Below, piece after piece: positions 1 through 53,153 of a stretch of DNA of 53,153 bases (within the stretch, counting starts at the first letter, position 1; every line of letters starts with the position of its first letter). The notes under the pieces were generated by a model that saw nothing but the letters and a program-made list of their open reading frames with translations, was not told where the DNA came from and made no database searches. This stretch comes from Bacteroidota bacterium (GTDB lineage Bacteria > Bacteroidota > Bacteroidia > UBA7662 > CANHCV01), in assembly GCA_947501265.1 (NCBI GenBank), contig CANMVY010000014.1:1-53153 (forward strand), given 5' to 3'. The translations under genes and the position numbers were made by a program.

Positions 1-110
1 GGTTTAAATTGAGTGGTTAGAATGAAAAAGGTCAACAGAAGGAAGGCCACGTCGGTCATTGCCGTCATGTCTACTGCTGTGCTTTTTCTAGGTACTTTAA
101 CCTTTGGCAT
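1..110 (-). CDS. exbD: ExbD/TolR biopolymer transport protein, N-terminal part
   Basis: Only the first 36 codons are inside the window; the rest lies beyond the left edge. The ATG is at 110 and the reading frame is open to base 1. The visible protein has a short basic N-terminus, then the ExbD signature (VDMTAMTDVAFLLLTFF, residues about 13-29), which carries the membrane-embedded Asp needed for proton coupling, and the start of a single transmembrane helix. ExbD works with ExbB in the inner membrane to pass proton motive force to TonB-type proteins. It lies 20 bp downstream of exbB on the same strand, so the two are almost certainly cotranscribed. The family call rests on this short conserved segment and the neighbour; TolR or a gliding-motor relative cannot be separated from such a short fragment. 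Confidence 0.78.
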   Translation of the reverse strand, partial: MPKVKVPRKSTAVDMTAMTDVAFLLLTFFILTTQFK

Positions 111-130
111 GGTGAAGTGTGGTTAAAGGA

Positions 131-946
131 TTATTTATTGTTAGCTGCAAACGTTTGAACAATGCTGAATCCAGCTTCTTCAATCGCGTAAGTTAATTTA
201 TCGATGCGGGTAGTGAACAAGTTGTACATGATGATAGCGATCGCTGAAGTTGCAATACCTACTGCAGTATTAACAAGTGCTTCGGAAATCGCATTCGCCA
301 ACTCACCAGAATCATTGGTTTCTCCCAAACTACCGAATGCCTTGATCATACCAATAACCGTTCCCAAAAGTGCGATCAACGTACCGATGTTCGAAATGGT
401 GGAGATAACTACCAAATTCTTTTCCAATCCTGGCAATTCCAAGGTAGTAGCTTCTTCCAATTCTTTCTGGATCGCCAACATCTTCTGTTCTTTGTCCATT
501 TTATCTTCGGTCATCATCACTTGGTATTTGTGCAAACCAGCTTGTACTACGTTTGCCAAAGAACCACCTTGCTTATTGCATTCAGCAATGGCTTCAGAAA
601 TTTTTCCTTCGCCCAACATCTTCTGGATTACGCGAACGAAAGCATCATTGCCTTTTTTACCAGAAGATTTTGTAAGTGCTAAAAATCTTTCAAATGAAAA
701 AGTAAACACCAACAAGAATAAAGTCATCAACAAGGGTACAATGAATCCACCTTTGTAAACGATACCGAAATAATCACCGGGCATTGGTTTGTTGGAATTC
801 AATCCACCTTCAAAGTGAGATCCATCTCCAAATACGGTGTGGAAGATGATTTCACAAACGATTAGGGCTACTGGAATTACCAAGTAAGCGAAAATGGTTG
901 CTCCGCTTCCAGACTTTTGTTTTTTTGTTGCGTTTTGAGTGCTCAT
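131..946 (-). CDS. exbB: MotA/TolQ/ExbB proton channel family protein
   Basis: Inner-membrane proton channel subunit that partners ExbD to energise TonB-dependent outer-membrane processes. The 271-residue protein has membrane segments at about 17-38, 67-86, 180-203 and 225-246, with a cytoplasmic helical loop (about 90-175) between the second and third. The ExbB/TolQ core is seen in the last two helices: TISNIGTLIALLGTVIGMI and EALVNTAVGIATSAIAI. The extra N-terminal helix before the canonical three is common in Bacteroidota ExbB proteins. The start is the ATG at 946, with a good promoter 37 bp upstream. Family membership is secure; assignment to ExbB rather than TolQ is inferred from the adjacent ExbD-like gene. 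Confidence 0.88.
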   Translation of the reverse strand: MSTQNATKKQKSGSGATIFAYLVIPVALIVCEIIFHTVFGDGSHFEGGLNSNKPMPGDYFGIVYKGGFIVPLLMTLFLLVFTFSFERFLALTKSSGKKGNDAFVRVIQKMLGEGKISEAIAECNKQGGSLANVVQAGLHKYQVMMTEDKMDKEQKMLAIQKELEEATTLELPGLEKNLVVISTISNIGTLIALLGTVIGMIKAFGSLGETNDSGELANAISEALVNTAVGIATSAIAIIMYNLFTTRIDKLTYAIEEAGFSIVQTFAANNK

Positions 947-983
947 TTTTTTGTGTTTTTTGTAGTTTTTTCAAAATTTTGCC

Positions 984-991
984 CAAAAATA
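984..991 (-). promoter_or_regulatory. -7 element of the exbB promoter
   Basis: On the minus strand this reads TATTTTTG, an exact match to the Bacteroidota -7 consensus TAnnTTTG, 37 nt upstream of the exbB ATG. No clear -33 TTTG/TTG at the ideal spacing was found. It gives exbB-exbD a promoter separate from the rsmB-like gene upstream. Confidence 0.55.
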
Positions 992-1071
992 AGTTTTTTT
1001 GATTCAATCACCTAACCTTTTTGGCATCGATTCAAAAAATTATCTTTAGGTTAACGACGGCGGGTTTCGCC

Positions 1072-2172
1072 TTATTCCATAAGCGCATAAAAAATAGAGT
1101 CGCCTCCTTCTTTCCATTTCCACGAATAATTTTGGAAGATGAGGGATAAACCCAAGGAATTTTGCATGAATTCAACGATTTTCTCGTTTTCTTCCTCAAA
1201 GATGGAACAAGTTACGAACATCAATTTGCCATTTTTTTCGAGGTGCTTTGACAAATTAGTGACAATTCTTTTTTGCCTTTCGGCGTGTTCGTTGAGTTTT
1301 TCAACCGTGAAATTGGACAGATTTTGTGGGCTTCGAAGCCAAGTTCCGCTTCCGCTGCAGGGAACATCGGCCAAAATGAAATCGAATTTCGATGGCAGCG
1401 GGTTTTCTTCTTCCCAATTCTTGGTCAAAATTTCGATGTTTTTGGAATGATTTCCCAAACGACCGCGGAAAGATCGAAGAATGCTTTCCCGAACATCGGT
1501 AGCTGTAAGATCAATGTTAGGGTTGGCTTCCAGCAACAAGAGCGATTTTCCACCGCTGGCGCAACAGGCATCCAATACCGTTTGGCCGTTTTCCAATTTA
1601 GGCAATTCCTCCGCCCACGATTGAATGGCCAAGTCCATCACCTCAAACCTTCCCGGTGCCCAACCTGGGGCATTTTCCATGGCCTTCGATTTTTTCAAAG
1701 TCAGGGTTTTCCCCTCTACTTTTTCCAATACTCCTTCCTTTTCTAACCAAGCGGCAAAACCAAACTTCCCCGGTTGCATCTGACGAACAAACACTTTTCG
1801 GGGTGCGAAAAATCCAGCTTTCCAATCCAATCCTTCCAATGCAGCGGAAAGGGAATGAGGGAAAATGTGTTTGGATGCCCAAATGGACGATTCCCAACTC
1901 TTCTGGGGGTCTTCCGAGTTCCAAATGGAGAAGGCAACGGTGCAGGCCTCTTGCCAAGATAAATCACTCAATGCGTGCCTTAATCGCAGAGTTCCGTACA
2001 CCAAATCCTGAAAAACCTTTCGGTCTTTGCTTCCCATTTCGGGATGTTGTTTCGTGAAATTTTTGACTTGAAGTTCAAGCGGGGTGTCGGGATCAACGGA
2101 TTCCAAAAAGGAAGAAGCCCGAAGGATGCGTTTTTGTAAAATGGGGTTATCGGTTCCTTCGGGAAATGCCAT
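1072..2172 (-). CDS. RsmB/NOP2-family 5-methylcytosine RNA methyltransferase
   Basis: SAM-dependent methyltransferase expected to make m5C in rRNA or tRNA. In the 366-residue protein the SAM-binding motif I (VLDACCASGGKS) is at about 199-210, motif IV with the release cysteine (DVPCSGSG, Cys about 272) and motif VI with the catalytic cysteine (VTCSIFEEEN, Cys about 322). The N-terminal third is an accessory region as in RsmB. The start at ATG 2172 (MAFPEGTDNPILQ) is chosen over a longer in-frame form starting at 2241, because the latter would run 95 bp into the upstream gene; the chosen start leaves a 26-bp overlap. It is the last gene of a leftward operon. The family is certain; the target nucleotide is not. 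Confidence 0.85.
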   Translation of the reverse strand: MAFPEGTDNPILQKRILRASSFLESVDPDTPLELQVKNFTKQHPEMGSKDRKVFQDLVYGTLRLRHALSDLSWQEACTVAFSIWNSEDPQKSWESSIWASKHIFPHSLSAALEGLDWKAGFFAPRKVFVRQMQPGKFGFAAWLEKEGVLEKVEGKTLTLKKSKAMENAPGWAPGRFEVMDLAIQSWAEELPKLENGQTVLDACCASGGKSLLLLEANPNIDLTATDVRESILRSFRGRLGNHSKNIEILTKNWEEENPLPSKFDFILADVPCSGSGTWLRSPQNLSNFTVEKLNEHAERQKRIVTNLSKHLEKNGKLMFVTCSIFEEENEKIVEFMQNSLGLSLIFQNYSWKWKEGGDSIFYALME

Positions 2173-3184
2173 GCGGTGTAATTTGAAGCAATTGTACGTG
2201 TTTGTTGGAATAAATGGCGGGAGTTTCAACCACCAATTCAAAGTCGTTCACCAATCGTTTTTTATCGGGATCGGTGAGGTGTAAATCGAAATCGTTGGGG
2301 TATTTTAAGAGAAGTGTTCCCCAGAAAATTCCAGCATCGAAGCCGCGGTAAGCGAAATCATGCGGATCGGAGAAAAAACGTTCTTGATACAATTTTCGAA
2401 ACCACATCAAATCGCTGCGTTGGTAATCTACAAACTTTTCACTGGTGTACAACAGTTGTACTTTTTGAAACAATTCTGCATCGATGGATCCGAAATTCAT
2501 CCAATTGGGAAGCCCAACCACCACCACCGAATAAGCATCGGCCAGTCCTTGAATTCGATTTAAGGCATTGGCAACAAAACTTTGATCGGCGCTGGGAACC
2601 AAAATGTAATTGATCATTCCTTTCTTCAATTTCCCTTCCAAAGGGAATCCCGTTAAATCAGTCCGAATCAATTCAGGTGTTGAGTCGAAGCCAGCTACCT
2701 TCAATTCATCCTTCCAAACTTCTAAAATTTTCTTTTCTTGAGGTTTGTTGCGGTGCAACAACAGCAGATTTTTTTTGCCGGGAACTTGGAAGAGGTAAGA
2801 AGACATGGCCGCCAAGTGTTCGCGCATGGGAGCATTGAATTCGATGCGGGCGGCCCCATTTTTTTTCCCCGTAAAAAAGAACACTTTTCCTTGTTTGCTT
2901 AAAATCATTTCCACCTCCGTCCACGGTTTCATCGGTGCAATGGAATCGCCTTCCAATTCTTCATCCGCCACATCCAATTTAATGTCTAAACCTTGGTTGG
3001 CTAGCGAATCCAAGGCCAACTTTAATCCTTGGTAGAAGGCCAACCCTGGCGCAGATTTCGGGCTCAACGAATCTCCTTTTTGCAAATCGAAATACAAAGG
3101 AGCCCGCAAAACCATGCGCATTTGAGCGGTGGATTTCCAAGAAATACAAACGGCCAATGCCGCGAAAATAAAGGTCTTCATCAT
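2147..3184 (-). CDS. Exported protein with a type 1 periplasmic-binding-like fold
   Basis: A 345-residue protein with a signal peptide (residues 1-20, ending ...WKSTAQ). It starts with a mature segment (MRMVLRAPLYFD) and a helix FYQGLKLALDSLANQGLDIKL that resemble the first lobe of the amino-acid-binding (type 1 periplasmic binding) fold. Later segments such as GMINYILVPSADQSFVANAL and DFAYRGFDAGIFWGTLLLKY fit the second lobe and the ligand-cleft region. No permease or ATPase genes lie nearby, so it is not an obvious ABC transporter subunit; related Bacteroidota proteins are often fused to LysM domains, absent here. Its ATG overlaps the recX stop as ATGA. The fold is inferred from pattern only, and no ligand can be named. 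Confidence 0.6.
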   Translation of the reverse strand: MMKTFIFAALAVCISWKSTAQMRMVLRAPLYFDLQKGDSLSPKSAPGLAFYQGLKLALDSLANQGLDIKLDVADEELEGDSIAPMKPWTEVEMILSKQGKVFFFTGKKNGAARIEFNAPMREHLAAMSSYLFQVPGKKNLLLLHRNKPQEKKILEVWKDELKVAGFDSTPELIRTDLTGFPLEGKLKKGMINYILVPSADQSFVANALNRIQGLADAYSVVVVGLPNWMNFGSIDAELFQKVQLLYTSEKFVDYQRSDLMWFRKLYQERFFSDPHDFAYRGFDAGIFWGTLLLKYPNDFDLHLTDPDKKRLVNDFELVVETPAIYSNKHVQLLQITPHGISRRNR

Positions 3185-3666
3185 GTGGTAAATTCCTTTC
3201 CAAAGGTACGTTGAAGATCGGTTAGGATTTCTCGAACCAACGAAGATTCGTACCCTTTGGTGTTCATGTATTGGTGAATTTTGGACTCTTTTACCAATTG
3301 TTTTTCTCCGAAAAGTGAATCATGCTTCTTTTGAATCAGTTTTTCCGCAGTTTTGTAGTAATCGTCGAGGTCGATTTCTTTTAAACCCAAAACAATGTTT
3401 TCCGGGGAGATGCCTTTTTCTTGCAGGGCCTTTCGGATTTTCATTTTTCCCCAATGTTTGATTCGGAATTTTCCTCCCGAAAAGGCCTTGGCAAACCGCA
3501 AATCATTTTGGAAGTTTTGGTCTTGGAGAGCTTTAGCAATAATGAGGATGCTCTCGTAGGAAGCGTCAAGGGTTTCTAATTTTTGGGTGACTTCCCGGTA
3601 GGATCGTTCTTGGCGGCTGCACCAAAGCGCCAAACGCTTGAAGAGTTTTTTGTCTTCCTCTTTCAA
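3181..3666 (-). CDS. recX: RecX-family regulator of RecA
   Basis: A 161-residue, basic, all-helical protein matching RecX, which binds RecA filaments and limits their activity. It shows the family's three-helix repeats: an N-terminal CSRQERSYREVTQKL segment, a central block with NDLRFAKAFSGGKFRIKHWGK followed by KIRKALQEKGIS, and a C-terminal MNTKGYESSLVREIL repeat. The start is a TTG at 3666, one base after the stop of the TonB-domain gene; no in-frame ATG lies before residue 75. Its stop overlaps the next gene as ATGA. No recA or lexA is in the window, so the link to the SOS response comes from family knowledge only. Confidence 0.85.
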   Translation of the reverse strand: MKEEDKKLFKRLALWCSRQERSYREVTQKLETLDASYESILIIAKALQDQNFQNDLRFAKAFSGGKFRIKHWGKMKIRKALQEKGISPENIVLGLKEIDLDDYYKTAEKLIQKKHDSLFGEKQLVKESKIHQYMNTKGYESSLVREILTDLQRTFGKEFTT

Positions 3667-3667
3667 A

Positions 3668-4246
3668 TTACTGCAATTTGTACAAAATGGGCAAACGCAT
3701 CATGGTGTTTACCGATTTTCCGTTTTGCATTCCAGGCGTCCACTTCGGCATTTTTTTGATGGTTTTCAAAGCTGCGTTGGACAGCAATGGGCTTGGGCTC
3801 CTTAAAATGGTAAAATTGCCACAAACACCGGTAGAATAAACCGTAAACTGAACAAATACTCGACCTTCTAATCCTTGTTCACGTGCTTCTTCAGGGTATT
3901 CCAAATTCTTTTGAAGCCATGCCATCAGGGCATTTTGTCCGCCCGGGAACTCCGGCATCTGTTCAACAATTTGAAGAACTTCTTGATTGGAGGTGTCTTG
4001 GGGTGGTGTGGTTGGTCTATCCGTTGGAACCGTTTCTTTTGGAAATTCAATGGGTTTTGCGTCATCGATCAACATCATCTCAGCTTTCTTCGCGGTGTCT
4101 AAAATGGATTCTACAGGAGGCACTGCAACATCAGAAACCGTGGTTTTGGTTTCCATTTCCATTAGGGCTTTTCCAGAAATTTCTTTCTGATGACTCTTGC
4201 ATCCCAATCCAAGGAGAAGCAATGTTCCAAGGGCAAATCTTACCAT
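3668..4246 (-). CDS. TonB C-terminal-domain lipoprotein
   Basis: A 192-residue protein with a lipoprotein signal (LLLLGLGC, acylated Cys at residue 16), a proline-rich, low-complexity spacer (about 40-85) and a TonB C-terminal domain (about 95-190). The domain shows the hallmarks MPEFPGGQNALMAWL, NLEYPEEAREQGLEGRVFV, and a final PKWTPGMQNGKSV. In typical TonB this domain contacts the TonB box of outer-membrane receptors, and the protein is anchored by an N-terminal transmembrane helix; here the anchor looks like a lipid instead. It overlaps the preceding gene by 7 bp and is followed one base later by recX. ExbB/ExbD are encoded 3 kb away. Whether it is truly energised by them is unknown. Confidence 0.8.
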   Translation of the reverse strand: MVRFALGTLLLLGLGCKSHQKEISGKALMEMETKTTVSDVAVPPVESILDTAKKAEMMLIDDAKPIEFPKETVPTDRPTTPPQDTSNQEVLQIVEQMPEFPGGQNALMAWLQKNLEYPEEAREQGLEGRVFVQFTVYSTGVCGNFTILRSPSPLLSNAALKTIKKMPKWTPGMQNGKSVNTMMRLPILYKLQ

Positions 4247-5286
4247 ACGAATTTCAATAACGGGTATTTGGCCAAACTATCTAAATTGGAAACCTCCCGG
4301 AAAGTGGGCGATTGCAAATAATAATTGGCATCGATTCCGGTATCTTTCAAATTGGTTGGAATTCGAACTCGGCTTGAAAAAATTCCGGCCGTGGGGTTTC
4401 CTTTTTTGCTGACGATGTTGGTGAACGAAGGACGATCCTGAACAATGGAGGTGCTGGGCTGATTGATGTTGATGAAGGTAGCCAAATCTTGACCGCCCAC
4501 ATGAACGATGAATTCAATCCCTTTCAACTGTCGATTAATGGTGTCGATTTTCGGAAGGGATTGATTGAGAAACTCAAGGATTTCCAATCCGTTCAAAGAA
4601 TAGGTGAACAAGCCCGCCGAATTGATAAACAAGTTTTTGTAGATGGTGTAATCAACGTATTTGAATTCGTTGGTTTGAGTAGGTTGGTCGGGATCGTATT
4701 GGGTGTAGTGAACGCGGGCGGTCATTTCGTGAATCTTTCCGTTGGCCGGAGTGGTGAACTTGATGTTGTTGGTTTTTCGGCTCATGCGAATAACACCGGG
4801 AATGCGAGCGGGTTCGCTGAGGGCAAAATTGTTCACCATTTTGGTTTCGGAAGTTACTTCATCGCCGGATGGGGTAATGGCAACCACTTTGTACATTTTG
4901 GTAACATCCAAACGCGCTTGGGTTTTGTAAAGAACTTGGTATTTATTGCCGAAGAAACCTGAATCTTTCGGTACTGTACGATCTTCTTCCAACGGAAGGC
5001 TACGACTTAAAATCCAATTGTTGCCAGACAAAGCATACTCTTCCAATCGAGCATTGAGGTTGGGGTAATAAAGTGAATCTTCCACTTTTGCCCCTACCGA
5101 AGCACCCGTTTTGGGGTCCAAATACCCTTTGGTGATGCGGAAAAAATGAACGGAATCGTTGGCATTCAAAAGTCCCCATACGGCGGTAACTTCTTTCCAA
5201 TCTGCTGCAATTTTCAAATCGTTATTGCAGGAAGAAAACAGGCTAGAGATTAAAAAGATGGCCAAAAAGTTTTTCAAGAATTTCAT
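4240..5286 (-). CDS. Hypothetical lipoprotein
   Basis: A 348-residue protein with a clear type II signal peptide (MKFLKNFLAIFLISSLFSSC, Cys 20). No domain was recognised. The mature part is rich in beta-prone segments and resembles outer-membrane-associated Bacteroidota lipoproteins of unknown role. Two close ATG codons (5292 and 5286) are possible; 5286 gives the best signal peptide. A longer reading frame reaching 5388 is rejected because it would cross the promoter and the divergent gene. It is the first gene of the leftward operon lipoprotein-TonB domain-recX-binding protein-methyltransferase, under the promoter at 5298-5305. Confidence 0.7.
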   Translation of the reverse strand: MKFLKNFLAIFLISSLFSSCNNDLKIAADWKEVTAVWGLLNANDSVHFFRITKGYLDPKTGASVGAKVEDSLYYPNLNARLEEYALSGNNWILSRSLPLEEDRTVPKDSGFFGNKYQVLYKTQARLDVTKMYKVVAITPSGDEVTSETKMVNNFALSEPARIPGVIRMSRKTNNIKFTTPANGKIHEMTARVHYTQYDPDQPTQTNEFKYVDYTIYKNLFINSAGLFTYSLNGLEILEFLNQSLPKIDTINRQLKGIEFIVHVGGQDLATFININQPSTSIVQDRPSFTNIVSKKGNPTAGIFSSRVRIPTNLKDTGIDANYYLQSPTFREVSNLDSLAKYPLLKFVW

Positions 5287-5297
5287 CAGCATAACGA

Positions 5298-5305
5298 CAA
5301 AGATA
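5298..5305 (-). promoter_or_regulatory. -7 element, leftward lipoprotein operon
   Basis: The minus strand reads TATCTTTG, an exact match to TAnnTTTG. Only 5 nt separate it from the ATG at 5292 and 11 nt from the ATG at 5286, so the transcript would start at or next to the first start codon. Confidence 0.55.
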
Positions 5306-5341
5306 AGCGGAGAATGTTGCAATAAAATGCAAAATTTGTTG

Positions 5342-5349
5342 CACCTTTG
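5342..5349 (+). promoter_or_regulatory. -7-like element, GGGPS-family gene
   Basis: Reads CACCTTTG, one base off TAnnTTTG, and ends 4 nt before the ATG at 5354. It predicts a leaderless or nearly leaderless message. It lies back to back with the leftward promoter at 5298-5305. Confidence 0.4.
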
Positions 5350-5353
5350 TAAC

Positions 5354-6103
5354 ATGTCTGGCATTTTAAACCACCTCACGCTACTCAAGGAAAATCAAGA
5401 GTCCGAATTGGTGGTTTTAATCGACCCCGACAAGTCCGAGCAGAAGGCCATCCATCGATTGGTGGAAGGTTGTTTGCAATCTCAAATTTCTACCCTTTTG
5501 ATTGGAGGAAGTTATGTTCCTCAAGGAAAAACCGAGCAATTACTAAAATGGATTAAGGAAGTTTCTACCGAACTTTCCTTGGTACTTTTCCCTGGCCATC
5601 CCGATCAGATTTCTTCTCAGGCGGATGCCTTGTTGTTGCTCTCGTTGCTCTCCGGAAGAAATCCCGATTACCTCATTGGGCACCATGTTCAATCGGCCAA
5701 TCGCCTTCGCGATAGCGGGTTGGATTTGATTCCTACGGCCTACATTTTGATCGATGGAGGAAAAACTACGGCGGTTCAATACATCAGCAATACCCAACCC
5801 ATACCGCCCCAAGAAATTGCGTTGGCCTGTTCAACGGCTCTCGCCGGTGAACAATTGGGAATGAAATTGGTGTACATGGACGCCGGCAGTGGAGCGTTAT
5901 TGCCCATTCCAATTGAATTGATTGAGGAAGTAAGCAAAACAACGGCTCTTCCTTTGGTGGTTGGTGGCGGAATGCGCACCCCACGAGAACTTCAGGATCG
6001 CGCCATCGCCGGTGCGCAATGGTTGGTGGTTGGAAACGCCCTCGAAAAAGATCCGAATCTTCTCAAAGAAATGGCTTTGGCCATCCCTCAGCGAACCCGT
6101 TAA
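5354..6103 (+). CDS. Geranylgeranylglyceryl/heptaprenylglyceryl phosphate synthase family
   Basis: A 249-residue TIM-barrel prenyltransferase of the GGGPS/PcrB family, which joins a polyprenyl diphosphate to sn-glycerol-1-phosphate in the cytoplasm. Visible signatures are LIDPDKS near residue 25 (Mg/diphosphate), AYILIDGGKTTAVQYIS, VYMDAGSGA, LVVGGGMRTP and a closing VVGNALEK (the phosphate-binding loops of the barrel). The start at 5354 fits the fold; the reading frame upstream runs into the divergent gene and its promoter. Its stop shares a TTAA with the stop of the convergent FG-GAP gene. Homologues are known in Bacteroidota, but their physiological product is less clear than in Archaea; chain length cannot be read from the sequence here. 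Confidence 0.88.
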   Translation: MSGILNHLTLLKENQESELVVLIDPDKSEQKAIHRLVEGCLQSQISTLLIGGSYVPQGKTEQLLKWIKEVSTELSLVLFPGHPDQISSQADALLLLSLLSGRNPDYLIGHHVQSANRLRDSGLDLIPTAYILIDGGKTTAVQYISNTQPIPPQEIALACSTALAGEQLGMKLVYMDAGSGALLPIPIELIEEVSKTTALPLVVGGGMRTPRELQDRAIAGAQWLVVGNALEKDPNLLKEMALAIPQRTR

Positions 6104-8349
6104 CGCCGCTTGATCAGCAGCTTAGATCCCTTGTTTTTCCACTGGATAAAATACAAACCCTCGGGAATTCCACCGACTTCCAATTGAGCCGATTCACCCA
6201 AAGGAACCTCCCAAGATTTCATGAGTTGACCGGTGAGATTGAACAGGTTGATGGGCGATTTCGGTCCTTGGGGTTGAACAATTTCTATGCGATCGGAGGC
6301 CGGATTGGGGAATAATTGAAGTTGAGTGAAATCTTGTTTTGGGAGTTGTTCCGTGCTTAAAGAACCCGCCCGATTCCTCAAACCAATGATTCCGCCATTA
6401 TTGGTTCCCAAAATCAAATCGGGAAGCGAATCTCCATTCCAATCGGCAACGGCCATGCGGAAAGCATCTCCAAAATCGGCCTCATCGACCGATGCACCGC
6501 CCAAGGAATTGGAGTAATAAAAAACAGAATCGTAGCGGTGCAATACCGTATCGAAAATGTTATCAAACAAAATCAAGCGACCACCCATTTCACCCACGGC
6601 CAAATCCCAATTTCCATCTGCATTAAAATCGGCCAAACGAGGAGTCGTTCTCGCAGGAAAAATGCTGTTCAAATCCAGTCCTCCTAAGGTGTCTGGAGCA
6701 TTGGCTTGATAAATGGGGGAGGTTCGGGTTCCTCCATTTCGGTAGTAAAAAACATGCCCATCAATATCGCCTGAAATCAAATCCAACAGCCCATCTTTAT
6801 CTACATCAATCAATTGTGGAGCTGCATCGTAACCCAATTGGATGTTTTGAAAGGTGTCATTCTGCAAGGTGAATTCCACTTTTCCAGCAACCAGTGAACC
6901 CGAATAATACTCCATCAACCCATTCGAATTTCCGGCCAATAAATCGGGAATGGAATCTCCATTCAAATCTCCAAAAGTTGGAATGAGATTCTTTTTAGAA
7001 GTTTGGCCGATGATGTTGGAATAATTGGTATCCAACCAATGGTAGCCGGTAGCGCCATATTCCAAAAGTTGAAGTGCAGCTTTGTTGTTGGCATTTTGAG
7101 TGAAGATGAACATATCCAAATCACCGTCTCGGTCGTAATCCAAAAATTCAGGGGATGACCACCAAGGAAAGTCGAGGATCGAGGTCGGGAACCAATTCGT
7201 ATTGCGCAAGGTAAACGTTTCAGGAGCTGTAGGCGATGAAGCGGTATTTTCGTAATACCACCGACTGTTGTACAGCTTCGATTTGTTGTCGAAAGGATTC
7301 ACCACCAAATCCATTTTCCCATCATTGTCCACGTCCACACGGCTGGCATGAGGAAAAATAGATCCTTTGTATGGAATTTGATAATTGGGGAAAGATGTAT
7401 CTAATCCGCAACCCATGGAATCCAAACCGGTTAGTGAGGAGTTTTGAATGAAGATCAGATTGGGGTAAGAGATGTCGGAAAGTAAAATATCGTTTTTTCC
7501 ATCTTTATTTTGGTCGAAAATGGTCAGAGTTCCTCCAGAGTGAGTGGTTTTGTCGGGCTTTTCTGCTTGGGCGCGAAGTCCGCAAGGGCAAGATCGTAAA
7601 GTGTCCCGATAGCAATTGGCATCCAAACATAGTCGAAGGTCGTTGGTGATGAAACTCTCTTGAAACCGGCCCCAACAATTGGATGCAATGAGAAAATCAA
7701 GGGTGTCGCGCCGGTTGTACCGATCCATGCTGAGGTTTTTGTACCAAACAATAGAAGGCGAAAAAATTTCCCATGCCAAAACATCTACATCACCGTCTCC
7801 ATCAATATCAACCACCTCAGCATTGTCGGTGGCATTCACGTACATGTTGGTAGGGAAGGGCGAAAATTGAGTTTTAACGGGAATGGCAGCTGTTTTTAAC
7901 GTAAAGATGGGATAAGCATTTCCGGCGGGGGTGGTATTTCGGTACAATTTGGTTTCTCCGTTGTTGTTGGTGAAAAGATCCAACCTTCCGTCTCCATCGT
8001 AGTCGGCGAAATCTACCCAATCTTGCACAAAGGGGAAGAATTTTTGATACTGAGGAGCATATTCGTATTGGGTTTGCCCGCCCATGTTTCGATTCAGATA
8101 CACGGAAATTATGGAGTCTTGCTTTTCAAAACTGAGGATATCTTGGGAGCCATCTCCGTTTACATCCATGTTGAAAAACTGATTGCAGGTTGCCCCTCCA
8201 TTCCAGGCAGCTTGGAGAAACAACCCCGAGGTATCAAACACGGGAACTGGCGCTACTCGATCGAACAAAAAAGGAAAACGCCCCGTTTGCGCCACTAAAA
8301 ATTGGGAATAAAAGAATAAAAATGCGGCCAAAAATAGTCGTTTCTGCAT
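6100..8349 (-). CDS. FG-GAP/VCBS repeat protein, T9SS cargo
   Basis: A 749-residue secreted protein with a signal peptide (residues 1-20, ...SQFLVAQ). About ten calcium-loop motifs of the form DxDGDGxxD are spread through it, for example DYDGDGRLDLF, DIDGDGDVDVL, DVDNDGKMDLV, DYDRDGDLDMF and DVDKDGLLDLI, as expected for an integrin-like FG-GAP beta-propeller. The last 80 residues form a type A T9SS sorting domain (FPNPASDRIEI ... PEGLYFIQWKNKG, then basic residues), so it should be exported and attached to the cell surface or released. Its promoter ends 5 nt before the ATG. The surface role is unknown; adhesion or binding is typical of the fold. Confidence 0.87.
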   Translation of the reverse strand: MQKRLFLAAFLFFYSQFLVAQTGRFPFLFDRVAPVPVFDTSGLFLQAAWNGGATCNQFFNMDVNGDGSQDILSFEKQDSIISVYLNRNMGGQTQYEYAPQYQKFFPFVQDWVDFADYDGDGRLDLFTNNNGETKLYRNTTPAGNAYPIFTLKTAAIPVKTQFSPFPTNMYVNATDNAEVVDIDGDGDVDVLAWEIFSPSIVWYKNLSMDRYNRRDTLDFLIASNCWGRFQESFITNDLRLCLDANCYRDTLRSCPCGLRAQAEKPDKTTHSGGTLTIFDQNKDGKNDILLSDISYPNLIFIQNSSLTGLDSMGCGLDTSFPNYQIPYKGSIFPHASRVDVDNDGKMDLVVNPFDNKSKLYNSRWYYENTASSPTAPETFTLRNTNWFPTSILDFPWWSSPEFLDYDRDGDLDMFIFTQNANNKAALQLLEYGATGYHWLDTNYSNIIGQTSKKNLIPTFGDLNGDSIPDLLAGNSNGLMEYYSGSLVAGKVEFTLQNDTFQNIQLGYDAAPQLIDVDKDGLLDLISGDIDGHVFYYRNGGTRTSPIYQANAPDTLGGLDLNSIFPARTTPRLADFNADGNWDLAVGEMGGRLILFDNIFDTVLHRYDSVFYYSNSLGGASVDEADFGDAFRMAVADWNGDSLPDLILGTNNGGIIGLRNRAGSLSTEQLPKQDFTQLQLFPNPASDRIEIVQPQGPKSPINLFNLTGQLMKSWEVPLGESAQLEVGGIPEGLYFIQWKNKGSKLLIKRR

Positions 8350-8354
8350 AAAAT

Positions 8355-8362
8355 CAAAATTA
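8355..8362 (-). promoter_or_regulatory. -7 element of the FG-GAP gene
   Basis: The minus strand reads TAATTTTG, an exact TAnnTTTG match, with only ATTTT between it and the ATG at 8349. This predicts a leaderless transcript. Confidence 0.5.
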
Positions 8363-8386
8363 CATGGAAAGTTGTAGGATGAAACG

Positions 8387-8394
8387 TATTTTTG
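8387..8394 (+). promoter_or_regulatory. -7 element of the anchor-V-type gene
   Basis: TATTTTTG, an exact TAnnTTTG match, 20 nt upstream of the ATG at 8415. Its position downstream of two other in-frame ATGs (8364 and 8379) argues that 8415 is the real start. Confidence 0.5.
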
Positions 8395-8414
8395 GAAAAA
8401 ATAATTGTCACAAT

Positions 8415-9632
8415 ATGAAGATTTTAAAAGTCCTATCCGTATTTCTGATCCTTTTTAGTATTTCAGAAAGCGTTCTCACCAATTCGGGAGGAGCTCCAAG
8501 TGGATACACCGGTGCGCCAGGAGAAGGGAATTGCACCAATTGCCACAGCGGCACCGTGAACAGCGGAAACGGAAGCGTAACCATCAGCATTGCTGGTAAT
8601 CCTTCTACGTATGTCCCCGGCCAATCGTACGATGTAACCGTTTATGTTCGTGATCCTTTGGCCAATAAATTCGGATTTCAAGCTACGGCGGTTCGCAGTT
8701 CCAATAACCAAGGAGCAGGAACCATGAGCGCAGGAAGTTTTAACCAGATTTCGGTTTCAAGCAGCGGTGGAAAATCGTATGCCAACCACAATACGTCTCC
8801 GGGAATTGTTCAATTCGGACGTCGTTGGACGTTTGTGTGGACGGCTCCTGCAGCAGGATCAGGTGCCGTAACGATTTATGCTGCGGGGAATGTTACCAAC
8901 AACGATGGCTCCACTTCAGGAGATCAGGTCTATACCAATAATTTAACGATCAACGAAGCGGTAACTTCCACTCCTCCGGTTATTTCCTCTTCTACGGTTA
9001 CCGCCTGCCAAGGAGATACCATCCGTTTGCAACAAACTACCACTCAATCCATCACCTGGTTTTTCAATGGGGTAATCACTTCCCAGACCGGAAATTCTTT
9101 TGCCGCAACTCAATCGGGTAACTACTACGCAGTGAATGCCAATGGCGATTCTTCGAACCACCTTCGCTTGGTTTTTAATCCAAAACCTGCCGTTCCTACC
9201 GTTACTCAATCCGGACAAGGGGTTTTGGTTTCAAGCTCATCTACAGGAAATCAGTGGTACTTCAATGGATCTCCCATCGCTGGTTCCAACGGGCCATCCA
9301 TCAACATCACTTCAGGTGGGGTTTATTGGGTTACCACCACCAATAGCTTCGGTTGCAGCAGCACCTCTCAGCCATTCTATTCTTCTTTGGGTGCAAAAGG
9401 CGGAGTGTCATCTTCTCCTCAATTGTATCCCAACCCGGGCGCTTCTCCAACCCTTGATTTAGGGACATGGGATAAGGCTGAGGTTGTTATTTGGGACGCG
9501 CAGGGGAAAGTTGTTTTTAGAAAGAAGTTGGCTGCGGGTACGTTGGTCTTGCCCGACTTATTTGCGGGCATTTATTCGATTGAAGTTCGATTCAATAGCG
9601 TGATTTGGAAACAAAAATGGATCAACCCATAA
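8415..9632 (+). CDS. Anchor-V/Reeler-like secreted protein with a CxxCH motif, T9SS cargo
   Basis: A 405-residue secreted protein with a signal peptide (residues 1-20). Directly after it comes GGAPSGYTGAPGEGNCTNCHSG, in parts typical of the Bacteroidota 'choice-of-anchor V' domain, which contains a single CxxCH that could bind heme c. A Reeler-like beta domain follows to about residue 170 (VTVYVRDPLANKFGFQATAV ... TIYAAGNVTNNDG), then two Ig/PKD-like segments with WFFNG and QWYFNG cores, and a C-terminal sorting region (LYPNPGASPTLDL ... LFAGIYSIEVRF). It diverges from the FG-GAP gene across 65 bp. Heme attachment is only a possibility; one CxxCH alone is weak evidence. Confidence 0.75.
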   Translation: MKILKVLSVFLILFSISESVLTNSGGAPSGYTGAPGEGNCTNCHSGTVNSGNGSVTISIAGNPSTYVPGQSYDVTVYVRDPLANKFGFQATAVRSSNNQGAGTMSAGSFNQISVSSSGGKSYANHNTSPGIVQFGRRWTFVWTAPAAGSGAVTIYAAGNVTNNDGSTSGDQVYTNNLTINEAVTSTPPVISSSTVTACQGDTIRLQQTTTQSITWFFNGVITSQTGNSFAATQSGNYYAVNANGDSSNHLRLVFNPKPAVPTVTQSGQGVLVSSSSTGNQWYFNGSPIAGSNGPSINITSGGVYWVTTTNSFGCSSTSQPFYSSLGAKGGVSSSPQLYPNPGASPTLDLGTWDKAEVVIWDAQGKVVFRKKLAAGTLVLPDLFAGIYSIEVRFNSVIWKQKWINP

Positions 9633-10144
9633 TTAAACCCATTGATGCTGAACTGCCGGAATATTACCGGTATTACGTAGGCCTCGTTTCCGAGAATAAT
9701 TTGCTGGAAGGGATGAAAGCATCATCCATTCTGTGGGAAGATGTTTTAAAATCCGTCACCATGGAGCAGTTCCATGGCCGATATGCCGAAGGCAAATGGT
9801 CGATGGCCGAGGTGCTGATGCACATGATGGATACCGAACGAATTTTTGCCTACCGGGCTTTTCGTTTTTCCAGGAATGATGAATCCGTTTTGCCCGGATT
9901 CGATGAGAACCATTTTATCGCACACACCCAAGGGGAAATGGACCAAGCCACCCCTGATCGGTGGCTAAAGAGGCATCGGAATTTGCGCGCCGTAACCCTC
10001 GATTTGTACGAAGGAATGTCTGTAGCGGGGTTGGATTTTTTAGGAAATGCGAACGGACTCACGGTTACTCCTCGGGCTTTGGGATTTATGATCGTTGGCC
10101 ACGATTTACACCATTTGAAGGTAATTCGAGAAAGGTACCTTTGA
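9617..10144 (+). CDS. DinB-fold (YfiT/DUF664-like) putative metalloenzyme
   Basis: A 175-residue protein with the DinB four-helix bundle. The conserved elements are the first metal-ligand helix (KWSMAEVLMHMMDTERIFAYRA), the aromatic/arginine segment FRFSRNDESVLPGFDEN and the last ligand helix (GHDLHHLKVIRERYL), giving the usual histidine triad. Members act as metal-dependent thiol transferases or hydrolases; no substrate can be assigned. The ATG at 9617 is preferred over the in-frame TTG at 9605. It overlaps the end of the anchor-V gene by 16 bp in another frame, so the two are probably cotranscribed, and it is followed by a strong terminator. Confidence 0.82.
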   Translation: MDQPIIKPIDAELPEYYRYYVGLVSENNLLEGMKASSILWEDVLKSVTMEQFHGRYAEGKWSMAEVLMHMMDTERIFAYRAFRFSRNDESVLPGFDENHFIAHTQGEMDQATPDRWLKRHRNLRAVTLDLYEGMSVAGLDFLGNANGLTVTPRALGFMIVGHDLHHLKVIRERYL

Positions 10145-10154
10145 ACCAAAAAAC

Positions 10155-10191
10155 AAAAAAGGGGCTGCATTTCTGATGCAGCCCCTTTTTT
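10155..10191. terminator. Bidirectional intrinsic terminator
   Basis: A perfect 10-bp stem (GGGGCTGCAT / ATGCAGCCCC, 10161-10170 with 10176-10185, loop TTCTG) flanked by A6 on the left and T6 on the right. It can end the rightward DinB transcript and the leftward lipoprotein gene that stops at 10212. Confidence 0.88.
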
Positions 10192-10211
10192 GATGGGTTT
10201 ATCCTTAGGGT

Positions 10212-10766
10212 TTATTTACCCAAATTGAATTCGCCTAAATTCATCACCACAGCGCGAAGGGAGAGTTGAATATCGGCTTTGATTCGCGTGGTTGAGGGAT
10301 GATCTCTTCGGAGCATTCCTCTTCCTGAAATTTCGATGGAAGGTTTTTCAGCATATGGAAGTAGATCATCGGAAGAAATGTAGGAAGGTTGAAAAAACTT
10401 GGAGTTCAAGGGTACCGTACTTTCTCCAGCTAATTTAATGAGTGGCAAATTCTCGGCTTCCCCGTACATTTCAAACCATTCTAAATCGTCGAACGTGTGA
10501 TCTTCTGGGAATTCGGTTGAGAGGGTAACCGTGTTTACCCGAATGAATTCGATGTTCTCCTTGTTCAAATTGTTGGTTTTACAGAAATCAGCCAAATCGA
10601 TGTTGATGGTTTTTTTTGCTTCAATGGTTTCGCCGGCATTTTTGGGCGGAACATCGAAGTAAATGGTTGCCATGTTGTAATTCACATTGGCACTAATGTT
10701 CTGTTTGTTGCAGGAGGTGAACGACCAGCCAAGGATCACCGCACCCAATAGTAGCATTTGTTTCAT
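10212..10766 (-). CDS. Hypothetical lipoprotein
   Basis: A 184-residue protein with a lipoprotein signal (MKQMLLLGAVILGWSFTSC, Cys 19). The mature part is mostly beta-prone, includes an acidic DHTFDDLEWFEMYGEAE stretch, and ends in a strand (KADIQLSLRAVVMNLGEF) that looks like the edge of a beta-sandwich. No family was recognised. The ATG at 10766 is chosen because it directly precedes the signal peptide; a longer reading frame reaching 10823 only adds a charged, non-signal segment. A candidate -7 element (CAGATTTG, one mismatch) lies at 10788-10795. It appears to be a single-gene unit ended by the terminator at 10155-10191. Confidence 0.7.
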   Translation of the reverse strand: MKQMLLLGAVILGWSFTSCNKQNISANVNYNMATIYFDVPPKNAGETIEAKKTINIDLADFCKTNNLNKENIEFIRVNTVTLSTEFPEDHTFDDLEWFEMYGEAENLPLIKLAGESTVPLNSKFFQPSYISSDDLLPYAEKPSIEISGRGMLRRDHPSTTRIKADIQLSLRAVVMNLGEFNLGK

Positions 10767-10913
10767 TTGTTTTTTGTTTTGATGAAACAAATCTGAAGAA
10801 CATTTTCCGTTAAAAAAAATCACTGTAAAAATTCAAATGAAATTTGGGGTTGTGTTTGCTTGCAAAAGTGATAAAAGGAATAAAAAAGGTTGAAAAAGCG
10901 ATTTTAAAAACCG

Positions 10914-10950
10914 CAAAAACAGGTATAAATGAAGATTTACCCCTGTTTTA
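10914..10950 (-). terminator. Probable terminator of the lpdA-RND-DUF3078 operon
   Basis: A 15-bp imperfect stem, 10916-10930 with 10935-10949 (13 of 15 positions Watson-Crick), with a tetraloop. On the minus strand it is followed by five T residues. It lies 64 nt downstream of the DUF3078 stop. The rest of 10767-11013 is A/T-rich and shows no gene. Confidence 0.6.
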
Positions 10951-11013
10951 GCTCATAAAAGTGAATAAACAAATTTTTTATTACTTAGGATGAATGGTAA
11001 AAAAATGAAGGAA

Positions 11014-11907
11014 TTAAAACTTATAGTTTAATCCTAGTCCTAAGACCTGAGAAAATTGAATCTTGGCATCTTGGTCAATATCCCTTAAAATGATGATGCT
11101 TCCGGTGAATCGCAACCACTTGTTGATTTTGTAGGTAAGCAAAATGTCGACACGGTGATCGAAAACCTTGGGTTGGGAAATTTGCTGGTAAGAAACGAAA
11201 CCTTGGTAACGACCTTTAAAGGAAAGCTGCTTTATGATGTCTTTGTCAACGCTTACCTGAAGCTGCATGCCCACTTCGTTGCGAATCCTTTCGCCTTTGG
11301 GTACACCGTACCTCACCGTATCGGTTAGGCCATACACTTCTTCGTTGATTACCATCGACTGTTTCATGGCCAATAAACCCATTCGGGCGTTCAAAATTTG
11401 CGCTTTTTTGTACTGCAGACCAATCGCCTCGGTTAAATATCCCGGGGCTAAAAAGGAGGAAATGAACTTTCTGCTGCTGGCATAATCGAATCCGGGGCTA
11501 AACTGAGAAACCAAATTCAAAGATCCGAATCCCATCCACCGCTGATTGATTTCATGGCTATAGTTTCCATCCAAATAAATCAAATCCTGGGTTTTTCGAA
11601 CGAATGAATCAACCACGTTTTTTTGAAGGCCAAACCTAAAATCACCCGAAAAAGTGGCACTCATGGTTTTCTTTTTGTACAAACCCTTTGTGATGAAAAC
11701 CGTATTGCCGGCTAAGTTATTCACCCCTCCCGACTTCCAGTTTTTTGAAAAATAGGATTGGTTTCCACTTAAGGAATACTCATTGGTCCAAGTCCAGTAA
11801 CTTTCTGGAAGAGTGGTGGGCAAGGGTTTTGATGTAGTTTGCGACCTACTCTTGAAAGCAAAGAACCCAAAAAAGGTCAATAAAATTATTCCGACTTTTT
11901 TTTCCAT
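11014..11907 (-). CDS. DUF3078 family outer-membrane-like protein
   Basis: A 297-residue exported protein with a signal peptide (residues 1-22) followed by the DUF3078 hallmarks: W-T rich N-terminus (ESYWTWTNEYSLSGNQSYFSK), NWKSGGVNNLAGN, repeated amphipathic strands, and a C-terminal LRFTGSIIILRDIDQDAKIQ ending in GLGLNYKF. The strand pattern and terminal Phe suggest a small beta-barrel in the outer membrane. Function is unknown for the family. It overlaps the RND gene by 22 bp and is the last gene of the lpdA-RND-DUF3078 operon, so it may be the outer-membrane companion of that exporter; this is an inference from order only. Confidence 0.8.
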   Translation of the reverse strand: MEKKVGIILLTFFGFFAFKSRSQTTSKPLPTTLPESYWTWTNEYSLSGNQSYFSKNWKSGGVNNLAGNTVFITKGLYKKKTMSATFSGDFRFGLQKNVVDSFVRKTQDLIYLDGNYSHEINQRWMGFGSLNLVSQFSPGFDYASSRKFISSFLAPGYLTEAIGLQYKKAQILNARMGLLAMKQSMVINEEVYGLTDTVRYGVPKGERIRNEVGMQLQVSVDKDIIKQLSFKGRYQGFVSYQQISQPKVFDHRVDILLTYKINKWLRFTGSIIILRDIDQDAKIQFSQVLGLGLNYKF

Positions 11908-14228
11908 TGAAATCTTCGGATCTTTTTGATGGAGCCAAACGAATAAATCAACGCGGGAAGTAAAATTAAATTGGCCAACATTGAAACCAAAATGGTGGTA
12001 CTGGTTAACATCCCCAACGCTACCGTTCCTTCAAATTGAGAGGCACCGAAAATAGCAAATCCAAAGAAAATAATGATGGAGGTGTAAATCATACCGCTGC
12101 CGGTTTCCTTCAAAGCAACCAATACCGTTGTCCTAATATCCCAATCGTGTCGTTCAATTTCCTGCCGGTATTTGACCAGAAAGTGGGTGGTGCAATCTAC
12201 GGCAATTCCCAGGGCGATGGAAAAGACCAAGACGGTGGACGGTTTCAACGGAATTCCAGAGAATCCCATAAATCCAGCTACCCACAACATGGGGAGCGTA
12301 TTGGGAATAAGGGAAATGATGAGGAGGCGAAAACTTCGGAACAGCGGAAGCATCACCAATGCGATCAAAATGTAACTCTGCCAAATGCTGGAGTTTAAAC
12401 TGTCGATTAAATACTGATTCCCCTTCAAAAACACCACACTCGATCCTGTAACGGTTACTTTAACGTTGGTGTCTTTGATGATCGAATCGATTTTTGGACG
12501 AACTTTTCCGACGATTTCTTTCATTTTGGTGGTTCCTACATCGGCCATTTTAAAGGAAAGGCGAATGATGGAACGGGTGCTATCGGTAAAAGCGGAGGCA
12601 ATTTTTCCACCTGGGCCACCGCCTCGCATGCTTCGGTACATGATGGGTAAAATGAAATTTCGCTCCATTCCACTGAATAGGGAATACTCGGAAGGGTCGC
12701 CACCGCGGTAAGCTTGTCGGCAGGCTTTCATCACTTCCACCAAGGAAACAGGACGAGCAAAACTGGGGTCTTCCATCACCACTTGCTGAATTTGCTCGGC
12801 AATTTCCAAATTGGTTTGATCCAAGGCTCCGTTGGGCTCACCGGTTTCAACCAAAATCTCGAACGGCATCAAGCCGTGAAAATGCTTCTCAAAAAACTTT
12901 AAGTCGGTATAAAGAACATCGTCGTGAGGAATATCGTCCACCAAATAACTCAATGGTTTTAACATGGTCATCCCCCATAAACCAATGATGGTGAGTACTG
13001 TTACTCCCGCATAAATCGCTTTTCGATAGGTGAATGCCCATTTTCCGAATAAGTCCACAAAATAATTTACCGTTTTATTCTCCAAGTGATCGGTTTGCTT
13101 TGAACTTGGGGGAGGTAAAAAACTGTAAATGGCTGGAACCATGATCAAACTCGAAAGGAAAATGAGCATAACGTTCAACGCGGAAATCAATCCGAATTCT
13201 ACCAAAATACTGGAACCGGTGGTCATGAATACCCCAAATCCAATGGCCGTAGTAAAATTGGCAATGAAAGTACTAGCGCCAATTTTCTCTACTACCCGCG
13301 TTAATGCCAGGATTTTATTCCCGTGTTTGATGTATTCGATGTGGTATTTATTCAGCAGATAAATGCAATTAGGAACGCCAATCACAACAATCAAAGGAGG
13401 AATCAATCCGGTTAGAATGGTGATTTTGTAGTCGAACATCACGATGGTTCCCATGGTCCAAATTCCTCCTAAAAGAACAATCACTGTTGGAATGATCACC
13501 GCTAAAAACGAACGGAAGAAAAACCACAATAAAATGGAGGTTACCGCCACCGATAGAATGGAAAAGAGGTACAACTCATTTTTCACCTTGGTGGCGAAAA
13601 TGGTACGAACCAAGGGAAGTCCAGAATAATGCAACTCTACTTCTTGCTCCTTTTCAAACTGCTTGGCCCACTCCATAATTCGGTCGCAAACCTCAATGCG
13701 CAGTTTGCTGTCCAAAACTTTGCGATCTAAACCAATGGCAATCAATGTGCTCGACGATGCTGAATCGTACACCAATCCTTCAAAGAATTTATTGGCCAAA
13801 ACCTTTTGTCGGATGGTATCTACCTCCTGTTGGGATCGAGGCAATTCGGTGCAGATTTTAGCAATTTTGAATTTCTTTGCCGTGGTATCCAACTCAATAT
13901 TGTACAAATCGGCCAAAGAAACCATGTCGGTAACGCCCGGAATTTTTTTGATGTGTTGACTTAATTGGTACCAGTCGTTGAAAAATTCTTGCTCAAAAAT
14001 TCGTGGAGTTTGAACGCCCACCACAATGACGTTTCCGTCGTTCCCGAAATATTTGATGAACTTATCGAAGTTTTTGTACTCGGGATCATTCGGAGGAACG
14101 ATGCGCGATTTTTCGTACGACAATTCCACCTTCGACGCCAAATAGGCCGTGTATCCGGTGAAAAGGGCAATGATAATAAGAAGTGTCCACCTGTTTCGGA
14201 GGATGAATTTCGAGAATTTAAACCACAT
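11886..14228 (-). CDS. MMPL/RND-superfamily exporter
   Basis: A 780-residue inner-membrane protein with the two-fold RND architecture of about 12 membrane segments: one at 12-30, a block at about 218-370 that carries the sterol-sensing-like core (VVIGVPNCIYLLNKYHIEY), one near 405-425, and a second block at about 625-765 (SIALGIAVDCTTHFLVKYR). Large periplasmic loops follow the first helix of each half. This is the short Patched/MMPL-like type that exports lipids or hydrophobic compounds, not the 1000-residue AcrB type, and no membrane-fusion protein gene is adjacent. The substrate is unknown. It starts 2 bp after lpdA and overlaps DUF3078. Confidence 0.85.
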   Translation of the reverse strand: MWFKFSKFILRNRWTLLIIIALFTGYTAYLASKVELSYEKSRIVPPNDPEYKNFDKFIKYFGNDGNVIVVGVQTPRIFEQEFFNDWYQLSQHIKKIPGVTDMVSLADLYNIELDTTAKKFKIAKICTELPRSQQEVDTIRQKVLANKFFEGLVYDSASSSTLIAIGLDRKVLDSKLRIEVCDRIMEWAKQFEKEQEVELHYSGLPLVRTIFATKVKNELYLFSILSVAVTSILLWFFFRSFLAVIIPTVIVLLGGIWTMGTIVMFDYKITILTGLIPPLIVVIGVPNCIYLLNKYHIEYIKHGNKILALTRVVEKIGASTFIANFTTAIGFGVFMTTGSSILVEFGLISALNVMLIFLSSLIMVPAIYSFLPPPSSKQTDHLENKTVNYFVDLFGKWAFTYRKAIYAGVTVLTIIGLWGMTMLKPLSYLVDDIPHDDVLYTDLKFFEKHFHGLMPFEILVETGEPNGALDQTNLEIAEQIQQVVMEDPSFARPVSLVEVMKACRQAYRGGDPSEYSLFSGMERNFILPIMYRSMRGGGPGGKIASAFTDSTRSIIRLSFKMADVGTTKMKEIVGKVRPKIDSIIKDTNVKVTVTGSSVVFLKGNQYLIDSLNSSIWQSYILIALVMLPLFRSFRLLIISLIPNTLPMLWVAGFMGFSGIPLKPSTVLVFSIALGIAVDCTTHFLVKYRQEIERHDWDIRTTVLVALKETGSGMIYTSIIIFFGFAIFGASQFEGTVALGMLTSTTILVSMLANLILLPALIYSFGSIKKIRRFQWKKKSE

Positions 14229-14230
14229 GA

Positions 14231-15631
14231 TTAAATGTGAATAGCGCGATTATCGGTCGCAGCTAAACAAGCTTCTTTAAATGATTCTGTAAATGTGGGG
14301 TGAGCGTGGCTCATGCGTGTAATGTCTTCTGCAGATGCGCGGAACTCCATCGCAACTACCGCTTCCGCAATCATGTCGGCCACGCGAGGGCCGATCATGT
14401 GAACGCCTAAAATTTCATCGGTCGTTTTATCGGCCAACACCTTCACTACTCCGTCGGTATCCATCGAAGCGCGCGCTCTTCCGCTGGCTTTGAAAGGGAA
14501 GGAACCCACTTTGTAAGCGCGTCCTTGCTTTTTTAACTCTTCCTCGGTGTGACCAACGGCTGCTACTTCTGGCCACGTATAAACAACGCCAGGAATCAAC
14601 AAATAATTGATGTGTGGCTTTTGGCCAGCAATCGTTTCAGCAACAAATGTTCCCTCTTCTTCTGCTTTGTGGGCCAACATGGCGCCGCGCACAACGTCAC
14701 CAACGGCGTAAACGCCGGGGACAGAGGTTTGTAAGTGATCATCAACCAATACTCGGCCACGTTCGTCGGTAGTTAAACCGATGTTTTCCAGGCCGAGGCC
14801 ATCGGTATAGGCTTTACGCCCCACAGAAACCAAGCAATAATCGGCTTTAATTTCTACCTTTTCGTTGGTTTTCATGTTTTCGGCCACCACAGTTACGGTT
14901 TTTCCTTTCACCGTGGCAGATTCCACTTTGTGGCCCAAAAAGAACTCAAATCCAAGTTTTTCCAAACTCTTCTTCAACTCTTTGCCCATGGTGGCATCCA
15001 TGGTAGGAATGATGGATCCCATGTATTCTACCACCGAAACTTTGGCGCCCAAGCGAGCATAAACCGAACCCATTTCCATTCCGATAACTCCACCGCCGAT
15101 CACAATCATGTGCTTGGGAACTTCGGGCAAATTCAAGGCCTCCGTGGAAGTAATGATTCGCTTTTTATCGATATCGAGTCCGGGTAATGAAGCGGGCTTC
15201 GATCCGGTCGCAATGATGGTATTTTTGGTGGTGATGTTTTTGGTTTCCGTCTCTCCTTTGATCTGAATGGTGTTTTTGTCGATGAAAGATCCCCAACCTT
15301 GAAAAACGGTGACCTTGTTTTTCTTCATTAAAAACTGAATGCCGTCGCAGGTTTGTTGAACCACTTCGTTTTTGCGGTTGATCATTTGTCCCAGGTTGAC
15401 TTTCAAATTCGAAAGTTCAATTCCGTGGGTTGAGAACGTGTGGGCCGCATTGTGGTAATGTTCGGAACTGTCGAGCATCGCTTTGGAAGGAATGCATCCT
15501 ACATTGAGGCATGTTCCTCCTAAAGTTGAATATTTTTCAATAAGGGCGGTTTTCAAACCCAACTGAGCGCAGCGAATGGCCGCAACATATCCTCCGGGAC
15601 CGGAGCCGATGACCGTTACATCAAATTCCAT
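14231..15631 (-). CDS. lpdA: Dihydrolipoyl dehydrogenase (E3)
   Basis: FAD flavoprotein that reoxidises the dihydrolipoyl groups of 2-oxo acid dehydrogenase complexes and of the glycine cleavage system, using NAD+. In 466 residues it shows the FAD Rossmann motif (GSGPGGYVAAIRCAQ) at the N-terminus, the redox disulfide GGTCLNVGCIPSK (about 37-49), the NAD-binding GGGVIGMEMGSVYARLG (about 178-194), the second FAD site (GVYAVGDVVRGAMLAHKAEEEG) and the C-terminal active-site HAHPTFTE. The start is the ATG at 15631, preferred over an in-frame TTG two codons upstream. It is the first gene of an operon with the RND exporter. odhA (E1) is 32 kb away in this window. Confidence 0.96.
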   Translation of the reverse strand: MEFDVTVIGSGPGGYVAAIRCAQLGLKTALIEKYSTLGGTCLNVGCIPSKAMLDSSEHYHNAAHTFSTHGIELSNLKVNLGQMINRKNEVVQQTCDGIQFLMKKNKVTVFQGWGSFIDKNTIQIKGETETKNITTKNTIIATGSKPASLPGLDIDKKRIITSTEALNLPEVPKHMIVIGGGVIGMEMGSVYARLGAKVSVVEYMGSIIPTMDATMGKELKKSLEKLGFEFFLGHKVESATVKGKTVTVVAENMKTNEKVEIKADYCLVSVGRKAYTDGLGLENIGLTTDERGRVLVDDHLQTSVPGVYAVGDVVRGAMLAHKAEEEGTFVAETIAGQKPHINYLLIPGVVYTWPEVAAVGHTEEELKKQGRAYKVGSFPFKASGRARASMDTDGVVKVLADKTTDEILGVHMIGPRVADMIAEAVVAMEFRASAEDITRMSHAHPTFTESFKEACLAATDNRAIHI

Positions 15632-15647
15632 GATCAAAATCTTTCCA

Positions 15648-15655
15648 CAAAAATA
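15648..15655 (-). promoter_or_regulatory. -7 element of the lpdA promoter
   Basis: The minus strand reads TATTTTTG, an exact TAnnTTTG match, 16 nt upstream of the lpdA ATG at 15631. Confidence 0.5.
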
Positions 15656-15695
15656 CCCAATAATTTTGGGCTTCCCTAATTTTGGCCCAATTCGT

Positions 15696-15703
15696 TAACT
15701 TGC
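15696..15703 (+). promoter_or_regulatory. Candidate -7 element of the exported zinc enzyme gene
   Basis: TAACTTGC resembles TAnnTTTG with one T missing and ends about 4-5 nt before the GTG at 15708. Weak, but it repeats the spacing seen at several other genes here. Confidence 0.28.
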
Positions 15704-15707
15704 ATCC

Positions 15708-16666
15708 GTGAAAAAAGGACTCCTCTTAGCATTTTTTTTCAGCTTAACCTTAGGCTTCCATCCAGAAATGAACGCTTGGGGATTTCATGCTCATAAAACG
15801 ATCAATCGGTACGCGGTTTTTACCCTCCCATCTGAATTGTTCGGCTTCTACAAAAAGAACATCGATTACATCACCGAACACGCGGTGGATCCCGATAAGC
15901 GTCGTTACGCCATTTTGGAAGAGGGTCCTCGACATTTTATTGATATTGATCACTACGGAAGTTATCCTTTCCCCGAACTGCCTCGAGTTTGGGAAAAGGC
16001 CGTTTCTAAATTTTCAGAAGATACCTTGATCGAAAACGGTATTGTCCCTTGGAATACCTACAAGGTTTACCGGCAGTTGGTATGGGCATTTTCTCAAAAA
16101 AATGTAGGCCGGATTTTGAAGTTATCCGCCGACCTTGGGCATTACATCGGTGATGCGCACGTTCCCCTCCACGCCACCAAAAATTACAACGGGCAATTCA
16201 CCAATCAGGAAGGCATTCATGGCCTATTGGAATCCCGATTGCCCGAATTGTTTGCGGTCGATTACGACTTTTTTGTTGGAAAAGCCGAGTACATCGAACG
16301 GCCGCAAGAAGCCATCTGGAATGCCGTTTTAGGCAGCGCAAAATTGGTAGATACCGTGTTTTCATCCGAAAAAATGACCGGTAAAAACGTTTCTCCTCAA
16401 GCGAAGTACGCTTTTGAAACCAAGGGAAGAACGGTCGTAAAACAATATTCAAAAGCCTATTCGGCCGACTTTCATGCCCGATTGGGCAGCATGGTGGAAG
16501 ACCGCATGCGTTCGTCCATCGTTTTGTTGGGAAGTTTATGGTACTCGGCTTGGGTCGAAGGCGGGCAACCGAATTTGGATCAGTTGGCCGGCATTCCTGA
16601 AAAAGAAGATGCGATCGCCGATTCGGCCTTCCGAGAAGGGAAAATTAAAGGGCGCATCGAGGCCGA

Positions 16667-16670
<4 letters not shown>
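15708..16670 (+). CDS. Exported zinc-dependent phospholipase C / S1-P1 nuclease-like protein
   Basis: A 320-residue protein starting at GTG 15708. The signal peptide appears to end after MNA, which would leave a mature N-terminus WGFHAHKTINRY; in this superfamily the N-terminal Trp is itself a zinc ligand. Further candidate ligands follow in order: Asp in AVDPDKRRY, His in PRHFIDIDHY, and the block GHYIGDAHVPLHATKNY...GIHGLLESR with its His/Asp/His/Glu set. The enzyme would act in the periplasm or outside on phospholipids or nucleic acids; the family pattern does not decide which. Its stop overlaps the convergent dsbA-like stop by sharing TTAA. Confidence is high for the superfamily and low for the substrate. 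Confidence 0.8.
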
Positions 16671-17365
<695 letters not shown>

Positions 17366-17371
17366 GGCTTA

Positions 17372-19093
17372 TTACCTTCCCATTGAAACCAAAAATTCTT
17401 CGTTGCTGAGGGTGCCTTTCATTTGTGACAACAAGAATTCCATGGCTTCGGTGTTGCTCATGTCGTTCAAGTGGTTGCGAAGGATGTACATGCGCTGCAG
17501 CACTTCTTTTCGGTGCAACAAATCGTCGCGGCGGGTAGAAGAAGTCATCACATCGATGGCCGGATAGATGCGGCGGTTGGACAGTTTTCGGTCGAGCTGC
17601 AATTCCATGTTTCCGGTTCCTTTGAACTCCTCGAAAATCACTTCATCCATTTTACTTCCGGTATCGATCAAAGCGGTTGCGATGATGGTTAGGGATCCAC
17701 CGTTTTCGATGTTTCGAGCAGCGCCGAAAAATCGTTTGGGTTTGTGCAAAGCATTGGCGTCAACACCACCGGAAAGAATTTTTCCAGAAGCAGGAGCAAC
17801 GGTGTTGTAAGCCCGCGCCAAACGCGTAATGGAGTCCAAAAGAATCACTACATCGTGTCCGCTTTCCACCATTCTTTTGGCTTTTTCGAGCACCATGCTG
17901 GCCACTTTTACGTGTTTATCGGCCGGTTCGTCGAAGGTAGAAGCAATAACTTCGCCTTTAACGCTTCGGGCCATATCGGTTACTTCTTCTGGGCGTTCGT
18001 CGATAAGAAGAACAATCATGTAGGTTTCGGGATGGTTGCGGGCAATGGCGTTGGCCACGCTTTTTAGAAGCATGGTTTTACCCGTTTTGGGTTGAGCCAC
18101 AATGAGTCCGCGCTGCCCTTTTCCGATGGGAGAAAAGAGATCAAGAATGCGACAAGAATAATCATTAGCTTGATCTGCAAGGTTGAATTTCTCGTCGGGG
18201 AAAACCGGGGTTAAATAATCGAAAGGAACACGTTCCCGCACTTCCTTAGGGTTTTTTCCGTTGATGCTATCTACACGCACCAAGGCAAAATAACGTTCTC
18301 CTTCTTTGGGTGGACGCAAAGAGCCCACCACGGTATCGCCTGTTTTTAGGCCATAACTGCGAATTTGGTTGGGAGAAACGTACACATCGTCGGGGGAGGT
18401 GAGGTAATTGTAATCGGAGGAACGCATGAATCCGTAGCCTTCCGACATGATTTCCACCACGCCTTCGTGCATGATGAGGTTATCGAAATTGTATTGATCA
18501 AGGGCGTGATTTTTGGGCCCATTGTTGCGTTGAGGATGTTGATGTTGGTGGTGCGGTTGCGGTCTCGACTCGGGATTATTTTCCGTTGGGTTCTGATCGG
18601 TTTTGGGTTCTTGTTGTTTGCCTTCAGGACGTGGGGAAAATCCTCGGTTTTCCCGATTTTCTTGCGGTTTCCGCTCTTCAAATTTGGGAGAATCGGAAGG
18701 GTTCCTGGGGCGTTTTTCGAATCGATTGGGGCGTTTTTCTGGATTTTCTTCGGAAGAAGATGTTATCTCAGGAGACGTTGCCACTGGAGCTGGTTCTTCA
18801 GAAACGGGAGCAGCAGCAACGGGTTCATCGGCCTTTTCCAATCGACGTCTTTTCGATTTGTTTTCTGCTTCCACTGCAGGTTTTTCATCTGAAAAAAGAC
18901 TGGGTTTTTCTTCTTTGGAAAAACGTGAACGTTTGGGCTTTTCTACAGCGGGTGCTGGAGTTGTAGCTTGGTTTCCAGCAATGGCGTTAATCAAAGCATC
19001 TTTTTTAAGAGAGAAGAAATTCTCCATCTTCAATTCATCCGCAATGATTCTCAAATCTTTGAGAGATTTCGCTTTTAAATCATCTAAATTCAA
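17372..19093 (-). CDS. rho: Transcription termination factor Rho with a long disordered insert
   Basis: Hexameric RNA-dependent ATPase that ends transcription. The 573-residue protein has an N-terminal SAP-like helical domain (1-40), then about 155 residues of low-complexity, charged Pro/Glu/Lys/Asn/Gln/His-rich sequence (43-198), the cold-shock-type RNA-binding domain (about 203-285, with [12 protein letters not shown] and [10 protein letters not shown]), and the ATPase core: Walker A AQPKTGKT (333-340), Walker B VVILLD (415-420), Q-loop [10 protein letters not shown] and R-loop FKGTGNMEL. The start is a TTG at 19093; no in-frame ATG, GTG or TTG lies between it and an upstream stop. E. coli Rho is about 419 residues, so the difference is the insert. 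Such inserts are usual in Bacteroidota. Confidence 0.95.
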
Positions 19094-19242
19094 TCCAAAA
19101 AATTTTAGGAGTAGGTCAAAAACAAGAAATTAACTGATGGAAGGACTCCAAAAGAAATGCGCTGAAAAGGGCGCTTGGAGAAATCCGACATGCAATGATA
19201 CAACCGAAAACGGAAATTCGACCAATATTGACAAAAATCTTT

Positions 19243-20358
19243 TTAAAAAGCTTCATTCACACGTACATACCATCCAGAACCGCCATCTCTGTTGATGGCA
19301 TAATCCAATCGAAGGATGGTTCGACTTCCTTCGGAGACCTTGTACCGAAGTCCAATTCCCCCTGCAATTTTCCAAGGGGAATCGTTAAAGTTTTTCCACG
19401 TTGAGCCCACTTGACCAGCCGATGCAAAAGCTTGAAAACCAAATTGATTGGGGAAGGTATGACGAATTTCCGCTTGGGCTGCTGCATAGGAATAATCCCG
19501 GTAACGGCCGCGGAAATAGCCGCGAAGAATTCGATCGCCACCCAAGGTGGGAATAAATTGGAAAGCGGCACCCTTGGAGGTTTGATCCAAGTAAAGCTGG
19601 GTAGCCAGGATGGTTTTGGTGTTGGAGAGGGGAGTAGCCCAGCGGAGGTCGGTTCGGATGCGGGTGAAAGGATGGGTGTTTGCCCCGTTGTTGGCAGCGT
19701 TGAGGGTTTGAACTTCCCAAAAAATACCGCTACTTTGAACGAATTGATGATCGCGGGTATCGATGGTACTGCTGATGCCAAACACAAGGTTTTTACTGCC
19801 TTCAGCTCCTGGAGCGGTGCGATTGGCCAAAGCCCCATTTCCGGAAATGACCGAAATATTCCTTAAATCGTAGTACCAGCCAATTCCTCCCAAATAACAA
19901 TTTTTTCGCCATTGCCATTGCGCTTGTTGGAACCAAAAAGCGCGTTGAAATCGAAACGTTTCCAAATCGGATTCTCGTTGATTTCCGCCGATGCCATAGT
20001 ATTTGTCGTAAAAATCATCCACATTGATATTTCCACGTAGAAAGATTTTCCCTTTAGCGAACAGAAGATGGTGATTCAACTCCAATAAGGTCTGTTTTTT
20101 AGTGGTATGAATAAGAGAAAGGTAAACGGTTGAAAATCTTTTTTTGGTCGAATCAACGTATTCGATAGGGTTGAATCGATACAAGGTACCCAAACCGAAT
20201 GCTGCCCCATTTTCTGGCGTGCGGTAGAAAACCGGTGTCGGGAAAATGTGCAAACTGTCGGGTGCAGGAAGCCATTTTGGGTAAGGAAAAAACCCTTGGG
20301 CAAATCCAAAAAGAGGAAACAATAAAACCAAGAATAAGGAGCAAAATCTTATGCCCAT
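19243..20358 (-). CDS. BamA/TamA-type outer-membrane beta-barrel protein
   Basis: A 371-residue protein with a signal peptide (MGIRFCSLFLVLLFPLFGFAQG) and a C-terminal half resembling the Omp85 surface-antigen barrel: alternating amphipathic strands, GGDRILRGYFRGRYRDYSYAAAQAE (the conserved G-G-x-x-x-L-R-G-Y/F signature in parts), FASAGQVGS, and GIGLRYKVSEGSRTILRLDYA. No POTRA domains fit ahead of the barrel, so it is a short member without the usual periplasmic arm. It starts at ATG 20358, overlapping the radical SAM stop by 10 bp. Role and partner are unknown. Confidence 0.78.
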   Translation of the reverse strand: MGIRFCSLFLVLLFPLFGFAQGFFPYPKWLPAPDSLHIFPTPVFYRTPENGAAFGLGTLYRFNPIEYVDSTKKRFSTVYLSLIHTTKKQTLLELNHHLLFAKGKIFLRGNINVDDFYDKYYGIGGNQRESDLETFRFQRAFWFQQAQWQWRKNCYLGGIGWYYDLRNISVISGNGALANRTAPGAEGSKNLVFGISSTIDTRDHQFVQSSGIFWEVQTLNAANNGANTHPFTRIRTDLRWATPLSNTKTILATQLYLDQTSKGAAFQFIPTLGGDRILRGYFRGRYRDYSYAAAQAEIRHTFPNQFGFQAFASAGQVGSTWKNFNDSPWKIAGGIGLRYKVSEGSRTILRLDYAINRDGGSGWYVRVNEAF

Positions 20359-21368
20359 ACCTTGGTTCCTTCCGTGCAATTGGTGCAAATGTCGATTTCT
20401 GATCGGGACTTGATGATGGATTTTCGGAAAGACCTATAGGAACTTCCTTTCCATACTTCTTTGAAGGTGTTGTTTTTTACTTGTCCTAATTTGTGGCTTG
20501 CATCTTTATCGAAACAACAGGGAACAACCCAACCGTCCCAGGTAATTACCGCACTGTGCCAAAGCCGCCAACAATGATTGATGAGGGTATTTTTGATGGA
20601 ATACGAACCGTCCTTGTTTTTTCGATATCGGCTAAACTTTTCATTTTTTGGAATGAGGGGGGAGCCGTGTTGATAATCGTAAATTTGGGCTGTTTTAAAC
20701 TTCACTTCATCCACGCCCAACGAATTTGCCAGTTGAATAACTTCTTCCATTTGGTGTTCGTTGGGGCCCACCACCAGGAATTGAAAAATAATGGTTGGGG
20801 TGGTGGATTGAAGCTTTTTCCGAGCTTGAATAAGGTTTTTAGTTCCTTCGATCACTTGAGAAAGGTTTCCTTCTTTACGGTATTGTTCGTACACGTCTTG
20901 GGTGGTTCCATCGATGGAAATGATACAACGATCGAGGCCACTTTGAACGGTTTTTTCCGCAGTTTCGGGGTCGAAAAAGTGGGCATTGGTGGAGGTGGCG
21001 ATGTAAACGCCTTTTTGATGCGCTTTGCGAATCATTTCCAACAGTTGTTTGTTCAAAAATGGTTCTCCTTGAAAGTAAAAAATGAGGTAAGAAAGTGTTG
21101 GGGCGAGCTCCTGAAGCACGGTATCGAAAAAATCGGACTTTAAATTGCCCTGGTCTCGGGTAAAGGAACGAAGTCCGCTTGGGCATTCAGGGCAACGTAG
21201 GTTGCAAGCCGTGGTGGGTTCGATGGAAATGGAAATGGGGCTTCCCCAATGAACGGTTTTTTTAAGGGCTTTGGAAAGCAGGTAGGAAAAGACCACGAGG
21301 AACATGTTCCAAACACGCCGTGGAGTTTGTTTGGAAATCCACCGAATTGAATCTTTCCAATTTTTCAC
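20349..21368 (-). CDS. Radical SAM/SPASM-domain protein
   Basis: A 339-residue radical SAM enzyme. The [4Fe-4S] motif CNLRCPEC (CxxxCxxC) follows SISIEPTTA near residue 47, with downstream TIM-barrel features FYFQGEPFLN and CIISIDGTTQDVYEQYR. Near the C-terminus a SPASM-type cluster region appears: DGWVVPCCFDKD, LGQVKNNTFKEVWKGSSYRSFR and a final CTNC. The substrate is unknown; relatives modify peptides or cell-envelope precursors. The GTG at 21368 is chosen because a -7-like element (TACCTTTA) ends 4 nt upstream; the alternative is ATG 21305. A longer frame to 21545 would lie inside the divergent gene. It is cotranscribed with the outer-membrane barrel gene. Confidence 0.85.
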   Translation of the reverse strand: MKNWKDSIRWISKQTPRRVWNMFLVVFSYLLSKALKKTVHWGSPISISIEPTTACNLRCPECPSGLRSFTRDQGNLKSDFFDTVLQELAPTLSYLIFYFQGEPFLNKQLLEMIRKAHQKGVYIATSTNAHFFDPETAEKTVQSGLDRCIISIDGTTQDVYEQYRKEGNLSQVIEGTKNLIQARKKLQSTTPTIIFQFLVVGPNEHQMEEVIQLANSLGVDEVKFKTAQIYDYQHGSPLIPKNEKFSRYRKNKDGSYSIKNTLINHCWRLWHSAVITWDGWVVPCCFDKDASHKLGQVKNNTFKEVWKGSSYRSFRKSIIKSRSEIDICTNCTEGTKVWA

Positions 21369-21372
21369 CCGG

Positions 21373-21412
21373 TAAAGGTACAATGGGAAACCCTGAAAAA
21401 TTTGTTTCTTTG
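21373..21412. promoter_or_regulatory. Compact divergent promoter pair
   Basis: Two -7-like elements lie back to back: TACCTTTA on the minus strand (21373-21380), 4 nt before GTG 21368, and TTTCTTTG on the plus strand (21405-21412), 4 nt before GTG 21417. Each is one base off TAnnTTTG. The whole divergent intergenic region is only 48 bp. Confidence 0.42.
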
Positions 21413-21416
21413 CAAA

Positions 21417-22280
21417 GTGAAACGCATCTTGTTTTTCGGAATGATGTTTTGGGTTTTGGGCGTTTCCGCCCAAACCGTCGATTCTTCTAGGGTGGATTCC
21501 TTGGCGGTAGTGGATTCCTTGGCAACTATTGATAGTGTTCAACAAGAAAAGGTTCAGGATACATTGTTGGAGCCGCGTTATTGGGATTCGAAGGAGAAGA
21601 GGACGGAAGTTAAGGCTGTTCGGATTCCTCCGGGTGACCGTACGGGATATTTTGTTTGGGCTTTGCTATCGCTTTTATTGGGGGTTATTGGGTATTGGTT
21701 GAATGAAGTGTATTTCAATAAAATAGGATATTCATTGATCAATGTTCGGTTTGCCGAGGAGTTTTTCAGGGATTACAAAAAACGATTGTCGGTTGGGTTA
21801 TTGAATTTGGATTTGAGTTGGGTGATTGGTTTTTCTATTTGGATCGATTATTTTTTAATTTCAAGAGGCATTGAATTTCCATTGGTGGCTCTGGTAGGAA
21901 TCGTTGGGGGCGTTTATTGGATGAAGCGTCAGTGGATTTGGATATTAGGGAAAGTGACGAGGATGGACGATACGGGGGAGTATTATTTGTTTTCATTGTT
22001 CAATTATTTTCGATGGATTGCGCCCTTATTGGGAGTTTTGTCCTTGTTTTTGGTGTTTTTCAATCAGGAAAAATGGATGAATTGGGGTGGGATTCGATTG
22101 GAGGAAATGATTTTTTGGGCGATACCGTTTTTTTGGGCTATTTCCTTTGTTTTTAGGTTGTTTCGGGTTTTGTTTCGGTTTACCTCGAAAGGAGTTGGTG
22201 TTTTCTTGCGTTTTCTTTTTTACTTTTGCGTTTTGGAAATTATTCCAACTTTGGTTTTGATTAAATGGTTTTGGAGATGA
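21417..22280 (+). CDS. DUF4271 family integral membrane protein
   Basis: A 287-residue protein starting at GTG 21417 with a signal-like hydrophobic N-terminus (...MMFWVLGVSAQ), a Ser/Asp/Val-rich linker and about seven hydrophobic helices from residue 75 to the end. The pattern (Y...DRTGYFVWALLSLLL; RFAEEFFRDYKKRLSVGLLNLDLSWVIG; final FCVLEIIPTLVLIKWF) matches the Bacteroidota DUF4271 family, which commonly sits next to hemD. Function is unknown. An in-frame TTG at 21402 is less likely because it lies before the candidate promoter. Its stop overlaps the hemD ATG as ATGA, which indicates translational coupling. Confidence 0.85.
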   Translation: MKRILFFGMMFWVLGVSAQTVDSSRVDSLAVVDSLATIDSVQQEKVQDTLLEPRYWDSKEKRTEVKAVRIPPGDRTGYFVWALLSLLLGVIGYWLNEVYFNKIGYSLINVRFAEEFFRDYKKRLSVGLLNLDLSWVIGFSIWIDYFLISRGIEFPLVALVGIVGGVYWMKRQWIWILGKVTRMDDTGEYYLFSLFNYFRWIAPLLGVLSLFLVFFNQEKWMNWGGIRLEEMIFWAIPFFWAISFVFRLFRVLFRFTSKGVGVFLRFLFYFCVLEIIPTLVLIKWFWR

Positions 22281-23029
22281 GTAAACCGAATCCGGTTCGC
22301 AGCGTATTAATTGCCCAACCTGCACCTGAAGCAGCGAATCCCTATCAGGGAATCATCGATCGCTTCAAGTTGAAGGTCGATTTTCGGGCATTTCACCACG
22401 TTGAAGGGATTTCAGCGAAAGATTTTCGGAAGCAGAAGATTGAGATTAAGGATTACAATGCCATTGTATTTACGAGTAAGAATTCTATCGATCATTTCTT
22501 TCGTTTGTGTGGCGAGGCCAAACACGAAATGCCCATTGACGCGAAATATTTCTGTACGAGTGAAGCCATTGCGCTGTACATGCAGAAGTACATTCAGATG
22601 CGGAAGCGCAAAGTATTTTTTGGCAAGGGAAGTTTAAACGACATCCTTCCATACTTTCAACGACACAAGGCAGAGAAATTTTTAATGCCGGTTTCGGAAC
22701 AATCGTTGAGCGACTTCAATGTAACGTTCGAAACGGCTGGAATTGAATTAACCAAGGCCATCATGTTTAAAACCGCCATCAGCGATTTGAGCGATTTGGC
22801 GGATGTGAAATACGACGTTCTTTGTTTTTTTAGTCCTACCGGAATTGAATCTTTGTTTAAGAATTTTCCAGATTTTAAACAAGAGAAAACAAGAATTGCA
22901 GTATTTGGCCCAACCACCCGTAAGTCTGCAGAAGATAACCAATTGGTCGTTAACATTTACGCTCCAGAGCCCGGTGTTCCGAGCATGGCGAAAGCCATTG
23001 AAAATTACATCCTTTCTTTAGGGAAGTAA
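22277..23029 (+). CDS. hemD: Uroporphyrinogen-III synthase
   Basis: A 250-residue enzyme that closes hydroxymethylbilane to uroporphyrinogen III in tetrapyrrole synthesis. It has the family's two-lobed pattern: VRSVLIAQPAP at the N-terminus, YNAIVFTSKNSIDHFF in lobe one, KAEKFLMPVSEQSLSDFNVTF in lobe two, then YDVLCFFSPTGIESLFKNFP and TRIAVFGPTTRKSAEDN and the closing PSMAKAIENYIL. The ATG at 22277 (ATGA with the DUF4271 stop) is preferred over ATG 22265. No other heme genes are in the window. hemD diverges strongly in sequence between lineages, and the match here is by motif pattern. Confidence 0.9.
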   Translation: MSKPNPVRSVLIAQPAPEAANPYQGIIDRFKLKVDFRAFHHVEGISAKDFRKQKIEIKDYNAIVFTSKNSIDHFFRLCGEAKHEMPIDAKYFCTSEAIALYMQKYIQMRKRKVFFGKGSLNDILPYFQRHKAEKFLMPVSEQSLSDFNVTFETAGIELTKAIMFKTAISDLSDLADVKYDVLCFFSPTGIESLFKNFPDFKQEKTRIAVFGPTTRKSAEDNQLVVNIYAPEPGVPSMAKAIENYILSLGK

Positions 23030-23082
23030 GGCAAATTTTCAGAAAAAATCTTTCCACTTTTTTTTCTATCAGGAAAATCCTC

Positions 23083-23090
23083 TATCTTAG
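23083..23090 (+). promoter_or_regulatory. -7 element of the T9SS core operon
   Basis: TATCTTAG, one base off TAnnTTTG, 27 nt upstream of the ATG at 23118, with a T-rich block at 23055-23067 in the -33 region. It probably drives the PorP/SprF-type gene and perhaps the gld genes after it. Confidence 0.45.
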
Positions 23091-23117
23091 CACACCTTCC
23101 AACTAAAGAAAAACCAA

Positions 23118-24071
23118 ATGAGAAAGGTTACCCTCCTCTTATTCGTTGCTATTGTTTCCATGATTTCTACTGTGGGTTTCGCCCAACAGGATTGGAAATT
23201 CAATCAATATGCCCTAAATGGCATGGGTTTTAATCCGGCCTACACCGGTTTAGGAACCAACATTTCCGCCACAGGTTTGTACCACAACCAATACATGGGT
23301 TTAGCAGATTTTAACCCCACCTCCAGAAATTTTAACATTCACTCCAAAGTAAATAAAGTAAAAGGAGGTTTAGGATTGAATATTTTGGACGATGAATACG
23401 GTTTAGAAAAGTTTACCGGGGTTTATTTGTCGTATGCTTATCATAAGGACAATGTTTTACCATTTGAAGGAACGCTTTCTGCTGGAATTAGTGTTGGAAT
23501 GCTTCAAATTTCGAGTCAATTGAGCAAATTAAATCCTAGAACTAATCCTGATCCGATTTTAGTAACTTCAGATATCAGTGGTTTTGGCTTAGATGTTAAT
23601 GCAGGATTGTTGTTTACTGCTCCCAATTATTATGTTGGAATATCTGCAACCCACCTTACCAATCCAAACGTAGAATTGCAAAACAATGCTTCTGTGAATA
23701 TGCAACCCCACCTTTTTATTACCGGTGGATATACGTACAAACTGAATGAAAAAATTAATTTAATGCCCTCCGTGCTGATCAAGTCAATTGTGAAAAAATC
23801 CCAATTTGATTTTTCGACCATTGGGATGTATTCCAACAAATATTGGGGTGGATTTGGGTATTCCACTTCCGATGCAATTTATCTGTTGGCTGGAGGCTAT
23901 TTAAAAGGAAATCAATCAGATGGAGGATTGAAATTAGGAGTTTCTTACGGTGCTACCATGAATAAGTTGGGCAGCATTGGAGGCCGAAACAGCGTTGAAG
24001 CGATGTTGGGCTACAACTTCAAAATTCAAATTCCTGTTAAAATTCCACCAACCGACCCCATATTTCATTGA
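23118..24071 (+). CDS. PorP/SprF-type T9SS outer-membrane protein
   Basis: A 317-residue outer-membrane beta-barrel of the PorP/SprF family, needed for type IX secretion and for surface delivery of gliding adhesins. It has a signal peptide (residues 1-22, ...VGFAQQ), the family-typical start of the mature chain (NQYALNGMGFNPAYTG ... HNQYMGL), NIHSKVNKVKGGLGLNILDDEYG and later strands ending GYNFKIQI. Its place directly upstream of gldK matches the porP-porK-porL-porM-porN order of Porphyromonas. Several PorP-like paralogues usually exist per genome, so equivalence to PorP itself rests on this order. Confidence 0.9.
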   Translation: MRKVTLLLFVAIVSMISTVGFAQQDWKFNQYALNGMGFNPAYTGLGTNISATGLYHNQYMGLADFNPTSRNFNIHSKVNKVKGGLGLNILDDEYGLEKFTGVYLSYAYHKDNVLPFEGTLSAGISVGMLQISSQLSKLNPRTNPDPILVTSDISGFGLDVNAGLLFTAPNYYVGISATHLTNPNVELQNNASVNMQPHLFITGGYTYKLNEKINLMPSVLIKSIVKKSQFDFSTIGMYSNKYWGGFGYSTSDAIYLLAGGYLKGNQSDGGLKLGVSYGATMNKLGSIGGRNSVEAMLGYNFKIQIPVKIPPTDPIFH

Positions 24072-24144
24072 TAGTTGGAGTTTTTGTTTTGTATTTTTCC
24101 ACTCTGTTAAAAACATCGATCACTAGTAGTTGTAAATGATACTT

Positions 24145-25389
24145 ATGAAGAGACTTGCTCTTTTTTCTTTAACGCTTTTCGGCATGGTTGCCTTAAGCAG
24201 TTGTGGTGGCTCCGGAAATGGTGAGCTTATCGGGGTACAAGGTCGTGAGGCCTACTTCCCAGGAGAACCTTATGGAATGGTATTTATTCCACAAGGAAAT
24301 TTCCAGGCTGGGCAAAGCGATCAGGACGTGATGTTCTCGCTCAATGCGCCAACCAAAACCGTTTCTGTAGGAGCATTCTACATGGATGAAACGGAAATTA
24401 CCAATAATGAATACCGTCAGTTCGTTCAGTGGGTAGCAGATTCTATCGCTCACACCAAATTGAACCATATCAAAGAAGGTCCTGCTGGTGAAAAGTTCAT
24501 CGATTGGGAACAAGAAATCAAGTGGAACGATGAGGCTTTGAAGGACATGTTTTACACTGGTGATGATCAAGTTTTTGGTAAACAGGAATTGGATGTTCGT
24601 AAATTGACCTATTTGTACCAGTGGTACGATTTGAACAATGCAGCTCACAATAAAGACGTAAGCGCAAAACGCAACAAATTCATTGTTCGCGATTCGGTTT
24701 ACGTTTATCCTGATACCCTTTGTTGGACTCGCGATTTCGCTTATAGCTACAACGAGCCCATGACTCAGAATTATTACAGCCACCCAGCTTACGACGATTA
24801 TCCTGTAGTTGGTGTAAACTGGAATCAAGCGAATGCTTTCTGCTCTTGGAGAACCGATTACGTGAATACGTTCCGTCGCGCAAACAAAGAGGTTGAAGCT
24901 CCACCGTACCACTTGCCAACCGAATGGCAATTTGAGTACGCTGCTCGTGGTGGTTTGAATACATCTCCTTATCCTTGGGGTGGTCCTTACATCCGTAACG
25001 ATAAAGGATGTTTCTTGGCCAACTTCAAACCCGGTCGTGGTAACTATACCGATGATGGAGGTCACTACACCGTTAAAGTATACAGCTACAATCCTAACGA
25101 TTTCGGACTTTACAACATGTCTGGTAACGTTGCTGAATGGACCCTTACTTCTTATGAAGAATCTGTTTACAGCACCGTTCACGATATGAATCCAGATTTC
25201 CGTTACCAGCGCAAAAAAGGAGACGACATTGTTCGAACTCGTAAAGTTATTCGCGGTGGATCTTGGAAAGATGCTGCTCACATGTTGCGTGTTTCTACCC
25301 GCGACTTTGAATACCAAGACACTTCCAAAAGTTACATTGGCTTCCGTTGTATCCAAGATTTCTTGGGACGTTCCATGGAAGATTTTTAA
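24145..25389 (+). CDS. gldK: T9SS/gliding lipoprotein GldK
   Basis: Outer-membrane lipoprotein that forms the periplasmic ring of the T9SS with GldN. The 414-residue protein has a lipoprotein signal (ALSSC) and an FGE/sulfatase-modifying-factor fold: GMVFIPQGNFQAGQSDQD, FYMDETEITNNEYRQFVQWV, YPVVGVNWNQANAFCSWR, LPTEWQFEYAARGGLN, NMSGNVAEWT and IRGGSWKDAAHMLRVSTRDF ... GFRC. Despite the fold, GldK is structural, not a formylglycine-generating enzyme. ATG 24145 is preferred over ATG 24136 because it sits at the basic start of the signal peptide. Codon use (CGT for Arg) suggests high expression. Confidence 0.96.
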   Translation: MKRLALFSLTLFGMVALSSCGGSGNGELIGVQGREAYFPGEPYGMVFIPQGNFQAGQSDQDVMFSLNAPTKTVSVGAFYMDETEITNNEYRQFVQWVADSIAHTKLNHIKEGPAGEKFIDWEQEIKWNDEALKDMFYTGDDQVFGKQELDVRKLTYLYQWYDLNNAAHNKDVSAKRNKFIVRDSVYVYPDTLCWTRDFAYSYNEPMTQNYYSHPAYDDYPVVGVNWNQANAFCSWRTDYVNTFRRANKEVEAPPYHLPTEWQFEYAARGGLNTSPYPWGGPYIRNDKGCFLANFKPGRGNYTDDGGHYTVKVYSYNPNDFGLYNMSGNVAEWTLTSYEESVYSTVHDMNPDFRYQRKKGDDIVRTRKVIRGGSWKDAAHMLRVSTRDFEYQDTSKSYIGFRCIQDFLGRSMEDF

Positions 25390-25442
25390 TCAGATCAAAT
25401 TAGGTAAAAAAATAAAAAGTAAAACATTTAAAACACAAAACT

Positions 25443-26105
25443 ATGTCAGGTGGTAATTTCATGACTTCCAAAAAAGGAAAAACAATCTTAGGTTATGCAT
25501 ATGCCTGGGGTGCTGCGGTAGTAATCTTAGGTGCCTTGTTCAAAATCATGCACTGGAAAGGCGCTTCTGAAATGTTAATTATTGGTATGGGTACTGAGGC
25601 GGTTATCTTCTTCGTTTCTGCTTTCGAGCCTGTACACATGGAAATCGATTGGTCTTTGGTTTATCCAGAATTGAAAGGTTCTGGCGCAGACCCAACCAAA
25701 AAATCAAAATCAGTAACTGAGCAATTGGATGACATGCTTGGCAAGTCTAAGGTTGGAACTGAATTGATCGATTCTTTAGGTAAAGGAATGACCAACTTGA
25801 GCGATACCGTTGGAAAAATGTCAAAATTGGGTGATGCTTCTGTAGCTACTCAAGAATTCTCAACCAACGTTAAAACTGCTGCAGGTTCTGTTTCAGCTTT
25901 CAACAACATTACCGTTGAAGCAGGTGGAAAAATCTCTGAAATGACCAAAGCATACGGTGGCGTGGCCAATTCTATCGCTACTTTGAACGCTGCTGCTGCT
26001 GATGCAGAAGTGTACAAAGCAGAGTTGAGCAAGTTGACTTCTAACTTGAAGAACTTGAACAACATCTACGGTGGTATGTTGTCTGCAATGACCGGTAACA
26101 AATAA
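25443..26105 (+). CDS. gldL: T9SS/gliding motor subunit GldL
   Basis: Inner-membrane motor stator-like subunit that, with GldM, converts proton motive force to movement. In 220 residues there are two transmembrane helices (about 14-33 and 41-60) with the key charged pattern (AYAWGAAVVILGALFKIMHW, EMLIIGMGTEAVIFFVSAFEP; the Glu is the proposed proton-coupling residue), followed by a long cytoplasmic helical tail with repeated Gly/Ser/Ala turns. It is separated from gldK by 53 bp and from gldM by 39 bp, with no terminator in between. Confidence 0.95.
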   Translation: MSGGNFMTSKKGKTILGYAYAWGAAVVILGALFKIMHWKGASEMLIIGMGTEAVIFFVSAFEPVHMEIDWSLVYPELKGSGADPTKKSKSVTEQLDDMLGKSKVGTELIDSLGKGMTNLSDTVGKMSKLGDASVATQEFSTNVKTAAGSVSAFNNITVEAGGKISEMTKAYGGVANSIATLNAAAADAEVYKAELSKLTSNLKNLNNIYGGMLSAMTGNK

Positions 26106-26144
26106 TTTTAGTCCAACACATTTTAATCAAATAAACTTGTAACT

Positions 26145-27734
26145 ATGGCAGGTGGTAATGTTTCACCGCGTCAGAAGATGATCAACATGATGTATCTCGT
26201 GTTGACCGCCCTCTTGGCGCTTCAGGTTTCAAGTGAGGTGTTGGCTGCGTTCTTTCGCATCAATAACTCCTTGAGTTCCTCTAACGTAAATACCGTATCT
26301 AAAATTGATGCGCTTTACGACAAATTTGAATCTGAATACAAAAAGAATCCCGCAAAAGTTGAAGGATTCTATAAAAAGGCAAAAGATGCTAAAGCCGCAG
26401 TAGAAGAAGCTTTAAAAGTTATTTCTGAATACCGTGGTAAGTTAATCGATTTAGCTGGTAACGCAAACGGAAAATATGATGCTGGTGACCACAAAGACGA
26501 GGATATGACCAAGTCTTGGATGGGAGAATCCAATATCGACGTAGGTCCAGTATTGTTCATTGGTCCCAATGGACATACCAAAGACGGCGACCGTTTGGAA
26601 AACACTCTTCGTGAAGCTCGCAAGAAATTGATCGCTTTGGTTGGAGAGCAAAACAAAGGTTTGGTGAAAATCGAAGACCCTGTTGGTTTGCCTGCATCAA
26701 AAGATCAACCCAAGAAATCTTGGTTGGAAGCTAACTTCCATTCCATGCCTTTGGCCGGTATCGTTACTTTGATGACCAAATTCGAATCTGATTTGCGTAA
26801 CTCTCAATCTGAAATCGTAGCCTTCCTTTTGGGTGATATCGATGCTTTGGATATTAAAGTAAACAAATTGGAAGCAAAAGTTATTGCTAAATCTACCTAC
26901 ATCCTTCAAGGTGGTAAGTACGAGGCTGAAGTAATTGTTGCTGCATTTGACTCTACAGCTCAACCAAAAGCATACATTGGCGGAAGTTTGTTGAAGAACG
27001 AAGGCGGAAAATCTATGTATTCTTCTGGCGCAACTTCTGCTGGTGTGAAGAAATACGAAGGTTATGTTGAGTTCCCAGATCCGAAATCTCCTACAGGAAT
27101 CGCTAAACTTCCATTCAAAGCTGAATACGAAGTTGGAGCTCCCACAGCTGCGGTTTCTCCCGACAACATGAACGTATTCTATATCGGTGTAGATAACCCA
27201 GTTACTATTTCTGCTTCTGGTGTTTCTGCAAACTCATTGAAACCACAATTGGCAGGTGATGGTACCATTACTTCAACCGGTCCTGGTAAATTCATGGTTC
27301 GCGTTTCTGGACCCGCAGTTAAAGATAAAAAGGTTATTGTTAAAGTAATCGGTCAGGTAGATGGCAAACCACGTGAAATGGGTGCAGCCGAGTTCCGCGT
27401 TAAGGCCATTCCTCTTCCAACTGCTAAAGTTGGTGCGGTTGAACCTACTGCTCCTGTAACTAAAGTAGCTCTTACTTCTCAATCTGGTCTTACTGCAACT
27501 CCACTTGGTTTCGATTTCGCTGTTAAATACAACGTTACTGAATATCAGTTCTATGCGTTCATCCCAGGAAAAGGTAAAGCTGTTGTTGATGTAAAAGGTG
27601 CTGCACTTTCCGGTGAAGTAAAAAATACCATTAGCATTCTTCCCACTGGTTCTTCAGTTGTTTTCCGTAACATCAAAGCAACTGGTCCTGATGGCGTGAA
27701 ATCATTGCTTCCATTAACCTATGAAATCAAGTAA
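26145..27734 (+). CDS. gldM: T9SS/gliding motor subunit GldM
   Basis: Inner-membrane protein with a long periplasmic arm that meets the GldK-GldN ring and forms the rotary motor with GldL. The 529-residue chain has one N-terminal transmembrane helix (about 11-32; MINMMYLVLTALLALQVSSEV), then helical and beta domains, including Ig-like repeats in the C-terminal half (DNMNVFYIGVDNPVTISASGVS; PGKGKAVVDVKGA). Length matches the family. It ends four bases before the gldN ATG. Arg codons are nearly all CGT. Confidence 0.96.
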   Translation: MAGGNVSPRQKMINMMYLVLTALLALQVSSEVLAAFFRINNSLSSSNVNTVSKIDALYDKFESEYKKNPAKVEGFYKKAKDAKAAVEEALKVISEYRGKLIDLAGNANGKYDAGDHKDEDMTKSWMGESNIDVGPVLFIGPNGHTKDGDRLENTLREARKKLIALVGEQNKGLVKIEDPVGLPASKDQPKKSWLEANFHSMPLAGIVTLMTKFESDLRNSQSEIVAFLLGDIDALDIKVNKLEAKVIAKSTYILQGGKYEAEVIVAAFDSTAQPKAYIGGSLLKNEGGKSMYSSGATSAGVKKYEGYVEFPDPKSPTGIAKLPFKAEYEVGAPTAAVSPDNMNVFYIGVDNPVTISASGVSANSLKPQLAGDGTITSTGPGKFMVRVSGPAVKDKKVIVKVIGQVDGKPREMGAAEFRVKAIPLPTAKVGAVEPTAPVTKVALTSQSGLTATPLGFDFAVKYNVTEYQFYAFIPGKGKAVVDVKGAALSGEVKNTISILPTGSSVVFRNIKATGPDGVKSLLPLTYEIK

Positions 27735-27738
27735 TCTA

Positions 27739-28722
27739 ATGAAAAAGGTTATCTTATTGTTGGCAGTTGTTGGTTTGTTTTCTTCATTTGATGCTATGGC
27801 TCAAAAAAAGAAAAAGAAACCTGCACCTAAAAAACCAACTACAACTCAAACTACTCCTGTAGTTGAGACTCCTGCGGCTCCTCCCGCACCAAAAATTGAT
27901 CCAGCGGATGTCCGTCCAAAAGTTGGACAGGCTAACCCAAACATCAAAGTTGTTGATGGAGGTTTCGAACGCCGTTCAGCAGCTTCGAAAGGAGCGATTG
28001 ATCTTCCACAATTGCGTGAAAGTGATATCATTTGGTCAAAAGTTGTTTATCGTCAGATCGATTTGAAGGAAAAACAAAATTTGCCTTTGGCTTATAAAGG
28101 AAATCAACAAAAGAAAGATTTTCGTCTTCAGTTGATGGAATTGATGAAGTCAGGTAAATTGGAAGGTTTTATTTTCGGTCGTTTGTTTGCCGATTATGCT
28201 GTTGAATTGGATGATTCTCAGGTGATGAGCAAGAACAACGTACTTAGCCAAGTAAACATCAAGGAAGTTATTCCTGTGGATGAAGATGGTGATGGTACTG
28301 CTGAAAGCTCTAAAGACACTTTGATTCCAATCGATGCTGATAAAATTACAGCTCTTCGTGTTAAAGAAGAGTGGTATTTCGACAAGCAATATGGTCGTTT
28401 CGACGTTCGTATCGTAGCTATCGCTCCTTGTTACCGTAACCCTTCTGGAGATGGTTATATTACCATCGCTTGGGTTTACTATCCAGCTCTTCGTCCTTTC
28501 ATTTCTACTACTGAAATGATTTGCTGGCAGAACGACAATGCGAAAATTACTTTTGATGATTTCTTCATCAAGCGTTTGTTCTCCTCTGTCATTTACCGTG
28601 AGGTAGAAGTTGGTGATCGTAACATTGAACAGTACACAGGTCCTGGTACTGCTGCTTTGAAAGAAGCCGATAAAATCAAAAATAAAATCATTGATTGGGA
28701 ACAATCTTTGTGGGAATATTAA
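27739..28722 (+). CDS. gldN: T9SS/gliding protein GldN
   Basis: Periplasmic ring component of the T9SS, partner of GldK. The 327-residue protein has a signal peptide (residues 1-21, ...SSFDAMAQ) and a lysine/proline-rich linker (about 22-55), followed by the GldN core: DVRPKVGQANPNIKVVDGGF, ESDIIWSKVVYRQIDLKEKQN, EEWYFDKQYGRFDVRIVAIAP, and FDDFFIKRLFSSVIYREVEVGDRNI. ATG 27739 fits the signal peptide better than ATG 27721, which lies inside gldM. It is the last gene of the T9SS core and is followed by a terminator shared with ssrA. Confidence 0.95.
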   Translation: MKKVILLLAVVGLFSSFDAMAQKKKKKPAPKKPTTTQTTPVVETPAAPPAPKIDPADVRPKVGQANPNIKVVDGGFERRSAASKGAIDLPQLRESDIIWSKVVYRQIDLKEKQNLPLAYKGNQQKKDFRLQLMELMKSGKLEGFIFGRLFADYAVELDDSQVMSKNNVLSQVNIKEVIPVDEDGDGTAESSKDTLIPIDADKITALRVKEEWYFDKQYGRFDVRIVAIAPCYRNPSGDGYITIAWVYYPALRPFISTTEMICWQNDNAKITFDDFFIKRLFSSVIYREVEVGDRNIEQYTGPGTAALKEADKIKNKIIDWEQSLWEY

Positions 28723-28736
28723 TTCCAATTTTGTCT

Positions 28737-28774
28737 AACAAAAAAGCCCTGTCGAAAGATAGGGCTTTTTTGTT
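28737..28774. terminator. Bidirectional terminator between gldN and ssrA
   Basis: A 17-bp stem with one G-T pair (28737-28753 with 28758-28774) around a GAAA loop, with core AGCCCTGTC / GATAGGGCT and A/T-rich flanks that supply a U-tract on either strand. It ends the rightward T9SS operon and abuts the 3' end of the leftward tmRNA. Confidence 0.87.
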
Positions 28775-29140
28775 GGTGGACCCGGAGGGAGTCGAACCCT
28801 CGTCCGGAGCTGATCTTCACAGGCGATCTACATGCTTAGTTGCATCTTGCTTTTCGAGAATGAACCGGCAATGCAACGGCCTACCCATTCCTTATCTCTT
28901 TGATCTCGGAACTTTTAAGAGCGTGGAAGTTCCTATCTCCTGCATACTGGACCCGGTCGACCCGCCGGCAGGAGCCATGGGCAGGTGCGTTGGGTACTAG
29001 TGCGTTAATCCTAGATTAAGCAGCTAGTGCGTAAGTGTTGTTGCCAGTTAAAGGCTGAAGGTTCAGATTAACGTGCATTTCCAACAAGGCACGGCATGCA
29101 CACAAGTAAAGGCGTCAACCCGTCGATTCCGGTCGGGCCC
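28774..29140 (-). ncRNA. ssrA: Transfer-messenger RNA (tmRNA)
   Basis: A 367-nt tmRNA that rescues stalled ribosomes and tags their products for proteolysis. The 5' end GGGCCCG (29140-29134) pairs with CGGGTCC just before the ACCA end, giving the seven-pair tRNA-like acceptor stem. The T-arm (GAGGG / CCCTC around TTCGACT) and the encoded CCA are clear, and the 5' part contains the conserved GGAATCGACGGG. The tag frame is at 29016-29045. It is transcribed against gldN, and both share the hairpin at 28737-28774. Its boundaries come from the acceptor pairing and are accurate to a few bases. Confidence 0.96.
29016..29045 (-). other. tmRNA proteolysis-tag reading frame
   Basis: Ten codons read on the minus strand as GNNTYALAA and stop (resume codon GGC, stop TAA). 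The hydrophobic ALAA end is the standard degron; the middle NNTY resembles known Bacteroidota tags. Confidence 0.88.
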
Positions 29141-29169
29141 AAGTTGAGTGTGTTTATTCAAAAACCTTG

Positions 29170-29177
29170 CAAAGGTA
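29170..29177 (-). promoter_or_regulatory. -7 element of the ssrA promoter
   Basis: The minus strand reads TACCTTTG, an exact TAnnTTTG match, with a T6 block 21 nt upstream in the -33 position. It lies 29 nt before the mature 5' end, so a short leader must be trimmed, as expected for RNase P processing of tmRNA. Confidence 0.6.
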
Positions 29178-29196
29178 ACCCGTTCCTAGATTTTTT

Positions 29197-29799
29197 TTAA
29201 AAAAGCTTTTTCTGAGATTCTGGAAGTAAACGAAAACTCTTCCGATGTAAAGGAGTAATTCCGACCTGTTTAATTGCCTCTCGGTGTTCAATGGTAGGGT
29301 AACCCATATTGGTTTTCCAGTTGTATTGTGGATGGATTTCATGGTATTCTTCCATGATTCGATCTCTTTCAGTTTTTGCCAAAATACTTGCAGCACTGAT
29401 GGCCGCTACCAAAGCGTCTCCTTTTATTACCGTTTGATGCGGCCAATTTCGAAAAGGTTTGAACCGGTTTCCATCCACCAAAACAATGTCTGGTGTTTCA
29501 TTTATTTTCTCTAAAGCCTTATGCATGGCCAAAACGGATGCCCAAAGGATGTTGTGTTCGTCGATTTCTACAGGGCTGCAAATTCCGATTCCGTAGGATT
29601 GCGCTTGTTCCAAAATGAGTTCCCTTAGCCGATTTCGATTCTTTTTGTTCACTACTTTGGAATCGGTAAGGTTGGGTAGATCGTAGTTTTCGGGCAACCA
29701 TACGGCTGCTGCTACGACCGGTCCTGCCAAACAACCTCTTCCTGCTTCGTCGCAGCCAACGTGCCTCCACGAAATTCCATGTTCTTCAATCCAACTCAT
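29197..29799 (-). CDS. rnhB: Ribonuclease HII
   Basis: Endonuclease that cuts RNA in RNA-DNA hybrids and single ribonucleotides in DNA. The 200-residue protein has the type 2 motifs: CDEAGRGCLAGPVVAAAV (catalytic Asp-Glu near residues 16-17), LTDSKVVNKKNRNRL, VDGNRFKPF, VIKGDALVAAISAASILAKTERDRIM (third Asp) and GYPTIEHREAI. The ATG at 29799 overlaps the upstream hydrolase stop as ATGA; a longer frame to 29898 would lie within that gene. It is the last gene of the leftward operon, with ssrA just downstream. Confidence 0.96.
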   Translation of the reverse strand: MSWIEEHGISWRHVGCDEAGRGCLAGPVVAAAVWLPENYDLPNLTDSKVVNKKNRNRLRELILEQAQSYGIGICSPVEIDEHNILWASVLAMHKALEKINETPDIVLVDGNRFKPFRNWPHQTVIKGDALVAAISAASILAKTERDRIMEEYHEIHPQYNWKTNMGYPTIEHREAIKQVGITPLHRKSFRLLPESQKKLF

Positions 29800-30509
29800 G
29801 ACTTTCCGTCGTACTCGTACATGGCCATGTGCCCAACTCCCTGCATCACGAATACATGGGTATTGGGGATGCATTTTGCTGTTTCCTCTACTTGCCACGG
29901 TTCGATGCTTTCATCTTCTGTTCCAACAAAAAATAAAACTCGGTCGTTTAGTTTAGATAGAATTTCAGTTCGATCGGGGCGATCCCTCATGGATAAGCTT
30001 GCTTGAATGACCGTTTCTGGACGGATCGTTTGAGCACGTTGTCGTAACAATTCCGTGATTGATAGGTATTTTTCCCGGTTTGCAGGGGCAAATAAATTCC
30101 GATGGAACCCGTCCAAGAATAATGCTGTGCCCTTTTCCTTAACCAAATCAATCAATCGGGTGCGGTTTTGTTGTTTCAAAACTCCATCGGCTTCAGCATG
30201 GCTATTGATGAGCCAAAATTCAGTAATTCTTGATTCTTGTTGTTCGGCCATGGCCAAACCGATGTAACCGCCCATGCTGTGGCCGGCAATGGCAAGGTGA
30301 TGGATATTCATCCCATCAATCCATTTCCATAATTCTCTGGCTTCTTCTTCGATTCCTAAAAAATCTTCGTTCACTCTTCTACCGAATCCTCCCAAATCAG
30401 GTGCTAAAATTCGGTATTTTTTGCTCCAATTGGCTAATTGAGGTTCCCAGATTCGGGAGTCCTCCATAAATCCATGAATTAGCAATAAAAAAGGACGTTG
30501 ATCTTCCAT
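29796..30509 (-). CDS. Alpha/beta-hydrolase fold protein
   Basis: A 237-residue cytoplasmic alpha/beta hydrolase. Its oxyanion region is LLLIHGFMEDSRIW (residues about 8-21), the nucleophile elbow is GHSMGG (about 95), the acid is probably the Asp/Glu in FFVGTEDESIEPW, and the histidine is in GVGHMAMYE near the C-terminus. Relatives hydrolyse esters or lactones; no substrate can be named. The ATG shares a base with the stop of the LysM gene (TAATG), and its stop overlaps the rnhB ATG. Confidence 0.87.
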   Translation of the reverse strand: MEDQRPFLLLIHGFMEDSRIWEPQLANWSKKYRILAPDLGGFGRRVNEDFLGIEEEARELWKWIDGMNIHHLAIAGHSMGGYIGLAMAEQQESRITEFWLINSHAEADGVLKQQNRTRLIDLVKEKGTALFLDGFHRNLFAPANREKYLSITELLRQRAQTIRPETVIQASLSMRDRPDRTEILSKLNDRVLFFVGTEDESIEPWQVEETAKCIPNTHVFVMQGVGHMAMYEYDGKS

Positions 30510-31795
30510 TAGGGACGAATTTTTAGCTGCTGTCCTAATTTTAAAGCTGAACTACTCATTCCATTTCTTAAAAGTAAGTCTTCTACTTTGATTCCATATT
30601 TTTTAGAGATGGAATAAGCGGTTTCTCCTTGGAGTACGGTATGAAATTCGGGTAACGAGTTTTTGGGTGTTGAAACGGGGATGGAATCGATTGTTTTGGG
30701 CGGAACAATGACTTTTTTGGGGATGGTATCGTTGTTTGGACCACTGATGGTGCTTGGTTGTTTCACGATGGTATCGCCGGGTTGGTATTTGGGTGTAGAA
30801 TCAATTTTTGGTTGCAGTTGAATTTTTCGTTCTTCAATATCAATGATGCTACGTGTTTTTGGTGTTTCATCGGTTTTTTTCCGAAGGAAAAGAATGGTGC
30901 CTTCCGCCGGTTCTTGTCCTTCTTCCAACTGGTTTTTCCTTCGCAGCGAGTTCAAACGAATGCCGTGAAGTTGAGAAATTTGCCATAAGTTTTCTGTTGC
31001 TCCAACTTTATGGTAAGGGGTTCGAGCCTTCCTTCGCTTGGGTTTCAGATATACTACTTCGCCAGGCTCGAACAAGAATTTTTCCTTGGGTAAGTCGTTG
31101 TATTTGTAAATCTGCCAAGGCATCATTTGAAACTTATCGGCTACACTGAGAGGACCTTCATCGTTTTTCTGAACGGCATAGGCATCGATCTCATTGTATT
31201 TGATGATTTGTTTCACCACCTTTTCATCCAAATGTTGTTTTGGAATGGGTTTCGAATGTTGAACCAAATTTTTTAAACCGTTTTCATCCACCAAATCGTA
31301 TTGCATCAATTGCATTTTCTCAATCAAATCGATGAGCAACTGAGCGTAATTTGGATTGGTGGCGTATCCCGCTTTTTTGAGCCCCAATGCCCAACTTCGG
31401 TAATCTGTTTTATTCAAATCGAACAAAAAGGCGTACCGCGGACGTGTTCTTAAAAAATTACTATGGTCGGTAAAACTTTCTTCGGCACTGCCGTAAACCC
31501 GAAAACATTCCCCAATGGTATCGTCATCCATGTACATTTTGGGTCCTTTCCAATCTTTATGGCATTTGATTCCAAAATGGTTTTTAGCCTCGGTAGATAA
31601 TTGAGAATTTCCGGAACTCGATTCTAAAATACCTTGCGCTAGGGTGATGGAAGCCGGTACGCCGGTTCTTATCATTTCTGAAATGGCGATGGTCTTGTAT
31701 TTTTCGATGTACTGCTCCTTGGTTTGTCGGGTATTAACCTGAGCTGATGCTAAGCTCCAATAGAACAATCCTAAAAATAGAAAAAGGTGTTTCAT
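30509..31795 (-). CDS. Exported glucosaminidase with two LysM domains
   Basis: A 428-residue peptidoglycan hydrolase. After a signal peptide (1-18) comes a mannosyl-glycoprotein endo-beta-N-acetylglucosaminidase domain (about 30-180), with YKTIAISEMIRTGVPASITLAQG, ILESSSGNSQLS (catalytic Glu) and KNHFGIKCH, YATNPNYAQLLIDLIE. Two LysM segments follow: one near 265-315 (HKVGATENLWQISQLHGI) and one at 383-428 (HTVLQGETAYSISKKYGI ... LRNGMSSSALKLGQQLKI), joined by a Pro/Thr/Ile-rich linker. It would act in the periplasm on septal or side-wall peptidoglycan. It sits in an overlapping operon with the O-methyltransferase upstream and the hydrolase downstream. Confidence 0.92.
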   Translation of the reverse strand: MKHLFLFLGLFYWSLASAQVNTRQTKEQYIEKYKTIAISEMIRTGVPASITLAQGILESSSGNSQLSTEAKNHFGIKCHKDWKGPKMYMDDDTIGECFRVYGSAEESFTDHSNFLRTRPRYAFLFDLNKTDYRSWALGLKKAGYATNPNYAQLLIDLIEKMQLMQYDLVDENGLKNLVQHSKPIPKQHLDEKVVKQIIKYNEIDAYAVQKNDEGPLSVADKFQMMPWQIYKYNDLPKEKFLFEPGEVVYLKPKRRKARTPYHKVGATENLWQISQLHGIRLNSLRRKNQLEEGQEPAEGTILFLRKKTDETPKTRSIIDIEERKIQLQPKIDSTPKYQPGDTIVKQPSTISGPNNDTIPKKVIVPPKTIDSIPVSTPKNSLPEFHTVLQGETAYSISKKYGIKVEDLLLRNGMSSSALKLGQQLKIRP

Positions 31796-32427
31796 TTTTT
31801 TTGAATCAAGGTAAGTCCGTCCCTTAGGGGTAAAATTACGGAAGTCACTCGGGAATCTTCGGCAATTTTTTGATTGAATTGGCGGAGGGTTACGGCATCT
31901 TTTTGTTGGTTAGTGGGATCAGCCACGGTGCCGTACCAAAGCACATTGTCTACGATGATTAAACCTCCGGAACGCAGCAAAACCAACGCTGCCTCATAAT
32001 AGGCATCGTATTGTTGCTTTTCGGCATCAATGAAAATCAAGTCGAAAACTTCAGAGCTTTCTTTCATCCACATGAACGCATCTCCACAATGAAAAGAAAT
32101 TCGGTTCGATTCAGGATATTCCTGCAAGAGGCGTTGGGCTTTTACCCAATGCTCCTCGTTTTTTTCCAAGGTGATTACTCGTCCGTTTTCACCAACGCCA
32201 AACGCAAACGCGAGGGCGCTCTGTCCGGTAAAAGTTCCTATATCCAAAACCTTGCGAGCGCCCAACAATTGGGCCATGAGTCGAAGGAATTGGGCTTGCC
32301 CCACATCCGAAACCATGTGGCCGTACACCATTTCCCACTGGCTTTTTTTCCATAGTTTTCGAAATGCTTCGGGGGCATCACCTACGTGTGCATCGAGGTA
32401 AGTTTCAATGGAGGAATGAAGAATCAT
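31792..32427 (-). CDS. Class I SAM-dependent O-methyltransferase
   Basis: A 211-residue O-methyltransferase of the caffeoyl-CoA/catechol type. Motif I is VLDIGTFTGQSALAFAFG (about 60-77), motif II RVITLEKNEEHWVKAQ, the acidic metal site FIDAEKQQYDAYYEAAL (about 130-147) and IIVDNVLWYGTV. These features indicate Mg-dependent methylation of a hydroxyl group on a small molecule; bacterial substrates are mostly unknown. Both ends overlap neighbours as ATGA, so it is tightly coupled to the M16 peptidase and the LysM gene. Confidence 0.9.
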   Translation of the reverse strand: MILHSSIETYLDAHVGDAPEAFRKLWKKSQWEMVYGHMVSDVGQAQFLRLMAQLLGARKVLDIGTFTGQSALAFAFGVGENGRVITLEKNEEHWVKAQRLLQEYPESNRISFHCGDAFMWMKESSEVFDLIFIDAEKQQYDAYYEAALVLLRSGGLIIVDNVLWYGTVADPTNQQKDAVTLRQFNQKIAEDSRVTSVILPLRDGLTLIQKK

Positions 32428-33653
32428 GCTTCGGGGAAATACGTGAGTCGACTTAAACGATTGGGATGAATTTGTTCATTGGCGCAAGCCAAAAGATCAG
32501 CAGAAGTAATGGCATCGATGGCTTTGAATACCTCATCCAAAGAATCGATTCGTCCAAAATCAAGGAGGTTTTTCGCTAACGCAGCGATGAGCCCTTGTCG
32601 ACTTTCCTCGCCCATGAGTACTTTGCTTTTGAATTGGGTTTTGAAGCGGTGCAATTCACCGGTTGAAAGGGCTTTTGTGCACAATTTCATGAGTTCTTTG
32701 TCGATTAGCCCTTCAATTTTTGGGGCGTATTTGGGGTCTGAACTGAAAAAGATGTTGAACAATCCGGCATCGGTCATGGGGTTGTATTGCGCCTCAATCT
32801 GGTAAACTAATCCTACTTTTTCACGGATGTTCAAGTTGAGTCGGGAATTGGCGTTATCGCCCCCCAAAATAGCGGTTAGGAGGAGCATGGGAATTCGTTG
32901 TGATTCTGCAGCAGAAAAGGCCAAGGCGCCCAAATTTTTATAAACTTGCTGGCAATTTTTGGCTTCTTGAATTTGAAAAGGGGTATCCTTTTGAAAAGCT
33001 TCCCGCTTCGGAGCCGCTCCGGTGGGCATGTATTCCAAATATCTTTCAACCGTAGCCACCACTTTGCTCAACGGCCAATTACCGGAATAGGCCAAGACCG
33101 AATTTTCGGCGGTGAAGTAATTGCGATGAAAACTTGCCACCATGTTGCTATGGAAGCGGGTTACTGATTGTTCGGTTCCTAAAATGTTGGTTCCAAGGGG
33201 AGTTCCTACAAACAACTTTTCTTCAAAAACATCGAATATTTGTTCGTCGGGGCTGTCTTGGTACAAGTGGATTTCATCGATCACAACCGATTTTTCTTTT
33301 TCCAATTCTTTTGAAGGAAAAGTAGAAAAAAAGTACTGATCGAGCAATAAGTCCAATGCTTTTCGGGTGTATGGATCGATGAATGAAGCGTACAGACAAA
33401 GTTTTTCTTTGGTCGTATAGGCATTCACTTCGCCTCCAACCTCGTCGAGGTAGGTATTCACTTTGTGGGCCGATCGTTTTTGGGTTCCTTTGAAAAGGAG
33501 GTGCTCGGTGAAATGGGCCAAACCATTTTCGTGTTCGTTTTTTTCATCGCGGGTACCCACGTTTCCAACCAATGCCCAGTGGCCTACCTGAGTGTGTTTG
33601 ATGCGTTGGTGAACCAATTGCAATCCGTTCGTGAAGCGATGAATGTGAATCAT
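32424..33653 (-). CDS. M16-family zinc peptidase
   Basis: A 409-residue pitrilysin-type peptidase without a signal peptide. The inverted zinc motif HxxEH is in HFTEHLLFKGT (about 47-57), and the third ligand Glu lies about 75 residues later in EKEKSVVIDEIHLYQDSP. The C-terminal half is the usual non-catalytic roll with RLNLNIREKVGLVYQIEAQY. Single-unit M16 proteins of about 410 residues resemble the mitochondrial processing peptidase beta subunit and act on peptides or presequences. First gene of a five-gene operon; its promoter (33658-33665) ends 4 nt before the ATG. Confidence 0.92.
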   Translation of the reverse strand: MIHIHRFTNGLQLVHQRIKHTQVGHWALVGNVGTRDEKNEHENGLAHFTEHLLFKGTQKRSAHKVNTYLDEVGGEVNAYTTKEKLCLYASFIDPYTRKALDLLLDQYFFSTFPSKELEKEKSVVIDEIHLYQDSPDEQIFDVFEEKLFVGTPLGTNILGTEQSVTRFHSNMVASFHRNYFTAENSVLAYSGNWPLSKVVATVERYLEYMPTGAAPKREAFQKDTPFQIQEAKNCQQVYKNLGALAFSAAESQRIPMLLLTAILGGDNANSRLNLNIREKVGLVYQIEAQYNPMTDAGLFNIFFSSDPKYAPKIEGLIDKELMKLCTKALSTGELHRFKTQFKSKVLMGEESRQGLIAALAKNLLDFGRIDSLDEVFKAIDAITSADLLACANEQIHPNRLSRLTYFPEA

Positions 33654-33657
33654 AAGA

Positions 33658-33665
33658 CAAAGGTA
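33658..33665 (-). promoter_or_regulatory. -7 element of the M16 peptidase operon
   Basis: The minus strand reads TACCTTTG, an exact TAnnTTTG match, and ends 4 nt before the ATG at 33653. This predicts a leaderless transcript for the whole five-gene operon. Confidence 0.55.
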
Positions 33666-33692
33666 CGTTCGATCCTCGGATGGGTAGGGAAA

Positions 33693-34025
33693 TTACTTGA
33701 AAAGCTGTTCCGGATTCCAAAAATGGTTTTGAAAATCGACGACTTGGTTATCAACAATGTTCAATCCCTCCTTTTTTAACTGGTCTTCCATTTCGGTAGG
33801 GGAGGAGAAGTGCATTTTCCCGCTCAGCAAACCGTTTCGATTGACCACCCGATGGGCGGGAACATCGGCGAAGGCATGGCTAGCGTTCATGGCGTAACCA
33901 ACGGTTCGGGCGCTGCGGGGGTGTCCCAAAAACGAAGCAATTGCACCGTAGGAAGTAACTCTTCCGGGTGGTATTTGCCGGACTACTTCCCAAACCTGCT
34001 CAAAAAAATCGGAATTTGAACTCAT
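33693..34025 (-). CDS. Alkyltransferase-like protein (ATL, MGMT-like)
   Basis: A 110-residue protein with the DNA-binding and alkyl-pocket half of O6-methylguanine-DNA methyltransferase: FFEQVWEVVRQIPPGRVTSYGAIASFLGHP, ARTVGYAMNASHAFADVPAHRVVNRNG. The position of the alkyl-acceptor cysteine (PCHRV in MGMT) is alanine here (PAHRV), which is the defining ATL change: such proteins bind O6-alkylguanine and bend DNA without repairing it, recruiting nucleotide excision repair in studied cases. The ATG at 34025 overlaps the preceding small membrane protein's stop as ATGA. Confidence 0.9.
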   Translation of the reverse strand: MSSNSDFFEQVWEVVRQIPPGRVTSYGAIASFLGHPRSARTVGYAMNASHAFADVPAHRVVNRNGLLSGKMHFSSPTEMEDQLKKEGLNIVDNQVVDFQNHFWNPEQLFK

Positions 34026-34222
34026 CGAACACATTTCACCACCATCACCACCAAACAAATGAGGAACATGATGATGCTAATTTTATTGATGCCGTGCATC
34101 ACTTTTAAGTTAACGTTCCGGCTTTTTTTGGCTCCAGGGCGAAAGATATCTACCCAATAACTGAGGAATCCAGACTTTCGGTAATTTTGTTGATTTTCGG
34201 GGTTGTTGTTTTGCTTTTCCAT
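34022..34222 (-). CDS. Small DUF6728-like membrane protein
   Basis: A 66-residue protein with a polar, Asn-rich N-terminus, the segment SYWVDIFRPGAKKSRNVNLKVMHGINKISI, in parts typical of DUF6728, and one transmembrane helix near the C-terminus (about 47-63). Positive charges on both sides of the helix make topology uncertain. No function is known. It lies between rodA (29 bp upstream) and the ATL gene (4-bp overlap), so it probably belongs to the rod-shape operon or its read-through. It may also have its own weak promoter (TAACTTTC near 34247-34254). Confidence 0.75.
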   Translation of the reverse strand: MEKQNNNPENQQNYRKSGFLSYWVDIFRPGAKKSRNVNLKVMHGINKISIIMFLICLVVMVVKCVR

Positions 34223-34251
34223 GTTTTTATAACAATGAATTCAACGGAAAG

Positions 34252-35517
34252 TTAGCGCATGGTGCTTCTCATTCCAGCATCCATCCGTAAAAGAATTGCC
34301 ATTAAAATGGAAAACGCCCAAAGAGATGAACCCCCATAACTGATGAATGGGAGAGGAATACCAATAACGGGTAGAATTCCCATGGTCATCCCCAAATTGA
34401 TGAGAACGTGGAAAAAAATGATGGATGCTACTCCATAAGCGTAGATTCGACCGAATTTGGTGGGCATCCGTTCGCCGATGTGGATGATTCGGAAAAGCAA
34501 CAAGCCAAATAAAATGATGAGCACGGTACTTCCTACAAACCCCCATTCCTCGCCGATGGTACAAAAAATAAAGTCGGTGGTTTGTTCCGGAACATAATCG
34601 AATTTGGTTTGGGTTCCATTGAGCCAACCTTTGCCTAAAAATCCACCCGAACCGATGGCGATGAGCGATTGGTTAACGTTGTAACCCGCACCGGAAGGGT
34701 CTTCAATTTTACCCAACAGCAGCAGGATGCGGGTTTTTTGGTGCTCTTGTAAAATGTGTTCGAAAGCGTATTGAACGCCATAAATAATGGCTGTTGATGC
34801 CGCCGTCCAAGTGATGGCAGTAATGCTTGCTTGTTTTTTACGGCGGGAAAACAAAACGTAAAGCAACATGAATACGCCCACCGAGCCGTACAAATAAGGA
34901 GCGGGGATGAGGATGGATAAAACAATGGCAGCAATGGTTGCCAACCCCAGGACCAGGTAGATGATGCTCAGGCCCTCCCGTTGCAAGACAAAAATAAAAC
35001 TGGCATACACCAAGGCCGAACCTGTATCTCGGGATAGAATGATAAGGAACGCCGGCACCAAAATGATGAATGCAGAAATGAGCTGGGTGGTTTGGTTCTC
35101 AAGCCGAACATCGTAACTGGAGAGGTAGCTGGCAACCATCAAACACGTGGCTAACTTGGCAAATTCTCCGGGCTGAAGCCCTACTGGTCCAATTTGGATC
35201 CAGGCCTTTGCACCGTTCACCTCTTTCCCCAGGAAGATGGTTGCGACCAGTATCCCGATCATAATGATGTAGGATATGGAGGCCATTCCTTCGAAAAGTC
35301 GGTAATCCATGGAGAAGAGAACGACGAATAAAAAAACGGAGGTAAGAATCCAAACGGCTTGACGGCCGGCGGCATGTTCCCAATTGAATGGTCCTCCCAT
35401 TTGTGGGCTGTACACAGCGGCATGAATGGCAACCCAGCCAATCAAGACCAATGCCAGCATGAGGATCAGCGTTGGGCGATCGATGTACTTGAAAGGGTTT
35501 TCCTGTTTACCGGCCAT
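34252..35517 (-). CDS. rodA: RodA, SEDS peptidoglycan glycosyltransferase
   Basis: Integral inner-membrane glycosyltransferase that polymerises lipid II for side-wall elongation, paired with PBP2. The 421-residue protein has about ten membrane segments and the SEDS hallmarks: IGWVAIHAAVYSP near the N-terminus, LQPGEFAKLATCLMVASYLS, SRDTGSALVYASF (the catalytic Asp region), NVNQSLIAIGSGGFLGKGWLNGTQTK, PEQTTDFIFCTIGEEWGF and LPFISYGGSS. The ATG at 35517 gives a normal N-terminus but lies 52 bp inside mrdA, in another frame. It is the last core gene of the rod-shape operon. Confidence 0.95.
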   Translation of the reverse strand: MAGKQENPFKYIDRPTLILMLALVLIGWVAIHAAVYSPQMGGPFNWEHAAGRQAVWILTSVFLFVVLFSMDYRLFEGMASISYIIMIGILVATIFLGKEVNGAKAWIQIGPVGLQPGEFAKLATCLMVASYLSSYDVRLENQTTQLISAFIILVPAFLIILSRDTGSALVYASFIFVLQREGLSIIYLVLGLATIAAIVLSILIPAPYLYGSVGVFMLLYVLFSRRKKQASITAITWTAASTAIIYGVQYAFEHILQEHQKTRILLLLGKIEDPSGAGYNVNQSLIAIGSGGFLGKGWLNGTQTKFDYVPEQTTDFIFCTIGEEWGFVGSTVLIILFGLLLFRIIHIGERMPTKFGRIYAYGVASIIFFHVLINLGMTMGILPVIGIPLPFISYGGSSLWAFSILMAILLRMDAGMRSTMR

Positions 35518-37415
35518 ACCGCTTGGGGTTTTAAGGTGTCTGTTGGATTGGGTTTTGGCTTGTCACCGTTTTCCCCAGGCTTGGTTGCTGGAGGATTGGG
35601 GTTCACGTAGCCGGGGTATTTGTGAAGCAACGAACCCTCCAACATCCGCTTTTCCAGTGCGGGACGTGAGATGGAATCGTGCAAGTATTTTTCGATGAGC
35701 AAAGAGCTGATGGGAGCGGCCCATGTGGCCCCAAATCCTGCATTTTCAACGTAAGTGGCGATGGCGATTTTGGGGTTGTCTTTGGGGGCAAAAGCAATAA
35801 AAATGGAGTGATCTTCTCCGTGAGGATTTTCAGCGGTTCCTGTTTTTCCGCACATGGAGACTCCTGGAATTTTGGCGATGGTTCCCGTACCTCCTTCGAT
35901 TACTTTTTCCATCGCGTCCACCAAATAATTGAAGTATTCTTGTTGAACCCCGGTTTGGTATTTTTCAACCTTATTTTTGGGGCCTTTTCGAATAATGTGA
36001 GGGGTGAAGTAATGCCCGCGATTAGCAATAGCACAGGCGTAATTGGCCATTTGAATGGGCGATACCCCCAACTCTCCCTGCCCGATGGCCAAGCTCAGAA
36101 TGGTAGCGCCTCTCCATCTCCAACCTTTGTTAACTTTATCGTAAAACTCGGCCGTTGGTAAATTTCCTTTTACCTCGCCAGGTAAATCGATGCCGGTTTT
36201 TTTCCCAATTCCGAAGCGTTGAACTGCAGCGTACCAATCTTTGTAATTGCGGTCTACTTGGTTATCGCGATCTATCATGCGCAGAAAGACGTTGCAATAA
36301 TAAGCATTGCAGCTGGTTTGAATGGAAAATTCAAAATCAACCGGAGAGCGGTGGGCGTGGCAACCCACGTGAATGGCGCCGTTGTATCCGCCGAAACAGT
36401 TAAACGTGGTATGCACATCAATAACACCTCGCTGCAAACCGATCAGCCCGTTGATGGCTTTGAAGGTAGAACCTGGAGGATAACTTGCTCCCTTAATGGG
36501 TCGATTAAACAGGGGTTTTAGCGGATCTTTTGCGAGGGAAGCAAAGGTTTTCCCTCGATTTCTTCCTACCAACTTATTTGGATCGAAAGTGGGAGCGCTC
36601 ACAAAACAAAGGACTTCACCGGTAGAAGGATCGATGGCTACAACGGATCCAATTTTGTTGGTCATCAATTTTTCCGCATAGGTTTGAAGTTCAATATCGA
36701 GGGACGTTTGAAGGTTTTCACCTGCTTTGGCCGCTACGTCTTCCGCACCATCTTTGTAACGTCCTTGCGGCCTTCCTTTTACATCAAAATACTGATAGGA
36801 AATTCCTTTTACACCCCTTAAACGTTCCTCGTATTCCTTCTCAATTCCCGTAATACCCACATAATCACCCGGATTGTAGTATTGGGTCGCATCTTTGTCC
36901 AACTGTTCTTGGTTGATCTCCCCTAAATACCCAAAAATTTGTCCGCCACTGCCATAGGGATAATTTCGGGTGTACGTTTTTTCAGCGTAGAATTGAGGGA
37001 AATGGTAGAGACCTTCTTGAACTTTTGCATATTCTTCAACACTGAGCTGGGAAATGAAAATTTGCGGACGGTACATGCTAAATCCGACCTGCTTTCGTAG
37101 TTCGGCCATGCGTTTGGTGAAGTATTCGGGTTCGAGGTCCATTAATCGGCAAAAGGTAATGGAATCGAATTCAACGGGTAAGTTTTTAGGAACGAATTTG
37201 ATGTCGAAAAAGGGGCGATTGATCACCATTAACTTTCCTTTTCGGTCGATGAGGCTTCCCCGCGCGGGTCGGATGATGAGTTTTTTAATGGCGTTGTTTC
37301 GCGCGGCTTCAATGTAAGAAGAATCAATGACTTGGATGTAAAAGAGTCGGCCAACGAAAACGGTGAACACGGTAATGATGAAGACCATCAATACTACCCG
37401 ATTGTAGCTGTTCAT
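35466..37415 (-). CDS. mrdA: Penicillin-binding protein 2 (elongation transpeptidase)
   Basis: Class B PBP that cross-links peptidoglycan during elongation. In 649 residues there is one N-terminal membrane anchor (about 5-27), the pedestal domain (RPARGSLIDRKGKLMVINRPF; EYAKVQEGLYHFPQFYAEKTYTR in parts), and the transpeptidase domain with SYPPGSTFK (SxxK), SCNAYYC (SxN) and MCGKTGTAENPHG (KTG). The C-terminal 50 residues are a Pro/Lys/Asn-rich tail whose end is encoded over the start of rodA. Its ATG overlaps the mreD stop as ATGA. Confidence 0.96.
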   Translation of the reverse strand: MNSYNRVVLMVFIITVFTVFVGRLFYIQVIDSSYIEAARNNAIKKLIIRPARGSLIDRKGKLMVINRPFFDIKFVPKNLPVEFDSITFCRLMDLEPEYFTKRMAELRKQVGFSMYRPQIFISQLSVEEYAKVQEGLYHFPQFYAEKTYTRNYPYGSGGQIFGYLGEINQEQLDKDATQYYNPGDYVGITGIEKEYEERLRGVKGISYQYFDVKGRPQGRYKDGAEDVAAKAGENLQTSLDIELQTYAEKLMTNKIGSVVAIDPSTGEVLCFVSAPTFDPNKLVGRNRGKTFASLAKDPLKPLFNRPIKGASYPPGSTFKAINGLIGLQRGVIDVHTTFNCFGGYNGAIHVGCHAHRSPVDFEFSIQTSCNAYYCNVFLRMIDRDNQVDRNYKDWYAAVQRFGIGKKTGIDLPGEVKGNLPTAEFYDKVNKGWRWRGATILSLAIGQGELGVSPIQMANYACAIANRGHYFTPHIIRKGPKNKVEKYQTGVQQEYFNYLVDAMEKVIEGGTGTIAKIPGVSMCGKTGTAENPHGEDHSIFIAFAPKDNPKIAIATYVENAGFGATWAAPISSLLIEKYLHDSISRPALEKRMLEGSLLHKYPGYVNPNPPATKPGENGDKPKPNPTDTLKPQAVWPVNRKTLSSTSIAQR

Positions 37416-37936
37416 CTTGCTTTATTTTTTCGGAAGGCCGATGGAAAATAACGAAGGATGAAGACCAAAATTCCGGTAAAAAAGGCATTGATCGTTCCGT
37501 AATACAAAACAGAGGGAGTTTTTCCAAGGTCCAAATACTCTACGGAAAACAAAAAGATTTGATGGGCCCAAACCAAAGGCAATGCGTACAATAAAAACTG
37601 TCCGGATGTAAGTTGATCGGGGCCATGAGCGCCTACTTCGTCACCTTGTTCTCGTTGATTCAAGGTGTTCAACCACAATGGGGCGATGAAACCCAGAAAA
37701 ACGGCCGAAGAAGTATGAATTCCCGCCGAATCGCCGAAGGCATCGATGGCGTAACCGGTTGCAAATCCGAGTAGGATGTGCACGAAATGCGGCCACTCTC
37801 GGGGAAGCAACAACAGAAAAAATACGTAAATGGAAGGGTTTACGAACGCCAAGGCATCGACCCGATCAAGAACAAACGTCTGCAAGAAAAACACCAGCAG
37901 AAAACGCCACAACTGAAGAAAAATGATTCTACTCAC
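37412..37936 (-). CDS. mreD: Rod shape-determining protein MreD
   Basis: A 174-residue inner-membrane protein with about five hydrophobic helices (LWRFLLVFFLQTFVLDRV; NPSIYVFFLLLLP; FVHILLGFATGYAIDAFGDSAGIH; SAVFLGFIAPLWL; FTGILVFILRYF), the normal size and pattern of MreD. It helps assemble the elongation complex with MreC. The start is a GTG at 37936 that overlaps the mreC stop by 8 bp. Sequence identity in this family is low, so the identification relies on topology, the FGDSAGIHTSSAVF motif and the gene order. Confidence 0.9.
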   Translation of the reverse strand: MSRIIFLQLWRFLLVFFLQTFVLDRVDALAFVNPSIYVFFLLLLPREWPHFVHILLGFATGYAIDAFGDSAGIHTSSAVFLGFIAPLWLNTLNQREQGDEVGAHGPDQLTSGQFLLYALPLVWAHQIFLFSVEYLDLGKTPSVLYYGTINAFFTGILVFILRYFPSAFRKNKAR

Positions 37937-38762
37937 GAACGGTTGGTTTACTGGTTTCGTCCAATTTTTTAAGTTCTTCCTTGAAAAGGTTTCTAACTAC
38001 ATACACGTAACTCAGTTTCCCTAAATCTTCAAAATACCTGATCTTGAGCTGATAATTACCTTCTTCACCGCCTTTGAAAATTGCAGTTACCTTGCCCACG
38101 GGAAAATCAACCGGATAGGAAGAGTAATAATCGGCTACCACCGTATCTCCTTTGCGCACTTTTTCGTAGCCTGGAATGTCGTTCAACGTTCCTTCGTTGA
38201 AATCGTCCCCGTCCCACGTCATGGTAGCAATGTGATTTAGTCGCTTCAACCTCGCAGGGAATCGATAATCGATGTTGATGATAGGTACGACCGTTGCAAA
38301 TTTGGGTGATACGGCGACCACTTTTCCCACAACCCCCTTGTTTCCAATAACGGCATCATCCACTCGAATTCCCGCCAAGGCACCTTGGTCGATGGTAAAT
38401 CGGTTTTGTTTTTCCCGAAGGGAAACCCGAATCAATCGAGCTGCAATGAAATCGTATTGTTGTTTTCCGCTGTCGATGCGGTGAACGAGGGAAGCGGTAT
38501 CGAACCTTTTCGAGGATAACAATTCGTTTTTTAGGCGGGCATTTTCTTCGGCCAATTGGCGATTTACACGACCTAATTCAACGTATTCGGTGATTTCTGT
38601 TTCCCAAGAACGGAATTGTCCAACGATTTCGCTGCTACCTTGAACAAAAATGGAATCGTGGTACAATCGATCTTTTCTCAATTGACTAACACAAACAATT
38701 TCCAGGATCAGAAAAACCAGGAAAGGGTGGTAGCGCAGAATGAGAAAAAGGATCAGCCGCAC
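37929..38762 (-). CDS. mreC: Rod shape-determining protein MreC
   Basis: A 277-residue periplasmic scaffold of the elongation complex, anchored by one N-terminal helix (about 3-26). A coiled coil (about 40-80: ETEITEYVELGRVNRQLAEEN in parts) precedes the beta-rich MreC domain with VIGNKGVVGKVVAVSPKFATVVPIIN and DTVVADYYSSYPVDFPVGKV. The start is a GTG at 38762, two bases after the mreB stop. Position and domains are typical. Confidence 0.94.
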   Translation of the reverse strand: MRLILFLILRYHPFLVFLILEIVCVSQLRKDRLYHDSIFVQGSSEIVGQFRSWETEITEYVELGRVNRQLAEENARLKNELLSSKRFDTASLVHRIDSGKQQYDFIAARLIRVSLREKQNRFTIDQGALAGIRVDDAVIGNKGVVGKVVAVSPKFATVVPIINIDYRFPARLKRLNHIATMTWDGDDFNEGTLNDIPGYEKVRKGDTVVADYYSSYPVDFPVGKVTAIFKGGEEGNYQLKIRYFEDLGKLSYVYVVRNLFKEELKKLDETSKPTVRE

Positions 38763-38764
38763 GC

Positions 38765-39802
38765 TTAACCGTTTTTAGTCATCAAGAAACTAAAGTTATT
38801 GATATTTTTCAGGGCGATTCCGGTACCGCAAACCACGGCTTTCAACGGATCTTCGGCAACGTGAACCACCAATTTGGTTTTCTGCGCAATTCGTTTATCG
38901 AGTCCACGAAGCAATGCGCCTCCACCGGTGAGGTAAATTCCTGTTTCGAAAATATCGGAGGAAAGTTCAGGTGGGGTAATTTCCAAGGCCTTCAATACCG
39001 CCGTTTCAATTTTACGGATGGATTTATCCAAAGCGTGAGCAATTTCGGAATAGTTCACCTTGATTTGACGCGGAGTACCGGTAATCAAATCGCGGCCAGA
39101 TACGGCGTAATCCGGTGGAGGATTGTCCAACTCGGGAATGGCCGCGCCTACGTTGATTTTGATTTGTTCGGCGGTGCGCTCTCCAATCAAAATTTTATGT
39201 TCGGTACGGATGTAATCCAAAATGTCTTGGGTGAATTGGTCACCGGCGGTGCGCACCGATTGGTCGCAAACAATACCGGCTAAGGCAATCACCGCAATTT
39301 CGGAAGTTCCCCCGCCAATATCGATGATCATGTTGCCTTTCGGTTCTTCCACGTCGATTCCCATACCTACAGCAGCTGCCATCGGCTCGTGAATCAAATA
39401 CACTTCTTTAGCACCTGCGTGTTCTGCCGAGTCGATTACCGCACGTTTTTCCACTTCGGTAATTCCAGATGGAATGCAAATAACCATTCGCATGGGCGGT
39501 TTGAAAAGGCGCTTACTACCTTTGAAAATCAAATCAATCATGCCGCGAATCATGGCTTCAGCATGGGTAAAGTCGGCAATAACGCCATCGCGCAACGGGC
39601 GAATTGTTTTGATTCCCTCGTGCGCTTTCCCGTGCATCTGCATCGCCTGACGGCCAATGGCAATCACTTTGTTCGTACGTTGATCTACCGCCACAATCGA
39701 CGGTTCGTCAATCACAATTTTATCTTTGTGAATAATAAGGGTATTTGCTGTACCCAAATCGATCGCAATTTCTTGCGTGAAAAAGTCAAAAAGGCCTGCC
39801 AT
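38765..39802 (-). CDS. mreB: Rod shape-determining protein MreB
   Basis: Bacterial actin that guides side-wall synthesis in rod-shaped cells. The 345-residue protein has an amphipathic N-terminus (MAGLFDFFTQE), phosphate-1 loop AIDLGTANTLI, the connect and phosphate-2 region MIIDIGGGTSEIAVIALAG, and the adenosine motif YLTGGGALLRGLDKRI, all intact. It is the first gene of mreB-mreC-mreD-mrdA-rodA. Its promoter at 39825-39832 gives a leader of about 15-20 nt. Confidence 0.98.
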   Translation of the reverse strand: MAGLFDFFTQEIAIDLGTANTLIIHKDKIVIDEPSIVAVDQRTNKVIAIGRQAMQMHGKAHEGIKTIRPLRDGVIADFTHAEAMIRGMIDLIFKGSKRLFKPPMRMVICIPSGITEVEKRAVIDSAEHAGAKEVYLIHEPMAAAVGMGIDVEEPKGNMIIDIGGGTSEIAVIALAGIVCDQSVRTAGDQFTQDILDYIRTEHKILIGERTAEQIKINVGAAIPELDNPPPDYAVSGRDLITGTPRQIKVNYSEIAHALDKSIRKIETAVLKALEITPPELSSDIFETGIYLTGGGALLRGLDKRIAQKTKLVVHVAEDPLKAVVCGTGIALKNINNFSFLMTKNG

Positions 39803-39824
39803 GTTTAATCCGCGTTGTAACCAA

Positions 39825-39832
39825 CAAAATTA
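39825..39832 (-). promoter_or_regulatory. -7 element of the rod-shape operon
   Basis: The minus strand reads TAATTTTG, an exact TAnnTTTG match, 22 nt upstream of the mreB ATG. Confidence 0.52.
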
Positions 39833-39872
39833 AATCAAAATCAGTGGCTTTCGGTCGTTTGTGAATAAAAAA

Positions 39873-39906
39873 AATTTGAAAAAATGAATCTGTTTTTTTT
39901 CAAATT
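39873..39906. terminator. A/T-only inverted repeat between the mfd operon and mreB
   Basis: A perfect 12-bp inverted repeat (AATTTGAAAAAA at 39873-39884 with TTTTTTCAAATT at 39895-39906). It lies just downstream of the mfd-linked gene's stop and upstream of the mreB promoter. A/T hairpins are weak terminators, so the role is uncertain. Confidence 0.4.
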
Positions 39907-39936
39907 AAAATGCTGAAAAAGAACAGATTAGGTAAG

Positions 39937-40536
39937 TTATTGAAATCCCATTTTCTTTTCCCACTCGGCTGCCTCGGGCGGACTCAGTAACTTTTCGGAT
40001 TGGATGATTTTTCCGGAAGAAACCACCTGTTGAATCATTACCTTTTCGCCCATCTTCCGAATGTAAAACGTATCCATTGGTTGGGTTGAGTTTCCGTAGA
40101 AATAATCGAACTCTTCCCATTGGTCCTTTTGGTAAGCGATTTTTTTACGAACCCGATTTTGTTCATCCAAAAATTCGATATTCCCCCGATGGGTTTTCTT
40201 CAAAAAGAGGCGAAATGGCTTGAATCCGAAGTATTTCTCTTGCACTTTCCATTCCTTTTGGATGGGTTTTCCTTGCATTTCGATCCTCCATTCTTCTTTC
40301 TCTCCCCATTGCTTTTTCCAATCGTATTGATTTCCCCAATAAGCAAAAACGGCATGTCCTACGCCCACGGCCAAAGCTTGAAGCAAGGCAAAGAAAAGAA
40401 ACAATTTTTTCGCTTTCTGAAACTCTGATTTTTGGTTTTTTCGCTCGTAGATGTACGACCAAATCACCCCAACCACTAGCAGCACAAAAGCGATTTGAAA
40501 CGCCAAATTGTAGTCGGAAAGTTTTACTAAAATCAT
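39937..40536 (-). CDS. Hypothetical membrane protein coupled to mfd
   Basis: A 199-residue protein with two N-terminal transmembrane helices (about 9-28 and 43-62), with a basic connector (YERKNQKSEFQKAKK), then a soluble, charged, Trp/Tyr/Phe-rich C-terminal domain (WGEKEEWRIEMQGKP; EEFDYFYGNSTQPMDTFYIRKMGEKVMIQQVVSSG in parts). No family was recognised. The ATG at 40536 overlaps the mfd stop as ATGA, so it is translated with mfd. A longer reading frame to 40665 would lie inside mfd and is rejected. The soluble part likely faces the cytoplasm or the periplasm; topology is undecided. Confidence 0.72.
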   Translation of the reverse strand: MILVKLSDYNLAFQIAFVLLVVGVIWSYIYERKNQKSEFQKAKKLFLFFALLQALAVGVGHAVFAYWGNQYDWKKQWGEKEEWRIEMQGKPIQKEWKVQEKYFGFKPFRLFLKKTHRGNIEFLDEQNRVRKKIAYQKDQWEEFDYFYGNSTQPMDTFYIRKMGEKVMIQQVVSSGKIIQSEKLLSPPEAAEWEKKMGFQ

Positions 40537-43500
40537 GAGGTGGTTTGAAGAATGTCTTGCAAAAGTACAAAGGCTTCCCGCAATTGGTGAACCATTTGCC
40601 ACTCCAATTGAATGCTTTCTCCCCTTTGTTTGAACTGCATTTTTTCGGGATGTTGCTGGGCCCACGCTAAAATTTGACCGAATACCGGACTTTGGTAAAA
40701 TCGTTCTACGTTTCCAGCCACCAAGTGTCCCCGCATTTTGCTGTTTTTGAGAACCAATTTCTCAATTCCCAGCTGTTTTGCCAGTCTGCGCAAACGAATG
40801 ACTTCCAACAAATTAAGTCCAGCTTTCGGCATGGGTCCGAAACGATCCTCCAATTTTTTCTTGAAAGCTTCTATGCTTTCGTCGCTTTCATCCAAATTAT
40901 CCAATTCCATGTACATGGCTAACCGTTCGGTGGTGTTGTTTACGTAATTTTCGGGTAAAAATGCGTCAATTTCGGCTTCGACTTGGCAATCGCGAACAAA
41001 CGGACGATCGGGTTGATCTTGGAAAAGATCTTTGAACTCGTCGTGCTTCAATTCCTCAACGGCTTCGTCCAAAATTTTGTGGTACATTTCAAAACCAATT
41101 TCGCTGATGAAACCGCTTTGTTCGCCTCCCAATAAATTCCCCGCTCCGCGGATGTCGAGGTCTTTCATGGCTACATTGAAGCCGCTCCCGAGGTCGCTGA
41201 ATTCTTCGATGGCTTTGAGGCGGCGGCGGGCTTCATTGGTGAGCGATGTTAAAGGCGGCACCACCAAATAACAAAACGCCTTGGCATTGCTTCGGCCTAC
41301 TCGTCCCCGCATTTGATGCAAGTCGCTCAGGCCGAAATTCTGAGCTTGATTAATGATGATGGTATTGGCGTTGCTGATGTCAATACCACTTTCAATGATG
41401 TTCGTGGCCAACAAAACATCGTAGGCTCCGTCCATGAACGCCATCAGCGTTTCCTCCAATTCATCGCCTTCCATTTGCCCGTGGCCTACGCAAATGCGGG
41501 CTTCTGGAACCAATTTTTTAAGGAAGGCCGCAATTTCTTGGATGTTTTTTACCCGATTGTGAACGAAGAAAACCTGACCGCCACGGGCTATTTCAAAACG
41601 AATGGCTTCCCGAATTTTATCCTCACTCATGGTCATTAATTCGGTAGAAACCGGCTGACGATTCGGAGGAGGCGTATTGATCACCGAAAAATCCCGCGCA
41701 CCCATCAGGGAAAATTGAAGGGTTCTTGGAATGGGAGTGGCCGTTAAAGTTAACGTATCTACATTTACTCGGAAGGCTTTCAATTTCTCTTTGACCGAAA
41801 CACCGAACTTCTGCTCTTCATCGATGATCAAAAGACCTAAATCTTTGAACTTCACATTTTTACTCACGATGGCATGGGTGCCAATGACGATATCGGCTTT
41901 TCCATTTTCAAGGGCTGCATACACTTCTTTGGTTTCTTTGGTCGATCGGAAGCGATTCAAATAGTCAACCTTTACCGGGAAATCGGCCAATCGTTCCGAG
42001 AAAGTTCGGTAGTGTTGGAAGGCCAACAAGGTGGTAGGAACCAAAATGGCCACCTGTTTTCCGTCGCAAGCGGCTTTGAAGGCGGCACGGATGGCCACCT
42101 CGGTTTTTCCGAATCCAACGTCACCGCACACCAAGCGGTCCATGGGAATTTCCTTTTCCATGTCGGTTTTAACCGCTTGAATGGCCTTGGCCTGATCGGG
42201 AGTTTCTTCGTAGATGAAGTTCGACTCCAGTTCGTACAATAAATAATTATCAGGTCCGAAGGCAAATCCCTTTTGCGCCCGTCGTTTGGCGTACAACAAA
42301 ATCAAATCTTTGGCGATGTCTTTTACCTTCGATTTGGTTTTTGTTTTAAGTTTCTCCCAAGCGTCTGATCCCAATTTATTCAATTTGGGGTCGGCATTTT
42401 CGCTTCCGCTGTATTTGCTGATTTTGTGGAGTGAGCTGATGCTCACGTAAAGCAAGTCGTTATCGCGGTAGAGAAGTCGAACGGCCTCTTGCAATTTCCC
42501 TTGTGCTTCGAGTTTTTCCAGGCCGTCGTACCGACCAATTCCGTGATCGATGTGCACCACCAAATCGCCGCGCTGCAGATTTTTCAACTCTTTTAGCGTG
42601 AGGGCGCGGCTCTTCAACTTGAAATTTTTCAGGCGATAACGGTGGTAACGCTCAAAAATTTGGTGGTCGGTAAAGATGGATAATCCCGTTCCCGGGTCGA
42701 TAAATCCTTCGTGAATGGAGACAAAAACGGGATGGAAAGGCACCTTATGCTCCAAATCCTGAAAAATGCGGTAAAGTCGTTCATATTGTCCGCGGCTATC
42801 GAAAAAAATGATGTTTTGAATTTCTTTTTTCTCGTTGTTCCGCATTTGATTGGCCAACATCACGAAGTTTTTTCGAATGGCCGTTTGGGGCGTTGCTCCC
42901 CATTCCAGCTTTTCGATTCCCGAGGGTGCGGCGCTAAAATACACCAATGCGGCTCGTTCTAATTCTTGGCCCAAACTGTTCACCGATTCGTAGCATTCGG
43001 TCGGAATGGGCCATTGGCGAACTTCTCCGGGGCTGGATTGCCCCAACTTTTCCCAAGTTTCCAGTGCTTTCTCTTGGATGGATTCTAATTTTTCTTGGAT
43101 GATTTGGAAATCGGAAATCCAAACGTGGAGGTTACCTTCTAAATAGGAGATCAGTGAGGCACGTTTCTCCAGCGCCAATTGCCTTTGCACGTTGGGGAGG
43201 AGACGAAATTGCTTGAAATTTTCAAGGGAAAGTTGATTTTCAACGTCGAAAGTGCGGATGCTTTCCACCTCATCGCCGAACAGTTCGATTCGGTAGGGGT
43301 AATCGTTGGAAAAACTAAAAACATCGATGATTCCACCTCGGATGGAGAATTGCCCGGGTTCGTACACAAAATCCACCCGATCAAAGCCGTATTCCACCAA
43401 AACCTCGAAGAGGAAATCGATGGAAAGGGTTTGGCCGACGGCCACTTCCAAGGTATTTTGTTCAACCGATTGCCGATTGATGACTTTTTCGGCCAGGGCT

Positions 43501-43919
43501 TCGGGGTAGGTAACAACGATTTGGGGTTGTTTGGATTTTTGTGAAAGTTGATCGAGAACTTCGGCTCGCAGCAAAAGGGAAGAAGAATCCGGATCGGTTT
43601 CGGCATAGGGTTCCGTTCCCGTGGAGGGGAAAAACAAAACCGATTCTCGAGGAAGAAAGGCTTCTACGTCGTTGAAGAAATAAGCGGCCGTTTCGTGGTC
43701 GGGAAGCAATGCTAAATGATGCGTTCCGGCCGCACGTGCTGAAACGGCGAAAAGCAGTGATTTGAGGGAACCCGGAACTTGGTTCAAGCAGAGGGGAGTG
43801 CGTTGTTGAGCGAACGATTGAATTTTTTGAAATTCTTTTCGCTGTTGATACAACGCAAAAAGCCCTTCCAAAAGGTTGGAGGGCGTTATTTTTCCTTCGT
43901 TTCCGGGAGCAATGAGCAC
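40533..43919 (-). CDS. mfd: Transcription-repair coupling factor
   Basis: DNA translocase that removes stalled RNA polymerase and recruits UvrA. The 1128-residue protein has the UvrB-like N-terminal module (FFPSTGTEPYAETDPDSSSL; VDFVYEPGQFSIRGGIIDVF), the RNA-polymerase interaction domain (GDLVVHIDHGIGRYDGLEKL; LLYRDNDLLYVSISSLHKI), the two RecA-like domains with Walker A CGDVGFGKTEVAIRA and DEEQKFGV, motif III TATPIPRTL, motif V/VI IIESGIDISNANTIIIN and QMRGRVGRSN, and the C-terminal domain. The start is taken as the GTG at 43919, preceded at 4 nt by a -7 element; a TTG a few codons further in is possible. Confidence 0.97.
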   Translation of the reverse strand: MLIAPGNEGKITPSNLLEGLFALYQQRKEFQKIQSFAQQRTPLCLNQVPGSLKSLLFAVSARAAGTHHLALLPDHETAAYFFNDVEAFLPRESVLFFPSTGTEPYAETDPDSSSLLLRAEVLDQLSQKSKQPQIVVTYPEALAEKVINRQSVEQNTLEVAVGQTLSIDFLFEVLVEYGFDRVDFVYEPGQFSIRGGIIDVFSFSNDYPYRIELFGDEVESIRTFDVENQLSLENFKQFRLLPNVQRQLALEKRASLISYLEGNLHVWISDFQIIQEKLESIQEKALETWEKLGQSSPGEVRQWPIPTECYESVNSLGQELERAALVYFSAAPSGIEKLEWGATPQTAIRKNFVMLANQMRNNEKKEIQNIIFFDSRGQYERLYRIFQDLEHKVPFHPVFVSIHEGFIDPGTGLSIFTDHQIFERYHRYRLKNFKLKSRALTLKELKNLQRGDLVVHIDHGIGRYDGLEKLEAQGKLQEAVRLLYRDNDLLYVSISSLHKISKYSGSENADPKLNKLGSDAWEKLKTKTKSKVKDIAKDLILLYAKRRAQKGFAFGPDNYLLYELESNFIYEETPDQAKAIQAVKTDMEKEIPMDRLVCGDVGFGKTEVAIRAAFKAACDGKQVAILVPTTLLAFQHYRTFSERLADFPVKVDYLNRFRSTKETKEVYAALENGKADIVIGTHAIVSKNVKFKDLGLLIIDEEQKFGVSVKEKLKAFRVNVDTLTLTATPIPRTLQFSLMGARDFSVINTPPPNRQPVSTELMTMSEDKIREAIRFEIARGGQVFFVHNRVKNIQEIAAFLKKLVPEARICVGHGQMEGDELEETLMAFMDGAYDVLLATNIIESGIDISNANTIIINQAQNFGLSDLHQMRGRVGRSNAKAFCYLVVPPLTSLTNEARRRLKAIEEFSDLGSGFNVAMKDLDIRGAGNLLGGEQSGFISEIGFEMYHKILDEAVEELKHDEFKDLFQDQPDRPFVRDCQVEAEIDAFLPENYVNNTTERLAMYMELDNLDESDESIEAFKKKLEDRFGPMPKAGLNLLEVIRLRRLAKQLGIEKLVLKNSKMRGHLVAGNVERFYQSPVFGQILAWAQQHPEKMQFKQRGESIQLEWQMVHQLREAFVLLQDILQTTS

Positions 43920-43923
43920 AGTG

Positions 43924-43931
43924 CAAAGGTA
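43924..43931 (-). promoter_or_regulatory. -7 element of mfd
   Basis: The minus strand reads TACCTTTG, an exact TAnnTTTG match, ending 4 nt before the GTG at 43919. Leaderless initiation is implied if both assignments are right. Confidence 0.5.
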
Positions 43932-43964
43932 AGTTCTACGGTTGAAAATCGCTTCGATTTCTGC

Positions 43965-43995
43965 TTTTTTAATTGTACAAAAAGACTTACTTTTG
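43965..43995 (+). promoter_or_regulatory. Promoter of the SNF2-type gene
   Basis: T6 at 43965-43970, a 17-bp spacer, and TACTTTTG (exact TAnnTTTG) at 43988-43995. This is one of the best -33/-7 pairs in the window. It leaves a leader of about 23 nt to the ATG at 44024. Confidence 0.6.
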
Positions 43996-44023
43996 AAGTT
44001 TAATTTCGTTCACAGGGTTGGCG

Positions 44024-46879
44024 ATGCAGCTTCAAGAAGAAAAATACGAACTTGTTTTTTCGGTGTTTCACCACGAGTATCTGGGCTATTTGCTCAGTGC
44101 GCATTTGGTGTTGCTTACCCCCAAGGGAACCCTTTCGTTGGCGCACAAAAAAGTGCATGCCAACAACTTGCATCAATATCCTGTTATTTATACCGAAGCT
44201 CAATTGGAATGCGTTCGCTTGCTCGACGAGATTGAGCAGCAAAAGCTCATCACCCACCTCACCAAGAAAAGCCAACGCCCCGTCGATTTTTTCACGAATT
44301 CCAAGCTGTTTACTCCCGAAATCAAGGCAGCATTTCGTGTTGCCATTGAACGCCGATTGGTGAAAGTGTTTGATTTGCTGCGCGGGCAAACCATCTTTTT
44401 GATGGACAAAGACGGTTATCCGGCGGGGAAGGCCGTGGAAGTGTGCAGCGATCAGGCTTCTGCCTTGTTCCATTTCAAGCGAAATGAAGAAGGAACCCGG
44501 TATTATGCCACCATCAGACATCGGGATTCCCTTTTGAAAGTAACCAAAAAAGAGGCGTTTGTGCTGGTGAATCAGCCTTGCTGGTTTTTGGTGGAGGATC
44601 GCCTCGTTTCGTTTTACGACGGAATTGAAGGACCCAAGCTAAAACCGTTCATCGACAAATATTACATCCATGTTCCTCCCCAAACCGAAAAGCAGTTTTA
44701 CGAAACGTTCGGATTGAATTTAATCGAGAAGTACAAAATTCGGGTGGAGGGAAGCATTCACTTCGAACAAGAGAAAATTGAACCTTTGGTGGTTCTTAAA
44801 CTTGCTGAAAATCTTTCGGGTCAAAAATGCTTGCTTTGGGAATGGCATTACGGTAAAAAGGTGTTTTCCGATCAGGATAAGCACCAAGCCGAGGTGAAAT
44901 TGAACTGGGAAAACGGAGAAATTTTCATCCATAAAATCAAGCGAAACTTCCGCAGGGAAAAAGAGCTTCGTTCCATTTTAGAAGAACGGGGTTTGTTTTT
45001 GTGGAGCGGTAGTTTGTACGGCGTTCAGGGAGATATTTCGGTTTGGATTGCCGATCATTTTCAGGCTTTATCGGAATTGGGTATTCGCATTGAAATGGAA
45101 ATCAATGGCCGCTCCTACTTTCCGGGAAAACCGGAAATGAAGATGAGTGTTCAATCGGAATCGGATTGGTTGGATTTAAAAGCGGTGCTCACGGTGGGTC
45201 CGTTCACCATTCCTTTTTTAAGCATCAAACCGTATATTTTGCGGGGCGAGCGCGAGTTTAAACTTCCCAACGGCCAATATGCGCTCATTCCCGAAACCTG
45301 GTTTGCTCGATTGGCCGATTTGTTCAACCTGGGTTCTGAAACCGAAGAAGGGCTTTCGTTAAAAAAATTCCATTTTGCTTCGGTTCAATCGTGGGAGGAA
45401 GAGGAAGGGCCGTTTCAGATTTTGGGAGCCGAAGGCATCGATCCCAAACCCTTGGTTTCGGTAGAATCGCCAAGGACGTTGAAAGCCAACCTGCGCGATT
45501 ATCAAAAAGGCGGACTCGATTGGTTGTGCTTTTTGCGATCCAACGGTTTCGGTGGAATTTTGGCCGACGATATGGGGTTGGGAAAAACCCTTCAAACCAT
45601 TTCTTTGCTCACGCTTTTGCACGAAAGGGGAGAGTTGGGCCCTGTTTTGTTGGTGGTTCCATCTTCCTTAATTTTCAATTGGGTGAACGAGATCCATAAA
45701 TTCAGTCCGGAGTTGCGGGTGAATGTGCATACCGGATTTTATCGAGCAAAATCCACCAGTTCCTTCCTTTTTCATCATATCAATTTAACGACTTACGGAA
45801 TTTTTCGGAACGATGTTGAATTATTTAAGCAGGTAGATTGGGACATCATGGTGATTGATGAAGCGCAATCGATCAAAAATCCCGATAGCATTTCCACCAA
45901 AGCCATTTTGCAGGTAGATGCAAGGTTGAAGTTGGCGTTAACTGGGACTCCTGTCGAGAACAGTGTGTTGGATATATGGAGCATCATGAATTTTGTGAAT
46001 CCCGGATTGTTGGGATCTCAGGCCTTTTTTGAGAAGAAATACCAGCGATTGTTGGATCGGCAAGAGGCGCCGGAATTGGCGGAGCAATTGCGAAAGATTT
46101 TGCATGCCTTTTTATTGAGAAGAACCAAGGAGCAGGTAGCCAAAGAGTTGCCCGAAAAGGTAGAAAGCACAATTTATTGTCCGATGACCAAGGAGCAGGA
46201 AAAGGTGTACGAAGAGGTGAAGAACGGATTCCGAAACGAGTATTTGGATCAGTTGAGTTCGGAAGGATTGGCCAAAAGCCGCTTTTTATTGTTGAGGGGA
46301 TTGTCGATGTTGCGGCAATTGGCGAACCATCCCGCCATGTTGCAACCCGATTATGCGCACAGCTCAGGAAAGTTTAATGAGGTGATGCACCGCATTGAGG
46401 AAGTGATGGAACGTGGAAGCAAAGTGTTGGTATTTAGTCAGTTCGTTAAGCATTTAACCATTTTACGTCGGGCTTTTGAGGAGCGCGGTTGGTCGTACTG
46501 TTATTTGGATGGAAGCACGAGTTTAGCGGATCGCAAGCAGCAGGTGGAACAGTTTTCGAGTCCGGCCTCTCGGGATCGGATTTTCTTATTGAGTTTGAAG
46601 GCCGGTGGGTTGGGGTTGAACCTCACCGCGGCCGATTACGTGATGATCATGGATCCGTGGTGGAATCCGGCCATTGAGCGTCAGGCGGTGGATCGTTCGC
46701 ACCGCATTGGCCAAACGAAAACGGTATTCAGTTACAAGTACATTACGCAGGGCAGCATCGAGGAGAAGATCATGAAATTGCAGGCGGCCAAGCAGCATTT
46801 GAGCGACCAACTGATTCAGGAGGAAGCCGGTTTGGTGAAGTCGCTCACGGTGGAGGAGATTCGGGAGTTGTTGGCGTGA
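44024..46879 (+). CDS. SNF2/Swi2-family DNA-dependent ATPase
   Basis: A 951-residue protein of the bacterial SNF2 (HepA/RapA-related) group. The N-terminal half (about 1-480) is a poorly recognised, mixed alpha/beta region with no obvious SWIM zinc finger. The C-terminal half carries the helicase core: LRDYQKGGLDWLCFLRSNGF (Q region), ADDMGLGKT (Walker A), LLVVPSSLIFNW, IDEAQSIKN (DEAx box), LTGTPVENSVLDIWSIMNF, KVLVFSQFVKHL, LSLKAGGLGLNLTAADYV and RQAVDRSHRIGQ (motif VI). It would translocate on DNA and remodel protein-DNA complexes; the target is unknown. It is divergent from mfd, across 104 bp. An in-frame TTG at 44018 is less likely than ATG 44024. Confidence 0.93.
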   Translation: MQLQEEKYELVFSVFHHEYLGYLLSAHLVLLTPKGTLSLAHKKVHANNLHQYPVIYTEAQLECVRLLDEIEQQKLITHLTKKSQRPVDFFTNSKLFTPEIKAAFRVAIERRLVKVFDLLRGQTIFLMDKDGYPAGKAVEVCSDQASALFHFKRNEEGTRYYATIRHRDSLLKVTKKEAFVLVNQPCWFLVEDRLVSFYDGIEGPKLKPFIDKYYIHVPPQTEKQFYETFGLNLIEKYKIRVEGSIHFEQEKIEPLVVLKLAENLSGQKCLLWEWHYGKKVFSDQDKHQAEVKLNWENGEIFIHKIKRNFRREKELRSILEERGLFLWSGSLYGVQGDISVWIADHFQALSELGIRIEMEINGRSYFPGKPEMKMSVQSESDWLDLKAVLTVGPFTIPFLSIKPYILRGEREFKLPNGQYALIPETWFARLADLFNLGSETEEGLSLKKFHFASVQSWEEEEGPFQILGAEGIDPKPLVSVESPRTLKANLRDYQKGGLDWLCFLRSNGFGGILADDMGLGKTLQTISLLTLLHERGELGPVLLVVPSSLIFNWVNEIHKFSPELRVNVHTGFYRAKSTSSFLFHHINLTTYGIFRNDVELFKQVDWDIMVIDEAQSIKNPDSISTKAILQVDARLKLALTGTPVENSVLDIWSIMNFVNPGLLGSQAFFEKKYQRLLDRQEAPELAEQLRKILHAFLLRRTKEQVAKELPEKVESTIYCPMTKEQEKVYEEVKNGFRNEYLDQLSSEGLAKSRFLLLRGLSMLRQLANHPAMLQPDYAHSSGKFNEVMHRIEEVMERGSKVLVFSQFVKHLTILRRAFEERGWSYCYLDGSTSLADRKQQVEQFSSPASRDRIFLLSLKAGGLGLNLTAADYVMIMDPWWNPAIERQAVDRSHRIGQTKTVFSYKYITQGSIEEKIMKLQAAKQHLSDQLIQEEAGLVKSLTVEEIRELLA

Positions 46880-46922
46880 GGGAATAATTTTTTGGGCTTT
46901 GCGACCGCTCTTTTCCCTTCGA

Positions 46923-46997
46923 GATTCCTCAGGGAGCGGGTTCAGGAATCACCCGGTGGTCGAGTGTCCCGACAAGTCGGGATGTATCGAGACCACC
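46923..46997. repeat. Two tandem hairpins, possible dispersed palindromic element
   Basis: The first hairpin pairs GATTCCT (46923-46929) with AGGAATC (46944-46950). The second is long: outer GGTGGTC (46955-46961) with GACCACC (46991-46997), CGA with TCG inside it, and inner TCCCGAC (46967-46973) with GTCGGGA (46976-46982) around an AA loop. It lacks a T-tract, so it is not a classical terminator. Whether it is a dispersed repeat cannot be told from one copy. Confidence 0.6.
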
Positions 46998-47157
46998 CCT
47001 CCCCAGTAATAAAGTTAAGAGGTAGAGCCGTTTCAATCGTTTCCAATTTTTCTTTTCCCAGGATTTTTTGTGTTAACCTCTTTGAGGACGTGTTTCAATG
47101 CAAATTAGCGAAGATTCCCCAGGGTTTCAAAAAACTTCGGTTTACTCTTTCGAAAAC

Positions 47158-47173
47158 GGGGGCTACCGCCCCC
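47158..47173. repeat. G/C hairpin
   Basis: Perfect 6-bp stem GGGGGC / GCCCCC with a TACC loop, no T-tract. Role unknown. Confidence 0.5.
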
Positions 47174-47312
47174 TACCCAAGTCAAATTTACGATATTTCA
47201 TGTTTCTAGCCGTATAATAAACGTTTATATCCGTTTCAAAAAGGTCAAACGAAAACCTACCGAGGCATCGATCTCTAAATCTCTCTACTCTTAAATGGAT
47301 CAATGAAGCACC

Positions 47313-47342
47313 ACAAAAAAGGCCATCTTTTCAGATAGCCTT
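47313..47342 (-). terminator. odhA terminator
   Basis: On the minus strand the stem AAGGCTATCT / AGATGGCCTT (47342-47333 with 47328-47319; one G-T pair) with loop GAAA is followed by a T tract (47320-47315). It lies 20 bp beyond the odhA stop. Confidence 0.85.
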
Positions 47343-47362
47343 CCTTTCAGATAAAGTTCAAT

Positions 47363-50083
47363 TTACGAAAACGTTTTCTCGACAATGTTCGCCTGCTCCT
47401 GTGCGTGCACCTTGGCGTAACCCGTGGCAGGCGATGCGCTTTCCTTGCGCGCAATCACCTCCAAACGCTCACGGTTCATCTTGAAGCGCAACAAATACGT
47501 CCAATAACCCATGTTCGCAGGCTCTTCCTGAACCCAAACAAAATTAGCGTTTTTATATTTTTCGTAAACTTCCATCAATTGCTTCTCAGGAAGTGGGAAC
47601 AGCTGCTCCAAACGAATGATGGCCACATCTTTTCGGCCATCGGCCTGCTGCTTAGCCAACAAATCGAAGTACACTTTTCCGGTGCACAACAACACTTTGG
47701 TCACCTTGCTCGCTGCACCGGCATATCCATCCATCAAAACTTCTTGGAAACGGGTATTCCCTAAAATTTCCTTTACATCGCTCTTCACCAACGGATGACG
47801 GAGCAAACTCTTGGGCGACATCACCACCAACGGCTTGCGGAAATTCCAGGTCAACTGTCGACGCAATAAGTGGAAGTAATTGGAAGGCGACGTGCAATTG
47901 GCGATGATCATGTTGTACTCGGCCGCCAATTGGAGAAAACGCTCAGGGCGAGCATTCGAGTGTTCCGGCCCTTGGCCTTCGTACCCGTGGGGCAACAACA
48001 TCACCATGCCGTTCATGCGCTGCCATTTGCTTTCGCCAGAAGCGATGAATTGGTCGATCATGGTTTGAGCTCCGTTCGAAAAATCACCAAATTGAGCTTC
48101 CCAAATGGTTAAATTGTTCGGATTCGACATGGCATAGCCGTATTCAAATCCCAAAACAGCGTACTCAGAAAGCAAAGAGTTGTAAATGCGGAATTCACCT
48201 TGTCCGGCACCAATTCCGTTCAACGAATTGTAGAATTTTTCGGTTTGTTGATCAAAAAATCCTGCATGACGGTGAGAGAACGTACCACGAATCACGTCCT
48301 GTCCGCTAATGCGAACGTTTTTGCCTTCGTGGAGCATGGTCCCGTAAGCCATCAATTCGGCCAAAGCCCAATCGAGGGTGCCGTTGGTATACATCTTCTT
48401 CCGATCTTCCAACAACTGTTGTACCTTTTTGATGGGGGTAACATCTTCGGGCTGTTTGGTGAGGGCCGCAATCACGGCGTCGGTTACTTTGGCATTCACG
48501 CCGGTAACGGGAGATTGGTCGAAATCCGATGAGTTGGAACGCCCAATTTTTTCCCAAAGACGAGAAGCATGCGGCTTAATGGCCGGAATGGTTTTTTGTT
48601 TCACGTTGTTCAAACGATCTTGCAACAAATCGTTGAACGCCTTTTCGTCGGACTTCGCCTCTGCTTCGGTGATGGCACCGGAAGCAAGCAATTGCTGACG
48701 GTAAATTTCCAAGGAATTTTTATGTTTGGAAATCAAATCGTAAAAGTGCGGTTGGGTGAACTTGGGTTCATCGCTTTCGTTGTGTCCGTGTTTGCGGTAA
48801 CACACCATATCGATGAAAACATCTACGCCAAATTGCTGACGGAATTCAGTCGCCATTTCTACAGCGAAAATCACGGCTTCAGCATCGTCTCCGTTCACGT
48901 GGAAAACCGGACAATCGATGGCTTTGGCAACGGCAGTGGAGTAGTCGGAGGAGCGAGAATCGCTGAAATTCGTCGTAAATCCAATCTGGTTGTTGATGAC
49001 AAAGTGCATGGTTCCGCCGGTGTAATAACCGGGAAGTTGCGACATTTGAGCTACTTCATAAACGATGCCTTGTCCAGAAAGCGCAGCGTCGCCATGAATT
49101 AAAATCGGCATCAATTGGGAACGATCACCCTGGTACCAATTGTCGCCTTTGCCGCGAACGTATCCTTCCAAAACCGGATTCACCGCTTCGAGGTGGGAAG
49201 GATTCGGAACAAGGGCCAAATACACTTCTTTGTTGTTCGTGGTTTTGGTAATGGAGGAGAAGCCGAGGTGGTATTTCACGTCTCCATCTCCAAAAGAAAC
49301 GTCGGGATTGATGTTTCCTTCGAATTCGTTGAAGATGTAATCGTAACTTTTTTCAAGGATATTGGCAAGCACGTTCAAACGACCGCGGTGGGCCATTCCA
49401 ATGGCAAAACGCTTCACTCCCAAATCGGCGCCGTGGTTGATAATGGCATCCAAAGCGGGGATGGTATTTTCACCACCTTCCAAAGAAAATCGTTTTTGTC
49501 CGACAAATTTTTTGTGCAGGAAGTTTTCAAAAACGGCGGCTTCGGTGAGTTTATGAAGGGTTCTTTTCTTTTTTTCGATGTCCATCTGGTACTTGGGCCA
49601 ACGGCTTTCGAAGTGCTGTTGCATCCATTCCCTCATCCATTTTGAACGGATGTGCATGTATTCAACGCCGATGCTTCCGGCGTACAATTTTTCAAGATGC
49701 GCCGTGATGGAACGGAGGGAAGCCCCGTTCATGCCAATCAAGGCTCCGGCATGGAAGGAGTGATCGAGGTCGGCCTCGCTCAATCCAAAATCGGAAAGGT
49801 CCAAGGCTGGCTGACGATCGAGGCGCGGACGGATGGGATTGGTTTTGGCAACCAAGTGTCCGCGGCTGCGCCATGCATCGATGTATTGGGCTACGGCAAG
49901 TTCTTTTGAGAGTTGGGAAGCATCCACGTTTTCGGCCGAAAAGCCCGATTGAGATGCAAATTCAAATCCTTCAAAGAATTTTTTCCAGCTGATATCTACC
50001 GATTCCGGATCTTTTTTCCAAGATTCGTACAGATGTTCCAGAGCTACGGGCTCTGCGTTGGCGATGTAGGAATACTGATTCAT
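47363..50083 (-). CDS. odhA: 2-oxoglutarate dehydrogenase E1 component
   Basis: Thiamine-diphosphate enzyme that decarboxylates 2-oxoglutarate and passes the succinyl group to the lipoyl-E2 subunit in the citric acid cycle. The 906-residue protein has the N-terminal E2-binding segment (YIANAEPVALEHLYESWKKD), AIGMAHRGRLNVLANIL, the ThDP/Mg motif GDAALSGQGIVYEVAQMS, FVINNQIGFTTN, VCYRKHGHNESDEPKFTQP, FSHRHAGFFDQQ, GFEYGYAMSNPNNLTIWEAQFGD in parts and LLPHGYEGQGPEHSNARPERFLQ in parts. The start is ATG 50083; the longer frame to 50122 would cross the promoter. No odhB lies downstream: a terminator follows directly. Confidence 0.97.
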   Translation of the reverse strand: MNQYSYIANAEPVALEHLYESWKKDPESVDISWKKFFEGFEFASQSGFSAENVDASQLSKELAVAQYIDAWRSRGHLVAKTNPIRPRLDRQPALDLSDFGLSEADLDHSFHAGALIGMNGASLRSITAHLEKLYAGSIGVEYMHIRSKWMREWMQQHFESRWPKYQMDIEKKKRTLHKLTEAAVFENFLHKKFVGQKRFSLEGGENTIPALDAIINHGADLGVKRFAIGMAHRGRLNVLANILEKSYDYIFNEFEGNINPDVSFGDGDVKYHLGFSSITKTTNNKEVYLALVPNPSHLEAVNPVLEGYVRGKGDNWYQGDRSQLMPILIHGDAALSGQGIVYEVAQMSQLPGYYTGGTMHFVINNQIGFTTNFSDSRSSDYSTAVAKAIDCPVFHVNGDDAEAVIFAVEMATEFRQQFGVDVFIDMVCYRKHGHNESDEPKFTQPHFYDLISKHKNSLEIYRQQLLASGAITEAEAKSDEKAFNDLLQDRLNNVKQKTIPAIKPHASRLWEKIGRSNSSDFDQSPVTGVNAKVTDAVIAALTKQPEDVTPIKKVQQLLEDRKKMYTNGTLDWALAELMAYGTMLHEGKNVRISGQDVIRGTFSHRHAGFFDQQTEKFYNSLNGIGAGQGEFRIYNSLLSEYAVLGFEYGYAMSNPNNLTIWEAQFGDFSNGAQTMIDQFIASGESKWQRMNGMVMLLPHGYEGQGPEHSNARPERFLQLAAEYNMIIANCTSPSNYFHLLRRQLTWNFRKPLVVMSPKSLLRHPLVKSDVKEILGNTRFQEVLMDGYAGAASKVTKVLLCTGKVYFDLLAKQQADGRKDVAIIRLEQLFPLPEKQLMEVYEKYKNANFVWVQEEPANMGYWTYLLRFKMNRERLEVIARKESASPATGYAKVHAQEQANIVEKTFS

Positions 50084-50098
50084 AAGCGTAAAATCGTG

Positions 50099-50106
50099 CA
50101 AAATTA
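50099..50106 (-). promoter_or_regulatory. -7 element of odhA
   Basis: The minus strand reads TAATTTTG, an exact TAnnTTTG match, 15 nt before the ATG at 50083. Confidence 0.52.
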
Positions 50107-50134
50107 AGGAATTAATGTTCAATTATTCTGAAAT

Positions 50135-50180
50135 AATTCCATAAAAAAGAGGCCCATCCGGGCCTCTTTTTTATGGAATT
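50135..50180. terminator. Perfect 21-bp hairpin terminator
   Basis: A perfect 21-bp inverted repeat (50135-50155 with 50160-50180) around loop ATCC. The G/C core GAGGCCC / GGGCCTC is flanked by A6 and T6, so it can work in both directions. It ends the leftward T9SS cargo gene (stop at 50210) ahead of odhA. Confidence 0.9.
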
Positions 50181-50209
50181 CAACAAAAGGATGTTGAATT
50201 AGGGATTCA

Positions 50210-53153
50210 TTATTTGGATACAACCATTTTGAATACTGTGGTATTTCCGTTGGAAACAACGTGAACGAAGTAAATACCATTGGAGAAAGAACGCTCATCG
50301 AAGTTTTCAACTTTTGATTGAATGGAACGATTTGCGATGATTTTTCCAGTAAGATCGTAAACAGCAATGTTTCCTGTTGTTGCTTCAGCAAAACGAACTT
50401 CAAAATTGCCATTGGATGGGTTTGGATACAACGATACTGAAGTTTCAGAAATAGAACGGCAAGCCGCTGTGTTAACTGAAATAGAACCGGGCTGAGACCA
50501 ACCGCAAGTGGCAGTTTGAACTTGAACACCAATCTTTCCTGATACAAAACTTCCATTGTTAGAAATGAGAGCCGAATTATTATTTTGGCTAACCAAAGTC
50601 AATCCTGCTGGTAAGTTGAAACGGTAACGAGTAGCACCAATAACTACAGGAACGGAGAAAGTTTCAGTTTCACCAGGGCACAAGCTACTTGCACCTGAAA
50701 TAACTGGTTTATCAAGAAGAACGATGGTTTTAGTTGCAATTGGAGTAAATCCGCAAGGAGTTGATCCTTTTACAGTAATGTTACCACTTGTAAATCCAGC
50801 GTTGAAATTCACAACAATGGAATTTGTTCCTTGTCCTGAAACGATGGTAGCACCTGTTGGAACAGTCCACTGGTAAGAGTTAGTACCTGCGATTGGAGAT
50901 ACGGTGTAGGTTGCATTAGTTGCAGTTCCTTTAATTCCGCAAACACTGGTTGTAGATTGTGTAAATACTGGCAACGAGGTTGGAGGAGTAGCAGATAATG
51001 TAATGATAGAGAATCTTGAGCTCAAACCGCAAGCATTGGAAGGCTTAACGCGGATCTGAGAATTCGAAACAAAATTATTTCCGAAAGTAACTCCAATTCT
51101 TGATGTACCGTTTCCAGTTACCATGGTTACACCAGTTGGAAGTGTCCATGCATAACTTGTTGCAGTAGCATTTTCAGCAATCGAATAGTAAACGGTGTCT
51201 GTAGTACCCATTTTCAAACAAACATTTGATAAACCAGAAATGGCTGTGGTGTTGTTGATAGGTGCTCCAGAACATGCAGTACCATTCACGCGGAAGATAG
51301 AAACCGCTTCATCGAAATCGTTCGACTGAATTTTTACCAAAGCAGTGCTGTTGGTACGAACAATAGGACGATATTGAACTGCGAAATTCAAAGAACTTCC
51401 TGCATTAACGGTAACAGGGAAGGTTGGAAGATTCAACAAAGAGAAATCAGAAGAAGAATTACCAGCGAATGAAATTCCGGAAATGGTCAATGCAGATTGG
51501 CCAGAGTTGCGAATGGAATAATTACGGATTGATTTCGAATTCAAGCTTTGCTGGTTGAACAACGTGCTATCAGCAAAGTTTGGTTCTTTGATGTTGTTGA
51601 TGGTTTTGATTTCGGTGTTATTTCCAAATACTCCAATTTCAGGATTCGAAGCAGCAGCATCAGGTGAATTCAAAACAACCAATTGGCCTAATTCAACCAT
51701 TTCACCACCTACAAACTTGTGAATTTCAGCGTTCATGATGAACTTACCAGGACCAAGGATGTCTTGAGCGTCGAAAATACCAGAAGACTCTTCGTCTTGG
51801 GTCAAGAAATCTGGCTTACCAGAGATGAAGTAAGTAGAATCAAAGCGAGCGATTTCGAACAAGGAATCGGTAGCAACATTGTATTGCCAAACTTTAGCAA
51901 TGTGAGCGTTGTTACCTGGATCTTCTTGGATGTAGATATGGCCAGCGCGATCGCTACCGATGTTGTCCATCATTTTTGGTCCTTCTGTTCCATCAATAAC
52001 AGCTGTAACAGTACCACCAAGAGTTACATCGTTGATGTTCGTGAAACGCAAGCGGTACATGCGGCTCGGGCCAGACATGGAGTTGGTAGTAACGAAATAG
52101 AAATCGTTAGGATTAGCTGGATCGAACAAACCATCTTCAGGGCGCAAGAAACGAGTTACACCTAAAGCGGTAGATTTGGTTTCCAAAGCAGCACCAGAGC
52201 TATCGCGAACGTAGCCAAGATCAACCATAGAGAAGGTAGTATTTGCAGCAATCAAAGAAGAAGTTTCAGTAGCAAGACCGTTTACAGCAACTCCGTAAAG
52301 TTTACCAAAGGCAAGACCTGCTTTTTCAATTTCATTTCCAGAATCGGATTTAGCACCCACGTAGAAGTAAACCTGACCAGGAGTGGCATCGTCCATTCCA
52401 GCAACTACGGTTAAATCAGAAGGATTTGGAGAAGCAACAGCATTTTCCCAAGAGAAACGACCCAGGTAAGGAAGTTGGTAGGAAGTACCTGTTTCAGCAC
52501 CTGTAAGGATGTGAGCAAAAGCACGTCCTTCAGCACCGGTTTCTTCACCGTTCATGAACATACGAACCAAAGAACCTTTACCAGTAGCAGCGTTGTAGAA
52601 AGCTGAAGCAACAGGAATTTCACCGGAGCAGAAACGACTAAATGCACCATTGATAGAATCAAGATTAGCAACATTGGAAGTTACATACTGACCGTTTTTC
52701 CAAAGTTTCACATTTTGGATCAAGTCAGCACCAGAGCGAACAGCAAGGGTATTTTTATCAATATTAAGTTGAGAGATGTAAGCACCTTTGGTTCCGTGAG
52801 CGCGAACAACACCAGATGTTGAAGTGAATTCGTGAGCAACATACAAATTGAAAGTACCGTTACCCAAGTCGATAGCACCCATTCCATCAGGGATACCGTT
52901 CAATTGATAACCGTTTACTTTATCTCCAGCAGTCATGATGGAAGTTACGGAAGCTCCTGCCTGAGTAGCTGTAAAGTAAGGAGCCTTGGATGAAGAGAAC
53001 CCGGTGTTGGTTGTCAAACTTTTTGCAGCATCAGGTGAATTCAAAACAACCAATTGGCCTAATTCAACCATTTCACCACCTACAAACTTGTGAATTTCAG
53101 CGTTCATGATGAACTTACCAGGACCAAGGATGTCTTGAGCGTCGAAAATACCA
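50210..53153 (-). CDS. Large multidomain T9SS cargo with PhoX-like domain, 5'-partial
   Basis: The frame is open to the right edge, so the true start and signal peptide lie outside; the ATG at 53107 is internal. The 980 visible residues show, in order: the tail of one domain copy at the edge; a PhoX/DUF839-like propeller of about 430 residues (GIPDGMGAIDLGNGTFNLYV; FCSGEIPVASAFYN; GRFSWENAVASPN; FLRPEDGLFDPANPNDFYFV; HIYIQEDPGNNAHI); a choice-of-anchor D/HYDIN-like domain (YSIRNSGQSALTISGISF ... FAVQYRPIV); three PKD-like repeats of about 80-85 residues with cores SYAWTLPTG, SYQWTVPTG, RYRFNLPAG; and a type A sorting domain (LYPNPSNGNFEVRF ... FSNGIYFVHV). It would be secreted by the T9SS. 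Whether the PhoX-like domain is catalytic is unknown. Confidence 0.85.
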   Translation of the reverse strand, partial: GIFDAQDILGPGKFIMNAEIHKFVGGEMVELGQLVVLNSPDAAKSLTTNTGFSSSKAPYFTATQAGASVTSIMTAGDKVNGYQLNGIPDGMGAIDLGNGTFNLYVAHEFTSTSGVVRAHGTKGAYISQLNIDKNTLAVRSGADLIQNVKLWKNGQYVTSNVANLDSINGAFSRFCSGEIPVASAFYNAATGKGSLVRMFMNGEETGAEGRAFAHILTGAETGTSYQLPYLGRFSWENAVASPNPSDLTVVAGMDDATPGQVYFYVGAKSDSGNEIEKAGLAFGKLYGVAVNGLATETSSLIAANTTFSMVDLGYVRDSSGAALETKSTALGVTRFLRPEDGLFDPANPNDFYFVTTNSMSGPSRMYRLRFTNINDVTLGGTVTAVIDGTEGPKMMDNIGSDRAGHIYIQEDPGNNAHIAKVWQYNVATDSLFEIARFDSTYFISGKPDFLTQDEESSGIFDAQDILGPGKFIMNAEIHKFVGGEMVELGQLVVLNSPDAAASNPEIGVFGNNTEIKTINNIKEPNFADSTLFNQQSLNSKSIRNYSIRNSGQSALTISGISFAGNSSSDFSLLNLPTFPVTVNAGSSLNFAVQYRPIVRTNSTALVKIQSNDFDEAVSIFRVNGTACSGAPINNTTAISGLSNVCLKMGTTDTVYYSIAENATATSYAWTLPTGVTMVTGNGTSRIGVTFGNNFVSNSQIRVKPSNACGLSSRFSIITLSATPPTSLPVFTQSTTSVCGIKGTATNATYTVSPIAGTNSYQWTVPTGATIVSGQGTNSIVVNFNAGFTSGNITVKGSTPCGFTPIATKTIVLLDKPVISGASSLCPGETETFSVPVVIGATRYRFNLPAGLTLVSQNNNSALISNNGSFVSGKIGVQVQTATCGWSQPGSISVNTAACRSISETSVSLYPNPSNGNFEVRFAEATTGNIAVYDLTGKIIANRSIQSKVENFDERSFSNGIYFVHVVSNGNTTVFKMVVSK
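51654..51782. repeat. 129-bp direct repeat, internal copy
   Basis: Identical, base for base, to 53025-53153. It encodes the end of the PhoX-like domain (GIFDAQDILGPGKFIMN and the following GQLVVLNSPDAA in parts). Confidence 0.95.
53025..53153. repeat. 129-bp direct repeat, copy at the window edge
   Basis: Identical to 51654-51782, shifted by 1371 bp (457 codons exactly). The bases before the two left ends differ (T versus A). The copy is cut by the window edge, so the full repeat may be longer. Confidence 0.95.

Follow-up and report, generated by a model that had tools for sequence, protein, structure and literature searches.

A predicted tandem duplication of a PhoX-like domain in a Bacteroidota T9SS cargo protein split between two contigs

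Introduction

PhoX-type enzymes free phosphate from organic matter, and the PhoX active site coordinates two Fe and three Ca ions. Classical PhoX consists of one domain and is exported by Tat (PMC4223295). In Flavobacterium johnsoniae, a PhoX-like gene, Fjoh_2478, is paired with a MauG-like gene, Fjoh_2477, and the pair is strongly induced on phosphate depletion (PMC8115612). Deletion of phoX in this organism lowers the inducible phosphatase activity, its PhoX shows no detectable activity in P. putida when the partner is missing, and a MauG-made cofactor has been suggested for it (PMC8812569).

The locus described here resembles the F. johnsoniae pair in that an exported Bacteroidota PhoX-like enzyme is encoded beside a MauG-like di-haem cytochrome c peroxidase, a likeness of shared Pfam families only. 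As in F. johnsoniae, the PhoX is distantly related to the classical enzyme. Fjoh_2478 is a predicted lipoprotein, whereas the T9SS cargo studied here has a phytase-like domain at its N-terminus, followed by two PhoX units; no lipobox was seen in its putative signal peptide. It also differs from classical, Tat-exported PhoX in carrying two units in one T9SS cargo.

Results

An exact in-frame repeat at the contig edge

The window, the whole stretch of DNA analyzed, corresponds to the full length of contig C14 (53,153 bp), one of 26 contigs in an assembly of 2.33 Mb. On its minus strand, an ORF at 50210-53152 (980-aa open frame) is open at the contig end. By overlap and in-frame join, positions 50210-53153 form the 3' part of a T9SS cargo gene that continues on a second contig, C19 (26374-29121). 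The preliminary description had reported an exact 129-bp repeat in this gene, 457 codons apart, with the second copy reaching the last base of the window. Both observations are borne out by sequence comparison: 51654-51782 and 53025-53153 are 100% identical, in frame and spaced by 1371 bp, with the latter copy truncated where the contig stops. No other direct repeat in the last 8 kb of C14 exceeds 36 bp or 90% identity, and an exact in-frame match of 129 bp lies far beyond chance.

A search of the same genome with the repeat gave two hits in C14 and one in C19 (C19:29025-29121); none of the other contigs among the 26 carries it. Once C19 is counted, the exact tract common to both unit ends is 161 bp long (window 51654-51814, minus strand) and includes the 51654-51782 block. 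At the end of unit 1, C19, which ends at 29121, covers the first 129 bp of this tract and C14 the last 129 bp, leaving an exact overlap of 97 bp. The second block (53025-53153, minus strand), identical to C19:29025-29121 over those 97 bp, is the end of an upstream PhoX unit 1. The length of 129 bp is a property of the assembly cut and no biological unit, because the second copy is truncated by the contig end. What is repeated is the whole PhoX domain, ~1.3 kb, with 97.3% nucleotide identity between copies; of the 129-bp block and 1371-bp repeat proposed earlier, the repetition is real and the block is not its unit.

Joining the two contigs

Exact 149-bp overlaps are present between other contig ends of the assembly, as expected of a de Bruijn-graph assembler. 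One of them links the end of C13 with the start of C14, exactly over window positions 1-149, making C13 a candidate neighbor on that side. An exact tract longer than this overlap is a plausible break point. With both contig ends lying 129 bp inside the tract, 129 bp was considered as the assembler k and rejected, since other ends share 149 bp; the C19 and C14 ends seem to have lost 20 bp by trimming, and the likely value of k is 149. The suggestion that a short-read assembly had stopped inside a repeat agrees with C19 and C14 both ending in the shared sequence.

The ORF at the end of C19 is 916 aa long and open at its 3' end. It encodes an N-terminal hydrophobic signal (putative, read by eye), a phytase-like domain (PF13449, E 1e-42) and a PhoX unit with 98% amino acid identity to the window PhoX. 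Joining the C19 end to the reversed C14 start over the 97 exact bases yields an in-frame ORF of 1,864 aa, in which a signal peptide, the phytase-like domain, two successive PhoX units, an Ig/PKD-like region and a T9SS tail follow one another. Unit 1 is complete across the overlap and unit 2 within C14, both in one frame. The real gene had been expected to be longer than the window shows, and C19 supplies the missing 5' part. The signal peptide is not directly followed by a single PhoX-like domain, the arrangement that the preliminary description had set against tandem domains: the phytase-like domain lies between, and a second unit follows.

The locus in sister species

In both sister species available for the genus (G001 and G002), sucA (2-oxoglutarate dehydrogenase E1; window 47363-50083, minus strand, assigned by Pfam and taken as syntenic anchor) and a phosphoglucomutase (PGM) gene (C19:20989-22725) are divergent neighbors ~0.94 kb apart. 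The C19-C14 join is confirmed by this adjacency of sucA and PGM, there without the PhoX gene. The tandem PhoX-like domains anticipated from the edge repeat are supported by the second PhoX copy on C19, the in-frame join and the gene order of both sister species.

The flanks align (96% in G001) up to C19:22772 and from window position 50148, within the region of a terminator-like hairpin between the PhoX gene and sucA (50137-50175, from sequence and flank comparison). Between sucA and PGM, the sister species have only a ~259-aa gene, related to a 253-aa CxxCH/T9SS gene of C19. In the genome studied here, ~9.2 kb (C19:22773 to window 50149) replaces the 0.87-kb sister segment with clean flanks. 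This segment holds the 253-aa CxxCH T9SS gene, a di-haem CCP_MauG gene and the phytase-PhoX-PhoX gene, and its G+C content is 40%, versus 48% for sucA and PGM. The interval between PGM and sucA is a variable locus. No PhoX relative was found in the two sister species, where CCP paralogs are only distant (23-34%), and genus and family searches returned no copy of the PhoX gene outside its own genome. Either gain by exchange in this lineage or loss in the sisters fits these data.

Divergence of the two units

Between units 1 and 2, 35 of 1,314 nucleotides differ (dS 0.092, dN 0.0085, ratio 0.09). The low ratio shows that both units are under purifying selection and are thus kept by selection. 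For sucA, dS to the nearest sister species is 0.18, and because the unit value is lower, the duplication or last homogenization of the units is probably younger than that species split. The recent duplication proposed earlier thus holds in a relative sense. Comparison of the C19 and C14 copies places the unit starts in different linkers; the linker between units 1 and 2 (KSLTTNTG; 53000-53024, minus strand) departs from the start of unit 1 on C19. In a tree of 64 units, described below, the two are sisters with a support of 100. The run without differences at the unit end has P ~0.02, and such a run anywhere has P ~0.6, if differences are evenly spread. Gene conversion between the two copies was considered, and we make no claim of it, the run being only mildly unusual.

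Domain architecture and fold

Unit 2 spans 447 aa (51665-53005, minus strand) and was assigned by Pfam PF05787 and by fold search with an AlphaFold2 model. It scores 31.6 bits against the PhoX profile (gathering cut-off 24) with partial coverage, positions 231-367 of 515; all 67 aligned units match PF05787 at E<=0.01. It is followed on the same strand by a choice-of-anchor-D/Ig-like region (51311-51586; NCBIfam NF012200, 41 bits, just below the curated cut-off of 45), by three PKD-like (PKD_6) domains (50483-51253, outer limits approximate; three stretches of Pfam PF19408) and by a T9SS C-terminal sorting domain (Por_Secre_tail; 50219-50431; Pfam PF18962, TIGR04183). This tail (PF18962, TIGR04183) and the putative signal peptide on C19, read by eye, are the features of a T9SS type A cargo.

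The model of unit 2 has a pLDDT of 95.7. Its best PDB fold matches are 3zwu and 4a9v, both P. fluorescens PhoX (E 3e-16, TM 0.68 by query), with paraoxonase and other propellers far behind. Sequence searches of the PDB with one unit or with the profiles A1 and A2 returned no PhoX relative; only the fold search found one. P. fluorescens PhoX is hence the closest solved fold and belongs to the same Pfam family (PF05787), but it has 580 residues against the 447 of the unit, and identity in the fold alignment is 12%. Across the 67 units, Asp40, Asp94, Glu154, Glu155, Glu187, Glu290, Asp291, Asp347, Glu361, Asp362, Glu405, Glu406 and His429 (unit 2 numbering) are invariant, and Cys126 is nearly so. 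The invariant Asp, Glu and His positions would be compatible with a metal site.

A MauG-like neighbor

The gene next upstream, on the same strand as the PhoX gene, encodes a di-haem CCP_MauG protein (C19:23822-25834, which is L006:3823-5835; PF03150, E 2e-33). In most relatives, a CCP_MauG gene likewise adjoins the PhoX gene, either downstream or divergently upstream. Among the 67 units, no residue cleanly separates MauG-adjacent from other units, and we name no modification site. His165 and Tyr176 are present in 100% of units with an adjacent MauG gene and in ~80% of those without.

Tandem PhoX units among relatives

A scan of genome contigs returned 79 loci, mostly from Bacteroidota MAGs, with some bins bearing odd species titles. 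The Bacteroidota relatives with a signal peptide, a phytase-like domain, one or more PhoX units and a T9SS tail share the domain order of the protein described here and in most cases its CCP_MauG neighbor, but its units are only ~50-60% identical to theirs. Among 23 complete signal peptide-phytase-like-PhoX relatives, a single PhoX unit is present in 10, two units in another 10 and three units in 3.

Tandem units within one protein can be very similar (L086, 99.5%; L132, 98.0%; L092, 97.3%). In the tree of 64 units, a quick tree with SH-aLRT support only, the units of one protein form a supported clade in 11 proteins, including the one studied here. We therefore see at least 11 separate duplication or homogenization events among the relatives examined, and tandem PhoX has arisen or been homogenized many times, mostly in separate events. 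In L139 and L142, units pair across species, which points to an older duplication. The tandem units of L086, L092 and L132 share an exact run of ~1.0-1.2 kb; in L086 and L092, the exact core of ~1 kb lies between divergent unit ends. These two cores look like gene conversion, and assembler collapse of variants could also produce them. An Ig insert common to both units in L082, L083, L091 and L094 could reflect concerted evolution or duplication of a PhoX+Ig block.

Several phytase-PhoX genes stop at contig ends in or just after a PhoX unit (L087, L141, L158, L159, and C32/C39 of genome G142). The G142 gene seems to be split between the ends of C32 and C39. The same relative has PhoX modules in very large T9SS proteins (L075/L131 on its contig C9, L074 and L076); proteins of 2258 and 1790 aa carry other domains, among them a 5'-nucleotidase-like region recognized by eye. 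In L146, the PhoX units are distributed among three ORFs that lie in different frames (402, 559 and 626 aa), which suggests either frameshifts in a gene with tandem PhoX or errors of assembly. A literature search found no description of tandem PhoX in T9SS proteins, and recurrent tandem amplification in this family of T9SS proteins is the new part of these observations.

Discussion

The edge repeat is best read as the mark of a genuine tandem duplication that affected the PhoX domain of one large, predicted secreted protein. There is very probably a single gene for a T9SS-exported multi-domain phosphatase with tandem PhoX units, split between C19 and C14 and with a copy number of at least two; the join and the copy number are drawn from the overlap, graph logic and synteny. 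A metagenomic origin of the assembly is possible, and if C19 and C14 were not one gene, the PhoX units would come from two strains or two separate genes. This is highly improbable, as the overlap is exact and in frame, synteny in both G001 and G002 puts the genes flanking C19 and C14 side by side, and the alternative leaves C14 without a 5' end and C19 without a 3' end. A false duplication of one unit by the assembler, the real gene having a single PhoX, would agree with a second block that ends exactly at the contig end and with the graph overlaps that contig ends here typically carry. Such an artefact would not, however, create the 35 nucleotide differences, the dN/dS of 0.09 or the different linkers; in addition, a PhoX end must precede the block at the C14 edge, and C19 supplies one. 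We consider it extremely improbable. As for the number of units, at least two are needed because the first linker of C14 requires a preceding unit end, which besides C14 only C19 supplies, and two is the simplest fit because unit 2 runs into a unique stalk without ambiguity. A gene with three or more units, whose identical or short middle units the assembly collapsed or dropped, is rather unlikely. Three-unit relatives exist (L090, L100, L136 and L140), the C19-C14 junction was left open by the assembly, and a lone middle unit of ~1.4 kb could have been dropped, the smallest contig being 3,041 bp. Yet C14 resolved the passage from unit 2 into the stalk, a path that an identical unit 2 leading back to another unit would have made ambiguous, and no third unit or fragment is present in the 26 contigs.

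The product of this gene is most likely an exported phosphate-scavenging enzyme with a phytase-like module and duplicated, putatively catalytic PhoX modules. The PhoX-like propellers might instead be binding or adhesion modules of a surface protein, with tandem copies for avidity. The low identity to characterized PhoX, the inactivity of F. johnsoniae PhoX alone in P. putida (PMC8812569) and the long Ig/PKD-like stalk speak for binding, but conservation across the 67 units is complete or almost complete at many Asp, Glu and His positions and at one Cys, PhoX is the closest fold, and the counterpart in Flavobacterium is Pi-induced, with phosphatase activity falling when it is deleted (PMC8115612, PMC8812569). 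We judge binding modules to be unlikely.

We propose that an in-frame tandem duplication of the PhoX domain gave two units that are now ~97% identical in nucleotide sequence. The resulting protein would consist of a signal peptide, a phytase-like propeller (PF13449), PhoX-like propellers 1 and 2, an Ig/PKD-like stalk and a Por sorting tail. Each unit would act as an Fe/Ca PhoX-type phosphomonoesterase, and two catalytic units per chain would raise the phosphatase capacity at the surface. The MauG-like di-haem protein encoded just upstream may assist in maturation of the PhoX domains, a role already proposed for the Flavobacterium enzyme. In the assembly, the gene would have been broken at the exact tract that ends both units, leaving its 5' part on C19 and its 3' part on C14.

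We suggest, tentatively and with some doubt, that tandem PhoX in this Bacteroidota family, repeatedly gained and homogenized at one to three copies, makes up a fast-changing, MauG-matured surface phosphatase whose copy number is systematically missed by short-read assemblies. The Bacteroidota version described here joins PhoX to a phytase-like domain and a T9SS tail and contains it in tandem copies. Short-read assemblies can break at exact tracts shared by the units, so metagenomes may under-report how many units such genes have and even whether the genes are intact. Widespread pairing with MauG extends the Flavobacterium hypothesis of a protein-derived PhoX cofactor to many lineages and makes it testable.
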